From Actibacterium sp. (GTDB taxonomy: Bacteria > Pseudomonadota > Alphaproteobacteria > Rhodobacterales > Rhodobacteraceae): a stretch of 64,000 bases of DNA. The position numbers were made by a program, and so were the translations under genes. The notes under the pieces were generated by a model, which was not told where the DNA came from, made no database searches, and saw only the letters and a list, made by a program, of their open reading frames with translations. The stretch covers positions 1 through 64,000 of the forward strand of contig JADQCB010000007.1 in assembly GCA_016278325.1 (NCBI GenBank), written 5' to 3'. This document shows positions 1 through 64,000 of this stretch, in pieces (positions within the stretch are counted from its first letter, which is position 1; each line of letters begins with the position of its first letter).

Positions 1-1
1 G

Positions 2-40
2 CCCGAAGGCCCCTACAAACCCGAACATTACAGGTATTGA
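2..40 (+). CDS. Possible C-terminal tail of a gene entering from the left edge
   Basis: Reading from base 2 gives twelve sense codons (PEGPYKPEHYRY) and a TGA at 38-40. Codon use is compatible with the neighbouring genes, so this could be the last residues of a truncated upstream gene. The piece is too short to identify and other frames are not excluded. The bases from 41 to about 184 show no gene. Confidence 0.2.
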   Translation, partial: PEGPYKPEHYRY

Positions 41-194
41 GACCCATGATGAGCGGCTGATTTCCGGATCCGTCCATGGGCCGTCCGGATTGCAGAAATT
101 CCTTCCTGCAGATTGTAAAGGCCGATACCCTTGCCCGGCGGATCGGAAATTCGCGCCGGGCCTGGGTCCGGAATCGGAATGAACGGAGTGGATC

Positions 195-536
195 ATGGGA
201 AAAAGAGACGACTTGATCGCGCAATATGCCGACGATCTGCGCAACAAATGCGGGATGACGCCAGACATGGACCTGCTGACCAAGGTGACCATCGGCTGCG
301 GTCCGGCAATTTACGATGCCGACGCGGCCACCGTGGCCGGCAGCCAGCCGGGTGAGCTGGAAACGGTAAAGAACAACTTCCTGATCAAGAAGCTGGGCCT
401 TGCAGATGGGCCCGAATTGATGGATGCGATCAATTCGGTGATCGATACCTATGGCCGGTCCGAGCGGAACAAGTATCGCGCGGTGGTGTATTACATGCTG
501 ACCAAGCATTTCGGGAAGGAATCGGTATACGGCTGA
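195..536 (+). CDS. DUF2853 family protein
   Basis: This encodes a 113-residue soluble protein that I recognise as the DUF2853 family, small proteins common in Rhodobacterales. No function is established. Features typical of the family are the N-terminal KRDDLIAQYADDL helix, the central DMDLLTKVTIGCGPAIYDAD stretch and a C-terminal segment ending YYMLTKHFGKE. No signal peptide or membrane segment is visible. The ATG at 195 has a GGAG Shine-Dalgarno at 185-188. It stands alone: the next gene, flgI, converges on it from more than 350 bp away. Confidence 0.85.
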   Translation: MGKRDDLIAQYADDLRNKCGMTPDMDLLTKVTIGCGPAIYDADAATVAGSQPGELETVKNNFLIKKLGLADGPELMDAINSVIDTYGRSERNKYRAVVYYMLTKHFGKESVYG

Positions 537-894
537 TCCGGTCGACCGACCGCGCTGCGACCGGTTAACAGGATGGTGGGCCCGAGCTGCTGGATTTGAT
601 GTGTCTTTTCAGTACTCGCTTGTTGCGCCGGAACGACAGATTACCTAGGCTTCTTGCAAGGCCAGGATGGCCGGGATCCGAATTTTCACGCGTGTGGTGC
701 GAAACACGTGGGGTGGAGGAGGGTCCCGGAAATCCGGGGCCCTCTGATCATTTCCAAAAGGCCATCCCAGTCCGGGCATCGTGATCCACCGGGTTTGGCG
801 GAACGCGTTCTGATCGGAGCGCATCGGCGCGCCGAAGCCGGCCTCAAGATCACAACCGCCGCGAAAGGGACCGCGGTTCGGAGTCCGGAAAGCG
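537..894. other. Intergenic region between convergent DUF2853 gene and flgI
   Basis: These 358 bp separate two convergent genes. Small open frames exist on both strands but lack family features and good ribosome binding sites, so I call no gene. The only clear structure is an 11-bp hairpin at 719-744, listed separately. Confidence 0.6.
719..744. terminator. 11-bp hairpin, possible terminator for the flagellar operon or the DUF2853 gene
   Basis: The left arm at 719-729 pairs with the right arm at 734-744 around an AAAT loop, with one G-U pair on the + strand. It lies between two convergent gene ends. There is no T-run on either side, so intrinsic termination is uncertain; the stem could also protect a 3' end after Rho termination. 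Confidence 0.4.
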
Positions 895-1998
895 TCAGCG
901 GACCACGAACTCCGCATGCAGGGCACCGGCCGCCTTGATGGTTTTCAGAATGTCGATCATGTCGCGTGGCGAAACGCCGAGCGCGTTCAGCCCGGCAATG
1001 ACTTCGGACAGCGATGTGCCCGGCGAAACCTCGGCAAGTCCGGTTCCCGGATCTTCCTCGACCGCGGCCTTCGTGCGCGGGACGACGACCGTTTCACCCT
1101 CGGCAAACGGGTTGGGTTGCGCGACCAGCGGTTCTTCGGTGATCCGGAGTGTCAGGTTGCCTTGCGATACCGCGACCCTGGAAATGCGCACATCCGCCCC
1201 GATCACGATGGTCCCGGATCGCTGATCCACCACCACGCGCGCCTTGCGTTGGGGTTCGACGAGGATGTTTTCGAGGCGACTGATCGCGTGGGCGGGCGAT
1301 CGCATCCCGGTGGCGCCGATATCCACGGCGACCGTCCCGGAATCCTGCATCAGGGCGACGCGGCGGCCGAATTCGCGGTTTACCGCCTTCTCGATCCGCG
1401 CGGCCGTCGTGAAATCAGGAGTGCGCAAGGCCATGCGCAGCCGTTGCAACTTGGTGAAATCGAAATCGATCTCACGCTCGACACGGGCGCCGGAGGGGAT
1501 CACGCCGGCGGTCGGAACGCCCTCGACCACGCTCGCGCCGTCTCCCTTTGCCGAGACGCCGCCGGCGATAACCGTGCCCTGGGCGACGGCGTAGATATCG
1601 CCATCGGCGGCATTGAGCGGGGTCATGATCAGGGTTCCGCCCAACAGGCTGTCGGCATCGCCGATGGCTGAAACCGTCACGTCGATCTGGCTCCCCCTGC
1701 GCGCGAAAGGCGGAAGGGTCGCGGTGGCGAAGACGGCAGCCACATTCCTGGGGCGAAATTCCTCGCCCGTCACGTTCACGCCCAAGCGTTCCAGCAGATT
1801 GGCCATGATCTCTTCGGTGAAAGGCGCGTTCCGGATTCCGTCGCCGGTTCCGTTCAGCCCGACAACGAGACCATAGCCCACAAGGTCATTGCCGCGCACG
1901 CCGTCAAATTCCACCAGATCCTTGATCCGTATCGGTGTGGCGGAGGCCGGCAGCACGGCGACGACTATGCCAAGGAGCAGGGCGAAAACCGCTTTCAT
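895..1998 (-). CDS. flgI: Flagellar P-ring protein FlgI
   Basis: FlgI assembles into the periplasmic P-ring around the flagellar rod. The 367-residue product has normal family length. Residues 1-20 form a Sec signal peptide ending ASA, followed by the conserved start of the mature protein (RIKDLVEFDGVRGNDLVGYG, with GLVVGLNGTGD close behind). The C-terminal NALGVSPRDMIDILKTIKAAGALHAEF block is also typical of FlgI. Its ATG overlaps the 3' end of flgL by 4 bp, so it is translated as the last gene of the leftward flgE-flgK-flgL-flgI operon. Confidence 0.95.
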   Translation of the reverse strand: MKAVFALLLGIVVAVLPASATPIRIKDLVEFDGVRGNDLVGYGLVVGLNGTGDGIRNAPFTEEIMANLLERLGVNVTGEEFRPRNVAAVFATATLPPFARRGSQIDVTVSAIGDADSLLGGTLIMTPLNAADGDIYAVAQGTVIAGGVSAKGDGASVVEGVPTAGVIPSGARVEREIDFDFTKLQRLRMALRTPDFTTAARIEKAVNREFGRRVALMQDSGTVAVDIGATGMRSPAHAISRLENILVEPQRKARVVVDQRSGTIVIGADVRISRVAVSQGNLTLRITEEPLVAQPNPFAEGETVVVPRTKAAVEEDPGTGLAEVSPGTSLSEVIAGLNALGVSPRDMIDILKTIKAAGALHAEFVVR

Positions 1999-3008
1999 TC
2001 GAGATAATCCGCAAGGCTTAGCCGGGCCATGCGCGCGGTGATCGTATAAAGCATTTCCATGCGTCCGCGGGCGGCTTCCAGCCTGGTGGCGATGTCATAG
2101 GGCTCGGTTCCGATCAACTCGTTCCGGGTGATTTCGAGCAGAGAGGTTTGCGCGGCGTTTTCGGCCTGGATCGTCTCGATACGGTCCTGTGCCACGCCGA
2201 TATCGGCGCGCAGCGCTGTCAGGGGGCGTTCGGCTGTCAGAACCTGTTCGCCGCTGCGCCGGGCCAGTTTGCCGCGTTCCGCGATATTTCCGCTCAGCAC
2301 GAACCCGTCGCGAAGCAGTGCCGCCGTGGCCAGGGCGCGCAGCATGTCGCGCAATCCGGGATCCGCTGCCGTGATGTCCAGTGACAGGGTTTCACCGTCG
2401 GAAAGGCGGACCGGACCGGCGGGATCGGGCGAACCGGAATAGGCGAGGGTTTCGAACCCGCCGCCGGGCGTATCGAACCAGGCCTTGATCGCCATTATGA
2501 CCCCTTCGGCCGTCGTTTCACCGGCAACCGAACTTCGCAAGGCGGAAATGATCTGATCCGCGTCGGCAAGGGCCGCACTGTCCGTGGCAGAGCCCGAAAA
2601 CAGGCTGCGGCCGGCAAATCGCACATTCAGGGCATCCACGGCCTTTTCGAGCGCCGTGTGCGCCTGCAAGCCGGCATTGCGAAGAAGCGTCGCCTCGGGG
2701 GCAGCGCCGGCCAGCAACAGGTTCGAGCTGATTTCACTTGCCGCGTCGCCGATTCGCGTCAGGCTCTGTTGCATGACCTTGGTTGTCATTTCGGCCTCGG
2801 CGGTCGCGGTTTCATAGGCGCCCAGGGTTTTCAACCCGCGCTCGATCGAGGCCAGTGGCAGAAATGCGCCCGACAAGCGCTGTCCCGGATCCGCCGTCCT
2901 TCCTGTGGACAGTTCCTGGGTCAGGGTCGCGATCTGCTGCTTGAGCGCAACATTCTGCTTTCGCAACTGGAAGGAATGGGCAAGGTCGCCGACGGCGGTA
3001 ATGGTCAT
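1995..3008 (-). CDS. flgL: Flagellar hook-filament junction protein FlgL
   Basis: FlgL (HAP3) is the second junction protein between hook and filament and is exported by the flagellar type III system. The 337-residue product resembles flagellin at both ends: an N-terminal coiled-coil helix with LTQELSTGR, and a C-terminal helix (ARGRMEMLYTITARMARLSL). No cleavable signal is present, as expected for a type III substrate. It starts 3 bp after the flgK stop and overlaps flgI by 4 bp. The middle is divergent, as is common among alphaproteobacteria, so assignment rests on both ends and on the order K-L-I. Confidence 0.9.
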   Translation of the reverse strand: MTITAVGDLAHSFQLRKQNVALKQQIATLTQELSTGRTADPGQRLSGAFLPLASIERGLKTLGAYETATAEAEMTTKVMQQSLTRIGDAASEISSNLLLAGAAPEATLLRNAGLQAHTALEKAVDALNVRFAGRSLFSGSATDSAALADADQIISALRSSVAGETTAEGVIMAIKAWFDTPGGGFETLAYSGSPDPAGPVRLSDGETLSLDITAADPGLRDMLRALATAALLRDGFVLSGNIAERGKLARRSGEQVLTAERPLTALRADIGVAQDRIETIQAENAAQTSLLEITRNELIGTEPYDIATRLEAARGRMEMLYTITARMARLSLADYLE

Positions 3009-3011
3009 CAG

Positions 3012-4469
3012 TCAGATCCTGAGAAGGTTATCGAGCAGATCGTCGATCGTCTGGATCACGCGGGCATTGGCGGAATAGGCGCGTTCGACCTCCAGCAAGG
3101 TCTGCATCTCCTGGTCGGTATCGACGCCGCCTTTCAGTTCTGATGCGCGCAGGGCATCGCCCTTGGTGCGCGCGAAACCGAGCTCGGCCTCCGCGACCTG
3201 CCGGGCATGACCGGTTTGCGACAGGAATTCGCCGGCAAGACCACCGATACTGCGCGCGACATTGGAAAACCCGCCGGATGCCGCGGCGCGGTTTTCGCCC
3301 AGGGCCGCGGCAAAGGACTCAAGCAGGGTGCTGTCGCCCACCGGGCCCGGTGCAGCGGCACCCAGTCCGTCGCGCAGCCGCCAGGCCGCGCCGCCCTGCG
3401 CGGGGTCGGCGGCCGGGTTCAGCCGCAACCGTTCCGAAAGCCCGGTCTCGTCGGCCGGATCGAAGGTGGCGCCATCATCGGTGAACAGGCCCGGCGCCCC
3501 GGCCGCAAGCGTGGGGTCGAGACCGGGGGCCTGGAACCGCTCGGTCAGGTTGCGTGCCAGCGCATCCAGGTTGGCCTGGGCAGAGACGGCCGCGTCATCC
3601 CGCTGCCAGAAGGCGGCCGCGAGACTGCCGCCGGCGATCGCAGAGCGCGATCCGGCGGTCGCGACCGGGCGGCCATCCACGCTCAGGCCCGACAACCCGC
3701 CGCCGGCCAGGGTCATTTCCGGGACGATCAGGTTGGACGGGGTAAAATCGAAACGCGCGGGTCGGCCGTCCAGCAGCACCGCGCCGGTCGGAGAGTAGAT
3801 GGCGATTTCGCCGCGCGCGCGCTGAATGACCCGAAGGGGAACGATTTCGGCGATCTCGTCGACCACGTTCTGCCGTTGATCCATCAGCCCCGTGGCGTCG
3901 TTTCCGCCGCTCAGGGCCGTTCGGATCTGCATGTTCAGATCGTCGATCATCTTCAGCCGGCTGTTCAACTGCCCGACCTGTCGCGCGATGTCACGGTCGG
4001 CTTCCATCCGCAGGGTCTGGATCCGCTCCGAGATCGAGTTGAACGTTTCGACGACCGCGCCGGCCGCCCTGGCAACGGCACCCAGGCGGGTCTGTGAATC
4101 GGGACGGCTGGTCGCCTGAATCAGGCTCGATTCCAGCGCAGCCAGCCGATCGGCAAGCGAGTCGCCGCCGCCGGGAATGCCGATTGCCTGTTCCAGCCGG
4201 GCATGAAATGCCGCCCGGCTGTCAGCGGCGGCGGTCTCGGCATCGGCCAGGCGTCGATTGCCCAGAAGCACCGGATCGACCTGGCGGCGCACGCCGTCCA
4301 CATGGACGCCGGCGCCCGATCCGCCGACCGATTGCGCACTGGTTTCCAGCACCCGCCGGCCATAACCCGCGGTGCCGGCATTGGCGACATTGGACGAGAC
4401 GACCTCGGCCCGGCGCGCCGCCGCGCCCAACCCGGTCAGGGCATTGGCAAAGGCGCCTGAGATGCTCAT
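3012..4469 (-). CDS. flgK: Flagellar hook-associated protein FlgK
   Basis: FlgK (HAP1) is the first hook-filament junction protein. The 485-residue product begins with the rod/hook-type N-terminal motif (SGAFANALTGL, then SSNVANAGTAGYGRR) and ends with the matching C-terminal helix (LLEVERAYSANARVIQTIDD). This pairing of conserved ends around a variable middle is diagnostic of axial flagellar proteins. The ATG is preceded by an AGGGGG-type ribosome site. It follows flgE after 22 bp and is itself followed by flgL after 3 bp. Confidence 0.93.
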   Translation of the reverse strand: MSISGAFANALTGLGAAARRAEVVSSNVANAGTAGYGRRVLETSAQSVGGSGAGVHVDGVRRQVDPVLLGNRRLADAETAAADSRAAFHARLEQAIGIPGGGDSLADRLAALESSLIQATSRPDSQTRLGAVARAAGAVVETFNSISERIQTLRMEADRDIARQVGQLNSRLKMIDDLNMQIRTALSGGNDATGLMDQRQNVVDEIAEIVPLRVIQRARGEIAIYSPTGAVLLDGRPARFDFTPSNLIVPEMTLAGGGLSGLSVDGRPVATAGSRSAIAGGSLAAAFWQRDDAAVSAQANLDALARNLTERFQAPGLDPTLAAGAPGLFTDDGATFDPADETGLSERLRLNPAADPAQGGAAWRLRDGLGAAAPGPVGDSTLLESFAAALGENRAAASGGFSNVARSIGGLAGEFLSQTGHARQVAEAELGFARTKGDALRASELKGGVDTDQEMQTLLEVERAYSANARVIQTIDDLLDNLLRI

Positions 4470-4491
4470 GGCAACCCCCTGTCAGCCGCGT

Positions 4492-5799
4492 TCAGCGCTT
4501 GATATTGGTGGTTTCCTGCAACATCTCGTCCACCGTCTGGATGATCTTGGCATTGGACGAATAGGCGCGCTGAGTCTCGATCAGCGATGTCAGCTCACCG
4601 GCGACATCGGTGGTGGAGGCTTCCCGCGCGAAGCCAATGATCTGCCCTGTCGGGCCGTCGCCGGCATCCCACAGGAAGAAGGACCCCGAGGCCGGCGAGA
4701 TCTGATAGGCCTGGTTGTTCATCGATATCAGGCCATTCGGGCTGGGCACATCGACAAGCGGCACTTGATAGAGGGTCCGCGTGAAACCGGTATCATAGGT
4801 GGCCTTGACCAGACCGCCTTCGTCCACCTCGACCGAGGTCAGGTTACCGACCGGCGAGCCGTCCTTGGTGATCTGCGTGGGTGCGAAACTGTCTGACAGC
4901 TGGGTCAGGCCGTTCGGATCACCGGTCTTGCCGATCGTCACGGCCAGCGGGCCGCCATCGACCGTCAGCGACAATGTTCCGGTCGCCGGGTCATAGGGGC
5001 CACCCGATACCGTGGTCACGCTGTCGAGCGTGCCGCCATTGCTGCGGCTGGCATCGAAAACCAGGGTGTATTCGCCGATCAGGGCACCGCCAGAGGCCGA
5101 GTCGCGAACCAGCATCGTCCACTCGTTCGAACTTCCCGTCGCCGGCACCGTGGGCGTGAAGGTGATATCCAGCGTTTCGGATGTGCCGAGATTGCCGAAA
5201 TATTCCACCGACAGCGGCAGCGGATCGCCCGTCGCCCCGGCCTCGGTGTCCACGGCGGGCAGGTTCACCCCGAGGTTCATCTGCGTGGTCGGGTCGCCGG
5301 CGGACTGGTTGGCGTTGATCACCACCGGTTCCAGCCCGGCCGTGGTGTCGCGCGGGAATGTCGCGATGGTTCCGTCGGCATCGGCCGGCCAGCCCAGCAG
5401 CACCAATCCGGAATCGGATTTCAGCACACCGTCCGAATCGGTGTGGAACGAGGATGTCGAGGTCATCATCATCGGCATGTCGCCGCTGGTCGAATCCAAC
5501 GTCACCTCGGTGGTGACTGGAAGCATCCCGCGCCCCGAAACGGCAATGTCGGTCGGATTGCTGGTCGACACCAGCGCGCCCTGCTCTTCGATGATCCGCG
5601 TGGTTGCGGCGCGCACGCCGCCGGCCGAATATTCCCCGACACCCGCATCGCCGGCCAGCACCATGGAAGAAAAATCCGCCTGCGAGCGTTTGTATCCATA
5701 GGTGCCCGAGTTGGCGATGTTGTCGGAAATCGTGGCCAGCCGGGCGGCATTGGCATTCAACCCGGCGACCCCGGCATTGAGCGAGGAGGATATGGTCAT
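4492..5799 (-). CDS. flgE: Flagellar hook protein FlgE
   Basis: FlgE polymerises into the flagellar hook. The 435-residue product has the axial N-terminal signature (SLNAGVAGLNANAARLATIS, then DNIANSGTYGYKRS), a central region rich in Thr, Ser, Gly and Asp, and the C-terminal SLIETQRAYSSNAKIIQTVDE helix of hook proteins. It is the first gene of the flgEKLI run, after a 100-bp spacer from motB. I looked for an RpoN-type promoter (TGGCAC-N5-TTGC) in that spacer and did not find a convincing match. Confidence 0.93.
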   Translation of the reverse strand: MTISSSLNAGVAGLNANAARLATISDNIANSGTYGYKRSQADFSSMVLAGDAGVGEYSAGGVRAATTRIIEEQGALVSTSNPTDIAVSGRGMLPVTTEVTLDSTSGDMPMMMTSTSSFHTDSDGVLKSDSGLVLLGWPADADGTIATFPRDTTAGLEPVVINANQSAGDPTTQMNLGVNLPAVDTEAGATGDPLPLSVEYFGNLGTSETLDITFTPTVPATGSSNEWTMLVRDSASGGALIGEYTLVFDASRSNGGTLDSVTTVSGGPYDPATGTLSLTVDGGPLAVTIGKTGDPNGLTQLSDSFAPTQITKDGSPVGNLTSVEVDEGGLVKATYDTGFTRTLYQVPLVDVPSPNGLISMNNQAYQISPASGSFFLWDAGDGPTGQIIGFAREASTTDVAGELTSLIETQRAYSSNAKIIQTVDEMLQETTNIKR

Positions 5800-5899
5800 G
5801 GATAGCGCCTTTCTGCTGCTTCGACCCCTATGATCGCATCCAGCGATAAGGGCGGTCGCTTAACAGCGCCCTAACAGGTAAAATCCACCCGATATTCCA

Positions 5900-6748
5900 T
5901 CACCGATCCTGGCGCAGCAGGATGAGTTCCAACCGGTTGTTGCGCACCGCAAGCGGGTCGCGAACCACGGGGCTTCGGTCGGCATGGCCGGTCACGCGGA
6001 CAATGCGCCGGGCTTGCGTTCCGGCGGCCTCGATCAGCCGGCGGGTTGCCTCGGCGCGGCGCGTGGACAGGCGCCATGACGGATCCTGGCGCAGGGCGCG
6101 AACATGGGCGCGTGTGTGGCCACCGATCGCGATGTCGTTCCTTACCAGAGCGAAAACCTCGGCGACGATGCCGACCAGCTGCCTCAACAGCGGCGATGGC
6201 CTGTCGGTCCCGTCGACAAAGAGTTTCCGGCCGGGCAGGTCGAACAATTCGACGATCAGCCCCTTGTCGGTGACGCGGGTCACGATATGGCGCATGGCCT
6301 GTTTGCTGACCATGCTTTCGCCACCGAGCGCGCGAAGCTTGTCTTCCAGCCTTCGAAACCGGGCCCTGGCGGCGGCCGGATCCGCGCGTCGCCGGGATCT
6401 GTCCACCCCGTTCTGACCGCGTGCCTGTTGCTCTTCGCTGGAATGGCGGGTGGTTCCGCCGGTTCCGCGCTGCGGCCGGATTTTCTCGGCAAAAATGTTG
6501 TCGCCGCCAAACATTCCATCGCCGCCACCGGAAACGCGGTTTACGGGAATCGTCGGGCTGAAATAATCCGCAAGCCCCTTTCGTTGACTTTCGGTCGTTG
6601 CGTTCAGCAGCCACATCAGCATGAAGAAGGCCATCATTGCCGTTACGAAGTCGGCATAGGCCACCTTCCATGCCCCACCATGGTGCCCGCCGTCGACAAC
6701 GACCTTCTTTCGCCTGATGATGACTGGCGCATTGGAGCCTGCGCCCAT
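5900..6748 (-). CDS. motB: Flagellar stator protein MotB
   Basis: MotB anchors the proton-driven stator to peptidoglycan and carries the proton-binding aspartate. The 282-residue product has a short cytoplasmic N-terminus and one membrane helix containing VAYADFVTAMMAFFMLMWLL, with Asp33 at the position of Asp32 in E. coli MotB. The C-terminal OmpA-like peptidoglycan-binding domain includes GGHTRAHV and VRNNRLELILL. I chose the ATG at 6748 because AGGTGG lies just upstream; a TTG at 6763 would add five residues. No motA is adjacent, so the partner must be encoded elsewhere. Confidence 0.92.
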   Translation of the reverse strand: MGAGSNAPVIIRRKKVVVDGGHHGGAWKVAYADFVTAMMAFFMLMWLLNATTESQRKGLADYFSPTIPVNRVSGGGDGMFGGDNIFAEKIRPQRGTGGTTRHSSEEQQARGQNGVDRSRRRADPAAARARFRRLEDKLRALGGESMVSKQAMRHIVTRVTDKGLIVELFDLPGRKLFVDGTDRPSPLLRQLVGIVAEVFALVRNDIAIGGHTRAHVRALRQDPSWRLSTRRAEATRRLIEAAGTQARRIVRVTGHADRSPVVRDPLAVRNNRLELILLRQDR

Positions 6749-6823
6749 TCCACCACCTCTCAATCACCCGAGACCGGGATTAGCAGCCGGGTGTGAACGC
6801 GGGCTTAACCTTTCGAATTGGAG

Positions 6824-8398
6824 TCATTGCCCGAGGATCATGTCCGCTGCCTTTTCGGCGATCATGATCGTCGGCGAATTGGTGTTTCCGCTGGTGATCG
6901 TCGGCATCACGCTGGCATCGGCCACCCGCAATCCGGCCAGCCCGCGCAACCGAAGCTGCGGGTCCAGCGGCGCGCTGTCCTCGGGGCCCATATGCACGGT
7001 GCCCACGGGGTGAAAGATCGTGGTCCCGATGTCACCCGCCGCCTTTGCCAGCTCTGCATCGCTTTCGAACCGGCGTCCGGGCTTGAATTCTTCGGGGGCG
7101 TATTTCGCCAGCGGGGCCTGGCCCATGATCCGGCGGGTCAGGCGGATGGCATCGGCCGCGACCTGCCTGTCCTTCGCGGCGGACAGGTAATTCGGCAGGA
7201 TCTCCGGCGGGGCGGTCGGATCGGGCGAGGTGATCCGGACATGGCCGCGGCTTTCGGGGCGCAGGTTGCAGACGCTGGCCGTGATCGCGTCGAACGGATC
7301 GAGATCGCCACCGAAGGCGTCGAGCGACAATGGCTGGACGTGATATTCCAGGTCCGGCGTCGCCACCACGGGCGATGATCTGACGAACGCCCCCAGCTGC
7401 GACGGGGCCATCGACATCGGGCCCGATCGGGTAAGCGCATATTCAAGCCCGATCTTCGCCTTGCCCCACAGACTCGCGCTGAGGGTGTTGAGCGTTCGGG
7501 CGCCCTGCATCTTGAAGGCGCAGCGAACCTGAAGGTGATCCTGCAGGTTCTGCCCGACGGCCGGTGCGTCGTGAACCACTTCGATGCCATGCGCGCGCAG
7601 CACCGCGGCCGGCCCGATGCCCGAAAGCTGCAACAGCTGCGGGCTGCCGATGGCGCCGGCGGCGAGGATGACCTCGGCGCGGGCGCGTGCCTCGCGCATC
7701 TCGCCGCGCTGGCGATACCGGACCCCGACGCAGCGGCCATCCTCGATCAACAGCTTATCGGCCTGGGCATGGGTTTCGATGGCGATCCGGTCCCTGACCG
7801 GCTTGAGAAAGCCGCGCGCCGTGCTCCAGCGCCACCCGCGCTTCTGGTTCACCTTGAAATAGCCGACACCGGTATTGTCGCCGCGGTTGAAGTCATCGGA
7901 GCGCGGGATGCCGGCGGCTTCGGCCGCGGCGATCCAGTCGTCCAGCACCTGCCAGTGCAGGCGCTGGTTCTCGACGCGCCATTCGCCGCCCGCGCCATGC
8001 GCCGCGTCGGCGCCGGCAAAGTAATCCTCGGATCGCTTGAAATAGGGCAGAACGTCATCCCAGCCCCAGCCGGTATTGCCCAATTGCCGCCAATGGTCGT
8101 AATCGGCCGCCTGTCCGCGCAGATAGAGCATCCCGTTGATCGACGAACAACCGCCCAGCACCTTGCCCCGCGGATAGAGCAGGCTGCGACCGTTGAGACC
8201 GGGATCCGGCGCGGTCCGGAACCCCCAGTCGGTGCGCGGATTGCCGATGCAGTAAAGATACCCGACAGGGATGTGAATCCAGTGATAGTTGTCGCGGCCG
8301 CCAGCCTCAAGCAGCAGCACGCTTGCCCGCTTGCTCAGCCGGTTGGCCAGGACGCAACCGGCGGTGCCGGCGCCCACCACGATATAGTCGAATTCCAT
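6824..8398 (-). CDS. GMC-family FAD-dependent oxidoreductase (choline/alcohol dehydrogenase type)
   Basis: This 524-residue flavoprotein belongs to the glucose-methanol-choline family, which oxidises primary alcohols to aldehydes. The ADP-binding motif VVGAGTAGCVLANRL is at residues 7-21. The two GMC signatures follow (RGKVLGGCSSINGMLYLRG, and GAIGSPQLLQLSGIG), then the active-site HPVGTVHMG and SGNTNSPTIMIAEKAADMI. Substrate cannot be deduced; choline, polyethylene glycol and general alcohol dehydrogenases share these motifs, and no bet genes are adjacent. The ATG at 8398 has GGAGGG about 7 bp upstream, so a longer frame reaching 8491 is not needed. It is divergent from a dioxygenase-like gene. 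Confidence 0.9.
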   Translation of the reverse strand: MEFDYIVVGAGTAGCVLANRLSKRASVLLLEAGGRDNYHWIHIPVGYLYCIGNPRTDWGFRTAPDPGLNGRSLLYPRGKVLGGCSSINGMLYLRGQAADYDHWRQLGNTGWGWDDVLPYFKRSEDYFAGADAAHGAGGEWRVENQRLHWQVLDDWIAAAEAAGIPRSDDFNRGDNTGVGYFKVNQKRGWRWSTARGFLKPVRDRIAIETHAQADKLLIEDGRCVGVRYRQRGEMREARARAEVILAAGAIGSPQLLQLSGIGPAAVLRAHGIEVVHDAPAVGQNLQDHLQVRCAFKMQGARTLNTLSASLWGKAKIGLEYALTRSGPMSMAPSQLGAFVRSSPVVATPDLEYHVQPLSLDAFGGDLDPFDAITASVCNLRPESRGHVRITSPDPTAPPEILPNYLSAAKDRQVAADAIRLTRRIMGQAPLAKYAPEEFKPGRRFESDAELAKAAGDIGTTIFHPVGTVHMGPEDSAPLDPQLRLRGLAGLRVADASVMPTITSGNTNSPTIMIAEKAADMILGQ

Positions 8399-8436
8399 CA
8401 CGGTTCCCTCCCCGGTGCGATGGCGCACAGCCTTGG

Positions 8437-8490
8437 TGACGTTATCAGGGTTTCCATCCTCGATTTCCAGATCACATATTGGAAACGTCA
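8437..8490. promoter_or_regulatory. Inverted repeat in the divergent promoter region, possible operator
   Basis: GTTTCCA at 8450-8456 is inverted as TGGAAAC at 8480-8486, with centres 30 bp apart (about three helical turns). The outer sequence TGACGTT at 8437-8443 also matches the inverse of ACGTCA at 8485-8490. The site sits between the divergent GMC and dioxygenase genes, where a shared regulator could bind. No regulator gene is adjacent. Confidence 0.3.
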
Positions 8491-8517
8491 AGTGTCAACG
8501 CCGAAAGGAGGCGCGCC

Positions 8518-9447
8518 GTGCTCACGCAGATCAAGGGCCTGCATCATGTCACCTCTCTGGCCAGCAGCGCCCAGGCAAACAACGATTTCTTCACCAGGAC
8601 GCTGGGCCTGCGCCGGGTCAAGAAGACGGTAAATTTCGACGCTCCGAACGTCTATCACCTGTATTACGCGGATGCCGCGGGCACGCCCGGGACGGTGATG
8701 ACCTATTTCCCGTTCGAGGGCGCCCGGCGTGGCCGGGCCGGGACCGGCGAAGCCTCTCTCACCGCCTTTTCCGTGCCTCCCGGCAGTTTGCCGGCCTGGA
8801 AAACGCGGCTGGCCGAATTGGGTGTTGCCGGGCTTTCGCAGGATTCGCTGTTCGATCAGAGCCGCCTGCTTTTCCGCGGCCCGGATGGCGAGGGCTTTGC
8901 GCTCGTCGAAGCCGAGGACGACCGCCCGGGCTGGGCCGGCAACGGCGTCGCCAAAAGCATGGCGATCCACGGGTTTCATTCCGTGACGCTGCGCCTGGCC
9001 GATGCCACGGCCACGATCGCGCTTCTGCAATTCATGGGGTATCGTGAAATCGCCCGCCAGGGGGCCTTCACCCGCCTTGCGCTGGACAGTGGCAATGGCG
9101 CCGACCGGATCGACATCGAAACCGTCGATGCGCCGGCGGCGGGGCAGGGGGCCGGGTCGGTGCATCACGTCGCCTTTGCCGTCGAGACCCGGGAAATGCA
9201 GCTAGAGGTGCGAAAGGCCCTGGCGGAAGCGGGCCAGGACGTGACGCCGGTGATCGACCGGGATTATTTCTGGGCGATCTATTTCCGCAGCCCCGGCGGT
9301 GTCCTGTTCGAGGTGGCGACGAACGAGCCCGGTTTCGACCGGGACGAGGATATCGAGCATCTGGGCGAGGCGCTGAAACTGCCGCGCCAGCACGCCCATC
9401 TGCGCGAAACGCTGGAGCGCAAATACCTCTCGCCGATCAAGGATTGA
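8518..9447 (+). CDS. Ring-cleaving dioxygenase-like protein, glyoxalase (VOC) fold
   Basis: The 309-residue product has two tandem VOC modules and resembles the MhqO/LinE group of (hydro)quinone ring-cleaving dioxygenases. Module 1 starts GLHHVTSLA and contains DFFTRTLGLRRVKKTVNFD. Module 2 starts near residue 146 (IHGFHSVTLRLAD). Plausible Fe(II) ligands are His10, His217 (in VHHVAFAV) and Glu265 (GGVLFEVATNE). The start is a GTG at 8518, chosen because AAAGGAGG lies 6 bp upstream; a TTG at 8479 would precede that site. It is divergent from the GMC gene. The exact aromatic substrate is unknown, and some family members are annotated only as VOC proteins. Confidence 0.85.
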   Translation: MLTQIKGLHHVTSLASSAQANNDFFTRTLGLRRVKKTVNFDAPNVYHLYYADAAGTPGTVMTYFPFEGARRGRAGTGEASLTAFSVPPGSLPAWKTRLAELGVAGLSQDSLFDQSRLLFRGPDGEGFALVEAEDDRPGWAGNGVAKSMAIHGFHSVTLRLADATATIALLQFMGYREIARQGAFTRLALDSGNGADRIDIETVDAPAAGQGAGSVHHVAFAVETREMQLEVRKALAEAGQDVTPVIDRDYFWAIYFRSPGGVLFEVATNEPGFDRDEDIEHLGEALKLPRQHAHLRETLERKYLSPIKD

Positions 9448-9474
9448 TTGCCGGACCTCGGCGCGACGGCATCT

Positions 9475-9551
9475 TGGCGGCCCCGGCAGGATTCGAACCT
9501 GCAACCTATCCCTTAGGAGGGGATTGCTCTATCCGATTGAGCCACGGGGCC
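9475..9551 (-). tRNA. tRNA-Arg (anticodon CCU)
   Basis: On the minus strand the sequence folds into a full cloverleaf: acceptor stem GGCCCCG / CGGGGCC, an anticodon stem ATCCC / GGGAT around the loop CTCCTAA, and the T-arm GGTTCGAATCC. The anticodon CCU reads the rare arginine codon AGG. The 3' CCA is encoded at 9477-9475 after a G discriminator. The gene stands alone between the dioxygenase gene and a LacI-type regulator. Confidence 0.97.
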
Positions 9552-9755
9552 GTCAGGAATGCCGCGCGAACGGTCGCGGGCACTGTTAGCCCAGAGACCG
9601 CCACGACACAAAGGCAAAAATCGCCAACCGGCCGTCCCGGAGGCTTTCGTTTGCCGCACGCGCATCGCGTCGCACCCCGATCGTCGCTATTGGCTTGGAA
9701 ATTCCCCTCGCCTGCCGCTAACTAGGGTGAGCTGGTACAAGAACAGGACAATCCG

Positions 9756-10793
9756 TTGTCAGATCCGATCCCCCCGCGCGGTCGCCGCCCGCTGACCCTT
9801 CGCGACGTGTCCGAAGCCTCGGGCGTCAGCGAGATGACCGTCAGCCGCGTGTTGCGCAATCGCGGCGATGTCAGCCAGGCCACCCGCGAACGGGTGCTGG
9901 AGGCATCCAGACGCCTGGGCTATGTGCCCAACAAGATCGCCGGGGCGCTGGCCTCGCAACGGGTGAACCTTGTTGCCGTGATCATCCCGTCGATGTCGAA
10001 CATGGTGTTTCCCGAAGTGATGACCGGCATATCGAACGTGCTGGAGAACTCGCCGCTTCAACCGGTGGTCGGGATCACCCATTACCGGCCCGAGCGTGAA
10101 GAGAAGGTCCTGTTCGAGATGCTGTCCTGGCGCCCGTCCGGCGTCATCATTGCCGGGCTCGAACATTCCGACGCATCGCGCGCGATGCTGCGCAATGCCG
10201 AGATTCCGATCGTCGAGATCATGGATACGGATGGCCAGGCGGTGGATTCCGTGGTCGGCATTTCGCACCGCCGCGCCGGGGTCGAGATGGCGCAGGCGAT
10301 CGTGAAGGCCGGATACCGGCGGATCGGCTTTCTGGGCACGAAGATGCCGCTGGATCACCGGGCCCGCAAACGGTTCGAGGGTTTTACCGGTGCCCTGGCC
10401 AAGGCCGGGGTCGAGATGGCCGATCACGAGTTCTATTCCGGGGGGTCGGCATTGCTGAAGGGGCGCGAGATGACCGAGGCGGTGCTCAAGCGGACGCCCG
10501 ACATAGATTTCCTTTATTACTCCAACGACATGATCGCCGCCGGCGGGCTGCTGCACTGCATGGATAACGGAATCGACGTGCCGGGGCAGGTCGGGATCGC
10601 CGGTTTCAACGGGATCGAGTTGCTGGACGGCATCAACCCGCGTATCGCCACGATGGACGCCTGCCGCAACGAGATCGGCACGATCGCCGCGCAGATCATC
10701 GCCCGCCGTTCCGAACAGGGCGCGGACGAAGCCAGTGAGCGGATCGAGCTGACGCCGAAGCTGAACATGGGGCAGACCCTGAAACGGGCCTGA
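9756..10793 (+). CDS. LacI-family transcriptional regulator (GntR/gluconate-repressor-like)
   Basis: The 345-residue protein has an N-terminal LacI helix-turn-helix (LTLRDVSEASGVSEMTVSRV, hinge through RRLGYVPNKIAGALASQRV) and a periplasmic-binding-protein-like effector domain. Phrases such as MLSWRPSGVI and PIVEIMDTDG are close to E. coli GntR, so a gluconate-like effector is possible. The start is a TTG at 9756 with AGGACA at 9744-9749; the next Met lies inside the helix-turn-helix and would destroy it. No sugar-catabolic genes are adjacent, so the target regulon is unknown. The preceding 200 bp hold no gene other than the tRNA. Confidence 0.9.
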   Translation: MSDPIPPRGRRPLTLRDVSEASGVSEMTVSRVLRNRGDVSQATRERVLEASRRLGYVPNKIAGALASQRVNLVAVIIPSMSNMVFPEVMTGISNVLENSPLQPVVGITHYRPEREEKVLFEMLSWRPSGVIIAGLEHSDASRAMLRNAEIPIVEIMDTDGQAVDSVVGISHRRAGVEMAQAIVKAGYRRIGFLGTKMPLDHRARKRFEGFTGALAKAGVEMADHEFYSGGSALLKGREMTEAVLKRTPDIDFLYYSNDMIAAGGLLHCMDNGIDVPGQVGIAGFNGIELLDGINPRIATMDACRNEIGTIAAQIIARRSEQGADEASERIELTPKLNMGQTLKRA

Positions 10794-10875
10794 TCGCGGT
10801 CGCTGTGGCGATGTGGACAATGGCGCGCCGGTCGTGTTTAACGCCGATGATCTTCTGCCCGCACGAGGCCCCAGC

Positions 10876-11604
10876 ATGCCATCCGTCTCGATCGTCATTC
10901 CGATGAAGAACGAGGCCGGGAACGTCAAGGCGTTGCTGGCCGAAATCGCCGCGGCCTGCGATGGCAGGGCCGCGTATGAAATCATCGTTGTCGATGACGG
11001 GTCGACCGACGCAACCGCGGAGGTCGCCTGGCAATTGCGGGCGGTGCATCCGAGGTTGCGTCTGTTGCGGCACAAGCGTTCGGCCGGGCAGAGCGCGGCC
11101 GTGCACAGCGGCGTCATGGCCGCGCGCGGGCGGATCGTCTGCACCCTGGACGGCGACGGGCAGAACCCGCCGGACGAGCTGGCAAAGCTGTTCGCGCCGC
11201 TGCTGAACGACACGACCGGCACGCTGGGCCTGGTCGCGGGCCAGCGGGTCGGCCGGCGGGACACGCCTGCAAAACGCTGGGGATCCAGGTTTGCCAATGC
11301 CGTGCGGTCGTGGCTGTTGCAGGACGGAACCCGCGACACCGGCTGCGGGCTCAAGGGCTTCCGCCGCGACGCTTTCCTGGCGCTTCCCTATTTCGATCAC
11401 ATGCACCGCTATCTGCCGGCGCTGTTCCGGCGCGACGGCTGGCAAGTGGCGCTGGTCGATGTCGCGCATCGCGAGCGGCAGGCCGGCCGGTCCAAGTATT
11501 CCAACCTCCAGCGCGCCCTTGTGGGCATCCATGACCTGGTCGGCGTCGCCTGGCTGATTCGCCGTCGCAAGAAGGTCCGGCCGATGGAGGTGACCGATGG
11601 CTGA
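10876..11604 (+). CDS. Family 2 glycosyltransferase, polyprenyl-phosphate sugar synthase type
   Basis: The 242-residue enzyme resembles dolichyl-phosphate mannosyltransferase (DPM1) and bacterial undecaprenyl-phosphate sugar synthases. The GT-A fold shows SVSIVIPMKNEAGNVKALL at the N-terminus, the nucleotide site VVDDGST and the DGDGQNPPDE metal site. No C-terminal membrane helices are present, so it is the DPM1-like catalytic part only. The ATG at 10876 has CGAGG upstream; a GTG at 10813 lacks a ribosome site. It overlaps the next gene by 8 bp, which in turn overlaps a GT83-like transferase. The inferred role is to make the lipid-linked sugar donor for that transferase. Confidence 0.88.
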   Translation: MPSVSIVIPMKNEAGNVKALLAEIAAACDGRAAYEIIVVDDGSTDATAEVAWQLRAVHPRLRLLRHKRSAGQSAAVHSGVMAARGRIVCTLDGDGQNPPDELAKLFAPLLNDTTGTLGLVAGQRVGRRDTPAKRWGSRFANAVRSWLLQDGTRDTGCGLKGFRRDAFLALPYFDHMHRYLPALFRRDGWQVALVDVAHRERQAGRSKYSNLQRALVGIHDLVGVAWLIRRRKKVRPMEVTDG

Positions 11605-11902
11605 GGAGATCTTCGGCTGGCTGCATGTGGAAAGCTGGCTGGAATTCTGGTGGGTGCTGATCGGGCTGGGCGGGCAGCTGATGTTCACCGCGCGGTTCCT
11701 GGTGCAATGGATCGCCTCGGAACGCGCGGGCCGGTCGGTGGTGCCGCTGGCCTTCTGGTATTTCTCGGTTTTCGGGGGGCTGATCCTGTTCTGCTATGCG
11801 GTTTATCGCAAGGACCCGGTGTTCATCCTGGGCCAGTCCATGGGGCTGTTCATCTATCTTCGCAATCTCTGGCTGATCTATGGCGAACGTCGTGGAGCCT
11901 GA
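11597..11902 (+). CDS. Small membrane protein with lipid-A-disaccharide-synthase N-terminal (LAB_N) domain
   Basis: This 101-residue protein matches the LAB_N domain, which in some proteobacteria is fused to LpxB but often stands alone beside glycosyltransferases. Three hydrophobic helices are visible (around WWVLIGLGGQLMFTARFLVQW, PLAFWYFSVFGGLILFCYAVY and FILGQSMGLFIYLRNLWLIY). The RFLVQWIASER segment is the conserved core. It starts inside the glycosyltransferase gene and its end overlaps the following gene by 23 bp. It may help present or flip the lipid-linked sugar, which is an inference from its position. Confidence 0.88.
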   Translation: MAEEIFGWLHVESWLEFWWVLIGLGGQLMFTARFLVQWIASERAGRSVVPLAFWYFSVFGGLILFCYAVYRKDPVFILGQSMGLFIYLRNLWLIYGERRGA

Positions 11903-13346
11903 GCGGTCGGGCTGGCTGGTGCCGGCACTGGTGATCGTCGCGGCGATCACGGCGGCGCGCGTCGTCGCGCTGGCGCTGATGCCGATCGACCTTTTCGTGG
12001 ACGAGGCGCAATACTGGCTCTGGGGCCAGGATCTGGCCTTCGGATATTATTCCAAGCCACCGATGATCGGATGGTTGATCCGCGCCGTGACCGATCTGGC
12101 CGGCAGCGACGCGGCGTTCTGGGTCCGTCTGCCGGGGCCGCTGCTGCACGGGGCGACGGCCCTGATCCTGGGGGCCATCGCCGCGCGGCAGTTCGGGGCA
12201 CGCGCGGGCGTTCTGACCGCGGCAGGTTATGTGACCTTGCCGATGGTGGCGCTGGCTTCCATCCTGATCTCGACCGACACGGTGATGTTTCCGTTCCTGG
12301 CCCTGGCGCTGGCCGGCTATCTGCGGCTGCTGGAACGGCCCGGCCCCGCACTGGCCCTTGGCACCGGGGCGGTGCTGGGCCTTGCCTTCATGTCGAAATA
12401 CGCGGCGATCTATTACCTGCTCTGCATGCCGCTGGCGGCAGCGCTGGTGCCCATGGCCCGGCCCCGGTGGCGCGACGTGGCGCTGATGCTGTCGGCATTC
12501 CTCCTCACGATCTCGCCGAACCTGGTCTGGAACATCCTCAATGGCCTGACGACGCTTCAGCACACGATGGACAATGCCGAATGGGTGCGCGACCCGGCTG
12601 CGCGCGCGGGTCTTAACCTGCGCGGGCTGGGCAGCTTCCTGGCCAGCCAGTTCGCGGTCGTCGGCCCGGTGGTCTTCGGCGGGCTCCTGTGGCTTGCTCT
12701 GACGGTGCGGCGGCGCGGTCCGCGGGTGCGGACCCTGCTGTTGTTCGCGCTGCCCGTCGTCGCGATCGTCTGCATCCAGGCGCTGTTGTCCAAGGCCTAT
12801 GCCAATTGGGCGGCAGCGGCCTATCTGGCCGGCAGCGTGGCAATTCTGCCGATGTTATCGCGCGGCTGGCTGGTCGCCTCCTTCGCGATCAACGGTGCGC
12901 TTTCGCTGGCGCTGCCGCTGGCGGCGATCTTTGCCGAGAGTTTCTATCTGGGCGACCGGCTGGCGCTGGCCCGTTACATGGGCCGGTCCGAGATGAGCCG
13001 CGCGATCATCCGCGTGGCGCGTGACGCGGGCCAGACGACCATCGTTGCGCGCGACCGCGACATCCTGGCCGATCTGTTCCATACCGGGCGCGACAGCGGG
13101 CTGCGCTTTTTCTCGGTCCCGTTCGAGGGCCGCCCGCCGCACCATTACGCGATGAACTTCGCCCTGCCCGACGCGCTGGAGGGGTCCGTGCTCTATGTCG
13201 CGGGCGGCGCCGGGGCGCCCGCCTGCGCGCCCGAGGCCCGGCCGGTGGCGACGCTTTCGCCCGAAAGGGGCGCCTATCGCGGGCATGAGCAGGCCCTGTT
13301 CGTGGTGCCGGGCGATTGCTGGGCCACCGTCGGGGCCGATCAGTAA
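11880..13346 (+). CDS. Membrane glycosyltransferase of the ArnT/PMT type (GT83-like)
   Basis: The 488-residue polytopic protein transfers a sugar from a polyprenyl-phosphate donor to an acceptor on the periplasmic side. The diagnostic first periplasmic loop is DLFVDEAQYWLWGQDLAFGY followed by YSKPPMIGWLI, where the acidic DE pair is catalytic in the family. About ten membrane helices follow, then a soluble C-terminal part from about residue 390. Acceptor and sugar are unknown; lipid A or core LPS is likely given the upstream LAB_N protein. An alternative GTG start at 11892 is possible. Its 3' end overlaps the convergent tamB by 7 bp. Confidence 0.88.
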   Translation: MANVVEPERSGWLVPALVIVAAITAARVVALALMPIDLFVDEAQYWLWGQDLAFGYYSKPPMIGWLIRAVTDLAGSDAAFWVRLPGPLLHGATALILGAIAARQFGARAGVLTAAGYVTLPMVALASILISTDTVMFPFLALALAGYLRLLERPGPALALGTGAVLGLAFMSKYAAIYYLLCMPLAAALVPMARPRWRDVALMLSAFLLTISPNLVWNILNGLTTLQHTMDNAEWVRDPAARAGLNLRGLGSFLASQFAVVGPVVFGGLLWLALTVRRRGPRVRTLLLFALPVVAIVCIQALLSKAYANWAAAAYLAGSVAILPMLSRGWLVASFAINGALSLALPLAAIFAESFYLGDRLALARYMGRSEMSRAIIRVARDAGQTTIVARDRDILADLFHTGRDSGLRFFSVPFEGRPPHHYAMNFALPDALEGSVLYVAGGAGAPACAPEARPVATLSPERGAYRGHEQALFVVPGDCWATVGADQ

Positions 13347-16300
13347 TCGCGTTCGTAATAGATGCCGACGCTGCTTTCGCCGGTGCTGCCCAGGGTGCCC
13401 TTGAACGTGATCTGCGGCGTGACGTCGAGCTTGAGGTTCACGTCGCTCTTGCCATCCGACCCCACGGTGACGTCGGTATAGACGTTCTCGGTCAGGTATT
13501 TTCCAAAACGCAGCGTCGGCGCCCCCGTCTCATCGGTTGCAACGTCCAGATCGTCCAGCCCGAAACCCTGTCGCAGCCTGGACACCAGCCCGCCGCCCCC
13601 GCCACCTGCGAGCGTCGCGACCGCACTGGCCAGCTGGGCCGCCTGAAGTGGTGAAATCGAATCGATGCCGCGCCCGAAAAGCAGGCGGGCCACGACCTCG
13701 TCTTCCGGCAGCTCCGGTTGCGACTCGAAGATGACCTCCGGCGCGCTGGCCGGACCTTCCAGGATGACCTGGATGGTGGTTCCGTCATTTCCCGGGGTCG
13801 TCGCGACCAGGCGCAGATAAGGGTCGAATCCGCCCTGAAGGCGGATCGAGCCTTCATCGAGAACAAGGCGCTTGCCCAGGATGTCCAGCCGGCCGCGGAT
13901 CAGGTCGAACTGGCCGACGGGCACCACATCCGTGGTGGTCCCGGTCAGGCGCAGGCGTCCGCCAAGCTCGGCATCCAGCCCGCGGCCGCGCAGGAAGATC
14001 TGGTCGGGCGCGCGGATCAGCAGGTCCAGCCCGAAGCCGGCAGTCCCGCCCCCTGCGCCGTCGGAAGACGCCGCGCCGGTCAACCCCGCACGCGCCCGGG
14101 TTTGCCGCTGCGCGGCCGAGTCGTTTATGTGGCGCAACCCGTCGGGCACCGCGCCGGCCGGCGCCGACAGCGATGCGGGGATCTGCACTTCCGTGCGGCC
14201 GATATCGACTGTTCCGGCGATGCGCCCGCCGCCGCCGACAAGGGGCCCGGCAAGCGAGAGCGCGCCGTTCACGCGGGTCCGAAACAGCGCCGGATCGCGC
14301 AGGACGACATCGATCAGACGCATTTCCAGATCGGCCTCGAAAGGCGCCGACAGGCGGATCGGGCCGCTGGCCTCGACCCGGCCGCCGCCCACCACGTTGC
14401 CGCCGGAGACGACCTGCGCGGTTCCGCCTGACAGCGTGATGCCGATGTCCAGTTCGCCGATCGCCATGCCGAGGCTGGGCAACGAAACCGCCGCGCCGTC
14501 GGTGTCGATTCTGCCCGACAGCGCGGCCGGGCCGGGCCGGCCATTCATCGCCAGGTCGAAACGCGCGGTGCCCTGCACCCGACGCGGCGCGATCAGGCTG
14601 TTGGCAAGGCCGAGCGGCGCCGTGCCGCTGGCGGTCAGGTTCACCTGCTGCGCATCGCCAGCGACCAGGCCCGCGATCTGCGCCGTGGTTCCGCCCGGCC
14701 CGGTTGCATCCAGCGCCACGCGCCAGTCCGGCCCATCGGCGCGCACCGTGCCGCTGGCGGTGACGGGCCCCGGGAAATCGGGGGCAAGAAGCGACAGGTC
14801 GGCCAGTCGCGCGCTGAATTTCAGCTGATCGGCCGGCGCCAGCCCGCCCGATGCCTGGGCGGACAAATGCCGTGTTTCCAGATGCAGATCGCTGACGAAC
14901 ACCCCGTCATCGGCTCGCCTGGCGGCAAGGCGCAGGGTGCTGGCGCCGGCGATCAGCCGATCGAGATCGCCAAGCCCTGCGCCCAGATCCTGGCCTTCGG
15001 CGGTCAGCGTGATGTCGAAATCGCCCGTCCGAAGCGCGCCGGTGCCCGAGACCGACAGGCTCAGCCCGCCTGAAAGCGGCCGGCCCGCCAGCCTGGAAAA
15101 GACCGACAGATCGGCCACCGACATATCCGCCATTCCGCTCACCGGCAGGGTTTCCCGGGCCGGGTCCAGCGTGCCGCTGCCGGTCAGATCCACGCCGGCC
15201 CCTTCGAGCCGCAGCCGCGACAGCTGCACCGGCGCGCCCTTTTGCCAGGTCACGTCCGTGTTCAACGTCGCGGGGCCGGACAGGCCCGGCACGGACAGGC
15301 CGAGATCGCTCAGCCCTGCCCGAAGCGTCAATTCCCCGCTGTCGCTCGAAATCCGGCCGCTGGCCTCTATCCGCGCGGCGTCATTGGTCAGGCTCAGACG
15401 GTCGAGCCGGGTGCCTTCGGTGTCGCGCCGGGCGATCACGCGCAGCCGGCTTTCGCCCGACAGGACCGGATCCAGTTGCGCGATGTCGACCTGAAGGCCG
15501 GTGGTGCGCGCGCTCAGATCGATGTCGAACGCGCCGCTCAGAAGATCGGCCCGTCCGGTAACGCTGGCATTGGCAGAGCCGCGCAGCGGCCGACCGGCGA
15601 GCCCGGAAAAGCGCGCGATGTCGTCGCTTTCGACACGGGCCGCGCCGGAAACCGGCAAACCGTCGGCCACGGTGCCCAGCTGTCCGTTCGCGACCACGGA
15701 AAGCCCGGTGCCCGCAACCTCCAGCGACGGGATCCGGATCGGCCCGCCCTGCTGCCAGGCAAGCGTGGTGCGGGCATCCAGCTGCGGACCCAGCGCCGCG
15801 GCCAGGTCGGCGTCGTCAAGCGCGATCCCGCCGGCGCGCGCCGTGATCGACGCGCTGACGCGGCGGGTGTCGGTGAACCCGATGGTTCCGTCGGCATTCA
15901 CGCTTACCCTGTCCAGCCGGATACCGTCGCGGGCAAAACCGTCCAGATCCGCCTCCAGCGTCCAGCGGTCATCGGTGGCCGCGTCGAAACTGGCCGCAAT
16001 CCGGGCTGCGCTGATCCGGGTCGGCGGACCCGCAAGCGGCAGGGTCACCGGGCCGCCCCCGCTGATCCGTCCTTTCAGGTCGAACCGGCGGGGCATCCCG
16101 TCGGCGCCCAGCAGAAGACCGCCCCGAAGCTCCATCGAAGCGGCCGATAACGACAGGTTCGACACCTCGGTCGTGCCATCGGGGGCGCGTTCGGCGCGGA
16201 AGGAGAGCCGAATCTCGGGTCCGAAGAAGGGCCGCAGTTCGGGGGCGAACAACGGGGCGATGTCGCCGCCCAGCTCGGCGGTGACGCGGCGGGTGGGCAG

Positions 16301-17104
16301 GGCGCCGGCGGTTTCGGCCGGGATTTCCCTGAGCACGACCTTGCCGGTCAGCCGTGGCTGGTCATCCGATGACAGCCGGATATCGGCGGTGAAATCGCTG
16401 ACCGGCGCATCGCCCGAAATCACAAGCTTCAGCGGCGGCCGGCCGGGCAGGTTCAGCATGTTCGCGGCGATACCGCCGGGCCCTTCGTCCAGCGACAGGG
16501 CCAGGGCCAGGCGTTGCGTGGCATTGACATAGCTTGCATCCAGGGTCACCGCGCCCCGCTCGCCATCGGTGCGCGTGATCGACAGCTTTGCCTCTCCGGC
16601 GCCGTTTTCCAGCGAAAGAGAGCCTTCCAACGTCACGGTCGCGGCTTCGCCGAACACCGGGGCGCCGATCACCATGCGGTCGACGGCGACGCGGCCGATA
16701 TTGACCGCGATCGGAAGCTCGGGCAGGCGGAATGGCGTGGCCTCGGCCGGGGGCGGGTCGATCCCGCCATTTCCGGGCACCGGGCGCCGCGGCAGCAGGA
16801 TTTCCTCTGCTGACAGTTCCGCCACTTCCAGCCGTCCGCGAAGCAGCGCCGCGCGCGACCAGCTCAGCACCAGCCCCTTCATCGTCAGCCAGACGCCGTT
16901 TTCGTCGGCAATGGTCAGTTGCGCGATGCTGGCTTCCGAGGACAGCGCGCCCTCGAATCCCTCGATCCGCACGACGCGGCCGTCTTGCGACAGGTTGTCC
17001 TCGATGAACCCCTGCAACAGCCCGCGGTCGCGTGCGGCATTGTCCTGGGCGCTGGCGGGAAGCGCTGCGAAGATCACGATCATGAGGGCTGCAAGGATAC
17101 GCAT
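13340..17104 (-). CDS. tamB: Translocation and assembly module protein TamB
   Basis: TamB is a periplasm-spanning protein that works with TamA in outer membrane assembly and, in current models, in phospholipid transport to the outer membrane. The 1254-residue product has an N-terminal signal/anchor (RILAALMIVIFAALPASAQ), then a long series of beta-rich repeats with recurring LRLEGAGVDL-like and GLSDLGLSVPGL-like elements. It ends in the DUF490 domain, where FDLIRGRLDILGKRLVLDEG and the terminal YYERDY are typical. Its ATG shares one base with the tamA stop (TGATG), so the two are translationally coupled. Confidence 0.95.
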   Translation of the reverse strand: MRILAALMIVIFAALPASAQDNAARDRGLLQGFIEDNLSQDGRVVRIEGFEGALSSEASIAQLTIADENGVWLTMKGLVLSWSRAALLRGRLEVAELSAEEILLPRRPVPGNGGIDPPPAEATPFRLPELPIAVNIGRVAVDRMVIGAPVFGEAATVTLEGSLSLENGAGEAKLSITRTDGERGAVTLDASYVNATQRLALALSLDEGPGGIAANMLNLPGRPPLKLVISGDAPVSDFTADIRLSSDDQPRLTGKVVLREIPAETAGALPTRRVTAELGGDIAPLFAPELRPFFGPEIRLSFRAERAPDGTTEVSNLSLSAASMELRGGLLLGADGMPRRFDLKGRISGGGPVTLPLAGPPTRISAARIAASFDAATDDRWTLEADLDGFARDGIRLDRVSVNADGTIGFTDTRRVSASITARAGGIALDDADLAAALGPQLDARTTLAWQQGGPIRIPSLEVAGTGLSVVANGQLGTVADGLPVSGAARVESDDIARFSGLAGRPLRGSANASVTGRADLLSGAFDIDLSARTTGLQVDIAQLDPVLSGESRLRVIARRDTEGTRLDRLSLTNDAARIEASGRISSDSGELTLRAGLSDLGLSVPGLSGPATLNTDVTWQKGAPVQLSRLRLEGAGVDLTGSGTLDPARETLPVSGMADMSVADLSVFSRLAGRPLSGGLSLSVSGTGALRTGDFDITLTAEGQDLGAGLGDLDRLIAGASTLRLAARRADDGVFVSDLHLETRHLSAQASGGLAPADQLKFSARLADLSLLAPDFPGPVTASGTVRADGPDWRVALDATGPGGTTAQIAGLVAGDAQQVNLTASGTAPLGLANSLIAPRRVQGTARFDLAMNGRPGPAALSGRIDTDGAAVSLPSLGMAIGELDIGITLSGGTAQVVSGGNVVGGGRVEASGPIRLSAPFEADLEMRLIDVVLRDPALFRTRVNGALSLAGPLVGGGGRIAGTVDIGRTEVQIPASLSAPAGAVPDGLRHINDSAAQRQTRARAGLTGAASSDGAGGGTAGFGLDLLIRAPDQIFLRGRGLDAELGGRLRLTGTTTDVVPVGQFDLIRGRLDILGKRLVLDEGSIRLQGGFDPYLRLVATTPGNDGTTIQVILEGPASAPEVIFESQPELPEDEVVARLLFGRGIDSISPLQAAQLASAVATLAGGGGGGLVSRLRQGFGLDDLDVATDETGAPTLRFGKYLTENVYTDVTVGSDGKSDVNLKLDVTPQITFKGTLGSTGESSVGIYYERDY

Positions 17105-18879
17105 CAGAAGGCCTGCCCGATCCCGATATAGATCTGCACCCCGTCGCCGGTGCTGCCGCCGGTCGGGGCCGCCACGTCCAGCCGGATCGGTCCCAGCCCG
17201 GTCTCATAGCGCAGACCCAGCCCGGCGCCGGAATGCCAGTTGCCATCGCTGCCCGGGATGCTGTCAGCACCGATGAACCCGGCATCGGCAAAGCCGACGA
17301 CGCCGATCTTGTCGGTGACGCCGATGCGGACCTCGCCCGACAGGCCCAGAAAGGCCCGCCCGCCCGTGCGCTGGCTGCCGGTCAGGTCCACCCCGAGCGA
17401 CTGGTAGGGTTGCCCGCGCACGGTGCCGCCGCCGCCCGAAAAGAACAGCATGTCCGGCGGCACCTGGTCCAGGCGCGGCCCGACGACCGAGCCGATCTGC
17501 ACCCGCCCGGCCAGGACCACCCGTTCACCCAGCCCGCGATAGGCCCGCGCATCGGCGGTCAGCCGGGCGCCGGCGGTGCTGCCATCGAAGGCGACGAAGG
17601 GTTCGGCCGTGGCATAGAGGTAGAACCCGCCGGAAGGATCCAGCGGCAGGTCGCGCCGATCCCAGGTCACCCCCAGCGGCACGGTGAGCAACAGGAAATC
17701 GCGGCGGCCGAGATCGTCGTTGACCTCGGCATACCGCAGCCCGAGCCCGCCGCTGACATCCAGCCGGTCGGAATAGTTGTGGGCCAGGCCGACCCCCAGT
17801 TCAATCTTCCGCTCGAAGAACTCGGGCTCGTCGAGAACCTCGAAAAGGCCGGTGAATGTCAACGTGGTATCCGGGGTGAAGGTTGCCGGGCGGCTCAGGC
17901 TGGCACCGAAAGTGAAGTCGATGCCACCGGAATTGCCGCCGATCCCGTTCACGTCACCGTCAAGACGCAGGCGTTCGGCCCCGCCAAGCAGATTGCGGTG
18001 CATCCAGTAGGCCGAAAGCCCGAGCCCCTCCTGCGAGGACAGTTTGGCGCCAAAGCCCAGTCGACGCTTCTTTTCGTCCAGAAGCGTTGCGGCGATGTCG
18101 AGCGTGCCGTCCGGGTTCGGCTGATCCGCCTCGCGCAGCGCGACAGAACGGAAGGCGCCGCTGCGCCGCAACCGTTTCGCCGCCCGATCTATCGCGTCGG
18201 GTGTGAATGTCTTGCCCACCGGCAGCCCGGCGATGGCCCGGATCCGTTCGGTGCGGACGCGGCTTTCGTTCCGGATCAGCAATCGGCCGAATCGCAATTC
18301 CGGACCGGGGGCCAGGCGGATGATCGCATCCAGTTGGCGCGTCCGGTGGTCGGCCGTGATCGACTGGTCCGCGACCTGCGCCTTTGCATGTCCGACCTTG
18401 CGCCAGCCGGTGATGCCGGCCTGCGCGGCATCCTCGATCAGCGTGGACCGCGCGATGGCGCCCGGTGCGAACCCCTCGGGCAGGGCGGTTCCGGGTGCCA
18501 GCGGGTCCACCCTGGCGCGCGAGAACCGGAACTGCGGGCCCGGGGTGACGCGCAGCTGAACCTCGCCGATCGTTTCCGGCGCGTCGAACGGGGCCAGCCC
18601 GGCGGCTTCGCGCCCATCCACGCGAATGCTGATTTCGGGGCCGTAATACCCCTTCGCGTAGAGCACACCGATGAGGCGCTGATAGTCGGCGCGGGCAGCG
18701 GCCAGGATGTCCTGGGCCCGGCTGTCGGCGTCGGCTGCCGCCGACACGGTCAGCGATGCGGCGCGCAGGGCCTGGGCCAGGTCCGGGTTTTCCGGCGTCA
18801 GCGCCAGGCGCACCTCGGCCGCCCGGATGACCCCGGCGGTCGAGATCGCGAAAAGCAGGGCAAGAAGAAACGCGCGCAT
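17104..18879 (-). CDS. tamA: Outer membrane protein TamA (Omp85/BamA superfamily)
   Basis: The 591-residue product has a signal peptide (residues 1-20, ending IRAAE), about three POTRA domains (to roughly residue 260), and a 16-strand Omp85 barrel. The conserved loop-6 motif appears as GGGGTVRGQPYQSLG. The last residue is Phe (IYIGIGQAF), the usual beta-signal for barrel insertion. It precedes tamB with a 1-base overlap. TamA is expected in the outer membrane with TamB docking to its POTRA side. The start at 18879 fits the signal peptide. Confidence 0.95.
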   Translation of the reverse strand: MRAFLLALLFAISTAGVIRAAEVRLALTPENPDLAQALRAASLTVSAAADADSRAQDILAAARADYQRLIGVLYAKGYYGPEISIRVDGREAAGLAPFDAPETIGEVQLRVTPGPQFRFSRARVDPLAPGTALPEGFAPGAIARSTLIEDAAQAGITGWRKVGHAKAQVADQSITADHRTRQLDAIIRLAPGPELRFGRLLIRNESRVRTERIRAIAGLPVGKTFTPDAIDRAAKRLRRSGAFRSVALREADQPNPDGTLDIAATLLDEKKRRLGFGAKLSSQEGLGLSAYWMHRNLLGGAERLRLDGDVNGIGGNSGGIDFTFGASLSRPATFTPDTTLTFTGLFEVLDEPEFFERKIELGVGLAHNYSDRLDVSGGLGLRYAEVNDDLGRRDFLLLTVPLGVTWDRRDLPLDPSGGFYLYATAEPFVAFDGSTAGARLTADARAYRGLGERVVLAGRVQIGSVVGPRLDQVPPDMLFFSGGGGTVRGQPYQSLGVDLTGSQRTGGRAFLGLSGEVRIGVTDKIGVVGFADAGFIGADSIPGSDGNWHSGAGLGLRYETGLGPIRLDVAAPTGGSTGDGVQIYIGIGQAF

Positions 18880-18978
18880 GGCCCCCGTCCGGTCAGCCTT
18901 CTGCGCTCCTACCTATCATCGCGGGGGGGCTTGGCAATGGCCTGCATGCAATAGGCGACGCTTGCCGCGCCCGGCGGG

Positions 18979-20142
18979 TCACAGGATCTCGCGGATCCGG
19001 CGCAGCGCCTCCTGGATATTCTCGACACTGTTGGCATAGGAAAAGCGCAGATACCCCTCGCCCCAGGCGCCGAAGCTGGTTCCCGCGACGGTCGCCACGC
19101 CGGCCTCGGCAAGGAACCTGTCCTGCGCCTCGCGCGATGTCATGCCGGTGCCTTCGATATTGGGGAAGGCGTAAAACGCGCCGCCCGCATCGGCACAGCG
19201 CACGCCGGGCAGCGCGTTCAGCGCCTCGACGATGATCCTGCGGCGCCGGTCGAATTGCGCGACCATCGCGCGGGCCTCGTCCTGGGGGCCGGTCAGGGCG
19301 GCGATGCCGGCATGTTGGGTGGCCGCGTTCACGCAGGAATGATCGTTGATGCAAAGCCGGGTCACATGATCGACCGCGCGGTCGGGCCAGACCGCGTATC
19401 CCAGCCGCCACCCCGTCATCGCGTAGGTCTTTGACCAGCCGTCCAGCATGATCAGCCGGTCCCGGATCTCGGGGTATTGCAGCAGGCTGACATGTTCGCG
19501 CCCGTCATAAAGCATCTGGCTGTAGATCTCGTCCGACAGCAGCGCCACGTCGGGGTGATCCATCAGCCCGGCGACCAGCTTGTCGATCTCTTCCTTCGGG
19601 GTGACGCCGCCAGTGGGGTTCGCCGGGCTGTTGATGATGATGAGGCGCGTTTTCGGGGTGATCTTCGACAGCACCGAGTCGGCCGAGAAGGCAAAGCCGT
19701 TCGCCTCTTCCAGCGCGATCGGCACCGGGGTGGCGCCGGAATAGTTGATGACGGATTCGTAGATCGGAAAGCCGGGATTGGGATACATGATCTCGGCACC
19801 GGGTTCGCCGAACATCAGGATCGCGAAGAACATCGTCGGCTTGCCCCCGGGCACCACGACGACATTGGCGGGGTTCACCTCGACGCCGTGGCGGCGGTTG
19901 AGATCTTCGGCGACGGCGTCGCGCAGTTCGGGAATCCCATTGGCCGGCGTATAGCCATGATGCCCGTCGCGCAGCGCCTTGATCCCGGCCTCGACGATAT
20001 GCTGCGGCGTCTTGAAGTCCGGCTGGCCGATTCCGAGGTTGATGATGTCCTTGCCCTGCTGGCTGAGCGCCTGGGCACGGGCCAGGACCTCGAAGGCGGA
20101 CTCGGTGCCGAGCCGGTGAACGGATTGCGCGAATTTCAGCAT
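18979..20142 (-). CDS. Class I/II PLP-dependent aminotransferase
   Basis: The 387-residue fold-type I aminotransferase has Lys238 (DGWSKTYAMTGWRLGY) as the Schiff-base lysine, Asn175 in NSPANPTGG, Asp204 and Tyr207 in SDEIYSQ, and the early INLGIGQPDF motif. This is the aspartate/aromatic aminotransferase clade; the substrate cannot be settled from motifs. The ATG is preceded by AAAAGG. It lies 123 bp downstream of pncB on the same strand, with its own upstream region holding a GGTATACC palindrome, so it may be separately controlled. Confidence 0.92.
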   Translation of the reverse strand: MLKFAQSVHRLGTESAFEVLARAQALSQQGKDIINLGIGQPDFKTPQHIVEAGIKALRDGHHGYTPANGIPELRDAVAEDLNRRHGVEVNPANVVVVPGGKPTMFFAILMFGEPGAEIMYPNPGFPIYESVINYSGATPVPIALEEANGFAFSADSVLSKITPKTRLIIINSPANPTGGVTPKEEIDKLVAGLMDHPDVALLSDEIYSQMLYDGREHVSLLQYPEIRDRLIMLDGWSKTYAMTGWRLGYAVWPDRAVDHVTRLCINDHSCVNAATQHAGIAALTGPQDEARAMVAQFDRRRRIIVEALNALPGVRCADAGGAFYAFPNIEGTGMTSREAQDRFLAEAGVATVAGTSFGAWGEGYLRFSYANSVENIQEALRRIREIL

Positions 20143-20213
20143 GTCTGGGCCTTTTCGTCTGTTGGCGCGGATCGTCGTTTCCGGGGCCTGTATCGCGCAA
20201 ATTCCCGGCGATT

Positions 20214-20221
20214 GGTATACC
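20214..20221. promoter_or_regulatory. GGTATACC palindrome upstream of the aminotransferase
   Basis: A perfect 8-bp palindrome lies in the flank TTGGTATACCG, 72 bp before the aminotransferase start. TGGTATACCA-like sequences are typical of operators for GntR/FCD-type repressors. A single short site is weak evidence. Confidence 0.25.
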
Positions 20222-20265
20222 GTATTGCCCGCATTGCCGCGCGGCGGTCGCAGACCTGCAAGATG

Positions 20266-21555
20266 TCAGACCACGACCTCCATCGCTTGCTGCTCACCCA
20301 CGCCGAAGACACGCTTGTAGCGTTCGATCTCGTCGCTCGGCCCCATCGCCTTGCGCGGGTTGTCGGACAGCTTGACCGTGGGCCGGCCATTGGCCGCGAC
20401 CGCCTTGCAGACCAGCGAGAACGGGGCCAGCGCGTCATCCGCGACCAGCCCGCGGAAATCGTTGGTCAGCAGGGTGCCCCAGCCGAAGCTGACCTTCACC
20501 CGCCCCTCGAATTTCCGCTGAAGCGCGACGATCCGGTCCACGTCGAGCCCGTCGGAAAAGATAACCAGCTTTTCGCGCGGATCCTCGCCACGGGATTTCC
20601 ACCAGTCGATCGCCATCTCGGCGCCGGCGACCGGGTCGCCGCTGTCCACCCGGATGCCGGTCCAGCCGGCCAGCCAGTCGGGCGCGTTTTTCAGGAACCC
20701 CGCGGTGCCATAGGTATCGGGCAGGATGATGCGCAGATTTCCCGAATGCTCCTTGTGCCAGTCGGCCAGAACGTCATAGGGGGCGCGGGCCAGTTCCGCG
20801 TCGCTATCCGCCAGCGCGGCATAGACCATCGGCAATTCATGCGCGTTGGTGCCGATCGCCTCGACCTCGCGGCGCTTGGCAATCAGGCAGTTCGAGGTGC
20901 CCACGAACTTGTCGCCCAGCCCCTCGATCATCGCCTGCACGCACCAGTCCTGCCAGAGGAAGGAATGCCGCCGCCGGGTGCCGAAATCGGCGATCCGCAC
21001 ATCAAGCTGCCGCAGTTCCCCGATCTTTTCCCACAGTTTCGTCATGGCCCGGGCATAGAGGATCTGCAACTCGAACCGGCCCATCCGGTCCAGCACCGCG
21101 CGGCCGCGCAGCTCCATCAGCACGGCCAGAGCCGGGATCTCCCACAGCATGACCTCGGGCCACTTGCCTTCGAATGTCAGCTCATACTGGTTGCCCTTCC
21201 GTTCCAGGTGATAGGGGGGAAGCTGAAGGTTCTCGAGCCATTGCATGAAATCGGGGCGGAACATCTGCCGCTTGCCGTAGAACATGTTGCCGCGCAGCCA
21301 GGTGCTTTCGCCCCGCGACAGCCGCAGCGAGCGGACGTGGTCGAGCTGTTCGCGCAATTCGCCCTCGTCGATCAGCTCGGCCAGCGGAATCCGCGTGGTC
21401 CGGTTGATCAGGCTGAAGGTGACATCGACATCGGGCTTGTCGTGGAACACCGACTGGCACATCAGCAGCTTGTAGAAATCGGTGTCGATCAGCGACCGGA
21501 CGATCGGGTCGATCTTCCACTTGTGGTTATAGACCCGGGTCGCGATTTCCACCAC
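20266..21555 (-). CDS. pncB: Nicotinate phosphoribosyltransferase
   Basis: PncB converts nicotinate and PRPP to nicotinate mononucleotide in the Preiss-Handler NAD salvage route. The 429-residue product has the family blocks [37 protein letters not shown], the phosphate-binding GIRVDSGDP and [10 protein letters not shown]. The start is GTG at 21555 (a second GTG follows directly), 2 bp after the pncA stop, with GGAGGG at the end of pncA serving as ribosome site. PncA makes its substrate, so the pair forms a complete nicotinamide-to-NaMN operon. Confidence 0.95.
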
Positions 21556-21557
21556 CT

Positions 21558-22166
21558 TCAGCCCTCCAGCACGATGCCGGCGTCGGACATGGCCGCGCGT
21601 GCCTGTTGCAGGCTGCCGTCCATGTCGATTGCGCGGCAGGCATCCATCCGCAGGGTGACGCCATAGCCCATGCGCGCCGCGTCGATGGCCGAAAACTGGA
21701 CGCAGAAATCGGTGGCCAGGCCGACCATCGTCAGATCGGTGACGCCGCGGGTGCGCAGATAGCCGTCCAGACCGGTCGGCGTTTCGCGGTCATTTTCGAA
21801 AAAGGCCGAATAGCTGTCGATCTCGCGCCGGAATCCCTTGCGGATGATCAGGTCGGCGAAATCGGTCATCAGGTCGGGGTGGAATGCCGCCCCTTCGGTG
21901 CCCTGCACGCAGTGATTGGGCCACAGGACCTGTTCGCCATAGGGCATCCCGATCACCTGGAACGGCTCCATCCCCTTGTGCTGGCGGGCGAACGAGGTGT
22001 GATTCAGCGGATGCCAGTCCTGCGTCAGGACCTTGACCTCGAACTCGTGCATCAGGCGGTTGATGATCGGCACCACCGCGTCGCCGTCGGCCACGGCCAA
22101 GGCGCCGCCCGGGCAGAAATCGTTTTGCACATCGACGATGATCAGGGCTTCGTGGGCGGCTCGCAT
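21558..22166 (-). CDS. pncA: Nicotinamidase
   Basis: PncA hydrolyses nicotinamide to nicotinate and ammonia. The 202-residue protein carries the isochorismatase-fold triad Asp12 (VDVQNDF), Lys110 (IIRKGF) and Cys155 (LATDFCVQ). Metal-binding residues Asp50, His52 and His56 lie in TQDWHPLNH. Length is normal. It is the first gene of the leftward pncA-pncB pair and is divergent from trhO across about 90 bp. Confidence 0.95.
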
Positions 22167-22255
22167 GGCGTGTCCTTTCTTGGGTTCCCATGAACTAAGA
22201 ACCTGCGTGCGCCGCCGTCAATGGCCGGTCTTGCGCAGCGCGCGGGGCGCGGCGT

Positions 22256-23179
22256 ATGACAGGCCCCATGTTCACCGTCGCCGCGCTGTATCATTTCACC
22301 CGTTTCGACGATCCCGCGGCCTTGCGCCCCGGGGTGCTGGCGACATGCGAAAAGCTGGGGGTTCGGGGCTCTTTGCTGCTGGCGCGCGAGGGGATCAACG
22401 GCACCATTGCCGGCACGCCGGCCGCGATTCACGCGGTGCTGGACGCGGTGCGTGCGCTGCCGGGCTGCGGTGATCTGGACTGGAAGGAAAGCCGGTCTGC
22501 CGAAATGCCCTTCGGCCGCATGAAGGTGCGGCTCAAGCGTGAAATCGTTACGATGGGCCGGCCCGACATCGACCCGTGCGCACGGGCCGGCCATTACGTT
22601 GCGCCCGAGCGCTGGAATGCCCTGATTTCCGCGCCGGACGTGGCGGTGATCGACACGCGCAATGCCTATGAGGTGTCGATCGGCACATTCGCCGGGGCGA
22701 TCGACCCCGACACCGCGGCGTTTCGCGAATTCCCGCATTGGTGGGAAGAAAACAGGGAACGTTTTCACAACAAGCGGATCGCGATGTTCTGCACCGGCGG
22801 GATTCGTTGCGAGAAGGCGACCAATTTCGTGCTGGGCCAGGGGGTGGAGGATGTATTCCACCTCAAGGGCGGAATTCTGAAATACCTGGAGAGAGTGCCC
22901 GAGGCGCAAAGCCTTTGGCGCGGCGAATGTTTCGTGTTCGACGAACGGGTTTCGCTGGGGCACGGGCTGCGCCCGGGTCGGCATGAGCTGTGCCGCGCCT
23001 GCCGGCGCCCGCTGGCCCCGCAGGACAGGAACCGGCCGGAATACGAACGGGGCGTCGCCTGTCATCGCTGCGCGCATGAACATTCTCCGGCGCAGCGCGG
23101 GCGCTTTCGCGAACGCCAGCGGCAGATCGACCTGGCCCGGGCGCGCGGCCAGACTCATCTCGGCACCGGACGCGGCTAG
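22256..23179 (+). CDS. trhO: tRNA uridine(34) hydroxylase TrhO, rhodanese domain
   Basis: TrhO (YceA family) hydroxylates U34 of tRNAs to 5-hydroxyuridine, the precursor of mo5U/cmo5U. The 307-residue product has the N-terminal domain with [17 protein letters not shown]-like sequence (here [16 protein letters not shown]), then the rhodanese domain with [17 protein letters not shown] and the catalytic Cys179 in [13 protein letters not shown] Cys-rich tail follows (CRACRRP, then CHRC). The start could be 22256 or the Met at 22268; neither has a strong ribosome site. Confidence 0.92.
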
Positions 23180-23317
23180 GCTGACCTTAACGTCAAGCCA
23201 TGTGCCTGCCGCATGGCGGCATTTCCGACCTGTTCATTGTGCAGCCGCAGCATTCGCTTATGTTCCCGGTAACGATCACGACGGGCCGCTACCCGTTCAA
23301 CCGAAGGGAACTGCACC

Positions 23318-23533
23318 ATGGCTTTTGCAAACGACATCCGCCAATTCGAACGAAATCTTCTGGCCCCGGTTCACGCGATGGTCGGTCGCCTTCGCGATGC
23401 GCGCGCCCGCCGTCGGCTCTATCTGCAGACATATGATGAACTGTCGAGCCTGAACGAACGCGATCTTGCCGATATCGGCATCAGCCGCTCCGACATTCCC
23501 GAACTGGCCCGCAAACAGGCGATGCTCGGCTGA
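23318..23533 (+). CDS. DUF1127 small basic protein
   Basis: This 71-residue protein has the C-terminal DUF1127 motif (YDELSSLNERDLADIGISRS, then DIPELARK). Members are short, Arg-rich and often stress-induced in Rhodobacterales; some have been linked to RNA turnover and phosphate or oxidative stress, but no general activity is assigned. The ATG has GAAGGGAA upstream. A strong intrinsic terminator follows within 50 bp, so it is a single-gene unit in front of gyrB. Confidence 0.9.
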   Translation: MAFANDIRQFERNLLAPVHAMVGRLRDARARRRLYLQTYDELSSLNERDLADIGISRSDIPELARKQAMLG

Positions 23534-23544
23534 ATGAAAGCCCC

Positions 23545-23561
23545 GGCGGGCCGCGCCCGCC
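23545..23561 (+). terminator. 7-bp perfect hairpin after the DUF1127 gene
   Basis: GGCGGGC at 23545-23551 pairs with GCCCGCC at 23555-23561 around a CGC loop. It follows the DUF1127 stop by 12 bp and has no T-run. It probably protects the 3' end or helps the stronger terminator downstream. Confidence 0.4.
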
Positions 23562-23576
23562 AGGATCCGTTCGAGG

Positions 23577-23615
23577 CCGCCCGGTGCAGAGATTGCGCCG
23601 GGCGGTTTGCGTTTT
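23577..23615 (+). terminator. Rho-independent terminator of the DUF1127 gene
   Basis: An 11-bp stem (23577-23587 with 23595-23605, one G-U pair) encloses a 7-base loop. It is followed by TTT at 23606-23608 and TTTT at 23612-23615. This insulates the DUF1127 transcript from gyrB, whose own promoter starts about 80 bp further on. Confidence 0.85.
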
Positions 23616-23627
23616 GTGGCCGCGTGA

Positions 23628-26165
<2,538 letters not shown>

Positions 26166-26233
26166 GCGAAGGCACGAAGGCGTCCGTTTTCGTCAGGGAG
26201 CATGACAGGGTGCGGGTCTTCGCGGCGCTTGCG

Positions 26234-26249
26234 GCGGGCCACGGCCCGC
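26234..26249. terminator. Short GC hairpin between convergent gyrB and exoD-like gene
   Basis: GCGGGCC at 26234-26240 is inverted as GGCCCGC at 26243-26249. It lies in the 92-bp gap between two gene ends and has no T-run. A 3'-end role is plausible but weakly supported. Confidence 0.3.
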
Positions 26250-26257
26250 GCCCCGGG

Positions 26258-26881
26258 TCATGACGGCAGGAAGAAGTCCACCCCCAGCAAGAGCGAGGTG
26301 AGGATCGCTGCCGTCAGCAAAACGGAAATGGTGCCAAGCCCCAGGCCGATGGCCATGACAAGCCCGTCCCGTTCGACAAGGCCGACACCCACGATGAACA
26401 AGGAAACGGCCGGGAACCAGCCGCTGAACGGCACCGGCAGGAAAAGCGCGAAGGCGATCACGAACAGCATCACGCCGAGCGGTCGCTCGTTGCGCCGCAT
26501 CAGCAAGGCCGCGTAACGCGGCGTCAGCACCCGTTCCAGCCGCCGCGTGACCGGACGCAGGCGCAGCACCGCGCGCCGCAGCTTTGCCTTGTCGATCCGC
26601 ATCCGCGCAAGGCGCCCCGGAAGCTTCACATGCGGATATCCGAACATAACCTGGCCGGTCGTCAGGAGCATCGGCAAGGCGGTGATCAGGGAAGAGCCCG
26701 GCGGCAGCGGCAGGAAGGTCAGCAGGGAAAACACCACGATCGCCCAGCCGAAAGAGGTCTCGCCAAGCGCCGACAGGAGGTTCCCGAGGGTGAGCGTTCC
26801 GGCCAGGTCCTGGTCACGCGCGGCGCGCAGAATGGGAAGCGAAAGGGACGGCCGTTTTCTTTTCTCGTCATCCAGCTGCAT
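26258..26881 (-). CDS. ExoD-family membrane protein (exopolysaccharide synthesis)
   Basis: The 207-residue polytopic protein matches the ExoD family, named after a Sinorhizobium meliloti protein affecting exopolysaccharide synthesis and alkali tolerance. The conserved segment is LGNLLSALGETSFGWAIVVF followed by FLPLPPGSSLITALPMLLTT. Four to five membrane helices are visible. AAAGGG precedes the ATG. It converges on gyrB and is not in an exopolysaccharide operon, so the biological role remains open. Confidence 0.85.
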   Translation of the reverse strand: MQLDDEKRKRPSLSLPILRAARDQDLAGTLTLGNLLSALGETSFGWAIVVFSLLTFLPLPPGSSLITALPMLLTTGQVMFGYPHVKLPGRLARMRIDKAKLRRAVLRLRPVTRRLERVLTPRYAALLMRRNERPLGVMLFVIAFALFLPVPFSGWFPAVSLFIVGVGLVERDGLVMAIGLGLGTISVLLTAAILTSLLLGVDFFLPS

Positions 26882-27072
26882 GAAAACCCTTTCCTCCCGC
26901 CGGTTCCGATATCATCGACCTGCGCCCGATTTGCAATCGCAGCCCGTCAGGAACGGCCGAATGGCGCCGAATAAACACCCGGCAAGGCTTGCCCCCCGGT
27001 TTTCTTTATTTCATAGCGGGGATGTCTCGCGATGAAAAACACTGCGACCGTTCATGATCGGCAGGAATATCA

Positions 27073-28038
27073 ATGCTTCACGATCTTCTTCTCGTGGCCG
27101 CGGGCCTCGTCCTTCTCTTCGTCGGGGGTGAGGGCCTGGTCCGTGGTTCGGTGGCCATCGCCGAGCGTCTGGGCATTTCCAAGCTTCTGATCGGGCTGGT
27201 GATCGTCGGTTTCGGCACCTCGACCCCGGAGCTCATGGTGTCGGTGAACGCAGCGATCGACGGGGCGCCCGAGATCGCGCTGGGTAACGTGGTCGGTTCG
27301 AACATCGCCAATATCCTGCTGATCGTCGGCGTGGCGGCAGTTATCGCGCCGATCATGGGCTGGGATCGCACGGCGGTGCGCGAGGCGATGGTCGCCACGC
27401 TTGTCGCTTTCGCGGCGTTTGCGCTGGTGCAGGGGGCTGTCATCACCCGGATCGAGGGCATCGCGATGCTGGCGGTGCTGGTCGGATATCTGTTCTCCAG
27501 CTACTGGCTGGAGCGGCGGGATCGAAAAGGCAGATCGTTCCAGCACGAGGCGGAAGAGTTCGAGGACGTTCGCCTGGCACGACCCTGGCTTGCGCCGGTT
27601 CTCGCGATTGCCGGCATCGCGGCGCTGGTATTCGGCGCGGACATGCTGGTCGATGGCGCGGTGAACATCGCGCGCGGCTACGGGGTGCCCGATGCCGTCA
27701 TCGGCCTGTCGCTGGTGGCGATCGGCACGTCGCTGCCCGAGCTTGCCACCGCCATCGTCGCCGCGATCCGGCGGCATTCCGATGTCGTGCTGGGCAATGT
27801 GATCGGGTCCAACATCTTCAACATCCTTGCCATCCTCGGGGTAACGGCGGTGATCCAGCCGATCGAGGTCAGTGCGCGGTTTCGCGATATCGACACGCTG
27901 ATCATGCTGGGGGCGAGCCTGCTGTTGCTGGCGCTGCTGTTCGCGACCCGGTCGATCGGCAAGCCCTGGGGGATCGCGATGCTGGTGGCCTACGCGCTTT
28001 ACATGGCGGTGCTTTTCTCGAACGGGTCGGTGGCCTGA
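27073..28038 (+). CDS. Calcium/sodium antiporter (CaCA family, YrbG-like)
   Basis: The 321-residue inner membrane exchanger has the two inverted alpha-repeats that form the ion site: GFGTSTPELMVSV (Thr/Glu at about 49-53) with GNVVGSNIANILLI, and AIGTSLPELATAI with GNVIGSNIFNILAI. About ten membrane helices are present. The family exchanges Ca2+ for Na+ or H+. The ATG is preceded by AGGAA. The 190 bp upstream, between it and the divergent exoD-like gene, show no gene. Confidence 0.9.
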   Translation: MLHDLLLVAAGLVLLFVGGEGLVRGSVAIAERLGISKLLIGLVIVGFGTSTPELMVSVNAAIDGAPEIALGNVVGSNIANILLIVGVAAVIAPIMGWDRTAVREAMVATLVAFAAFALVQGAVITRIEGIAMLAVLVGYLFSSYWLERRDRKGRSFQHEAEEFEDVRLARPWLAPVLAIAGIAALVFGADMLVDGAVNIARGYGVPDAVIGLSLVAIGTSLPELATAIVAAIRRHSDVVLGNVIGSNIFNILAILGVTAVIQPIEVSARFRDIDTLIMLGASLLLLALLFATRSIGKPWGIAMLVAYALYMAVLFSNGSVA

Positions 28039-28125
28039 GCGACGGGGACGCGGGGCTCGGCCGGCAGGTTCGGCGCAGGATCCGCTGACATCGCGTCGAT
28101 CCCGTCAGCGGCGGGTCGCGGGGTC

Positions 28126-29622
28126 ATGTGGCCGCTGGACGGATTTCGAATTGCGGCGCGGCAAGGGCCGCAATACCCATCGGGCATGGTTTTTCGGATC
28201 ACATCCACAATCGGCCCTGTCCTGTTCCTCGATGATATCGAGAACGGCGTTTTGCGGCTGTCGGCCCTTTTCATCACCGCGCCCGACCAGCAACCGCCGC
28301 CGATCGAGGGCGCCAGCGGCACCGCCGCTGCCATGCCGCTGGCCCGGTACGACCACGCCACCGTCTGGCGGGCCCGGTTTTCGCTGCCGGGCGACCGCGC
28401 CTCCAGCTACCGATGGAACGGCGAGAGCTTCCGGGTTGCCGGGGATTTCACCGGCGACCTGCGCCTGGCCTATGTCTCGTGCAATGGCGAAGAGGTCGGC
28501 GACATGGCGCGCGAAGGATCGGAGCGCAATGCCATGTGGGCGCGTCTGCGCGAAAACCATCGCCGCCAGCCGCTGGCATTGCTGCTGCACGGCGGCGATC
28601 AGGTCTATGCCGACGAGGTCACGCAGGGCCATGACCTGAGCCATGACTGGCCGGCACGATTCGCGCGCGATCCCGCACCGGCCGCGCTGGACGATCTGCG
28701 CCAGCATCTGCGCGAACGCTTCGTCGAACGCTATTCCGCGCTCTACGCCGCGCCGGAATTCGCCTGGCTGGCGGCGCGCGTGCCCTCGCTCATGCAATGG
28801 GACGATCACGACATCTGCGACGGGTGGGGATCCTTGCGCCGGTCACGGGCCGAATCGGCGGTGGGCCAGACGCTGTTCGCGGTGGCACGGGAAAATTTCC
28901 TGATCTTCCAGCAGGCGGCCACCGAGAATGACCTGCCGGCCCGTTTTGCCGACCCTGCCGGGCAGCATCTCGGCTGGGGTATCCACGCCCCCGAACTGCG
29001 CATTCTCGCCCCCGATTTCCGGTCGGAACGCACGCGCCGCGATATCATGGGGCCGGGCGGCTGGGCGATGATGCAGGCCGAGGCGGAACGCCGGATGCAG
29101 GGCCACACGCTGCTGATGTCCAGCGTGCCCCTGCTTGGCCCGCGGCTATCGCTGCTGGAGGCGTTGATGGTCGTGATCCCGCGGATGCAGAAATACGAGG
29201 ACGACCTTCGCGACCAGTGGCAAAGCCGTGCCCATCGCGACGAATGGAAACGGATCTTGCGGCTGGTGCGCGACATGGCCCGCCGCGACGGGCATGACCT
29301 GACCGCCGTTTCCGGGGAGATCCATCTTGCAACGCGCGCGGTGATGGATCTGGGCGGCGGGCTGAACCTGCATCAGCTCGTGGCCTCCGGCATTGCCCAC
29401 CGCGCGCCCCCGAAAGCCTGGGCGCGGACCCTTGGCGCGCTTGCCTGGCTTGGCGAGGATCCGCTGCCCGGTCATCATATCCGGACTGAACGCCTGCCCG
29501 GACAGCGCGCCCGATACGTCGCCGAGCGGAACTATCTGCTGCTGGAGCGTGAATCGGGCATCTGGCGGGCCTGCTGGGATCTGGAGGAAAGCGGACCCAC
29601 CGAACCACTTGCCTTGCGTTGA
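28126..29622 (+). CDS. PhoD-like metallophosphatase
   Basis: The 498-residue product has the PhoD/alkaline phosphatase D core: LLLHGGDQVYADE, the metal site QWDDHDICDGWG, and SGEIHLATRAVMD near the C-terminus. PhoD enzymes are Ca/Fe phosphodiesterases and monoesterases, usually Tat-exported. Here no twin-arginine or Sec signal is visible, so a cytoplasmic location is likely, as in many unstudied family members. The start is uncertain: 28126 or 28186 (MVFRITSTIGPVLF); the latter fits the family N-terminus better but neither has a good ribosome site. Confidence 0.82.
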   Translation: MWPLDGFRIAARQGPQYPSGMVFRITSTIGPVLFLDDIENGVLRLSALFITAPDQQPPPIEGASGTAAAMPLARYDHATVWRARFSLPGDRASSYRWNGESFRVAGDFTGDLRLAYVSCNGEEVGDMAREGSERNAMWARLRENHRRQPLALLLHGGDQVYADEVTQGHDLSHDWPARFARDPAPAALDDLRQHLRERFVERYSALYAAPEFAWLAARVPSLMQWDDHDICDGWGSLRRSRAESAVGQTLFAVARENFLIFQQAATENDLPARFADPAGQHLGWGIHAPELRILAPDFRSERTRRDIMGPGGWAMMQAEAERRMQGHTLLMSSVPLLGPRLSLLEALMVVIPRMQKYEDDLRDQWQSRAHRDEWKRILRLVRDMARRDGHDLTAVSGEIHLATRAVMDLGGGLNLHQLVASGIAHRAPPKAWARTLGALAWLGEDPLPGHHIRTERLPGQRARYVAERNYLLLERESGIWRACWDLEESGPTEPLALR

Positions 29623-29784
29623 GGGCCGTCACGGGATCGGATCGAAATCCGAAGCCGGGTGACGCCATCTGCCCGGGACAGGCCCCCGATGCGCGGATTT
29701 GCGGGAATCGCGCCGTTATCGCGACTGGCGGGCGGCGGCGTGATCGGTCATCGTGTGGCCCGCGACAGGCGCGCCGCCCGTCTA

Positions 29785-29813
29785 TCGACAAGTGGCGGAT
29801 CTGCCCATATTTT
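29785..29813 (+). promoter_or_regulatory. Predicted promoter of the cox operon (upstream of coxC)
   Basis: TCGACA at 29785-29790 (5 of 6) and TATTTT at 29808-29813 (4 of 6) are 17 bp apart. They would start transcription near 29820, giving a leader of about 65 nt before coxC. Imperfect inverted sequence covers 29804-29833, which could bind a regulator. Confidence 0.5.
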
Positions 29814-29840
29814 CCCGCCAGGGAGATATCGGGCGCAGTG

Positions 29841-29893
29841 GGAGGAGAAGGAAGCCGCGGGTCATGGGCCCCGCGGCTCGATCTGAATGCTGA
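29841..29893 (+). promoter_or_regulatory. coxC translation leader: distant ribosome site, 9-bp hairpin and mini-ORF
   Basis: The coxC ATG at 29887 has no Shine-Dalgarno directly upstream. A strong one (GGAGGAGAAGGA, 29841-29852) lies before a perfect 9-bp hairpin (29853-29861 with 29870-29878). The hairpin loop contains an ATG at 29864 that opens a nine-codon frame ending at TGA 29891-29893, overlapping the coxC start. Either the hairpin brings the ribosome site close to coxC, or translation of the mini-ORF couples into it. Both are inferences. Confidence 0.5.
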
Positions 29894-31023
29894 TCTACAG
29901 TTACGACATCCGACTGGTCCTGGCCTCGATCGCCATTTCGATGATGGCGGCGTTTACCGGCCTGGCGCTGACGCGCGGCATCGCGGGCCTGCCCGAGGGG
30001 CTGCGCCAGTTGCGCATCGCGATGGCCGCGATCGCGCTGGGGGGCGGCATCTGGTCGATGCATTTCGTTGCCATCCTGGCGATGCGCTTTCCCGTCGCTG
30101 TCTATTACGATGCGCTGACGACACTGGCCTCGGCGCTGATCGCGATCCTGTTGGCGGGCCTGGCCTTGCTCCTGATGCATTACGGGCAGCGGGGCCCGCG
30201 CAAGGCGGCGCTCGCCGGGGCGATCCTGGGTGCCGGGATCGTGGCGATGCATTATGTCGGGCTATCGGGAATCGAAGGCTGCCTGCCGATCTATGACCCG
30301 ACAGGCTTCGCTGTCGCGGGGGGGCTGGCCCTGGCGATGGGGATCGCCGCGATCCGCGTGGCCTATGCGCAGCGCAGCGGGCGCAACACGGTGCTGGCGA
30401 CCGTGATCCTGGGCGGTTCGGTCGTGGTCGTGCATTTCTCGGCGATGTACTGGACCGAATTCGCGGCCACCGCGAACCGCGCCCTTGCGGGGCATGTGAT
30501 GGGCAATTCGACAATCGCGCTGGCGGTGCTGATCTCGACCTTCGTGATCTCGGGGGCGTTCCTGATGTCGGGGGCAAGCTTTCTGTCTGCACCGGCTGCA
30601 ACGGCACGGGCCGATGCCGCGCAGGACGCGCCCGCGTCAGATGTGCCCGCGACCGACGCATCATCCGCCGCCCGGCCGGCCGCGGCCGAAATCCGCGTGC
30701 CCTATGAGCGGGACGGAAGCACCTTCTTCCTGCCTTCCGCCTCGGTCGTCGCGATCCGCGCCGAGGGGCATTACACGATCGTCTATACTGTCGAGGGCCG
30801 GGTGTTCTGCCCTTGGTCGATCTCCGAGGCGCAGCGGCGGCTGGCCTCGGGCACGACCTTCCTGCGGGTGCATCGCAGCTATCTCGTGAACACCGCCCAT
30901 GTCACCGGCTTCGAGCGGCGCAAGGACAGCGGGCAGTGCCTGTTCGAGACCGCCGGACAGCTGGAACGCGTGCCGGTGAGTCGCGCGCGCATCGCCGAGC
31001 TGCGCAGCGCGCTGGGGTTGTAA
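29887..31023 (+). CDS. coxC: MHYT-LytTR membrane sensor/transcription regulator CoxC
   Basis: The 378-residue protein has an N-terminal seven-helix MHYT module (residues 1-230) and a C-terminal LytTR DNA-binding domain (about 268-375, with FLRVHRSYLVN). MHYT-type motifs are MHF at 58-60, MHYV at 121-124 and a degenerate VHFS at 182-185. MHYT domains are thought to sense a diatomic gas or redox signal through metal. The same architecture occurs in CoxC and CoxH of the A. carboxidovorans cox cluster, and it lies directly upstream of coxMSL, hence the symbol. An in-frame TGA just before the ATG fixes the start. An Ala/Asp-rich linker joins the domains. Confidence 0.88.
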   Translation: MLIYSYDIRLVLASIAISMMAAFTGLALTRGIAGLPEGLRQLRIAMAAIALGGGIWSMHFVAILAMRFPVAVYYDALTTLASALIAILLAGLALLLMHYGQRGPRKAALAGAILGAGIVAMHYVGLSGIEGCLPIYDPTGFAVAGGLALAMGIAAIRVAYAQRSGRNTVLATVILGGSVVVVHFSAMYWTEFAATANRALAGHVMGNSTIALAVLISTFVISGAFLMSGASFLSAPAATARADAAQDAPASDVPATDASSAARPAAAEIRVPYERDGSTFFLPSASVVAIRAEGHYTIVYTVEGRVFCPWSISEAQRRLASGTTFLRVHRSYLVNTAHVTGFERRKDSGQCLFETAGQLERVPVSRARIAELRSALGL

Positions 31024-31031
31024 GCCGCATC

Positions 31032-31064
31032 TCGTGCACAAACAGGCGCCGTTCGTGAAAAAGC
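31032..31064 (+). promoter_or_regulatory. Direct repeats 21 bp apart upstream of coxM, candidate LytTR operator
   Basis: TCGTGCACAAAC begins at 31032 and TCGTGAAAAAGC at 31053; nine to ten of twelve positions match. The 21-bp period places both on one face of DNA and equals the spacing known for LytTR-domain regulators. coxC, just upstream, encodes such a regulator. A palindrome GGGAT-TG-ATCCC at 31099-31110 lies between these repeats and coxM. Confidence 0.45.
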
Positions 31065-31158
31065 CGCCGCCGCCCATGCGTCGAACGCCCTGACCTGCGG
31101 GATTGATCCCTAGCGTGGCCGCAACAGCGCGCAGGCGCGAAAAAAGGGAGGAGCGGGT

Positions 31159-32010
31159 ATGATCCCAGCAGCATTCGAATATCACCGACCGTCGGAATTG
31201 TCCGCAGTGATCGCACTTCTGAGCGAGCATGGCGACGAAGCGCGCGTGGTCGCCGGCGGGCACAGCCTGATCCCGATGATGAAGCTGCGCATGGCCGCGC
31301 TCGATCACCTGATCGACCTGCGCGACATCGCCGAACTGCGCGGTATCGAGGTCGGTGCGACGATCCGTATCGGCGCGATGACCACCCAGCACGAATTGCT
31401 GACCCATGCGGGGCTTGCCGAGGCCGCGCCGATCCTGGCCGAAGCCGCCCGCCAGATCGCCGACCCGCAGGTGCGCTATCTGGGAACGCTGGGCGGCAAC
31501 GTCGCCAATGGCGATCCCGGCAACGACATGCCGGGCCTGATGCAGTGCCTCGATGCGCGCTTTACCCTGACGGGCCCCGATGGCACCCGCGAGGTGGCCG
31601 CGCGCGATTTCTACGAGGCCGCCTACATGACCGCACGGGAAGATGACGAGATTCTTGTCGCCATCACCTTCCCGCGTCCCGGGGCCGGTCATGCCTATGA
31701 AAAGCAGAAGCGCAAGATCGGCGATTATGCCACCGCCGCCGCCGCCGTTCAGCTGGAAGCCGCCGACAGCAAGGTGAGCGCCGCCTCGATCGCGATGACC
31801 AATCTTTCCGACGTGCCGGTCTGGAGCGCGGCCGCCGGCGCGGCGCTGGTGGGCAGCGCCTGCGGCACGCCCGCGGTCGAGGCCGCCGTGGCCGCGATGC
31901 TGGCCGATATCGACCCGGTCGAGGACAGCCGCGGCCCCGTCGAGTTCAAGAAACATGTGGCCGCGACCGTGCTGCGCCGGGCAATCGCGCGCGCCTGGTC
32001 GCGCGTCTGA
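31159..32010 (+). CDS. coxM: Aerobic CO dehydrogenase, FAD-binding medium subunit
   Basis: CoxM is the flavoprotein of the (LMS)2 molybdenum CO dehydrogenase and passes electrons from CO to the quinone pool. The 283-residue product has the FAD pyrophosphate motifs AGGHS (32-36) and TLGGN (110-114) in [16 protein letters not shown] and [18 protein letters not shown]. It starts after GGGAGGAG, 135 bp downstream of coxC, and is followed by coxS after 14 bp. Order M-S-L matches known form I clusters. Confidence 0.95.
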
Positions 32011-32024
32011 GAGGGAGGAAAAAG

Positions 32025-32519
32025 ATGGCAGACAAGATACACCTGAAGATGACGGTGAACGGCCAGCCGGTCGAAACGCTGGCCGAGCCGCGCGAGTTGC
32101 TGATCCATGTGCTGCGCGAGCGGCTGGACATCACCGGGCCGCATATCGGTTGCGAGACCACCCATTGCGGCGCCTGCACCGTCGATCTTGATGGCAAGTC
32201 CGTCAAATCCTGCACCGTCTTCGCGGCCCAGGCCGATGGCGCCGAGATCACCACGGTCGAAGGGATCGGCAGCCCCGACAAGCTGCATGTCCTGCAGGAG
32301 ATGTTCCGCGAACATCACGGGCTGCAATGCGGGTTCTGTACGCCCGGCATGATCACCCGTGCCTGGCGGCTTTTACAGGAAAACCCGACTCCGAGCGAGG
32401 AAGAGATCCGCTTTGGCATGGCGGGGAACCTCTGCCGCTGCACCGGCTATCAGAACATCGTCAAGGCCATCATGGCCGCCGCCACCGAGATGAACGCCGC
32501 GAAGGAGGCCGCAGAATGA
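32025..32519 (+). CDS. coxS: Aerobic CO dehydrogenase, iron-sulfur small subunit
   Basis: CoxS carries two [2Fe-2S] clusters. In the 164-residue product the plant-ferredoxin-type cluster is bound by Cys43, 48, 51 and 63 ([16 protein letters not shown]). The second, helical-domain cluster uses Cys102, 105, 137 and 139 (QCGFCTPGM and [11 protein letters not shown]). All eight ligands are intact. The gene has GGGAGG upstream, and its stop overlaps the coxL start as ATGA. Confidence 0.96.
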
Positions 32520-34939
32520 ACGACCAGACCCCTCCCACCCGCGAAGAACGCACAGCCGCGCTCAAGGGGCTGGGCTGCGCCCGCAAGCGCGTCGAGGATG
32601 CCCGCTTCACGCAAGGCAAGGGCAATTACGTCGATGACGTGAAGCTGCCGGCAATGCTGTTCGGCGATTTCGTGCGCTCGCCCTATGGCCATGCGCGCGT
32701 CAAGTCGATCGACGCCTCGGCGGCGCTGGCACTGCCCGGCGTGATCGCGGTTCTGACCGCGAAGGACCTGGAGCCGCTGGGCCTGCACTGGATGCCGACC
32801 CTGGCCGGCGACAAGCAGATGGTGCTGGCCGATGGCAAGGTGCTGTTCCAGGGCCAGGAAGTCGCCTTCGTCGTGGCCGAGGACCGCTATGTCGCCGCCG
32901 ACGCGGTCGAGCTGGTCGAGGTCGAGTACGAGGATCTGCCGGTGGTCACCGACCCGTTCAAGGCGCTTGAGCCGAACGCGCCGGTGTTGCGCGAGGATCT
33001 GCAAGGTCAGACCGAGGGCGCCCACGGCCTCCGCCGCCACCACAATCACATCTTCCTGTGGGAACAGGGCGACAAGGACGGCGCCGAGGCCGCGATCAGC
33101 GAAGCCGACGTGGTCGCCGAGGAGCGCGTCTATTACCACCGCACGCATCCCTGCCCGCTGGAGACCTGCGGCTGCGTCGCCTCGATGGACAAGGTGAACG
33201 GCAAGCTGACGCTCTGGGGCACCTTCCAGGCGCCGCATGTCGTGCGCACCGTCGCCTCTCTTCTGTCGGGGATCGCCGAGCACAACATCCGCGTCATCAG
33301 CCCCGATATCGGCGGCGGCTTCGGCAACAAGGTCGGCGTCTATCCGGGCTATGTCTGTTCCATCGTCGCCTCCATCGTCACCGGCCGGCCGGTGAAATGG
33401 GTCGAGGACCGGATGGACAACCTGATGACCACGGCCTTTGCCCGCGACTACTGGATGGACGGCAGGATCGCGGCCACGAAAGACGGCAAGATCACCGGGC
33501 TGTCGGTGCATGTCACCGCCGATCACGGGGCGTTCGACGCCTGCGCCGACCCGACGAAGTTCCCGGCCGGGTTCTTCCATATCTGCACCGGCAGCTATGA
33601 CATCCCCGTCGCCTATGTCGGTGTCGATGGGGTCTATACCAACAAGGCGCCGGGCGGTGTGGCCTATCGCTGCTCGTTCCGGGTGACCGAGGCCGCCTAT
33701 CTGATCGAGCGGATGATCGAGATCCTCGCCCAGAAGCTGGGAATGGACGCCGCCGAGCTGCGCGCGAAGAACTTCATCCGCAAAGAGCAGTTTCCCTATC
33801 ACTCGGCCCTGGGCTGGGAATACGATTCGGGCGATTATCACACCGCCTGGGACAAGGCGCTGAAAGCGGTGGATTACGACGGGTTGCGGGCCGAACAGGC
33901 CGAACGGGTCGTGGCGTTCAGGCGCGGCGAGACACGGAAACTGCTGGGTATCGGGCTGTGCCATTTCACCGAGATCGTCGGCGCCGGCCCGGTGAAGAAC
34001 TGCGACATCCTCGGGATGGGGATGTTCGACAGTTGCGAAATCCGGATTCACCCGACCGGATCGGCGATCGCACGGCTTGGCACGATCAGCCAGGGCCAGG
34101 GCCACGCCACCACCTTTGCGCAGATCCTGGCCAGCGAGACCGGCATCCCGGCCGACAACATCACGATCGAGGAGGGCGACACCGACACCGCGCCCTATGG
34201 GCTGGGGACCTATGGGTCGCGCTCGACACCCGTTGCGGGGGCCGCCGCGGCGATGGCCGCGCGCAAGATCCGGGCCAAGGCGCAGATGATCGCGGCCTAC
34301 CTGCTGGAGGTGCATGAGGGAGACCTGGAATGGGACGTGGACCGTTTCGCCGTGAAAGGCGCGCCCGAGCGGTTCAAGACGATGACCGAGATCGCCTATG
34401 CCGCCTATCACGACGCGATCCCGAATATCGAGCCGGGGCTGGAGGCGGTCAGCTATTACGATCCGCCCAACATGACCTATCCGTTCGGGGCCTATATCTG
34501 CGTGATGGAAATAGACGCCGACACGGGCGAGCACGAGATCCGGCAATTCTATGCGCTGGACGATTGCGGCACCCGGATCAACCCGATGGTGATCGAGGGG
34601 CAGGTGCATGGCGGGCTGACCGAGGCCTATGCCATCTCGATGGGCCAGGAGATCGCCTATGACGAGATGGGTAACGTCAAGACCGGCACGCTGATGGATT
34701 TCTTCCTGCCCACGTCGTGGGAGACGCCGCATTACACCACCGACTTCACCGAAACGCCCAGCCCGCATCACCCGATCGGGGCCAAGGGCGTCGGCGAAAG
34801 CCCCAACGTGGGCGGGGTTCCGGCGTTTTCAAACGCGGTGCATGATGCGTTCCGCGCATTCGGCCTGACGCAGAGCCATATGCCGCATGACCAGTGGCGA
34901 ATCTGGAAGACCGCGCAGGACCTGGGCCTGCATGGCTGA
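32516..34939 (+). CDS. coxL: Form I aerobic CO dehydrogenase, molybdenum large subunit
   Basis: CoxL holds the Mo-S-Cu active site where CO is oxidised to CO2. The 807-residue product has the form I active-site loop [14 protein letters not shown] with Cys386, the ligand of copper, not the form II AYRGAGR loop of related hydroxylases. Gln238 (FQAPHVVR) and Glu761 ([11 protein letters not shown]) match Gln240 and Glu763 of the A. carboxidovorans enzyme with a constant offset of two. This supports real CO oxidation. The ATG at 32516 overlaps the coxS stop; longer frames upstream lie inside coxS. Confidence 0.97.
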
Positions 34940-34950
34940 GCCATGTGGCC

Positions 34951-34985
34951 GGAGGACGGTTTTCCGGCTGGAAAACCGGGCCTCC
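34951..34985 (+). repeat. Hairpin between coxL and coxD, resembling a Rhodobacterales intergenic repeat
   Basis: CGGTTTTCC at 34957-34965 pairs with GGAAAACCG at 34970-34978 around GGCT, and GGAGG at 34951-34955 with CCTCC at 34981-34985 extends the stem. It follows the coxL stop by about 11 bp. It may slow transcription or protect the coxMSL 3' end so that structural subunits exceed assembly factors. The downstream sequence GGCAGGAGTATTTGAGCCG resembles a motif I recall from many Rhodobacterales intergenic regions. Confidence 0.5.
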
Positions 34986-35044
34986 GGCAGGAGTATTTGA
35001 GCCGAGAAGAAGGCGGGGGCCCCGTGCCCCTGCGGGAGAGATGG

Positions 35045-35920
35045 ATGAGCTGGACGAGCTTGCAGCACGACCTGGCGGCGCATGGATATATCGCGTCCGA
35101 CGATCTGGCGATGGCGCTTCACCTGGCGCTGGCTCTGGAGCGTCCGCTCTTGCTGGAAGGTGCCGCCGGCGTGGGCAAGACGCAGGTGGCCAAGACCCTG
35201 GCCGAGGTGAAGGATGCACGGTTGATCCGGTTGCAATGCTACGAGGGGCTGGACGCGACCCATGCCATCTATGAATGGAACTATCAGCGGCAGCTTCTGG
35301 CAATTCGAACGGCGGCGGAGGGCGGCGAGACCGGCGAGGCGGTCGAGGCGTGCATCTTCTCGGACCGGTTCCTGATGCGCCGGCCACTGCTGGAGGCCAT
35401 AAGCCAGGACAGTGCCCCGGTGCTGCTGATCGACGAGATTGACCGCGCCGACGAGGAGTTCGAGGCTTATCTGCTGGAAATTCTGTCCGATTTCACCATC
35501 TCCATCCCCGAGATGGGCACCGTTCACGCGACCGCCCGGCCGCATGTCATCCTGACCTCGAATGGCACGCGCGATCTGTCCGACGCGCTGCGCCGGCGCT
35601 GCATATATTCCTATGTCGAATATCCCGACCGGGCGGCCGAGCTGGCGATCCTCGCCGCGCGGCACCCGGCGCTGGAGCCGCGGCTGGCGGCCCAGATCGT
35701 CGGTTTCGTGCAGGCGCTGCGCCGGGAGGACCTGGAAAAGACGCCGGGCGTGGCCGAAACACTGGATTTTGCCGCGGCGCTGAGTGGATTGGGAGTGAAT
35801 GACCTGGCCGATGACCCGGTGGCGCTTCAGGCGGCGTTGGTGACGCTTCTGAAGACCCAGGCCGATCGCGCCGCGATCCCGACCGAGCTGGCGCAGCGCC
35901 TGGCCGGAAAGGCCGCATGA
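35045..35920 (+). CDS. coxD: MoxR-type AAA+ ATPase CoxD
   Basis: CoxD is the AAA+ chaperone needed to build the [CuSMoO2] centre of CO dehydrogenase. The 291-residue product has Walker A GAAGVGKT (39-46), Walker B VLLIDE (126-131), and the sensor/arginine-finger region ILTSNGTRDLSDALRRRC. I chose the ATG at 35045 because GGGAG lies 6-7 bp upstream. The longer open frame back to 34943 runs through the post-coxL hairpin and is unlikely to be coding. It overlaps coxE by 4 bp. Confidence 0.93.
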   Translation: MSWTSLQHDLAAHGYIASDDLAMALHLALALERPLLLEGAAGVGKTQVAKTLAEVKDARLIRLQCYEGLDATHAIYEWNYQRQLLAIRTAAEGGETGEAVEACIFSDRFLMRRPLLEAISQDSAPVLLIDEIDRADEEFEAYLLEILSDFTISIPEMGTVHATARPHVILTSNGTRDLSDALRRRCIYSYVEYPDRAAELAILAARHPALEPRLAAQIVGFVQALRREDLEKTPGVAETLDFAAALSGLGVNDLADDPVALQAALVTLLKTQADRAAIPTELAQRLAGKAA

Positions 35921-37101
35921 TGCAGGTGACGCGGTTTCCCGCCCGCGCGACCGGCCCGGCCGAGCGAATCGCGGGCTTCATGGCGCATCTGCGGATGAAC
36001 GGGCTGGCCGTCGGCGTGGGCGAGACCGCTGCCGCGCTGCGTGCGCTGGGCGTCATCGACCCGACCGATGCGGCGCAGGCGCGAAGCGCGCTTAAAGCCG
36101 TCTGTGCCAGCCGGGCCGAAGATTTCGCCCGGTTCGACGCGCTTTTCGCCGCCTACTGGTTCAACCGGGACCGCCAACGCGAGCGGCAGGAGCGTGCGCA
36201 GAACGAGGCGCGCGAGGCGTCGCGGCATGCGCCGGGGCTGTCGGGGGAGCGGGCCGCGCTGCAGAGCGGAACGCCGGAGCGTCCCGACGACGACCCTGAC
36301 GGCGCCGCGGCGCATCAGGGCGAGGGTCGGCTGGTCGCCGCGCGAACGCGCAATATCGCCGGCACGGACCTGCGCGAGTTCGTCACGCCCGAGGATGTGG
36401 CCGCGGCCGAAGCAGCCGCCGAACGGCTGGCGCGTGCGATCCGCGACCGCCGCTCGCGTCGCCGCCGCGCCGCCAAACGCGGCGCGCAGCTTGACCTGCG
36501 GCGCGTGGCGCGGGCCAGCATCGCCACCGGGGGTGAGCCGTTGCGCCTGTTCCGCAAGGCCCGGCCCGAGCGGCCGGCAAAACTGGTGGCGATCCTCGAC
36601 ACATCAGGGTCGATGACCGTCTATGCGCGTGTTTTCCTGGCCTTTCTCAAGGGCCTGACCGCGGCCGACACGACCACCGATGCCTATCTGTTCCACACAA
36701 GGCTGGTGCGGATCACGGACGCGCTGCGCGACCGCGACGCGATGCGCGCGATCAACCGGTTGTCGCTGCTGGCGCAGGGCTTCGGCGGGGGCACCCGGAT
36801 CGGAAGCAATCTGGCCGCCTTCAACCGCGGCTATGCAAGGCGGCTGGTCGGCGGGCGCAGCGTGGTGATGATCCTGTCGGATGGCTACGACACCGATCCG
36901 CCCGAGGTACTGGGCAGCGAACTGGCGCGATTGAAGCGGCGCGGCTGCCGGATCGTCTGGTTGAACCCGCTGAAGGGCTGGAAGGATTATGCGCCGGTGG
37001 CGCGCGGCATGGCGGCGGCGTTGCCGCATCTGGATCTCTTCGCGGCGGCGAACACGCTGGACAGTCTCGCCGCGTTGGAGCCGGAACTGGCGAGGCTTTA
37101 G
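35917..37101 (+). CDS. coxE: VWA-domain protein CoxE
   Basis: CoxE works with CoxD in maturing the CO dehydrogenase active site, probably inserting copper. The 394-residue protein has an N-terminal helical region, an acidic/charged middle segment and a C-terminal von Willebrand factor A domain with the MIDAS motif DTSGSM at 228-233 and FGGGTRIGSNL further on. MoxR plus VWA pairs are a known cooperative module. The ATG overlaps the coxD stop. Confidence 0.92.
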   Translation: MMQVTRFPARATGPAERIAGFMAHLRMNGLAVGVGETAAALRALGVIDPTDAAQARSALKAVCASRAEDFARFDALFAAYWFNRDRQRERQERAQNEAREASRHAPGLSGERAALQSGTPERPDDDPDGAAAHQGEGRLVAARTRNIAGTDLREFVTPEDVAAAEAAAERLARAIRDRRSRRRRAAKRGAQLDLRRVARASIATGGEPLRLFRKARPERPAKLVAILDTSGSMTVYARVFLAFLKGLTAADTTTDAYLFHTRLVRITDALRDRDAMRAINRLSLLAQGFGGGTRIGSNLAAFNRGYARRLVGGRSVVMILSDGYDTDPPEVLGSELARLKRRGCRIVWLNPLKGWKDYAPVARGMAAALPHLDLFAAANTLDSLAALEPELARL

Positions 37102-37129
37102 GGGGCGGATGATGCGGCAGGAGGCGATC

Positions 37130-37939
37130 ATGGATCTTGCGGCCCGGCTCAAGGCGGCGGGGCAGCCCTACGTTCTGGCAACCGTTGTGCGCACCGTCTC
37201 GGCGACCGCGGCGAAGGCGGGGGCCAAGGCGGTGATCCAGGCCGATGGCACGATTTCGGCCGGCTGGATCGGTGGCGGCTGCGCGCGCGGGGCGGTGCTG
37301 CGGGCGGCGGGCGAGGCGCTGGAAGACGGCAGGCCGCGGCTGATTTCGGTGCAACCGGAGGATCTGTTGGACGCGCAGGGCGTGCGCGCGGGCGATGAGC
37401 GCGACGGGATCCGCTTTCTGCGCAACATGTGCCCCAGCAAGGGCACGATGGACATTTTCATCGAGCCTGTCCTGCCCCTGCCCGAACTGGTGGTCTGGGG
37501 CGCAAGCCCGGTTGCCGCCGCGCTGGCCGATTTCGCGCCACGTTTCGATTTCCAAGTGACGACCTGTGCCGAGGCCGGAGCGCAGCCTGCCGACGCCACC
37601 GCCGCCGGGCCGACAGGGGGCACGGCGGTGGAGGCTGCCCCAGGATGCCGGCGGTATCGCGTGGTGGCGACGCAGGGGCGCGGTGACGAAGCCGCGCTTC
37701 GGGCCGCCCTGGCGGCGCCGGCCGATTACGTTGCCTTCGTCGGCAGCCGCGCCAAGACCGAAAGCCTGCGGGAGAAACTTGTCGATGGCGTGCCGAAGGC
37801 GCGGCTTGATTCGCTCCATGCGCCTGCCGGCCTGGATATCGGGGCGATCACGCCGGAAGAGATTGCGCTGTCGATCCTGGCCGAGATGGTCGCCCATCGT
37901 CGCCGTGGCCAGCGGACCGCCGCGGCGCAAGACGCATGA
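37130..37939 (+). CDS. coxF: XdhC-like molybdoenzyme maturation protein CoxF
   Basis: The 269-residue protein belongs to the XdhC/CoxF family, which handles the molybdenum cofactor before insertion. The N-terminal part has YVLATVVRTVSATAAKAGAK and the conserved GWIGGGCARGAV; the C-terminal Rossmann-like part includes VVWGASPVAAALADFA and YVAFVGSRAKTESL. The ATG at 37130 is chosen for its AGGAGG site at 37119-37124, 5 bp away; ATGs at 37109 and 37112 lack as good a site. It follows coxE by 28 bp. Confidence 0.9.
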   Translation: MDLAARLKAAGQPYVLATVVRTVSATAAKAGAKAVIQADGTISAGWIGGGCARGAVLRAAGEALEDGRPRLISVQPEDLLDAQGVRAGDERDGIRFLRNMCPSKGTMDIFIEPVLPLPELVVWGASPVAAALADFAPRFDFQVTTCAEAGAQPADATAAGPTGGTAVEAAPGCRRYRVVATQGRGDEAALRAALAAPADYVAFVGSRAKTESLREKLVDGVPKARLDSLHAPAGLDIGAITPEEIALSILAEMVAHRRRGQRTAAAQDA

Positions 37940-38020
37940 GCCGCGCCCGCCGGATCCTGTGTTGCGGCCCCGGCGCGCCGGTCCGCATCACGAATCCCCT
38001 TTGTCGAGAAAGGACTATCC

Positions 38021-38473
38021 ATGGAACTGAAGGACGAAATCCTGATCCCCGCCCCGCGCGAGAGCGTCTTTGCCGCGCTCAATGACACCGATGTGTTGCG
38101 CCAGTGCATCCCCGGCTGCGAAGAACTGACACGGGTTTCCGAGGATGAACTGAAGGCGAAGGTCGTGCTCAAGGTCGGGCCGGTGAAGGCGCGTTTTGCG
38201 GGCACTGTCACGCTGGACCGCAGCGGCGGCCCCGAGCTGCTCTCGCTCAGCGGCGAGGGTAGCGGCGGCGCGGCGGGGTTCGCTCGGGGCGGCGCCGACG
38301 TGACGCTGGAGGATCGCGGCGATGAAACCCTGCTCAGCTATGACGCGCGCGCCGAGATCGGCGGCAAGATCGCCCAGCTCGGCAGCCGGCTGATCCAGGG
38401 CACCGCGCACAAGCTGGCCGGCAAGTTCTTCAGCAATTTCGCCAAGGTGATGACCAGCGACGAAACGGTCTGA
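38021..38473 (+). CDS. coxG: CoxG-type SRPBCC protein, short form
   Basis: CoxG proteins belong to the SRPBCC (START-like) superfamily and have been reported to link CO dehydrogenase to the membrane or quinone pool. The 150-residue product covers the whole hydrophobic-pocket fold: IPAPRESVFAALNDTDVLRQCIPGCEEL at the N-terminus and GSRLIQGTAHKLAGKFFSNF in the last helix. Many homologues have a hydrophobic C-terminal extension; this one ends directly after the helix. AAAGGA precedes the ATG. It closes the recognisable cox cluster; coxH, coxI and coxK are not in the window. Confidence 0.9.
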   Translation: MELKDEILIPAPRESVFAALNDTDVLRQCIPGCEELTRVSEDELKAKVVLKVGPVKARFAGTVTLDRSGGPELLSLSGEGSGGAAGFARGGADVTLEDRGDETLLSYDARAEIGGKIAQLGSRLIQGTAHKLAGKFFSNFAKVMTSDETV

Positions 38474-38635
38474 AACCGCAATCACGAGCTGCTTGCGACC
38501 GGGCCGGGGCCGCATGGTTTGCCTGTCTGCGTGGCGGCACCCATTTGTCGGCGCGCGGCAGGGCCGTTTTCGCAGGTTTCTTCTTGCCCCGGCGCCTTTA
38601 ACCCGGAAGACTTGGCCCACCCGGAAACCACTCTT

Positions 38636-38656
38636 CGGCCTGCGCTTCGCGGGCCG
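38636..38656. repeat. 9-bp hairpin between coxG and the ABC binding-protein gene
   Basis: CGGCCTGCG at 38636-38644 pairs with CGCGGGCCG at 38648-38656 with one G-U and a 3-base loop. It lies in a 230-bp spacer without a gene. No T-run follows, so it may be a leader structure of the transporter operon or a 3' end of the cox transcript. Confidence 0.3.
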
Positions 38657-38703
38657 CGACAGGACAAGGCGGCGCAACGCCCCGGACATGCAGGGAGAGA
38701 GAC

Positions 38704-39831
38704 ATGAGGAAACTATTCATTGCGGCAGCCCTCAGCGCGCTTGCCGGCGCGGCAGGGGCCGAGGTCAAGGTCGGCATGATCACGACCCTGTCCGGCGGCG
38801 GCGCCGGCCTTGGTATCGACGTGCGCGACGGCTTCATGCTGGCGATCGAACAGTCGGGCCGCGACGATATCGAAGTGGTGATCGAGGACGATCAGCGAAA
38901 GCCCGGCATTGCCGTGCAACTTGCCGACAAGATGATCCAGAGCGACAAGGTCGACGTTCTGACCGGCATCATCTGGTCGAACCTTGCCATGGCGGTGGTT
39001 CCCGCGGCGACGGCGCAGGGGGTGTTCTATCTCTCGCCCAACGCCGGACCCTCGCAACTGGCCGGCGCGGGCTGTCATCCCAACTATTTCAACGTCGCCT
39101 GGCAGAACGACAACCTGCACGAGGCCGCCGGCGCCTATGCCAATTCGGCCGGTTACGAGAACAGCTTCCTGATGGCGCCGAACTATCCGGCCGGACGGGA
39201 CGCGCTGACCGGCTACAAGCGCATGTTCGAGGGCGACCTGGCCGGAGAGGTCTATACCAAGCTGGGCCAGACCGACTATGCCGCCGAGATCGCGCAGATC
39301 CGCGCCTCGGGGGCCGACAGCGTCTATTTCTTCCTGCCCGGCGGCATGGGAATCTCGTTTCTGAAACAATACGCCAACAGCGGCGTCGAGATTCCGGTCG
39401 TGGGGCCGGCGTTCAGCTTCGATCAGGGGATCCTGCAGGCCGTGGGCGAAGCGGCGCTTGGCGTGGTGAACACGTCGCAATGGTCCAAGGACATCGACAA
39501 TCCGACGAACCTGGCCTTCGTGAAAGCCTTCCAGGCCGAATATGGCCGTCTGCCCTCGCTTTACGCAAGCCAGGGCTTCGATACGGCGAACCTTCTTCTT
39601 TCGGCGCTGGAAAAGGCCGACCCGTCGGATCCGGACGCCTTCCGCGCGGCATTGATGGAGGCTGATTTCGACAGCACCCGCGGCAAGTTCCGGTTCGGGC
39701 CGAACCATCATCCGATCCAGACGATCTATGCCCGAAAGGTCGTGAAGGAGGGCGATGTCTATACCAACAAGATCATCGGCGTGGCATTGAAGGACCATGC
39801 GGACGCCTATGCGGACGAGTGCAAGATGTAA
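38704..39831 (+). CDS. Branched-chain-amino-acid-type ABC transporter substrate-binding protein
   Basis: This 375-residue periplasmic protein belongs to the LivK-like type I binding-protein family. A Sec signal occupies residues 1-19 (RKLFIAAALSALAGAAGA), and the mature part begins EVKVGMITTLSGGGAGLGID. The C-terminus has the usual GKFRFGPNHHPIQTIYARKV. Substrate is unknown: members bind branched-chain amino acids, amides, urea or aromatic acids. It leads a five-gene operon with complete permease and ATPase pairs. The ribosome site is GGGAGAG. Confidence 0.9.
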   Translation: MRKLFIAAALSALAGAAGAEVKVGMITTLSGGGAGLGIDVRDGFMLAIEQSGRDDIEVVIEDDQRKPGIAVQLADKMIQSDKVDVLTGIIWSNLAMAVVPAATAQGVFYLSPNAGPSQLAGAGCHPNYFNVAWQNDNLHEAAGAYANSAGYENSFLMAPNYPAGRDALTGYKRMFEGDLAGEVYTKLGQTDYAAEIAQIRASGADSVYFFLPGGMGISFLKQYANSGVEIPVVGPAFSFDQGILQAVGEAALGVVNTSQWSKDIDNPTNLAFVKAFQAEYGRLPSLYASQGFDTANLLLSALEKADPSDPDAFRAALMEADFDSTRGKFRFGPNHHPIQTIYARKVVKEGDVYTNKIIGVALKDHADAYADECKM

Positions 39832-39844
39832 TGCAGGCAGGTGC

Positions 39845-39868
39845 GGGCCCCGGGGTGTTCCGGGGTCC
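39845..39868 (+). promoter_or_regulatory. Intercistronic hairpin between binding-protein and permease genes
   Basis: The arm at 39845-39853 pairs with 39860-39868 (9 bp, one G-U, 6-base loop). Hairpins here commonly stabilise the upstream mRNA and keep the binding protein more abundant than the membrane subunits. No T-run follows, so read-through is expected. Confidence 0.5.
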
Positions 39869-39902
39869 GCCGCGATTGCAACGAGACCGGACCGCCCGCC
39901 AT

Positions 39903-40823
39903 ATGTCAGCCATCCTGATCGTCGAGCAGATCCTGAACGGGCTTCAGTTCGGGGTCATGCTGTTTCTCATGGCCGCGGGTCTGACGCTGATCTTCGGGGT
40001 CATGGGGCTGATCAATCTTGCGCATGGGTCGCTTTACATGATTGGGGCTTTCGTGGCGGCAGCCGTCGCCGGGGCGACCGGATCGTTCCTTCTGGCGATG
40101 ATCTGCGCGCTGGTCGCGGCGGCGGTGGCCGGTGCAATTGTCGAGATCGTGGTGATACGGCGCCTTTACGCGGCCGAGCACCTGGACCAGGTGCTGGCGA
40201 CCTTCGCCCTGATTCTGATCTTCTCGGAAGGAACGCGGTGGGTTTTCGGATCCTTCCCGATGTATCTCGAAATTCCCGACTATCTTTCCGGCGCCGTGAC
40301 CCTGCCGGGTGGCATTCAGTATCCGCTTTATCGCGTGATGCTGATCGGCGCGGGGCTGGCCGTGGGGCTGGGCTTGTGGGCCCTGATCGAGCATACGCGG
40401 ATCGGGATCCGGATCCGTGCCGGTGAGAACGACCGCGAGATGGTCGCCGCGCTGGGCGTCGACATTTCGCGCCTCTACACGCTGGTCTTCGCGCTGGGCG
40501 CGGCGCTGGCCGGGCTTTCCGGCGCGATGGTGGGTGCCATCCAGTCGGTCCAGGTCGGCATGGGCGAGCCGGTTCTGATCCTGGCCTTCGTGGTCATCGT
40601 GATCGGCGGGATCGGGTCGATCCGGGGGGCCCTTGTCGGGGCGCTGCTTGTCGGGCTGACCGACACGCTGGGCGGGGTTTTTCTGCCCGAGCTGTTCAAG
40701 CTTTTCATGGCGCCGGCCGCGGCCACGTCGGTCGGGTCGGCCCTGGCGTCGATGTCGATCTACATCGTGATGAGCCTGGTGCTGATCTGGCGGCCCACGG
40801 GGCTGTTCGGGGGGCGCGCGTGA
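39903..40823 (+). CDS. LivH-type ABC transporter permease
   Basis: The 306-residue inner membrane permease has the family stretch FGVMGLINLAHGSLYMIGAF near the N-terminus and VIGGIGSIRGALVGALLVGL near the C-terminus, with about eight membrane helices. I start at the ATG at 39903 (SAILIVEQILNGLQFGVML), since the longer frame runs through the intercistronic hairpin. It shares GTGA with the start of the next permease gene. Confidence 0.92.
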   Translation: MSAILIVEQILNGLQFGVMLFLMAAGLTLIFGVMGLINLAHGSLYMIGAFVAAAVAGATGSFLLAMICALVAAAVAGAIVEIVVIRRLYAAEHLDQVLATFALILIFSEGTRWVFGSFPMYLEIPDYLSGAVTLPGGIQYPLYRVMLIGAGLAVGLGLWALIEHTRIGIRIRAGENDREMVAALGVDISRLYTLVFALGAALAGLSGAMVGAIQSVQVGMGEPVLILAFVVIVIGGIGSIRGALVGALLVGLTDTLGGVFLPELFKLFMAPAAATSVGSALASMSIYIVMSLVLIWRPTGLFGGRA

Positions 40824-41803
40824 TCGCTGAGCGTCATGTCAACCTGGCCCTTGTCCTGGGTCTGATCGTGGTGCCGTCATGGGCGCTGGCGGCGGACGAG
40901 CCCTTTACCATCACCCTTGCGACACGGGCCGTCATCCTGGCGCTGGCCGCCGTCGGCCTGAACATCGCCCTGGGGATCGGCGGGCTGGTAAGCCTGGGCC
41001 ATGCCGCGTTTTTCGGCATCGGCGGCTATGTCATGGGCATCCTCGCCTATCATGCCCAGACCTTCACGCCGCTCGATCTCGGGGCCTTCTCGATCGCCGG
41101 GACAAAGGCAATGCCGGTGATCTGGCTGGCGGCGATTGTCCTGTCGGCGTTCGTCGCGGCGGTAATCGGGGCGCTCAGCCTGCGCACAAGCGGTGTCTAT
41201 TTCATCATGATCACGCTCGCCTTCGGGCAAATGTTCTATTATTTCGCGGTCTCCTGGCGCAGCTATGGCGGCGCGGACGGGATGTCGATCTATGTGCGCA
41301 ACAGCTTTCCGGGGCTCGATACGCTGGTGCCGATCCAGTTCTTCGCGTTATGCCTCGTCCTGCTCGGCCTTGTCCTTTACTTGAACGCCCGGCTGGTCCG
41401 GTCGCGATTCGGCCTTGCGCTGGATGCGGCGCGGCAGGTGCCGCTGCGGGTCCGGACGGTTGGCCTTGACCCGCTGCGGCTGAAACTGGCGGCTTTCGTC
41501 CTCTCGGGCGCCGTCACAGGGCTGGCCGGGGCGCTTTATGCCGATCTCAACCGCTTCGTCAGCCCGGCGATGTTCAGCTGGCAGTTTTCCGGCGAAATCA
41601 TGGTGCTTGTGATTCTGGGCGGCACGGGCCGGCTTTTCGGTCCGGTGCTGGGCGCGGTCGTCTTCGTCGCGCTGGAGCATTTCCTGGGCGGTCTGACCGA
41701 CTTCTGGCAGATCTATCTGGGCATCATTCTTCTGCTGATCGTTCTCTTTGCGCGCGGCGGGATCATCGGTCTGTTGTGCGGCAAGAGGGGGTTGCATGAC
41801 TGA
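40820..41803 (+). CDS. LivM-type ABC transporter permease
   Basis: The 327-residue permease starts with GTG overlapping the previous stop. It has LNIALGIGGLVSLGHAAFFG, then IGALSLRTSGVYFIMITLAF, and the EAA-like loop VILGGTGRLFGPVLGA, all typical of LivM. About nine membrane helices are visible. It forms the heteromeric channel with the LivH-type protein. Confidence 0.92.
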   Translation: MIAERHVNLALVLGLIVVPSWALAADEPFTITLATRAVILALAAVGLNIALGIGGLVSLGHAAFFGIGGYVMGILAYHAQTFTPLDLGAFSIAGTKAMPVIWLAAIVLSAFVAAVIGALSLRTSGVYFIMITLAFGQMFYYFAVSWRSYGGADGMSIYVRNSFPGLDTLVPIQFFALCLVLLGLVLYLNARLVRSRFGLALDAARQVPLRVRTVGLDPLRLKLAAFVLSGAVTGLAGALYADLNRFVSPAMFSWQFSGEIMVLVILGGTGRLFGPVLGAVVFVALEHFLGGLTDFWQIYLGIILLLIVLFARGGIIGLLCGKRGLHD

Positions 41804-42541
41804 GCCGGTGCTGGAAACCCGCAACCTTTCGAAGCGTTTCGGTGCGCTGACCGCAAGCGACGACATCTCGATCGACCTGCGCGCGGGCGAGATTCACGCG
41901 GTGATCGGCCCGAACGGCGCGGGGAAAACGACGCTGATCCACCAGATCTGTGGCGAGTTGCGGCCCGATGCGGGCGAGATCAGGCTTCTGGGGCAGGACG
42001 TGACACGGCTGGGCACGGCGGCACGGGCGCGGGCCGGATTGGGGCGCACCTTTCAGGTCTCGGCGCTTGCGATGGAAGACACGGTTCTTCAGAACGCCGT
42101 CCTGGGGGCGCTTGGCGCGTCGGGCCGGCCCTGGGGATTCTGGCGCCCGGTCCTGAACGACCGTGCGTTGCGGACGCGCGCACAAGAGGCTTTGCACCGC
42201 GTTGGCCTTGACGAGATGATGGCGGCGCCCTGTGCCGCGCTGAGCCATGGCCAGCGGCGCCAGCTGGAGGTGGCCGTGGCGCTGACTTTGCAGCCAAGGG
42301 CCTTCATCATGGACGAGCCCATGGCGGGGCTTGGCACGGAAGGCTCGAAGCGGCTGACGGGCTTGCTCGACGGGCTGCGCGCCCAGGCGCCGATCCTGCT
42401 GGTCGAACACGACATGGACGCGGTGTTCGCATTGGCAGACCGGATCAGCGTGCTGGTCTATGGCCGGGTGATTGCCACCGGAAGGGTGGATGAAATCCGC
42501 GCCAATCCCGAGGTGCGCCAGGCCTATCTGGGAGAAGACGC

Positions 42542-42545
<4 letters not shown>
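41796..42545 (+). CDS. LivG-type ABC transporter ATP-binding protein
   Basis: The 249-residue ATPase has Walker A GPNGAGKT, the signature LSHGQRRQLEVAVALTLQP and Walker B AFIMDEPMAGLG, the last being the MAGL form typical of LivG. The ATG at 41796 overlaps livM-type by 8 bp and has AGAGGGG upstream; extending the frame to 41748 is not supported. Confidence 0.92.
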
Positions 42546-43228
<683 letters not shown>

Positions 43229-43278
43229 TCGCGGGAGAACCAAGCCCGCCTGCGCGACCGACCCCCGCCCGAACGCTT

Positions 43279-43809
43279 TTATGGGTCCACGTTGCCGCTG
43301 AAATCCGCCTTCGGCTTCTTCGTCCAGGTGACATCCAGTTCGACATCGGCCGCGCGCATCAGGTTCATGACCGGGCAGCGGAACTCGACATTCTTTTCGA
43401 GCTGCCGAAAACGCTTGTCGTCCTCGTCGGTATATACGACGATTTCGAGCGTCGCCTTCTCGAAGAACGGGCGCACGCCCGGAACGCCCTTGGGGCCGCG
43501 CACGTCGATCTGGCTCTGGCAGGCGAACTCGACCCCGGCATAGTCGAAGCCCATGGCCTTGGCGACGCCGTTGATGATCACACCGTCGCAGCCCACCAGC
43601 GCCACCAGCACGGTTTCAAGCGGCGATGGCCCGGTGTTCGTGCCCCCCATGCTGTCGGGCTCATCGGTGAACACCGGGGCAAAGTCGCGCACCTGGATCT
43701 TCGTGCGCGTGCCCGCGGCATTGACCCCTTTCACATGACGCACACCGATTTTCTGCGTCTTGGGGTCGATCGAGGGTTCGATGATGTCTTCGTCGATAAG
43801 AGAGCTCAT
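43279..43809 (-). CDS. OsmC-family protein
   Basis: The 176-residue protein has the OsmC/Ohr fold with both conserved cysteines: VGCDGVII and FRCPVMNLM. OsmC and Ohr reduce organic hydroperoxides, but many family members are unstudied and may act on other thiol-reactive compounds. It begins at the ATG at 43809, overlapping the permease stop as ATGA with AAAGGA upstream, so it is translated as the last gene of the leftward transporter operon. Its coupling to that operon is unusual for a plain stress enzyme. Confidence 0.88.
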   Translation of the reverse strand: MSSLIDEDIIEPSIDPKTQKIGVRHVKGVNAAGTRTKIQVRDFAPVFTDEPDSMGGTNTGPSPLETVLVALVGCDGVIINGVAKAMGFDYAGVEFACQSQIDVRGPKGVPGVRPFFEKATLEIVVYTDEDDKRFRQLEKNVEFRCPVMNLMRAADVELDVTWTKKPKADFSGNVDP

Positions 43810-44567
43810 GATTGGTCCTTTGCTCGCCAACGCAGGAGATAGTTTTCGGCCCGGTCGAGGATCGTGTTCAGCAGCATCACCACGACCATCAGCACCAGGA
43901 TTCCGGCCATGGTGCCGGGCGTGTTCAGGCTCGACGTGGTTTCCATCAGCCGATAGCCCAGCCCGCCGATCGAGGCGATGAACTCGGCCACGACCGCCGC
44001 CACCAGCGCCTGCGGGATCGAGATCCGCAGCCCGGCGATGATCCAGGGCGAGGCGTTGGGAAGCGTGACCTTCATGAACAGCTGCCAGCGGTTCGCCCCC
44101 AGCACCCGCGCGACACTTTTCAGGTCCACATCGGCCGCGCGCACGCCTTCATAGGTGTTGAAGAAGACCAGCATGAAGGTCATCATCGCCGCCATCATGA
44201 TCTTCGAGGTCATCGCGATGCCGAACCACAGGATGAAGATCGGCGCCAGCGCGATCCGCGGGATGCCGTAGATCGCCATGATATAGGGCCGCAGGATCAT
44301 CGCGATGGTTTCCGACTGGGCCAGAAGCAGCCCGATGAACAGCCCCGCCAACGCGCCCAGGACATAGCCATAGGCCGTTGCCTGGAATGTAAGCGCCATG
44401 TCCGACAATAATTGGCCAGACAGGATGCTTTTCCACAGATAGGCCGAGATCTCGGAAGGTTGCGACAGCCAGAAGCTGTCGAATGTCCAGCCCGAGAAGA
44501 TTTCCCAGGCGCCAAGCAGGCCGATGCCCACCAGAATGCGCCAGTAAATGATGGTCGATGTATTCAT
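43806..44567 (-). CDS. SsuC/TauC-type ABC transporter permease
   Basis: The 253-residue permease has about six membrane helices and the BPD-type signature EGVRAADVDLKSVARVLGAN followed by RWQLFMKVTLPNASPWIIAG. This places it in the nitrate/sulfonate/taurine/NMT family. It shares a base with the ATPase stop (TGATG) and 4 bp with the OsmC gene, so expression is tightly coupled. Confidence 0.92.
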   Translation of the reverse strand: MNTSTIIYWRILVGIGLLGAWEIFSGWTFDSFWLSQPSEISAYLWKSILSGQLLSDMALTFQATAYGYVLGALAGLFIGLLLAQSETIAMILRPYIMAIYGIPRIALAPIFILWFGIAMTSKIMMAAMMTFMLVFFNTYEGVRAADVDLKSVARVLGANRWQLFMKVTLPNASPWIIAGLRISIPQALVAAVVAEFIASIGGLGYRLMETTSSLNTPGTMAGILVLMVVVMLLNTILDRAENYLLRWRAKDQS

Positions 44568-45424
44568 CAGCCGCCGTCGCCTCCGCGCATTTCCTCGGCA
44601 AGATGTTCCCAGACCTCGTCGAAGAGGCGCCGGAAATCCGAATGTGTGTTGATCGTATAGACGTCGCGGGGATGGCCCAGCGGCACCTCGACCACTTCGC
44701 GGATGCGTCCCGGCCGCGCGCTCATCACCGCGCAGCGGTCGCCCAGCGTGATCGCCTCGGCCAGGTCATGCGTGATGAACATGAAGGTGGTCTCGGGGCG
44801 TTCCTCGCGAAGCTGCATCAGCAGATCCTGAAGGTTGAGCCGGGTCTGCGCATCCAGCGGGCCGAAGGGTTCGTCCAGCAGGATGACCTCGGGTTCGTAG
44901 GCCAGGGTTCGCACGATGTTCACCCGCTGGCGCATGCCGCCGGACAGTTCGTGGCGATAGTGATTCTCGAACCCGTCGAGCCCGACCCGCTTGAGAAGTT
45001 CGCGCCCGCGGTCTTCGCGCTCTGACCGGTTGCCGATCCCCCGGACTTCCAGTCCGAAAGTCACGTTCTCGATCACCGTCCGCCAGGGGAACAGGTTGTC
45101 GGCCTGCGTGACATAGCCGATATTCCTGTTGACCCCGCGCGAGGGTTTGCCCTTGTAGAATTTCTCGCCCGCCGAGGGATCGAGAAGCCCGACGATCACA
45201 TTGAGAACCGTCGATTTGCCGCAGCCCGACGGCCCCACGACGGTGACGAATTCGCCCTCGCAGACCGTCAGGTCGATTCCCTTCAGCGCCACGATCTCGC
45301 CGCGGTCCGAGTGAAAGACCCGATCGACGCCTTTCAGCTCGATCACGGGCTGGCCGATACTGGGCTGGAATGCGCGGTCGGGGGCGGCCGCGCCGCCCCC
45401 GGCATTGGTCCTGGCCATGCTCAT
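44567..45424 (-). CDS. SsuB/TauB-type ABC transporter ATP-binding protein
   Basis: The 285-residue ATPase has Walker A GPSGCGKST, the Q-loop phrase YVTQADNLFPWRTVIENV, the signature LSGGMRQRVNIVRTLAYEPE and Walker B VILLDEPFGPLD. It energises the adjacent permease. Its start overlaps the binding-protein stop by 4 bp. A 25-residue Ala/Gly-rich leader precedes the core domain, so an internal start is possible, but the overlap favours the first Met. Confidence 0.92.
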   Translation of the reverse strand: MSMARTNAGGGAAAPDRAFQPSIGQPVIELKGVDRVFHSDRGEIVALKGIDLTVCEGEFVTVVGPSGCGKSTVLNVIVGLLDPSAGEKFYKGKPSRGVNRNIGYVTQADNLFPWRTVIENVTFGLEVRGIGNRSEREDRGRELLKRVGLDGFENHYRHELSGGMRQRVNIVRTLAYEPEVILLDEPFGPLDAQTRLNLQDLLMQLREERPETTFMFITHDLAEAITLGDRCAVMSARPGRIREVVEVPLGHPRDVYTINTHSDFRRLFDEVWEHLAEEMRGGDGG

Positions 45425-46422
45425 TGCGGAATGAACTCCGCGGTGAAGGTGTCGAACAGCTGCTTTGCGCTGACCTGATCGGTCCGGCCGTCCAGAAGCA
45501 TGGTATTCTCGGCCATGTCCATGGTCACCCTGCCATCGGTGTTGAGCGCCTGCTGCACCGCCTCGATGCCGATTAGCATGGTCTCGGGGTCCACGCTTGC
45601 GAACGTGTCCTGCACCACCGCGCGCACCTCCTCGGGGGTGGATGCCGCGATTTCCTCGACCGCGCGATCCACGGCGCGCACCATCGCCGCGACGATCTCG
45701 GGATGGGCATCGGCATATTCGCGCGTCGTCAGGATCGATTCCATCATGAACGGGTCGATCGACGGATCGTCGCCGCGCGTATTGTCCACCCAGATGACGG
45801 CGCCGTGCCGTTGCGCCGCGATCTGGTAATGCGGCACCGAGATCGCGAAGCCGTCGATCGCACCCTGGTCGAGCGCCGAAAGCAGGTTCGGCGGCCCGCC
45901 GATGGCGACGATCTGCGCGTCATCTTCGCTCAGACCGCCCTGGCGCAACAGGTGGCGCACCTGCTTGTCGGTCAGCGAGCCGGGCCGGGTCATGCCGATC
46001 TTCAGCCCCTTGAGGGCGGCCAGGCGCTCTTTCAGCGGCGCATCGGGCGAGACGCCGGTGGCGGCGGCGGCCTCTTCGGAAAGGACCAGCCCGATCAGGT
46101 TGCGGTCATAGAAATTGTAGACGTTGACAATTTCACGCCCCGCGGCGATCGCGCCGATCTGGTATGTGCCGGCGGCCGCGTTGAACTGCACGTCGCCGGA
46201 AATCAGCGCCGTCAGGTCCGGGCCGCCGCCCCGCGTCGCGATCTGCTGCACATCCAGGCCTTCCTCTTCGAAGATCCCGGATGCCTTGGCATAGTCGATC
46301 GGCAGAAAGGCAAAGCTTGCCACGGCCTGGGTGATGCGCACCTCTTCCTGCGCCTGGGCTGCGGGGGACAGGCCCAGGCCCATCGTGGCAGCCGCGAGAG
46401 CCCCGATCAGTAGTTTCCTCAT
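45421..46422 (-). CDS. SsuA/TauA/NMT1-type ABC transporter substrate-binding protein
   Basis: The 333-residue periplasmic protein has a signal peptide (RKLLIGALAAATMGLGLSPA, cleaved near AQA) and the mature phrase FAFLPIDYAKASGIFEEEGL typical of NMT1/SsuA-like proteins. GLKIGMTRPGSLTDKQVRHLL is the second conserved block. Ligands in this family include sulfonates, taurine, pyrimidine precursors and aromatic acids. It lies 25 bp after the FAH-family gene in the same operon. Confidence 0.9.
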   Translation of the reverse strand: MRKLLIGALAAATMGLGLSPAAQAQEEVRITQAVASFAFLPIDYAKASGIFEEEGLDVQQIATRGGGPDLTALISGDVQFNAAAGTYQIGAIAAGREIVNVYNFYDRNLIGLVLSEEAAAATGVSPDAPLKERLAALKGLKIGMTRPGSLTDKQVRHLLRQGGLSEDDAQIVAIGGPPNLLSALDQGAIDGFAISVPHYQIAAQRHGAVIWVDNTRGDDPSIDPFMMESILTTREYADAHPEIVAAMVRAVDRAVEEIAASTPEEVRAVVQDTFASVDPETMLIGIEAVQQALNTDGRVTMDMAENTMLLDGRTDQVSAKQLFDTFTAEFIPQ

Positions 46423-46447
46423 TTTCTCCTCCCTTGCGTTTTCCCGG

Positions 46448-47305
46448 TCACTCGACCGGGTTTTCCAGCGTGCCGAGACCGGTGATTGTCACGCACATGC
46501 TGTCGCCCGCCTTCAGGTATTTCGGCGGGGTAAAGCCGATTCCGACGCCGGCCGGCGTGCCGGTCGCGATGATGTCGCCCGGCAGCAGCGTGCCGGTGGC
46601 CGTCAGCGTTTCGATCAGGGTCGGAATGTCGAACACCATGTCCTTCACGATGGCCCTCTGACGCTCCTCGCCGTTGACCGTGGTGACCAGTTCCATCGCA
46701 TCGACATCGCCGATCTCGTCGGCGGTCGCGATCCACGGCCCCATCGGGCAGAACGTATCCACACCCTTGCCGATAACCCACTGGTTGTGCTTCTTCTGCA
46801 ACTCGCGCGAGGTGACATCGTTCACGATGACGTAGCCATAGACATGGTCATAGGCATCGGCCTTCTTCACGCGCTGCGCCTTCTTGCCGATCACCACGCC
46901 CAGTTCGCCCTCGTAATCGACCGAACCGGTCGGATCGAGCGACGCCTTGACCACGGCGCCGGGTCCGACGACCGATGTCATCGCCTTGCTGAAAACCACC
47001 GGGTTCGAGGGCACCTCTTCCCTGGCGCTGGAGTCGAAGCCGGAGCCGAAGAATTCCGCGGCGTGGGCGTAATAGTTCTTGCCGACGCAAAGGATGTCGC
47101 GCCGGGGTTCGGGGATCGGGGCCAGAAGCCTGACATCCGCCCGCGGGAGCCGCGTGATCGCGGTGAACGGCCCCGCATCCCCGGCTCGAACCCGGCCCAG
47201 AACCCAGCCCGATGCGTCCGGGCCATCGTCGCAGACCGTGACCTCGTCGCCCGCCAGGCAGCCGGCCTTCACACGTCCCTCATGTTCAAAAGTGATCAGT
47301 TTCAT
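46448..47305 (-). CDS. Fumarylacetoacetate hydrolase (FAH) family protein
   Basis: The 285-residue enzyme has the FAH catalytic core: ILCVGKNYYAHAAEFF, the metal-binding DYEGELGVVIGKKA, YGYVIVNDVTSRELQKKH and DIIATGTPAGVGIGF. The family cleaves or hydrates/decarboxylates acylpyruvates and related beta-diketo acids using Mg2+ or Mn2+. As the first gene of the operon it implies that the transported compound is broken down to, or is, a keto acid. It is divergent from a GntR-type regulator. Confidence 0.9.
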   Translation of the reverse strand: MKLITFEHEGRVKAGCLAGDEVTVCDDGPDASGWVLGRVRAGDAGPFTAITRLPRADVRLLAPIPEPRRDILCVGKNYYAHAAEFFGSGFDSSAREEVPSNPVVFSKAMTSVVGPGAVVKASLDPTGSVDYEGELGVVIGKKAQRVKKADAYDHVYGYVIVNDVTSRELQKKHNQWVIGKGVDTFCPMGPWIATADEIGDVDAMELVTTVNGEERQRAIVKDMVFDIPTLIETLTATGTLLPGDIIATGTPAGVGIGFTPPKYLKAGDSMCVTITGLGTLENPVE

Positions 47306-47325
47306 TCTGTCGCCGATTTATTGTT

Positions 47326-47390
47326 TTGTCGATGATTTCAGGAAACACATTGAAAACGGACTTGTCAATATATCCATTTTAACTGATCAT
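47326..47390. promoter_or_regulatory. Divergent promoter region of FAH operon and gntR, with direct repeats
   Basis: TTGTCGATGATT at 47326 and TTGTCAATATAT at 47362 form a direct repeat 36 bp apart in an AT-rich stretch. For gntR, TTGTCA at 47362-47367 and GATCAT at 47385-47390 are 17 bp apart (5/6 and 4/6 to consensus). The same region on the other strand offers TTGACA. A GntR protein bound here could control both directions. Confidence 0.4.
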
Positions 47391-47438
47391 GGAATCGTGC
47401 AGGGCGCGTGAAGGCTGCCGAAAGGGTTCGAGGAAATA

Positions 47439-48134
47439 ATGTCTTTTCAGGATGTTGATGAAGATCGCGGCATGACCTTGGCGGAAACCGTTTATGGCCG
47501 CTTGCGCTCTGACATCATCTCGGGCGAGCGGGCGCCGGAAGAACGGCTGCGCATCGAGCGACTCTCCAGGCTTTATGGAATCGGCCCGACTCCGCTGCGC
47601 GAGGCGTTGCAGCGGCTTTGCGCCGACGGGCTGGTCTGGTCGCGCGGCAATCGCGGCTTCGCGGTGGCGCCGCTTGATGTCGCCGAGTTCATGGATCTCA
47701 ACATCGCGCGCAAGGCGGTCGAGACCGAGGCCGTGTCCCTGTCGATCCGGAACGGTGGCGACGAATGGGAATCGGGCGTTGTCGCCACCTTCTACCGGCT
47801 GGAAAAGCAGGACCGGGCCCTGGTCGAACACCCCGAGGAGGCGCTCGATTCCTGGGAGATGGCCAATGCCGCTTTCCACCGGGCCACCGTGGCGGCCTGC
47901 GGATCACGCTGGCTGCTCAAGGTTCGGGCCCGTCTTCATGACCAATGCGAACGCTATCGCCGCGCATCGGTCGATCTGCGGCGGGCAGAGCGCGACCTGG
48001 CGGCCGAGCACCGGGCGATCCGCGACGCGGTGCTCGACCGCGACGAGGCTGCTGCGCGCAAGCTGATCGGCCAGCATTTCGACACCACCGCGCGGATGCT
48101 GTCCGAGGAGATGCGTCAGGGCCAGGGCGCTTGA
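47439..48134 (+). CDS. GntR-family regulator with FCD effector domain
   Basis: The 231-residue regulator has the GntR winged helix (AETVYGRLRSDIISGERAPE, then IGPTPLREALQRLCADGLV) and an all-helical C-terminal FCD domain with FHRATVAACGSRWL. FCD proteins bind metal and small organic acids. The divergent position makes the FAH/ABC/OsmC operon its probable target. Its stop overlaps the TTG start of the following gene, so the two are coupled. Residue 12 is an alternative Met start. Confidence 0.9.
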   Translation: MSFQDVDEDRGMTLAETVYGRLRSDIISGERAPEERLRIERLSRLYGIGPTPLREALQRLCADGLVWSRGNRGFAVAPLDVAEFMDLNIARKAVETEAVSLSIRNGGDEWESGVVATFYRLEKQDRALVEHPEEALDSWEMANAAFHRATVAACGSRWLLKVRARLHDQCERYRRASVDLRRAERDLAAEHRAIRDAVLDRDEAAARKLIGQHFDTTARMLSEEMRQGQGA

Positions 48135-48886
48135 CGGCCGATCTTTTCCTGTTCCTCGCCGCGGGCTTCGTGGGCGGTGCGGTGAATGTGGCCGCCGGTG
48201 GCGCGAAGCTATTCGTCTTTCCCATCCTGCTGTCGGCCGGCCTGCCGCCGCTGGCGGCCAATGCAACCGGAACGGTGGCCCTGTGGCCGGCACAGATGCC
48301 CGGCGTTCTGGTCTTTCGCAAATCGCTGCCGTCTTCGCCCGGCATGCTGGCCGTGGATGCGGCCTTTGCCGGCATCGGCGCGGTGCTGGGTGTGCTCGCC
48401 CTGATCGGTTTCGGCGAGGCGACCTTCGTCGGGCTGGTACCCTTCTTTCTTGTCATCGCGGTGGGGGCGATCCTTTTTGGCGACCGGTTGACGCGCTGGA
48501 TGCAGCCAATCGCCCGGTCGGCCGGCGGGCCGCGCATGGCCCGCGTGATTTTCCTCGCTTGTGGGGTTTATGCGGGATATTTCGGTGCCGGGCTGGGCTT
48601 CATGCTGCTTGCAGCGGTATTCCTTGCCGGCGACAGCCGCATTCACGCCGCGAATGCCCGCAAGAATCTGCTGGCCGTCGCGGCGAACACCGCGGCGGTG
48701 ATTCCGCTTTCGCTATCGGGCCTGGTGGTCTGGCCGGCTGCGATATCGGTGTTCATCGGCGGGGTCGCGGGGGGCTATGTCGGCGCGCGCATCATCCGGC
48801 GGCTTCCCGAACGATTGCTCAAATGGACCATCGCGCTTATGGGCACCGGCCTGACGCTGATCTATCTGTTCGACCTCCGCCCCTGA
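48131..48886 (+). CDS. TauE/SafE-family membrane transporter
   Basis: The 251-residue protein has about eight membrane helices in two repeats, each with a small-residue-rich start: FVGGAVNVAAGGAKLFVFPI and VYAGYFGAGLGFMLLAAVFL. TauE/SafE proteins export sulfite, sulfoacetate or other organic anions. I start at TTG 48131, which overlaps the gntR stop as TTGA and has AGGG upstream; the open frame further upstream is antisense-like gntR sequence. It may export a product of the divergent catabolic operon. Confidence 0.82.
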   Translation: MTADLFLFLAAGFVGGAVNVAAGGAKLFVFPILLSAGLPPLAANATGTVALWPAQMPGVLVFRKSLPSSPGMLAVDAAFAGIGAVLGVLALIGFGEATFVGLVPFFLVIAVGAILFGDRLTRWMQPIARSAGGPRMARVIFLACGVYAGYFGAGLGFMLLAAVFLAGDSRIHAANARKNLLAVAANTAAVIPLSLSGLVVWPAAISVFIGGVAGGYVGARIIRRLPERLLKWTIALMGTGLTLIYLFDLRP

Positions 48887-48956
48887 GCGACGCCCGCCCG
48901 AGATGCCATGACCGGTTCGCAACGCCCCGCAGAGCCGAGGCCGCTGGACGTGATTT

Positions 48957-49607
48957 TCACTGTCGGGCGCGTTCGACCAGTTCAAGCACCTTGGGGCCCA
49001 TCGCCTCGACGATCAGTTCGACACCGCGTGCATTCGGGTGGATGCCGTCGGGCTGCATGTAATCGCGCGCGGCGCCGCGCATGTCGGTGTGCCTCGACAG
49101 GCCCGCCATGAAATCCGGGAACAGCAGGATATCGTGCTTCTGCGCAAGCGCGGGGAAGATCGCGTCGAAGTCGCGCTTGTAGTCCGGGCCATAGTTTCCC
49201 GGCGCGGAAAGACCCACCAGCAGGACGGCAACCCCCTTGTCCTGTGCCGCGTTCACGATTCCCTCGAGATTGGCGCGGGTCACCGCGGGGTCGATACCGC
49301 GCAGCATGTCGTTCCCGCCAAGCGCCACGATCATGCCGTCAACCGGTTCGCTCAGGGTCCAGTCCACGCGGGACAGCCCGCCGGCCGTGGTGTCGCCGGA
49401 CACGCCGGCATTGATCAGCGTGACCTTGGCGCCATGATCGGCAAGCCAGGCTTCCATCTGCGGCACGAAACCCTGCCCTGCGGGCAGGCCATAGCCTTGC
49501 GTCAGGCTGTCGCCCAGTGCGGCGATGGTCAGCGGTGCCGCCGGCGCCGGCGCGGCCAGCATCAGCGACATCGCCACGACGCCGGTCAGCTTGCGGAATG
49601 CGCGCAT
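48957..49607 (-). CDS. tesA: SGNH-type arylesterase / TesA-like lipase
   Basis: The 216-residue secreted hydrolase has a signal peptide (FRKLTGVVAMSLMLAAPAPA), the GDSL block IAALGDSLTQGYGL with nucleophile Ser34, block III ALGGNDMLRGID and the C-terminal DGIHPNARG with the Asp-His pair. These match TesA/multifunctional thioesterase-arylesterase. The ATG at 49607 leads directly into the signal peptide; the frame extends further but without support. It is divergent, 43 bp away, from an ABC ATPase gene, an arrangement widely conserved in proteobacteria. Confidence 0.9.
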   Translation of the reverse strand: MRAFRKLTGVVAMSLMLAAPAPAAPLTIAALGDSLTQGYGLPAGQGFVPQMEAWLADHGAKVTLINAGVSGDTTAGGLSRVDWTLSEPVDGMIVALGGNDMLRGIDPAVTRANLEGIVNAAQDKGVAVLLVGLSAPGNYGPDYKRDFDAIFPALAQKHDILLFPDFMAGLSRHTDMRGAARDYMQPDGIHPNARGVELIVEAMGPKVLELVERARQ

Positions 49608-49650
49608 TGCCCCATATCGAGTCGGGAACCGCAATCGCCCGAGGTGCCGG

Positions 49651-50340
49651 ATGGCGGAACCGATCCTGTCGCTGCGCGACGTCACGCTGACCCTGACCGG
49701 CAATGCCGGCCCGGTCGAAATCCTGCACGGGATCTCTCTGGACGTGTCCGCGGGGGAGACGCTGGGGTTGGTCGGGCCGTCAGGGTCTGGCAAATCCTCT
49801 CTCCTCATGCTGATGGGCGGACTCGAACGCGCCTCGTCCGGGGCGGTCACCGCACTGGGTCACGACCTGAGCGCGATGAACGAAGACGCGCTGGCCCGGT
49901 TCCGCAGGAATCATATGGGCGTGGTGTTCCAGTCTTTCCACCTGATCCCGACAATGACCGCGCTGGAAAACGTGGCCACGCCGCTGGAACTGGCCGGGGC
50001 GCCGGATGCGTTCGAGCGCGCCGAGGAAGAACTGCGCCATATCGGCCTGGGCACCCGGCTGAACCACTATCCCGGCCAGATGTCGGGCGGCGAGCAACAG
50101 CGCGTGGCGCTGGCGCGGGCCGCGGCGCCGCGCCCCGATATCCTGCTGGCCGATGAGCCGACCGGAAATCTGGATGCCACCAACGGGGCGGCGATCATGG
50201 ATCTGTTGTTCGGGCTGCGCGACCGGCATGGATCGACATTGGTGATGGTGACCCATGCCCCCGATCTGGCAGCGCGCTGCGACCGGGTGATTTCGCTGTC
50301 CGACGGGCGCGTGGATGACGCGCGGAAGGCCGCGGAATGA
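49651..50340 (+). CDS. YbbA-like ABC transporter ATP-binding protein
   Basis: The 229-residue MacB/LolD-type ATPase has Walker A GPSGSGKSS, the Q-loop GVVFQSFHLIPTMTALENV, signature MSGGEQQRVALARAAAP and Walker [13 protein letters not shown]. The start at ATG 49651 has GAGGTG upstream. It overlaps the permease gene by 4 bp. Together they correspond to the YbbA-YbbP system, which lies beside tesA in many genomes and whose substrate is not settled. Confidence 0.92.
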   Translation: MAEPILSLRDVTLTLTGNAGPVEILHGISLDVSAGETLGLVGPSGSGKSSLLMLMGGLERASSGAVTALGHDLSAMNEDALARFRRNHMGVVFQSFHLIPTMTALENVATPLELAGAPDAFERAEEELRHIGLGTRLNHYPGQMSGGEQQRVALARAAAPRPDILLADEPTGNLDATNGAAIMDLLFGLRDRHGSTLVMVTHAPDLAARCDRVISLSDGRVDDARKAAE

Positions 50341-52859
50341 GCCTTCGGATTGCCGCGCGCATCGCCCGGCGCGAGTTGCGCGGCGGGCTTTCGGGGTTTC
50401 GAATCTTCCTGGTCTGCCTCGCCTTGGGCGTGGCCGCGATCGCGGCGGTCGGCTCGGTCCGGCAGGGGATCGAGGCCGGGTTGAAGGACCAGGGCGCGGT
50501 TCTGCTGGGTGGCGACGCGATGATGGAATTCACCTATCGCCATGCCGACCCGGCCGAGCGCGCCTTCATGCGGCGCAATGCCGAGCGGATCTCCGAGGTC
50601 GTCGATTTCCGCTCGATGGTGGTGATTCAGCGCGACGGCCAAAGCGAACGCGCCTTGACTGCGATCAAGGGCGTGGATGCCCAGTATCCGCTTTACGGGC
50701 AGGTCGTGCTGGATCCGGTGATGCCGCTGGACAAGGCGCTGGCCGGCAATGGCGCGGCGATGGCGCGGGTGCTGGCCGACCGTCTGGGCCTTGCGCCGGG
50801 CGACAGGTTCCGCCTGGGCACCAAGGAATTCGAGCTGCGCGCGATCCTCGATCGGTTGCCCGACGATGCCGGCGGCGGCTTCGATTTCGCGCCGCCCACA
50901 TTGCTGCGCACGGCCGCGCTCGACGGATCGGGATTGTTGGCGCCGGGCACCCTGTTCGAGGCGGAATACCGCCTGGCGCTTGCCGAGGGGGCCAGCCTGC
51001 CGGCGCTGGAACGGCGTGCGAAGGCGCGCTTTGCGGATGACGGGATGCGCTGGCGCGACAGCCGGAACGCCGCGCCGGGAATGACCCGCTTCGTCGAACG
51101 TATCGGATCCTTCCTGGTGCTGGTCGGGCTGGCCGGGCTGGCGGTGGGCGGAATCGGCATTTCCGCCGCGGTCCGGACCTATCTGGACGGCAAGATGCCG
51201 GTCATCGCCACGCTGAAGACCCTGGGGGCCGAGGGGCGGGTGATATTCCTTGCCTACCTCATGCAGATCGGCGTGCTGGCGCTGCTGGGTCTCGTGATCG
51301 GGCTGATCCTGGGCGCCATCCTGCCGCTCGCACTTGCGCCGTTGATCGCGGCGCGGCTGCCGCTGCCCACGAATATCGGCATCTATCCCGGCCCCCTGGC
51401 CGAGGCCGCGCTTTACGGCGCGCTGACGGCACTGGTTTTCACGCTCTGGCCGCTGGCGCGCACCGGCCAGGTGCGGGCATCGGCCCTGTTCCGAGACGCG
51501 GTCGCACCCGCCCGGGCCTTGCCGGGCGTGCGCGTTCTGGTGGTGACCGCGCTGTTGGGCGCGGCGCTGATCGGCGCGGCGGCGGGCTTCTCGGACGCGC
51601 CCGAGCTGGCGCTTTGGGCGGCGGGCGGCATCGCCGGTGCGCTGGCGATGCTGGCGCTGGCGGCGCTGGCCATCCGGGCGCTGGCGCGGCGCGCGGCGCG
51701 CGCCAGGCGCATTCGCGGCCACGCCCCGCTGCGCCTGGCGCTTGGCGCGATCGGCGGGCCGGGCGGCGAAACGGCCTCGGTCGTGCTTTCGCTGGGGCTG
51801 GGCCTGTCGGTTCTCGCGGCGATCGGGCAGATCGACGCCAACCTGAAGAACGCGATCGCCAACGAATTGCCGGATGTGGCGCCGTCCTATTTCGTCGTTG
51901 ATATCCAGCCCGCCCAGATCGAGGGCTATCTCGACCGGGTCACCGGCGATCCGGGCGTCTCGAAGGTCCAGTCGGCGCCGATGCTGCGCGGCGTCATCAC
52001 CCGGATCAACGGCCGCCCCGCCGAAGAGGTGGCAGGCAACCACTGGGTGGTGCGCGGCGATCGCGGGCTGACCTATTCGGCAACGCCGCCCGAGGGCACC
52101 GAGATCACCGCCGGAAAGTGGTGGCCCGCCGGTTATGACGGCCCGCCGCAGATGAGCTTTGCCGCCGAAGAGGCCGCCGAGATCGGCCTGAAGCTCGGCG
52201 ACACTGTCACCGTCAACGTGCTGGGCCGAGAGATCACGGCCCGGGTCACCAGCTTTCGAGTGGTCGATTTCTCGACCGCCGGGATCGGTTTTGTCATGTC
52301 AATGAACCCGTCCGCCTTGCAGGGGGCGCCGCATAGCTGGATCTCGACGATCTATGCCGACCGCGATGCCGAGGCACAGCTGGTCCGCGATCTGACCGAC
52401 GCCTATCCCAACATCACCGCGATCAGCGTGCGCGACGCGATCACCCGCATCTCGGAGGTTCTGGGCGGGCTTGCCGCCGCGATCACCTATGGCGCGCTGG
52501 CCACGTTGGTCACCGGCCTGTTCGTGCTGATCGGCGCCGCCGCGGCAGGAGAGCAGGCGCGCGTCTACGAGGCCGCGGTGCTCAAGACCGTGGGGGCGGT
52601 GCGCGGCCAGGTGCTCGGCTATTTCGCCCTGCGTTCGGCCATGCTGGGTGCGGCAGCCGGCGGGGTGGCGGTTCTGGCCGGCGGGCTTGCCGGCTGGGCG
52701 GTGATGAAATTCGTCATGGAGGAAAGCTTCGTCTTCGCGCCGGTCTCGGCCCTGTTCATCGTGTCGGGCGGCGTGGCGGCGACGCTTTTGGCCGGGCTGG
52801 CCTTTGCCCTGCGCCCGCTGGCCGCGCGGCCGGCGCGCGTGTTGCGGGCGCGCGAATAG
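50337..52859 (+). CDS. YbbP-like FtsX-family ABC permease
   Basis: The 840-residue permease has an N-terminal helix, a large periplasmic domain, and FtsX membrane domains in two sets (around residues 255-430 and 700-830), about ten helices in total. MPVIATLKTLGAEGRVIFLAYL and ALLGLVIGLILG are FtsX-like; the second set includes AAVLKTVGAVRGQVLGYFAL. This duplicated layout is that of YbbP. Its end is one base from the end of the convergent AbrB-type gene. Confidence 0.92.
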   Translation: MSLRIAARIARRELRGGLSGFRIFLVCLALGVAAIAAVGSVRQGIEAGLKDQGAVLLGGDAMMEFTYRHADPAERAFMRRNAERISEVVDFRSMVVIQRDGQSERALTAIKGVDAQYPLYGQVVLDPVMPLDKALAGNGAAMARVLADRLGLAPGDRFRLGTKEFELRAILDRLPDDAGGGFDFAPPTLLRTAALDGSGLLAPGTLFEAEYRLALAEGASLPALERRAKARFADDGMRWRDSRNAAPGMTRFVERIGSFLVLVGLAGLAVGGIGISAAVRTYLDGKMPVIATLKTLGAEGRVIFLAYLMQIGVLALLGLVIGLILGAILPLALAPLIAARLPLPTNIGIYPGPLAEAALYGALTALVFTLWPLARTGQVRASALFRDAVAPARALPGVRVLVVTALLGAALIGAAAGFSDAPELALWAAGGIAGALAMLALAALAIRALARRAARARRIRGHAPLRLALGAIGGPGGETASVVLSLGLGLSVLAAIGQIDANLKNAIANELPDVAPSYFVVDIQPAQIEGYLDRVTGDPGVSKVQSAPMLRGVITRINGRPAEEVAGNHWVVRGDRGLTYSATPPEGTEITAGKWWPAGYDGPPQMSFAAEEAAEIGLKLGDTVTVNVLGREITARVTSFRVVDFSTAGIGFVMSMNPSALQGAPHSWISTIYADRDAEAQLVRDLTDAYPNITAISVRDAITRISEVLGGLAAAITYGALATLVTGLFVLIGAAAAGEQARVYEAAVLKTVGAVRGQVLGYFALRSAMLGAAAGGVAVLAGGLAGWAVMKFVMEESFVFAPVSALFIVSGGVAATLLAGLAFALRPLAARPARVLRARE

Positions 52860-52860
52860 C

Positions 52861-53880
52861 TCAGGCGCGGGGGCGGATCCGCGCCACGAGAAACGGCAGC
52901 AGGACAGAGAGGAAGACCAGCCGGAACACGTGATGCGCCGCCACATAGGCCGGGTTGGCATCCAGCAGGATCGACATGGCCATCATCGTTTCCAGCCCGC
53001 CGGGGGCAAAGGCGATCAGCACGTTCAGGATCGGCAGCCCCAGAAGCCGCGACACGACCAGCGCGCCCAGCAGCGATATCGCCGCGGCAAAGCCGGTCAG
53101 CATCGCCGAGGCGCCCAGCGACGACAGCACCATGCGCGGCGTGACCCCGGTGAACCGGGTGCCGATCAGGGTGCCCATGGATACGAAGGCCGGGATAGAG
53201 AGCCATTGCGGCACCATGCCCTCGGTCAATGCGAAGGCATGCGCGATTGCCGACACCGCCATGCCGCCCAGCAACAGCGCGGCGGGCAGGCGCATTTTCT
53301 GAAAGACCAGCCCCACCGCAACGGCCATCAGCAGCAAGCCGGCCAGCGGAATCATCGACATCATCTGGCCGGGCAGGCGGAACGCGGTCAGGGGCGTTTC
53401 GCTCAGCAGCGGGGCCAGGAACGGCACGATCAGGGTCAGCGACAGCACCCGCATCGTCTGGATCATGGTCACGCGACCGATATCGGCCTTCACATCCGTC
53501 GAAAGGCTGAGCACGAAGCTGAGATGCCCCGGCGTTGCCGTCAGCAGGGCCGACATGCGATCCATGCCCGAAACCGATCGCAAGAGCCGCGCGCCGCCCA
53601 GGAAAATGACCAGGACCGAGAGTGTCAGGATGGCCAGGCTCCCCGGCCATCTCGCCACGGTGGCCACCGCTTCCGGCGTGACCGAGGTGCCCATGTTCAC
53701 GCCGATCACCACGAAGATCGCATCGCGATAGCGCGGATGGACCACCGCCTTCAGACCCGTCAGCGCCGCGGCGGTGACGAAAAAGGCCGGCCCGGTCAGG
53801 AACGGGGCGGGGATGCCGGCCCCGAAGGCCAGCAGGGCGCCCATGGCGCCGATCGCCAGGGTGCGCAGGGCGATCCACAT
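52861..53880 (-). CDS. AbrB-family membrane protein (two AbrB duplication domains)
   Basis: The 339-residue protein has about ten membrane helices in two homologous halves. Each ends in a conserved small-residue block: LLTATPGHLSFVLSLS and VLIAFAPGGLETMMAMSILL. This matches the family of E. coli AbrB (named as a putative aidB regulator and often annotated as ammonia monooxygenase-like), with no established transport substrate. GGAGG lies about 10 bp before the ATG. It is divergent from an ABC operon. Confidence 0.87.
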   Translation of the reverse strand: MWIALRTLAIGAMGALLAFGAGIPAPFLTGPAFFVTAAALTGLKAVVHPRYRDAIFVVIGVNMGTSVTPEAVATVARWPGSLAILTLSVLVIFLGGARLLRSVSGMDRMSALLTATPGHLSFVLSLSTDVKADIGRVTMIQTMRVLSLTLIVPFLAPLLSETPLTAFRLPGQMMSMIPLAGLLLMAVAVGLVFQKMRLPAALLLGGMAVSAIAHAFALTEGMVPQWLSIPAFVSMGTLIGTRFTGVTPRMVLSSLGASAMLTGFAAAISLLGALVVSRLLGLPILNVLIAFAPGGLETMMAMSILLDANPAYVAAHHVFRLVFLSVLLPFLVARIRPRA

Positions 53881-53925
53881 GCGCGCTTGACCTCCGGGTG
53901 GTTGACCGCGCCAAGCAACCCGCGC

Positions 53926-53951
53926 CGCGGCGATTTGTCAATGTCGCCGCG
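53926..53951. promoter_or_regulatory. Perfect 8-bp inverted repeat in the abrB-like / ABC divergent region
   Basis: CGCGGCGA at 53926-53933 is exactly inverted as TCGCCGCG at 53944-53951 with a 10-base AT-rich spacer. It sits between two divergent genes and could be an operator or an RNA hairpin. Confidence 0.3.
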
Positions 53952-54031
53952 AAAGCGCGGTGAAGGGGCCGGTTGCGACTGGCGCTTTGCGTCTGGCGGG
54001 CTAGGCTCTGCCCGGTCAGGAGGAACGCGGA

Positions 54032-54691
54032 ATGCTGCTTGAGGGTCGCGACATCGCCAAGGGGTACGACAGCGGCGGCGAGCATGTGCAGGTCTTTTCC
54101 GGCGTGTCATTTTCCGTCGCGTCGGGCGAGGCAGTGGCGCTGACCGGCGAATCGGGCAGCGGGAAAAGCACTTTGTTGCATCTTTGCGCCGGGCTCGACC
54201 GGCCCGATCGGGGGCAGGTCCGGCTGGACGGGGTGCCCCTGGGCGCATTGCGCGATGCGTCGCGCGCGCGCCTGCGCCGCACGCGGATCGGGCTGGTGTT
54301 CCAGCAGTTCAACCTGATCCCGTCGCTGCCGGTCGCCGCCAACCTGAGTTTCCAGGCGCGGCTGGCCGGGCGCGAGGACACGGCATGGACCGGCACCCTT
54401 GCCGAGCGGCTGGGCCTGACGCCGCTTCTGCGCCGTTATCCCGAGCAGCTTTCGGGCGGCCAGCAGCAGCGCGTGGCGATCGGCCGGGCGCTGGCCGGGC
54501 GACCGGGCCTTATCCTGGCCGATGAGCCGACGGGCAACCTGGACGAGGCCACCGGCGACACGGTGATGGACCTGCTGCTCGGCCTTGTTGCCGAGACTGG
54601 CGCCGGGCTTCTGATGGTCACACATTCGCGGCGGCTGGCCGACCGGCTGGATCGGCGGCTTCGCCTGTCGGGCGGGGCGCTGTGCCGATGA
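54032..54691 (+). CDS. LolD/MacB-type ABC transporter ATP-binding protein (AttE-like)
   Basis: The 219-residue ATPase has Walker [29 protein letters not shown], the signature [17 protein letters not shown] and Walker [19 protein letters not shown] lies 8 bp before the ATG. The gene overlaps the FtsX permease gene by 4 bp, and a lipocalin-like AttH gene follows, so the trio forms one export or lipid-handling unit. Confidence 0.92.
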
Positions 54692-57099
54692 TCCGCGCCA
54701 CGCTTGCCGCGCTGATGTCGCATTGGTGGCGGCATCCGCTGCAACTGGTCAGCCTGGCGGTCGGACTGGCGCTGGCCACCGGGTTGTGGACCGGCGTGCA
54801 GGCGATCAACGGGCAGGCCCGCGACAGCTATGACCGTGCCGCGCGGCTGCTCGGGCAGAACCGTTTCGCGACGATCGAGGCCGCCGACGGGCAGCGGTTC
54901 GGGCAGGCGCGGTATGTCGCGCTGCGGCGCGCCGGGTGGCAGGTTTCGCCGGTGCTGGAGGGGGCCATGCGCGTTGGCGACCTGCGCTTGCGCATCCTGG
55001 GCGTCGATCCGGTCACGGCGCCGCCGGATGCGGTGCCACGCACGGTGACGGGCGGCGGATCTCTTCTGCCATTCATCACGCCGCCGGGGGTGGCCTTTGC
55101 AGCGCCGCAAACGGTTTCCGCGCTGGACGCGGCCAGTGGCCTGCCCGCATTGCGCGTTGCAGAGGGGTTGCTGCCCGGCGTCCTGGTGGTGGATATCGGC
55201 ATCGCGCAGCGACTGTTATCGGCGCCGGGCGCGGTGTCGCGGCTGATCGTCGCGCCGGAACAGCCCGTGGGGCGCGCGCCGCTGGCGGATGTCGCGCCCG
55301 GCCTGGTGCAGCGCGCGCCGCAGGCCCGCGCCGACATCTCGCGCCTCACCGACAGTTTCCACCTCAATCTGACGGCCTTCGGATTGCTGTCCTTCGCGGT
55401 GGGGCTGTTCATCGTGCATGCCGCCGTCGGGCTGGCCTTCGAGCAGCGCCGGACCCTGTTTCGCACCCTGCGGGCCATCGGCGTGCCGCTGGTGGGCCTT
55501 ATCGCCCTTCTCGGCGCCGAGATCGTGGTATTGGCGCTTGGGGCCGGGCTTGCCGGTGTCGCGCTTGGCTACGGTATCGCGGCGGCGCTCTTGCCCGACG
55601 TGGCGGCGACATTGCGCGGGCTATACGGCGCATCCGTGCCCGGCACGCTGGACCTGAGTGCCGGCTGGTGGCTGGGGGGGCTGGCCGTCGCGGTTCTGGG
55701 CGCGGCCGCGGCATCGGCGCAGAGCCTGTGGCGGGTCTGGCGAATGCCGCTGCTGGCGCCGGCGCAGCCGCGCGCCTGGGCGCGAGCCTCGGCCCGGTCG
55801 ATGGTCGCGCAATCCGCTCTTGCCGCCGGTCTGGCGATGGCGGCGCTGGCGCTGGCCCTCTGGGGGCAGGGCCTGGTGGCGGGGTTCGCCCTGCTGGCGG
55901 CCATGCTGCTGGGCGCGGCGCTGGCATTGCCGGCGGTGCTGTCTGCCCTGCTTTGGGGGGCCGAGCGAACGGCCACCGGCGCATTGGCGCAATGGTTCTG
56001 GGCCGATACGCGCCAGCAACTGCCCGGCCTGTCGCTGGCGCTGATGGCGCTGCTTCTGGCGCTGGCGGCGAATATCGGGGTCGGCACGATGGTCGCCAGT
56101 TTCCGCCAGACCTTTACCGGCTGGCTGGACCAGCGCCTGGCGTCCGAGCTGTATGTGACCGCCGCAAGCGAAGCGCAGGCCGCGCGCCTGCGGACATGGC
56201 TGGCGCCTCGGACGGACGCGGTGCTGCCGATCTGGTCGGTCGAAGGCCCCCTGGCCGGTGCGCCCGGCGCGGTGTTCGGCGTGGCCGATCATCGCACCTA
56301 TCGCGACAACTGGCCGATGCTGCGGATCCAGCCGGGCGCCTGGGACCGCGTCGCGCAGGGCAGGGCGGCCCTGATCAACGAACAGCTGATGCGGCGCGCC
56401 GGGCTGGTGCCGGGCGACATGCTGCGCCTGCCCGGCGGTCATGCCCTGCCTGTGGCCGGGGTCTATTCCGATTACGGCAATCCGCGCGGCGAGGCGATGA
56501 TCGGGGTGGATCTGCTGACCGCCCTTTACCCCCAGGTTCCGCGCCTGCGTTACGCGATCCGGGTGGACCCGGCGCAGGTGGCCGCGCTGGCGCGCGCGCT
56601 GGTCGAGGATTTCGGGCTACCGCCGGACAACGTGACGGACCAGGCCCGGATCAAGGCCATGTCGCTGGGCATTTTCGAGCAGACCTTTACCGTGACCGCC
56701 GCGCTGAACGTGTTGACGATGGGCGTGGCAGGGTTCGCGATGCTGATGAGCCTGCTGACCCTGTCCACCATGCGCCTGCCGCAACTGGCCCCGGTCTGGG
56801 CATTGGGGCTGACCCGGGCGCGGCTGGCGTGGCTGGAGCTTGGCCGCGCGCTGATGCTGGCGGCGCTGACCATGGTTCTCGCGCTGCCGGTGGGCCTGTT
56901 GCTGGCCTGGGTCCTGCTGGCGGTCGTCAACGTGGCGGCCTTCGGCTGGCGGCTGCCGATGCATCTGTTTCCGGCCGACTGGGCGCGGCTGGCCGCGCTG
57001 GCGCTGCTGGCCGGGGGGCTGGCGGCGGCCTGGCCCGCGCTGCGGCTGTTGCGCACCGCCCCGGCCGATTTGCTGAAGGTGTTCGCCCATGAACGTTAA
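54688..57099 (+). CDS. FtsX-family ABC permease (AttF/AttG-like)
   Basis: The 803-residue permease has an N-terminal helix ([21 protein letters not shown]), a periplasmic domain and two FtsX membrane sections (about 225-460 and 655-795). [10 protein letters not shown] closes the protein. I start it at the ATG at 54688, which overlaps the ATPase stop; a GTG six bases upstream is possible. It resembles fused AttF/AttG-type permeases acting with an AttE ATPase. It overlaps the AttH-like gene by 11 bp. Confidence 0.9.
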
Positions 57100-58132
57100 G
57101 GCGCTCTTGCCGGTCTTGCTGTTGCTTGCCGCCCCGGTCCTCGGCCAGGGTTTTGCCGGGCTGGGGACCGAGGCGCAGGGTTTTGCCCGGCCCGCGCCCG
57201 GCACGGTGCTGGAATTTCCCGCCGATCACGGGGCGCATCCCGCCTTTCGTATCGAGTGGTGGTATCTGACAGCCAATCTTGTCGGGCCCGACGGCACCGA
57301 TTACGGCGTTCAATGGACGCTGTTCCGCTCGGCGCTGGCGCCCGAGACGCGGTCGGGCTGGTCCAGCCCGCAGATCTGGATGGGCCATGCCGCGGTGACG
57401 ACGCCAACGCGGCATTTCGTGGCCGAAAGGCTGGCGCGCGGCGGAATCGGGCAGGCCGGCGTGACCGCCGCGCCCTTTGCCGCCAGGATCGACGATTGGC
57501 GCATGGCCGGGCCCGACCTTTCGGCGCTGCGCCTGTCGGCCTCGGGGCCGGATTTCACCTATGACCTGTCGCTCGATACCGCCCGACCGCTGGTGCTGAA
57601 CGGGACGGCGGGATATTCGGTGAAATCGGCCGAAGGGCAGGCCAGCTATTACTATTCACAGCCCTTCTATACGGTCCGGGGCCGGCTCGATCTGCCGCAG
57701 GGGCCGGTGCCGGTCACCGGCCGGGCCTGGCTGGACCGGGAATGGTCGTCGCAGCCGCTGGCCGAAACGCAGGAGGGCTGGGACTGGATATCGCTGCATT
57801 TCGACAATGGGGCCAAGCTGATGGGGTTTCGCCTGCGCCAGCAGGGGGGCGAAACCTATGGCTCGGGCACCTGGGTCGGCGCCGATGGAACGGTGCGGAC
57901 CTTTGGCGACGGAGAGATGACGATGACACCGTTGCGCGAAACGCGCGTCGCCGGCCGGGACATCCCGGTGAAATGGCGGGTCCGGTTGCCGGCGCATGGC
58001 GTGGACGTGACGATCGAGGCCGTCAATGACTCGGCCTGGATGGACACGCTCTTTCCCTATTGGGAAGGGCCGGTCCGGATCACCGGCAGCCATGGCGGGC
58101 GCGGCTACCTGGAAATGACGGGTTACGACTGA
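57089..58132 (+). CDS. AttH-like secreted lipocalin/carotenoid-hydratase-fold protein
   Basis: The 347-residue protein has a signal peptide (residues 1-19, ending VLG) and the AttH/CrtC-like fold with FPADHGAHPAFRIEWWYLTA, YYYSQPFYTVRG, GRAWLDREWSSQPL and GWDWISLHFDNG as conserved blocks. The double-lipocalin fold suggests binding of a lipid or hydrophobic compound in the periplasm. It is translated from within the end of the permease gene, so ABC-driven transfer to or from this protein is likely. True CrtC carotenoid hydratases share the fold, but no carotenoid genes are nearby. Confidence 0.87.
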   Translation: MNVKALLPVLLLLAAPVLGQGFAGLGTEAQGFARPAPGTVLEFPADHGAHPAFRIEWWYLTANLVGPDGTDYGVQWTLFRSALAPETRSGWSSPQIWMGHAAVTTPTRHFVAERLARGGIGQAGVTAAPFAARIDDWRMAGPDLSALRLSASGPDFTYDLSLDTARPLVLNGTAGYSVKSAEGQASYYYSQPFYTVRGRLDLPQGPVPVTGRAWLDREWSSQPLAETQEGWDWISLHFDNGAKLMGFRLRQQGGETYGSGTWVGADGTVRTFGDGEMTMTPLRETRVAGRDIPVKWRVRLPAHGVDVTIEAVNDSAWMDTLFPYWEGPVRITGSHGGRGYLEMTGYD

Positions 58133-58207
58133 CCGCGATGCGCCGCCCCCTTTTGTATGGCGCGCTGCGCGGTTAAGTGTCGGTAACCCGAAGCCGAGGA
58201 TCGCTCG

Positions 58208-60403
58208 ATGCGCCACCCCCTTCCCCTGACCCGTGACCTGGTGCTGATCGGTGGTGGCCATACCCATGCGCTGGTTCTGCGGATGTGGGGGATGAACCCG
58301 CTGCCGGGCGCGCGGTTGACGCTGATCAATCCCGGCCCGTCGGCCCCCTATTCGGGGATGCTTCCGGGCCTGGTGGCGGGGCATTACCGGCGCGGCGACC
58401 TGGAGATCGACCTGGTGAGGCTGGCGCGGTTCGCCGGTGCGCGGCTGGTGCCGGGCCGGGCGGTCGGCATCGACCGGGACGCGCGCCTGATCGAGGTCGA
58501 GGGGCGGGCGCCGATCTTCTATGACGTTGCCTCGATCGATATCGGTATCTCCGCCGAGCTGCCGGCACTCGCGGGCTTCGCCGAACATGCGGTGCCGGCC
58601 AAACCGCTCGCGGCCTTTGCCGACCGCTGGGAAGGGTTCGTGGCCGCGGCGGCCGCGCAGGGCGAGGCACGAGAGGTCGTGGTCATCGGCGCCGGGGTCG
58701 CCGGGGGCGAATTGTCGATGGCCTGTGCGCATCGCCTGCACCAGGCGGGCGTGCCGGGGCAGGTCGTGCTGCTGGAGGCCGGCGACATTGCCCTGCGCGA
58801 TGTCGGTGCCGGGGCCCGCCGGGCGTTGCTGGCGCGGCTGCGCGAACAGGGCGTGACCCTGCGCACCGGGGCGCGGATCGAGCGGATCACGGATCGGGGC
58901 GTGACACTGGACGACGGCACGATGCTCGGGGCCGATCTGGTGATCGGTGCTGCGGGGGCCCGGCCGCAACCCTGGCTCAGCGGGACCGGGTTGCAGCTGA
59001 CCGACGGGTTCGTCGATGTCGGTCCCGACCTTTGCGCCCTGAATGATAGCCGCATCTTCGCGGTTGGTGACTGCGCGCATCTGAGCCACGCGCCGCGGCC
59101 CAAGGCCGGTGTCTTTGCCGTGCGAGAGGCGCCGGTCCTGGCGCATAACCTGCGCGCCGACCTGATGGGCAAGCCGCGGCGAACCTACCAGCCGCAGAAG
59201 GATTACCTGAAACTGATCTCGACCGGGCGCCGCCACGCGGTCGCCGACAAGCTGGGCCTCCGGCTGGAGGGCGACTGGCTGTGGCGCTGGAAGAACCGGA
59301 TCGACCGGAAGTTCATGGCGAAATTCCATGACCTGCCGGCGATGAATGCCGATCGCGCGGTGCCGATGCAGGCAACGCAGGGCCTGCGCGAGGCCCTCGC
59401 CGGGGCCCAAAGCCCTTGCGGCGGATGCGCGGCGAAACCGGGCGCGCAGGTTCTGGGTGGCGGGCTGGCCGGGCTTGCTGCCCCGCAGCGCGCGGACATC
59501 CTGCGCGGCGTTGGCGACGATGCCGCGATCCTGGCGCATCGCGATGGCGCACAGGTCATCACCTCGGACCATTTCCGCGCATTCATCGAGGATCCCTTCA
59601 CCCTGGCGCGAATCGCGGCGATACATGCGATGGGCGATATCTGGGCCATGGGCGCGGCGCCCCAGGCGGCACTGGCCACGCTGATCCTGCCGCGGATGCG
59701 AAGCCGGATGCAAGAGAACACCCTGCGCGAGATCATGGCCGCGGCCAGCGCGGCATTTCGTGAATCGGGCGCCGACCTGGTGGGCGGTCATACATCGGTC
59801 GGGCCGGAACTGACCGTGGGGTTCACCGTGACCGGCCTGTTGCAGGGCAAGCCGCCGGGGCTTGCCGATGCACGCCCGGGCGATGTGCTGATCCTGACCA
59901 GGCCGATCGGCAGCGGCACCCTGTTCGCGGCCGAGATGCAGGGCCGCGCCGAAGGCGCCGACATCATGGCCGCGCTGAAGGTGATGGCCACGGCGCAGGG
60001 CGCGACAGCCGCGGTGCTGGCCCCGGTTGCCCATGCCATGACCGACGTGACGGGCTATGGCCTGGCGGGGCATCTGATGACGATCCTGCGCGCCTCCGGC
60101 ATGGGGGCCGAGCTGTTGCGCGACGCGGTGCCGGTGATGTCCGGTGCGATGGATCTGGCCCGGGCCGGGGTCCGCTCGACCCTGTATCCGGAAAACGCGG
60201 CGCTGGTGCCCGCGCTTCAGGGGTTCGACGAAGACGATCCACGCTGCGCCCTTCTGCTCGACCCGCAGACGGCCGGCGGGTTGCTGGCAGCGGTGCCCGC
60301 GCATGCGGCGAAGCCCGCATTGGCGGCGCTGGAACGGGACGGTATCGCCGCCGCGCGGATCGGCACGATCACCGATGGCCCGCCGGTCATCGCCCTGCGC
60401 TGA
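58208..60403 (+). CDS. selD: Selenide, water dikinase SelD fused to an N-terminal FAD/NAD(P) oxidoreductase domain
   Basis: SelD makes selenophosphate from selenide and ATP. The 731-residue product has an N-terminal NDH-2/FAD-dependent oxidoreductase domain (residues 8-370: LVLIGGGHTHALVLRMW, VVIGAGVAGGELSMACAHRL, FAVGDCAHL) and a C-terminal SelD domain (about 395-731). The catalytic region is SPCGGCAAK, with Cys404, Cys407 and Lys410. VGDDAAIL, SDHFRAFIEDP, MGDIWAMGA and DVTGYGLAGHL follow. The oxidoreductase may reduce a selenium species for the kinase domain. It faces mnmH and overlaps its 3' end by 17 bp. Confidence 0.93.
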   Translation: MRHPLPLTRDLVLIGGGHTHALVLRMWGMNPLPGARLTLINPGPSAPYSGMLPGLVAGHYRRGDLEIDLVRLARFAGARLVPGRAVGIDRDARLIEVEGRAPIFYDVASIDIGISAELPALAGFAEHAVPAKPLAAFADRWEGFVAAAAAQGEAREVVVIGAGVAGGELSMACAHRLHQAGVPGQVVLLEAGDIALRDVGAGARRALLARLREQGVTLRTGARIERITDRGVTLDDGTMLGADLVIGAAGARPQPWLSGTGLQLTDGFVDVGPDLCALNDSRIFAVGDCAHLSHAPRPKAGVFAVREAPVLAHNLRADLMGKPRRTYQPQKDYLKLISTGRRHAVADKLGLRLEGDWLWRWKNRIDRKFMAKFHDLPAMNADRAVPMQATQGLREALAGAQSPCGGCAAKPGAQVLGGGLAGLAAPQRADILRGVGDDAAILAHRDGAQVITSDHFRAFIEDPFTLARIAAIHAMGDIWAMGAAPQAALATLILPRMRSRMQENTLREIMAAASAAFRESGADLVGGHTSVGPELTVGFTVTGLLQGKPPGLADARPGDVLILTRPIGSGTLFAAEMQGRAEGADIMAALKVMATAQGATAAVLAPVAHAMTDVTGYGLAGHLMTILRASGMGAELLRDAVPVMSGAMDLARAGVRSTLYPENAALVPALQGFDEDDPRCALLLDPQTAGGLLAAVPAHAAKPALAALERDGIAAARIGTITDGPPVIALR

Positions 60404-61451
60404 GCGCGCTCACCGCGCGCGCCAGATCCGGCGCGGCGGCGGCCAGCGCATCCGGATCCAGGCTGTCCATCGCGACCGTCCGGCTGGGCAATGCGTCAAA
60501 GCGCGCGCGCTGTTTTTCATAGCGCGGATCATAGTGATGTTGCATCAGCCCGGCGGCCAGCGCCTCGAACTGTTGCGAATCGGCCAGCGACAGCCAGTCT
60601 TCGATCCGTTCCCTCGGATGCAAACGCGACAGGGCCCGCACGGTGTCATGCAGCCGCGCCGGATCGGCGGTCAGGTCGCGATAGGCCCGCGCCAGATAGG
60701 CCGCGCGCGCCTGCAAGGGCGCCGCGATCACCAGGCGCGGGGCGGATTTCATCGCCTGCCAGAGACCGGGCGGCAGATTGACCTCGCCGATCTTCGACGA
60801 TTCCCCCTCGACCAGCACCGGGCGGGCCGGGTCGAGCGCCCCGGCGGCAATCGCCAGCCGTGTCTCGAACGCCTTTTGCGCCGGTTGTCCGCCCGGCATC
60901 GCGCCGAACAGCGAGCCGCGGTGATTGGCCAGGCCCTCCAGGTCGATCACCTGAACGCCCTGCGCCGCGATCAATGACAACAGCGCCGTCTTCGCCGTGC
61001 CGGTATTGCCGTCCAGCACCACCACCGGGGCGGGCCAGGGGGCCGCGTACAGCGCCGACTGCACCAGCCGGCGGTAACTGCGATAGCCGCCCTCGATCGT
61101 CTCGGCCTGCCAGCCCACCTGCCGCAGGATCAGCGCGAAGGCGCCCGAGCGCTGTCCGCCGCGCCAGCAATAGACCAGCGGGCGGTATCCGCGCGGCTTG
61201 TCGGCCAGGCTCGTCTCCAGGTGGTGCGCCGCGTTGCGGGCCAGCAGCGCGGCACCGATGCGCCGGGCGCGAAACGGGCTTTCCTGTGTATAGATCGTGC
61301 CGACGCGGGCGCGTTCGTCATTGTCCAGCACCGGCAGGTTGATCGCACCCGGAATGTGATCCTCGGCAAATTCGGCGGGTGAGCGCACGTCGATCACCTC
61401 GTCGCAGGGCAGCGCGGTCAGATCGGAAAGGCTGTGCAGGGTCAGGGGCAT
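60387..61451 (-). CDS. mnmH: tRNA 2-selenouridine synthase
   Basis: MnmH (SelU/YbbB) replaces sulfur at 2-thiouridine 34 with selenium using selenophosphate, through a geranylated intermediate. The 354-residue product has an N-terminal rhodanese domain with Cys95 in VYCWRGGQRSG (Cys97 in E. coli) and a C-terminal P-loop domain with GNTGTAKT at 148-155. The second glycine of the usual GxxGxGKT is alanine here. I use the ATG at 61451 (PLTLHSLSDLTAL); upstream residues are not family-like. It is the only selenium user in the window, beside selD. Confidence 0.92.
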   Translation of the reverse strand: MPLTLHSLSDLTALPCDEVIDVRSPAEFAEDHIPGAINLPVLDNDERARVGTIYTQESPFRARRIGAALLARNAAHHLETSLADKPRGYRPLVYCWRGGQRSGAFALILRQVGWQAETIEGGYRSYRRLVQSALYAAPWPAPVVVLDGNTGTAKTALLSLIAAQGVQVIDLEGLANHRGSLFGAMPGGQPAQKAFETRLAIAAGALDPARPVLVEGESSKIGEVNLPPGLWQAMKSAPRLVIAAPLQARAAYLARAYRDLTADPARLHDTVRALSRLHPRERIEDWLSLADSQQFEALAAGLMQHHYDPRYEKQRARFDALPSRTVAMDSLDPDALAAAAPDLARAVSALSAGR

Positions 61452-61558
61452 GGCGGCTTCATACGCGGTGGAGCGGAAAAGCAAAAGAGCCGGCGGCATG
61501 CAGGGCCGGCCCCGGCCCGCTCCGGCGGCGCGGGGATGGCGATTCGACGCAAGGCTCG

Positions 61559-62458
61559 TCAACCCGGCCCGTCGATCAGGCGTTGCGCATCGATGGCGCT
61601 CTTGTCGATGTCGCCCCACGGATCGTCGATCTGGCCCAGCCGGCGGGGAATCGAATGGATGTCATACTTGCGCGGCGACATGCCGGGGGCCAACGCCTCA
61701 TCCCAACGGATCGGTGTCGCAACCGGCGCGCCGGGCCGCGCCCGCACCGCGTAGGGGGCGGCGAAGGTCTGGCCGGCGGCGGTGCGGAACGTGTCGATCA
61801 GCACCCGGTCGCCGCGGGCCAGCTTTCGCTGTTCGGTCGTGGCGATATCCGGGTGAGCGTCGGCAATGCGCTGCGCGAAACCGCGCATGAAGGCACGAAG
61901 CGGTGCGAACCCGGCCGTGCGGCGCAGCGGGATCACCACATGCAGACCTCGCGAGCCGGTCGTCTGCACGAAGCTCGGGATGCCGCGCCGGTCCAGCGCG
62001 TCGCGCAGGGCGCCGGCCACCTCCTGGACCTTGGCGAAATCGTTATCCGAGGGATCGAGATCGAAGACCAGCCGATCGGGCCGGTCGGGAAGATCGACGC
62101 GTGCGACGCCGAGATGCGGCGTGATGCAGCCCTGATCGACGAGGTAGACCAGCGCCGCGGCCGAATGCGCCAGCATGTGGCAGACCGTGCCGGCCTTGCT
62201 GGGCAGGTCCCTGCGTTCGATCCAGCCGGGGAAGTGATCGGGCACATGCTTCTGAAAGAAGCCGGCCCGGTCGATGCCGTCGGGAAAGCGCTGCATCGTC
62301 AGCGGCCGGTCGCGATAATGGGGCAGCGCCGTTGCGGCGATCTTTCGATAATAACGGGCCAGGTCGCCCTTGGTAATTCCATCCGCCGCAAACAGCACCT
62401 TGTCGGCCTTCGAGACCTCGACGACGCGACCATCCAGATCGAAGCGTGCGACGGTCAT
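61559..62458 (-). CDS. LigD-type polymerase/primase domain protein, stand-alone
   Basis: The 299-residue protein corresponds to the archaeo-eukaryotic primase-like polymerase domain of bacterial NHEJ LigD. Catalytic DLDP is at 133-136 (RLVFDLDPSDND), followed by TTGSRGLHVVIPL and FAAPYAVRARPGAPVATPI. No ligase or phosphoesterase domain is attached. The ATG at 62458 overlaps the stop of the phosphoesterase gene as ATGA, so the two are made together, probably as a split LigD. Confidence 0.92.
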   Translation of the reverse strand: MTVARFDLDGRVVEVSKADKVLFAADGITKGDLARYYRKIAATALPHYRDRPLTMQRFPDGIDRAGFFQKHVPDHFPGWIERRDLPSKAGTVCHMLAHSAAALVYLVDQGCITPHLGVARVDLPDRPDRLVFDLDPSDNDFAKVQEVAGALRDALDRRGIPSFVQTTGSRGLHVVIPLRRTAGFAPLRAFMRGFAQRIADAHPDIATTEQRKLARGDRVLIDTFRTAAGQTFAAPYAVRARPGAPVATPIRWDEALAPGMSPRKYDIHSIPRRLGQIDDPWGDIDKSAIDAQRLIDGPG

Positions 62459-63027
62459 TGCTCGGCCGGTCCGTCCGCGGCGATTTCGTCCAGGCTGCGA
62501 CCGCTGGCAACCGAATCCGGCTGTGTGGATACCGGGTTCCGGCGCGCGTCGGCCTCGGCGTCGTCCATCTTGACAAGCAGCCAATGCCCCTTGTCGCCGT
62601 TCATGCGTTGCAGGGCATAGCCCCCCTGCAATTTCTCTCCGTCGAGCCAGACAAGCGCATGACCCGCGGCAAGTGCCTTGTCCATCGGCGTGATGGTGCC
62701 ATCTTCCCGCGTCATGTTGCGATAGCTGCCGCGATCCCAGATCAGAACGGTGCCGGCGCCGTATTCGCCTTCGGGGATCGTGCCCTCGAACTGCGAATAG
62801 TCCAGCGGGTGGTCCGCGACGGCGATCGCCAGCCGCTTTTGCGATGGGTCCGTCGAGGGCCCCTTGGGCAGGGCCCAGCTTTTGAGAACGCCATCGACCT
62901 CCAGCCGGAAATCGTAATGCAGCGTGCTTGCATCATGTTTCTGGATCACGAATGACCGCGCCGCGCCGGGGTCGGCCGCGCCACGGTTCGAAGGGGTGCG
63001 ATTGCGGTGGTTCCGGTCGATCGACAT
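62455..63027 (-). CDS. LigD-type 3'-phosphoesterase domain protein, stand-alone
   Basis: The 190-residue protein corresponds to the LigD 3'-phosphoesterase domain, which trims 3'-ribonucleotides and 3'-phosphates at breaks. Metal and catalytic residues are intact in FVIQKHDASTLHYDFRLEVD, SWALPKGPS, DHPLDYSQFEG and PEGEYGAGTVLIWDRG. The C-terminal 40 residues are acidic and probably disordered. The start is ATG 63027; a GTG at 63042 is possible. Neither has a clear ribosome site. Confidence 0.9.
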   Translation of the reverse strand: MSIDRNHRNRTPSNRGAADPGAARSFVIQKHDASTLHYDFRLEVDGVLKSWALPKGPSTDPSQKRLAIAVADHPLDYSQFEGTIPEGEYGAGTVLIWDRGSYRNMTREDGTITPMDKALAAGHALVWLDGEKLQGGYALQRMNGDKGHWLLVKMDDAEADARRNPVSTQPDSVASGRSLDEIAADGPAEQ

Positions 63028-63069
63028 GATTGAAAGCGTCACTTTCGCGATGGGCCTGTCGGATTGCCT

Positions 63070-63100
63070 GACTGGCCCCGAACCCCAGCCTGGGCCAGTC
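63070..63100. terminator. Perfect 9-bp inverted repeat between marR and the LigD-type operon
   Basis: GACTGGCCC at 63070-63078 is exactly inverted as GGGCCAGTC at 63092-63100 with a 13-base loop. It lies downstream of marR and upstream of the phosphoesterase gene on the same strand. Without a T-run it may be a weak terminator of marR or an operator for the LigD pair. Confidence 0.4.
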
Positions 63101-63156
63101 CTTCCGGGTGTGCAAGGCGGTTCGCGGCGCAGGGGCGACGTTCGACAAGCGGCCGC

Positions 63157-63579
63157 CTATTTCTCCGACAGCCGGGTCAGTGCGTTGCGAAATGCGGGGG
63201 CGTCACTGCCCAGCAGCGCCAGCAATTCGTCCTGGTATTCGACGGCCGCAGGCAGGATGCGCGCCACCAGTTCATGGCCCTTTTCCGTCAGGCTGAGCCG
63301 GATCAGGCGCCGGTCATCGGAATCGACCTCTTTCTTCAGATACCCATCGGCCTCCAGCCGGGCCGCGGCGCGGCTGACCTTGGACTTGTCCATATCCACC
63401 CGCGCATGAATTTCGCGCACGCTGACCGCGCCACTTTGCGACAGATGCGCCAACACCCGCCATTCCGGGATCGAAAGGCCGAATTCGGCCCGATAACGCG
63501 CGGCAAAACCGCGGCTGATCCGGGCCGCGGCAACAGCCAGCTGGTAGGGCAGGAAATCGTCGAGATCGAAATCGGTCAT
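63157..63579 (-). CDS. MarR-family transcriptional regulator
   Basis: The 140-residue protein has the MarR winged helix-turn-helix: GLSIPEWRVLAHLSQSGAVS, then RVDMDKSKVSRAAARLEADG and the wing KEVDSDDRRLIRLSLTEKGH. It probably binds DNA as a dimer and responds to a small phenolic or oxidant ligand. It is divergent from the membrane protein gene at 63738 and lies upstream of the LigD-type pair, so either may be its target. Confidence 0.9.
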   Translation of the reverse strand: MTDFDLDDFLPYQLAVAAARISRGFAARYRAEFGLSIPEWRVLAHLSQSGAVSVREIHARVDMDKSKVSRAAARLEADGYLKKEVDSDDRRLIRLSLTEKGHELVARILPAAVEYQDELLALLGSDAPAFRNALTRLSEK

Positions 63580-63737
63580 GCGCCGATCATTGCATCTGCC
63601 ACAAGTTCGTCAAGCACCCGGTCATCCATCGAAGCGTGGCGAAAAAAAACATGGATAGGATTGTCCGGAACAGGCGTATTCTGCCCTTTGCCGCCTTGAT
63701 TCCGGTGCGGCCAGTTCAGATCGGAAAGGATTGAAGG

Positions 63738-64000
63738 ATGAGAGGTGTCGCGTTCTATTTTTTCGCGTTCGCCGTGCTCTGCGTGACCATCGGGATGCTT
63801 TGGGGGATCCAGATGGCGGCCTCGGGCGAACATGCGCTTGCCCCGGCCCATGCCCACCTGAATCTCGTCGGCTGGGCCAGCATGGGCCTTTTTGGCCTCT
63901 ATTACCGGCTGACGCCCGATGCCGCGGCGACGGGGCTGGCGAAGATCCATCTCGTCGTTGCCGTGACGGGGGTGATCGTGATGATCCCCGGTATCGCCCT
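63738..64000 (+). CDS. Membrane protein, heme-copper-oxidase-like short form (cut by window end)
   Basis: Only the first 87 codons are present. The sequence opens with a membrane helix (VAFYFFAFAVLCVTIGMLWG), then HAHLNLVGWASMGLFGLYYR in the second helix and a third helix at the edge. The AHAHLNLVGW motif resembles the heme-ligating helix of cytochrome oxidase subunit I relatives and occurs in short Rhodobacterales proteins annotated as cytochrome-oxidase-like. AAAGGA lies 7 bp before the ATG. The function is not established from this fragment. Confidence 0.75.
   Translation, partial: MRGVAFYFFAFAVLCVTIGMLWGIQMAASGEHALAPAHAHLNLVGWASMGLFGLYYRLTPDAAATGLAKIHLVVAVTGVIVMIPGIA

Follow-up and report, generated by a model that had tools for sequence, protein, structure and literature searches.

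A candidate split ribosome-binding site with an intervening hairpin in front of the CO-oxidation regulator gene coxC of an Actibacterium genome

How does the ribosome find the start of coxC when the only strong Shine-Dalgarno (SD) sequence lies far upstream, on the other side of a stable hairpin? The question is raised by a leader in the window, i.e., the whole stretch of 64,000 nts analyzed here, which is part of one contig of a draft genome of 3.25 Mb. Downstream (3') of coxC lie genes for the flavoprotein (coxM), iron-sulphur-type (coxS, assigned by reading frame), and molybdopterin (coxL-type) components of CO dehydrogenase, and a CoxG-family gene is found farther downstream in the cox cluster. 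A gene for a PhoD-like phosphatase (28126-29622) is located immediately 5' of this cluster. As an in-frame TGA codon (29884-29886) directly precedes the ATG at 29887, the latter is the first possible start of coxC. No Rfam family matched the coxC leader at the gathering score, the only match in the window being a tRNA (9478-9551). The coordinates of all features are collected in Table 1.

Table 1. Features of the coxC leader and gene, with positions in the window
Feature	Position	Strand	Evidence or value
Promoter-like site TCGACA-17-TATTTT, sigma70-like	29785..29813	+	consensus match only; predicted transcript start ~29820
Shine-Dalgarno GGGAGGAGAAGGA with two anti-SD-complementary cores, GGAGG and AAGGA	29840..29852	+	anti-SD duplex energy -10.6 kcal/mol
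Perfect 9-bp hairpin AGCCGCGGG-TCATGGGC-CCCGCGGCT	29853..29878	+	-18.6 kcal/mol, z -2.94
Nine-codon mini-ORF MGPAARSEC, probably incidental	29864..29893	+	ATG GGC CCC GCG GCT CGA TCT GAA TGC TGA
Tail CGATCTGA, 8 nts, from stem to start codon	29879..29886	+	sequence; effective spacing across the hairpin, if bridged
coxC, MHYT sensor and LytTR DNA-binding regulator, 378 aa	29887..31023	+	Pfam MHYT PF03707 1.8e-24; LytTR PF04397 4.9e-16

At canonical spacing before coxC, the anti-SD duplex reaches only -2.4 kcal/mol, versus -10.6 kcal/mol for the far SD, the two cores of which end 41 nts (GGAGG) and 34 nts (AAGGA) before the ATG. Thus, a strong SD lies at a linear distance at which it would not function, and the canonical position is without one; before coxM of this cluster, by comparison, the SD is canonical. 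The AAGGA core adjoins the foot of the hairpin, whose arms (29853-29861 and 29870-29878) enclose a loop of 8 nts, TCATGGGC, and a further 8 nts separate the stem from the coxC AUG. A scan of 700 bases for promoters returned a single match (mean of 0.0 in shuffled sequences), and because this promoter-like site lies upstream of both, the SD and the hairpin would be contained in the transcript, which is predicted to extend ~65 nts ahead of the coxC AUG. In the predicted fold ensemble, the pairing probability of the stem core is ~1.0, the GGAGG region of the SD is unpaired with a probability of ~0.3-0.4, and the AUG is mostly open (~0.8 unpaired). With its MHYT and LytTR domains and its linkage to the cox genes, the gene is a CoxC-type regulator. 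Several statements of a preliminary description of this DNA, made from the sequence alone, are borne out by these results: the coxC ATG has no adjacent SD, a strong SD lies upstream, and the two are separated by a perfect 9-bp hairpin with an ATG in its loop.

Given its composition, the stem is beyond chance expectation, being matched in ~0.1% of shuffles: a stem of at least 9 bp appeared in the shuffled 34-nt spacer with P = 0.00125, and 2 of 200 dinucleotide shuffles of the 26-nt hairpin were equally stable. Taken over its full 91 nts, the leader shows no unusual degree of structure: its z is -0.79, and 37 of 200 shuffles fold equally well. The hairpin is unique in its own genome when zero or one mismatch is allowed. 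We also considered a dispersed repeat and rejected it: the next best copy has two mismatches, and reversing the pattern as a control yielded 26 matches per strand versus 21.

To place these values, we sampled 464 kb of the same genome, made up of the window and 20 stretches of 20 kb each, in which genes were predicted by a crude gene finder based on codon bias. The sample contains 53 stems of at least 9 bp with a loop of 3-10 nts, 20 of them outside the predicted genes. The 357 genes of the sample offer 1886 start candidates. A strong far SD is paired with a weak canonical one in 146 of them, at thresholds chosen after the window had been seen; a stem of at least 8 bp between far SD and start is present in just one of these 146, that of coxC. 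When the requirement was instead a spacer folding energy of at most -19 kcal/mol, coxC was joined by one other candidate, an alternative TTG start at 39876.

We tentatively propose, with a confidence just short of even, that translation of coxC may begin at a split (accommodated) ribosome-binding site of the type found in genes 25 and 38 of phage T4. The 30S subunit would pair with the SD at 29840-29852, and the adjoining 9-bp hairpin would remain folded on the ribosome, looped out as a structural spacer. With the stem folded, the spacing between SD and AUG would therefore be ordinary, the AAGGA core lying effectively 8 nts from the coxC AUG and not 34, and initiation would depend on the hairpin. 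According to the predicted fold, a stable structure lies wholly between SD and AUG and leaves 8 nts, within the 5-11 nts that such a site needs. The geometry thus fits the structure-assisted ribosome loading suggested in the preliminary description. The regulator would then probably be made constitutively, at an ordinary or low level, and regulated switching is not implied. Several observations run counter to this proposal: GC-rich spacers fold readily, the SD is unpaired to a limited extent in the predicted ensemble, the full leader has no unusual degree of structure, and it is not widely conserved.

The T4 sites resemble the coxC leader in having a strong but over-distant SD and an RNA hairpin in between that shortens the effective spacing. 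As described for genes 38 and 25 in PMC3014915, intervening structure reduces SD-AUG distances of 22 and 27 nts to 5 and 11 nts, respectively, and destabilization of the structure lowers initiation. These are phage genes with experimentally proven sites that are conserved in T-even phages, whereas coxC is a bacterial regulator gene with a GC-rich 9-bp stem and an ATG in the loop, known here from its sequence in one genome, or perhaps two. The thrS gene of Escherichia coli is, like coxC, a bacterial chromosomal gene. Its expression is autoregulated by its own product, and nothing comparable is indicated for coxC. As described in PMC3936740, a long hairpin is accommodated within the thrS ribosome site and stays folded there. 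The regulator itself has a characterized counterpart in Afipia carboxidovorans OM5, likewise an MHYT and LytTR protein within a cox cluster, where CoxC is described as a CO-responsive, membrane-bound repressor (PMC11347149). The subject of that work, as presented in the same source, is transcriptional repression of PcoxB by CoxC, and not, as here, translation of coxC.

We then asked how coxC begins in other organisms. A total of 184 coxC-like leaders were read, from 80 loci of named genomes (the best 80 of 584) and from further relatives, and 168 of them, including the window, are unique. Those that carry an SD mostly have GGAGG 5-15 nts before the start, and others lack an SD and look leaderless. 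In seven leaders, a TTGCAAA/TTGCCAA-like box and a TTGGTCAT-like box occur just before ATGGA; such boxes, together with the lack of an SD, are found in many MHYT-LytTR genes of Rhodobacteraceae and suggest leaderless transcripts. Linked coxM genes accompany 99 of the unique leaders, and 96 of these have a usable start. With thresholds again set after the window had been seen, a weak canonical SD and a strong far SD occur together in the window alone among the 96, and a stem of at least 7 bp between far SD and start occurs in 1 of the 96. At these loci, the leader of coxM has a canonical SD in 100 of 100 cases, none weaker than -5 kcal/mol. Two other leaders, L133 and L158, were examined as additional cases of the order SD, hairpin, and ATG, and were not counted because they have in-frame upstream starts (ATG at -18 and GTG at -24, respectively) at the usual spacing from the SD. 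Four Roseovarius leaders show an AGAGC...GCTCT inverted repeat with a variable interior, 30-65 nts before coxC and between GGGGAGG and the coxC ATG.

The nearest relative, Maritimibacter sp. 55A14 (two loci identical in sequence, L023 and L103), shares 70% identity and the gene order coxC-coxM-coxS. Its leader has a GAAAGGA core 36 nts before the ATG and, in between, a hairpin of nine pairs with one bulged base (about -21 kcal/mol; z -1.56 to -1.83, with -1.56 for the hairpin alone), as well as a possible weak proximal SD (-6.2). This leader may be read as mild support for the hairpin and counts against the mini-ORF, and it makes a weaker case than the window. The region around 2905-3000 of this locus contains, in order, a TTGACA/TTTCAT promoter-like pair, a 7-bp 5' hairpin, the exposed GAAAGGA, a second strong hairpin, and the coxC ATG, and the fold of 2940-3030 has a z of -2.45. 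Further searches for close coxC genes yielded no additional close relative; in another genus, 5 of 16 genomes encode a CoxC of 66-67% identity, and the SD of these genes sits within a short hairpin's loop, accompanied in L133 by the in-frame upstream start. Beyond the nearest relative, coxM-linked coxC genes have an ordinary SD or lack the strong far SD. The preliminary description had named the absence of stem and mini-ORF from homologous clusters as evidence against its reading, and such absence is largely what was found, the exception being the hairpin of the nearest relative.

The chief rival of the split site is an incidental hairpin: coxC would start weakly or independently of an SD, from an AUG in an open region, with GGAGG unused and the GC-rich inverted repeat present by chance or neutral. 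We regard this as a serious possibility, if not a probable one. It is plausible because 20 of the 96 coxC leaders have only a weak canonical SD (> -5 kcal/mol), so that another route of initiation is required there, and many coxC-like genes appear leaderless. Within the same genome, 17 of 357 genes are without any start having an SD better than -4, and some 50 comparable stems occur per 464 kb; the lack of conservation beyond the nearest relative is also in its favor. Against it stands the coincidence of strong far SD, weak canonical SD, and perfect stem of at least 8 bp, which only 1 of the 146 candidates of the sample shows. The other explanations rank lower. One of them, the second reading of the preliminary description, is a leader peptide coupled to coxC, in which the stem would be melted, nine codons translated from the ATG at 29864, and coxC re-initiated at its AUG after the stop codon at 29891-29893. 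We consider this unlikely. AAGGA does lie 11 nts 5' of that ATG, the stop is beside the coxC AUG, and a mini-ORF in a leader is able to raise translation downstream, as described for the axe-txe minigene (PMC8708949). The nine-codon frame itself is real, but its stop was said to overlap the coxC start and instead coincides with codons 2-3 of coxC; the coxC ATG (29887-29889) lies within the mini-ORF, ahead of that stop. Shuffling alone produces a frame of this kind, ending over the start, in 13% of leaders, and 12 of 158 coxC-like leaders (the window among them) carry one, so that its presence does not exceed chance; moreover, the ATG of the mini-ORF is located inside the hairpin loop. A conserved short ORF with a usable start was sought in the nearest relative and is absent there: the loop has no ATG, and the sole upstream ATG seen opens a long frame that overlaps coxC. 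Coupling to a leader peptide is thus not supported, and the suggestion that translation of the regulator responds to RNA folding or the state of the ribosome receives no backing from conservation.

An element acting at the level of DNA or transcription, either an operator bound by CoxC or a different regulator or a site of transcriptional pausing or termination, would account for a perfect inverted repeat that is intergenic and downstream of a promoter-like site, and it nevertheless appears very unlikely to us. Afipia CoxC is described as binding three TTNNNGCN direct repeats at 18-21 bp (PMC11347149), and no triple of direct repeats of this type exists at the coxC leader of the window. Nor does a T tract follow the stem, and no terminator is predicted at the site; both the terminator and the CoxC operator were rejected on these grounds, and the hairpin is not a dispersed repeat. 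Finally, the ATG at 29864 could be the relic of an N-terminal extension, a former start put out of frame by an indel. L133 reads MRRRANMLIYVYD from its in-frame ATG at -18 and has an SD 15 nts upstream of that ATG, as such a history would suggest; however, homology between the leaders of the window and L133 could not be demonstrated, and the nearer relative from Maritimibacter has no such ATG, so we find this explanation highly improbable.

A broader reading would be that the coxC ribosome site is built on a hairpin in several alphaproteobacterial lineages, with translation of the CO regulator then under structural control. The SD would lie either within the loop of a hairpin ending ~7-9 nts before the start (species of genus g387, Ruegeria, Oricola, and Jiella) or just upstream of such a hairpin (the window genome and Maritimibacter). 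From the comparisons below, we give this reading little credence. An SD in the loop of a short hairpin was seen in L133-L136, L104 (g387), L025, L053 and other Ruegeria loci, and L052/L090, with the hairpin within the last 30 nts before coxC and its 3' arm ending ~7-9 nts before the start; examples are CCGCG-AGGGGAGG-CGCGG, CACGC-GTCGGGGAGG-GCGTG, and ATCGAA-GAGGAGGAA-TTCGAT. Among leaders with GGAGG near the start, to which the counts were restricted, a stem of at least 4 bp around the SD is present in 24/56 for coxC, 4/91 for coxM, 6/47 for coxS, and 7/57 for coxL. The difference between coxC and coxM gave a Mann-Whitney p of 0.001, for sequences that are related and with a coxL control that departs from its shuffles as well; the mean mid-p against shuffles is 0.212 for the coxL control and 0.347 for coxC. 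In an earlier version of this test, p was <= 0.05 for 14.5% of 69 leaders. For Ruegeria-type leaders (30 of 32 distinct ones, two having been dropped for indels), three pairs are nearly invariant and a fourth pairs in 11 of 30; the observed pairing was reached by 86 of 2000 shuffles, and covariation is weak.

Ribosome sites split by a hairpin have precedents in a small number of phage and bacterial genes, to which coxC is a candidate addition; no report on the coxC leader was found among open-licence PMC papers. If the proposal of a split site is true, a chromosomal regulator gene would join the small group in which the ribosome site spans a hairpin that stays intact, and start-site callers based on the SD would miss such genes. 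The cox leaders also form a small natural set that varies in SD position, hairpin, and start codon. For the organism itself, a split site would mean that the amount of its CO regulator depends on a folded leader.

Follow-up and report, generated by a model that had tools for sequence, protein, structure and literature searches.

A conserved triple repeat upstream of coxM as a probable operator of the MHYT-LytTR regulator CoxC

The window analysed here, the whole stretch of 64,000 nucleotides, contains a cox cluster in which Pfam matches give the gene order coxC-coxM-coxS-coxL-coxD-coxE-XdhC/CoxI type-coxG. The product of coxC (positions 29,887-31,023, forward strand) combines an MHYT domain (Pfam, 1.8e-24) with a LytTR domain (Pfam, 4.9e-16); the MHYT domain is a widespread gas sensor that has received little study. 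The gene ends with TAA at 31,021-31,023 and is separated by a spacer of 135 bp from the ATG, at 31,159, of coxM (31,159-32,010, forward strand; Pfam FAD_binding_5 and CO_deh_flav_C), encoding the FAD subunit of CO dehydrogenase. On the same strand follow coxS and coxL (32,025-34,939; Pfam), and the translated CoxL reading frame (32,516-34,939) contains the motif AYRCSFR, which we take to be the signature of form I CO dehydrogenase. The genome (99.76% complete) encodes this CoxC-type regulator, MHYT plus LytTR, adjacent to coxMSL as its sole LytTR protein; the PAS-LytTR protein expected of an RcoM operator has no counterpart here.

An earlier sequence-only reading of this DNA had noticed two copies of TCGTG(n)A(n)AA before coxM, starting exactly 21 bp apart. 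Both are present without a mismatch, as TCGTGcAcAA (TCGTGCACAA, 31,032-31,041) and TCGTGaAaAA (TCGTGAAAAA, 31,053-31,062), and the paired pattern, with up to three mismatches allowed, occurs twice in the window compared to a mean of 0.13 in shuffled sequences. The other occurrence (22,961-22,992, minus strand) is weak, having three mismatches and a score of about 7-8, lies far from the cox genes and is probably due to chance. Pattern matching across the organism's own genome with the longer form CGCANYTCGTG-N10-CGCANYTCGTG found its best match, with one mismatch, at 31,026-31,057, the next best having two mismatches.

The full element consists of three direct repeats with an RcoM/CoxC-type core, all on the forward strand. 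R1 (GCCGCATCTCGTGCACAA, 31,024-31,041; core CTCGTGCA, 31,031-31,038) lies directly 3' of the coxC stop codon, R2 (GGCGCCGTTCGTGAAAAA, 31,045-31,062; core TTCGTGAA, 31,052-31,059) begins 21 bp later, and a degenerate R3 (GCCGCCGCCCATGCGTCG, 31,066-31,083) follows after a further 21 bp. When the 127,966 window positions on both strands were scored using a matrix trained without the window sequence, R2 ranked first and R1 second, while R3 fell in the top 0.23% of positions. Compared separately with a shuffled null, R3 stands at the 96th percentile. R3 is thus weak yet in register, and the third copy is conserved among relatives. The span first proposed for the operator, 31,032-31,064, captured the two strong repeats without their CGCA halves and did not extend to the weak R3: what had been described as a pair is a triplet of longer units. 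The 12-bp palindrome also reported before coxM proved imperfect (GGGATTGATCCC against GGGATCAATCCC, with 5-bp arms and a 2-bp loop) and was rejected as a signal, since about 0.26 such motifs are expected by chance per 135 bp here.

Footprinting of coxC-coxM spacers, proposed with the original observation as a means of checking it, came out strongly in its favour. The 152 loci collected yielded 138 spacers, of which 116 remained after removal of near-duplicates. Spacings between YTCGTG-like hexamers peaked sharply at 20 bp (88 cases) and 21 bp (49), the next highest count being 24 at 41 bp, the distance from first to third copy. A pair 20-22 bp apart is found in 111 of the 116 non-redundant spacers, and the element as a whole is present in 115, each scoring higher than any of 2,320 shuffled spacers. 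Expectation-maximisation fitting returned ttCGCAtTTCGTGCA for R1 and TTCGCATTTCGTGcAAA for R2, usually separated by 20 bp and sometimes, as in the window, by 21 bp, with a weaker third copy some 21 bp beyond R2. The unit consensus is TTCGCATTTCGTGCA, in three copies at intervals of about 20-21 bp upstream of coxM (R1, R2 and the weaker R3), R2 being the best conserved. In all, considerably more than a hundred related bacteria carry the site at the promoter of their cox clusters.

The position of the element follows coxM rather than coxC. A scan of 395 genomes of the family, 96 of which hold CoxC, with a pattern allowing two mismatches gave 38 sites with no more than one mismatch; every one was in a CoxC-containing genome and, on the coxM strand, lay 118-166 bp upstream of that gene. 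R2 lies at a narrowly constrained distance from the coxM start (quartiles 111-119 bp) whereas the gap between coxC and coxM varies from 111 to more than 400 bp, which identifies the site as an element of the coxM promoter and not of the coxC end. Where coxC does not lie beside coxM (in Roseovarius, Shimia and the genomes G008/G396, G281 and G329) the site is still found 100-130 bp upstream of coxM.

The site likewise accompanies CoxC in the genomes examined, with one exception. In a class-wide sample beyond the family used for training, all 11 coxM promoters from CoxC-containing genomes exceeded all of 200 shuffles; of the three negatives, two came from CoxC-free genomes and the third was the second coxM copy of a CoxC-containing genome. 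Among coxM promoters of the family sample without CoxC, two were negative, one (genome G110) was positive and two, at contig ends, were unreadable. Across both samples, promoters without an assignable CoxC thus comprise five negatives (four CoxC-free genomes and the second coxM copy) and one positive. In G110 (locus L219) the site, about 124 bp upstream of coxM, has a good R1 and a degenerate R2 and is accompanied by a consensus-like TTGACC; no CoxC was found in this genome, and the site is perhaps a relic left after loss of the regulator. G471, a contig-end case with a CoxC-like fragment only, also has the site.

A precedent exists in Afipia (Oligotropha) carboxidovorans OM5. According to a 2024 report (PMC11347149), the LytTR domain of its CoxC binds three direct repeats TTNNNGCN at PcoxB, a PcoxB::lacZ fusion in E. 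coli is repressed by CoxC, and CO relieves both the repression and the DNA binding; the report describes CoxC as the first transcription factor with an MHYT domain for which a DNA target was proven. That work supersedes the remark in the sequence-only reading that targets of MHYT-LytTR regulators are poorly described. Both cases have an MHYT-LytTR regulator in a cox cluster and three direct repeats, and the unit in the window is related to TTNNNGCN. However, the target is coxB in Afipia and coxM in the window, where the list of open reading frames contains no gene near coxC identified as coxB-like, and the published PcoxB repeats start 29 and 26 bp apart in contrast to the 20-21 bp of the conserved register.

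We scanned the 18-kb OM5 cluster with a matrix trained without OM5. Three clear matches were obtained on pHCG3: the coxC-coxM spacer (L152:3726-3783) scored 18.3, the published PcoxB region (L152:686-745) 13.7 and the coxH-coxI region (L152:12938-13000) 10.5, the next score being 3.5. The coxC-coxM and coxH-coxI operators do not feature in the passages of that report considered here (PMC11347149). In the conserved register PcoxB reads TTCATGCG, TTGGTGGA and TTTGGGCA, with steps of 21 and 20 bp. Of the published repeats, repeat II corresponds to the third copy, TTTGGGCA, which scores only -9.5, and repeat I is no better than background (-34.6). The published repeat-I mutation alters a G whose conservation in R2 is 98.7%, lowering the score from 4.5 to -3.3, and this change can explain the lost binding of the mutant. 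On these sequence comparisons we suggest that the published PcoxB register needs correction to the 21/20-bp frame. A three-repeat CoxC operator at PcoxB was already known from that report; the present analysis adds the conserved consensus, the role of coxM as the general target, the additional Afipia sites and the suggested corrected register.

Other LytTR systems offer partial parallels. The RcoM1 operator of Paraburkholderia xenovorans, as cited in PMC11347149, has three repeats TTCNNGCA with gaps of 12-13 bp; it shares with the present element a LytTR regulator of cox genes, the core TTCNNGCA and the period, although RcoM1 is there a soluble haem-based sensor and an activator whereas CoxC has a membrane MHYT sensor. 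The LytTR regulatory systems HdrRM and BrsRM resemble it in having direct repeats with gaps of about 12 bp just upstream of the -35 element, and differ in a separate membrane inhibitor protein, in pairs rather than triplets and in the repeat sequence (PMC6193735). AlgR sites, CCGTTCGTC, differ by one base from the R2 core CCGTTCGTG, but AlgR belongs to the response regulators, and the sites it binds do not form regularly spaced tandem arrays (PMC4064291).

Downstream of the repeats, a putative coxM promoter may be formed in the window by CTGACC (31,090-31,095) and TAGCGT (31,111-31,116, both forward strand), separated by only 15 bp; a joint fit to the relatives placed the window's promoter elsewhere. 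The relatives have a -35-like element some 15 bp beyond the R3 core, followed at a distance of about 23 bp by an xAxxxT element. According to the joint fit, in which positions are fitted and not mapped, 63 of 115 promoters have a -35 element that begins 14-16 bp after the start of the R3 core, and about 10 bp separate it from the end of the last repeat; the spacing from R3 core to -35 is equal at PcoxM of Afipia and of Bradyrhizobium. Since looking for TTG at a fixed -35 offset produced no more than a weak peak, the joint fit is the basis for the promoter positions, which are called inferred. A generic scan of the window for sigma-70 promoters gave no consensus match, and the promoter element there is poor.

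Conservation, co-occurrence with CoxC and persistence where coxC is unlinked all support the original proposal of a LytTR operator for CoxC between coxC and coxMSL. We put at about 0.9 the probability that the coxM(SLDE...) promoter has these repeats as its operator and that the LytTR domains of CoxC, the membrane-anchored protein encoded just upstream, bind them; judged from sequence, this gas-sensing membrane protein very probably docks at the 21-bp-spaced repeats, with coxM as the predicted first gene of the controlled operon. One LytTR domain would occupy each unit TTCGCATTTCGTGCA, within which lies the RcoM-type core TTCNNGCA. Units 20-21 bp apart, two helical turns, would present one face of the DNA, so that two or three CoxC molecules could sit side by side near the coxM promoter. 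CO sensed by the MHYT domain would alter the binding of CoxC to the operator, and CO dehydrogenase would consequently be made in response to CO. That R1 begins right after the coxC stop codon might instead suggest a terminator or another structure at the 3' end of coxC, or a chance similarity; the probability of this is negligible, given that 115 of 116 spacers stand above shuffles, that the distance to coxM is far tighter than the coxC-coxM gap, that the site remains with coxM where coxC is relocated and that a simple scan of the coxC-coxM spacer found no terminator-like hairpin. It is very unlikely, too, that a different regulator binds the site and that CoxC is a mere neighbour. Such a regulator would fit the retention of the site in G110, and CoxC binding in this genome is argued from sequence; against it, CoxC is the only LytTR protein of the genome, the site tracks the presence of CoxC and not its adjacency, and the Afipia ortholog binds a related triplet (PMC11347149).

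The sign of control is more evenly balanced. We lean slightly towards repression of coxM by CoxC; in the sole ortholog experiment CO releases CoxC and lifts repression. The repressor role published for PcoxB sits awkwardly, however, with an operator that ends some 10 bp before the inferred -35, the typical layout of a LytTR activator: LytTR activators strongly favour repeats at just this distance (PMC6193735). With the same operator, CO-bound CoxC on R1-R3 might recruit RNA polymerase to a weak promoter, an alternative with somewhat less than an even chance. The recurrent spacing to the inferred -35 in 63 of 115 promoters, its equality at the Afipia and Bradyrhizobium coxM promoters and the lack of a consensus sigma-70 promoter by scan of the window all favour activation, as does G110, where the site occurs with a consensus-like TTGACC and no CoxC was found. 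Against it stand the CO-relieved repression of PcoxB::lacZ in E. coli (PMC11347149), and the fact that the promoter elements here are inferred only. More tentatively still, the alphaproteobacterial cox operator may have an activator layout on which CoxC is activating or has a dual role in native hosts, and is not a simple repressor. Were both the activator layout and the revised register true, the published PcoxB repeats would be in the wrong frame, and the promoters of coxM and, in Afipia, of coxI would be CoxC targets.

A precise conserved recognition unit makes CoxC targets findable by sequence, presents coxM as the general target and offers a testable correction to the single published operator; it also sharpens the question of whether CO turns on aerobic CO oxidation by lifting repression or by activation. 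Autoregulation was considered and rejected, as the Afipia cluster was the only locus to show an above-threshold site upstream of coxC.

More distant, plasmid-borne coxC loci (Shinella, Rhizobium, Sinorhizobium and Bradyrhizobium) encode CoxC proteins with about 30-34% identity to that of the window, and in every distinct case the top match falls in the interval that separates coxC from the following gene. In genome G018 a diverged CoxC (34% identity) is associated with a diverged CTCATG pair at 20 bp (L195:3160-3221, minus strand; score 4.9-6.9), possibly reflecting coevolution of protein and site. In Sinorhizobium meliloti pSINME01 (L237:4203-4995) the gene following that for a CoxC-like MHYT-LytTR protein is not coxM but a short gene annotated with an EAL domain; in a Rhizobium leguminosarum plasmid (L239:3821-4701) the CoxC-like gene is unannotated and possibly broken, and is likewise followed by a short EAL-annotated gene. 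At both loci three strong TTCGTGC repeats lie between the two genes, which suggests that the CoxC regulator family has another type of target.
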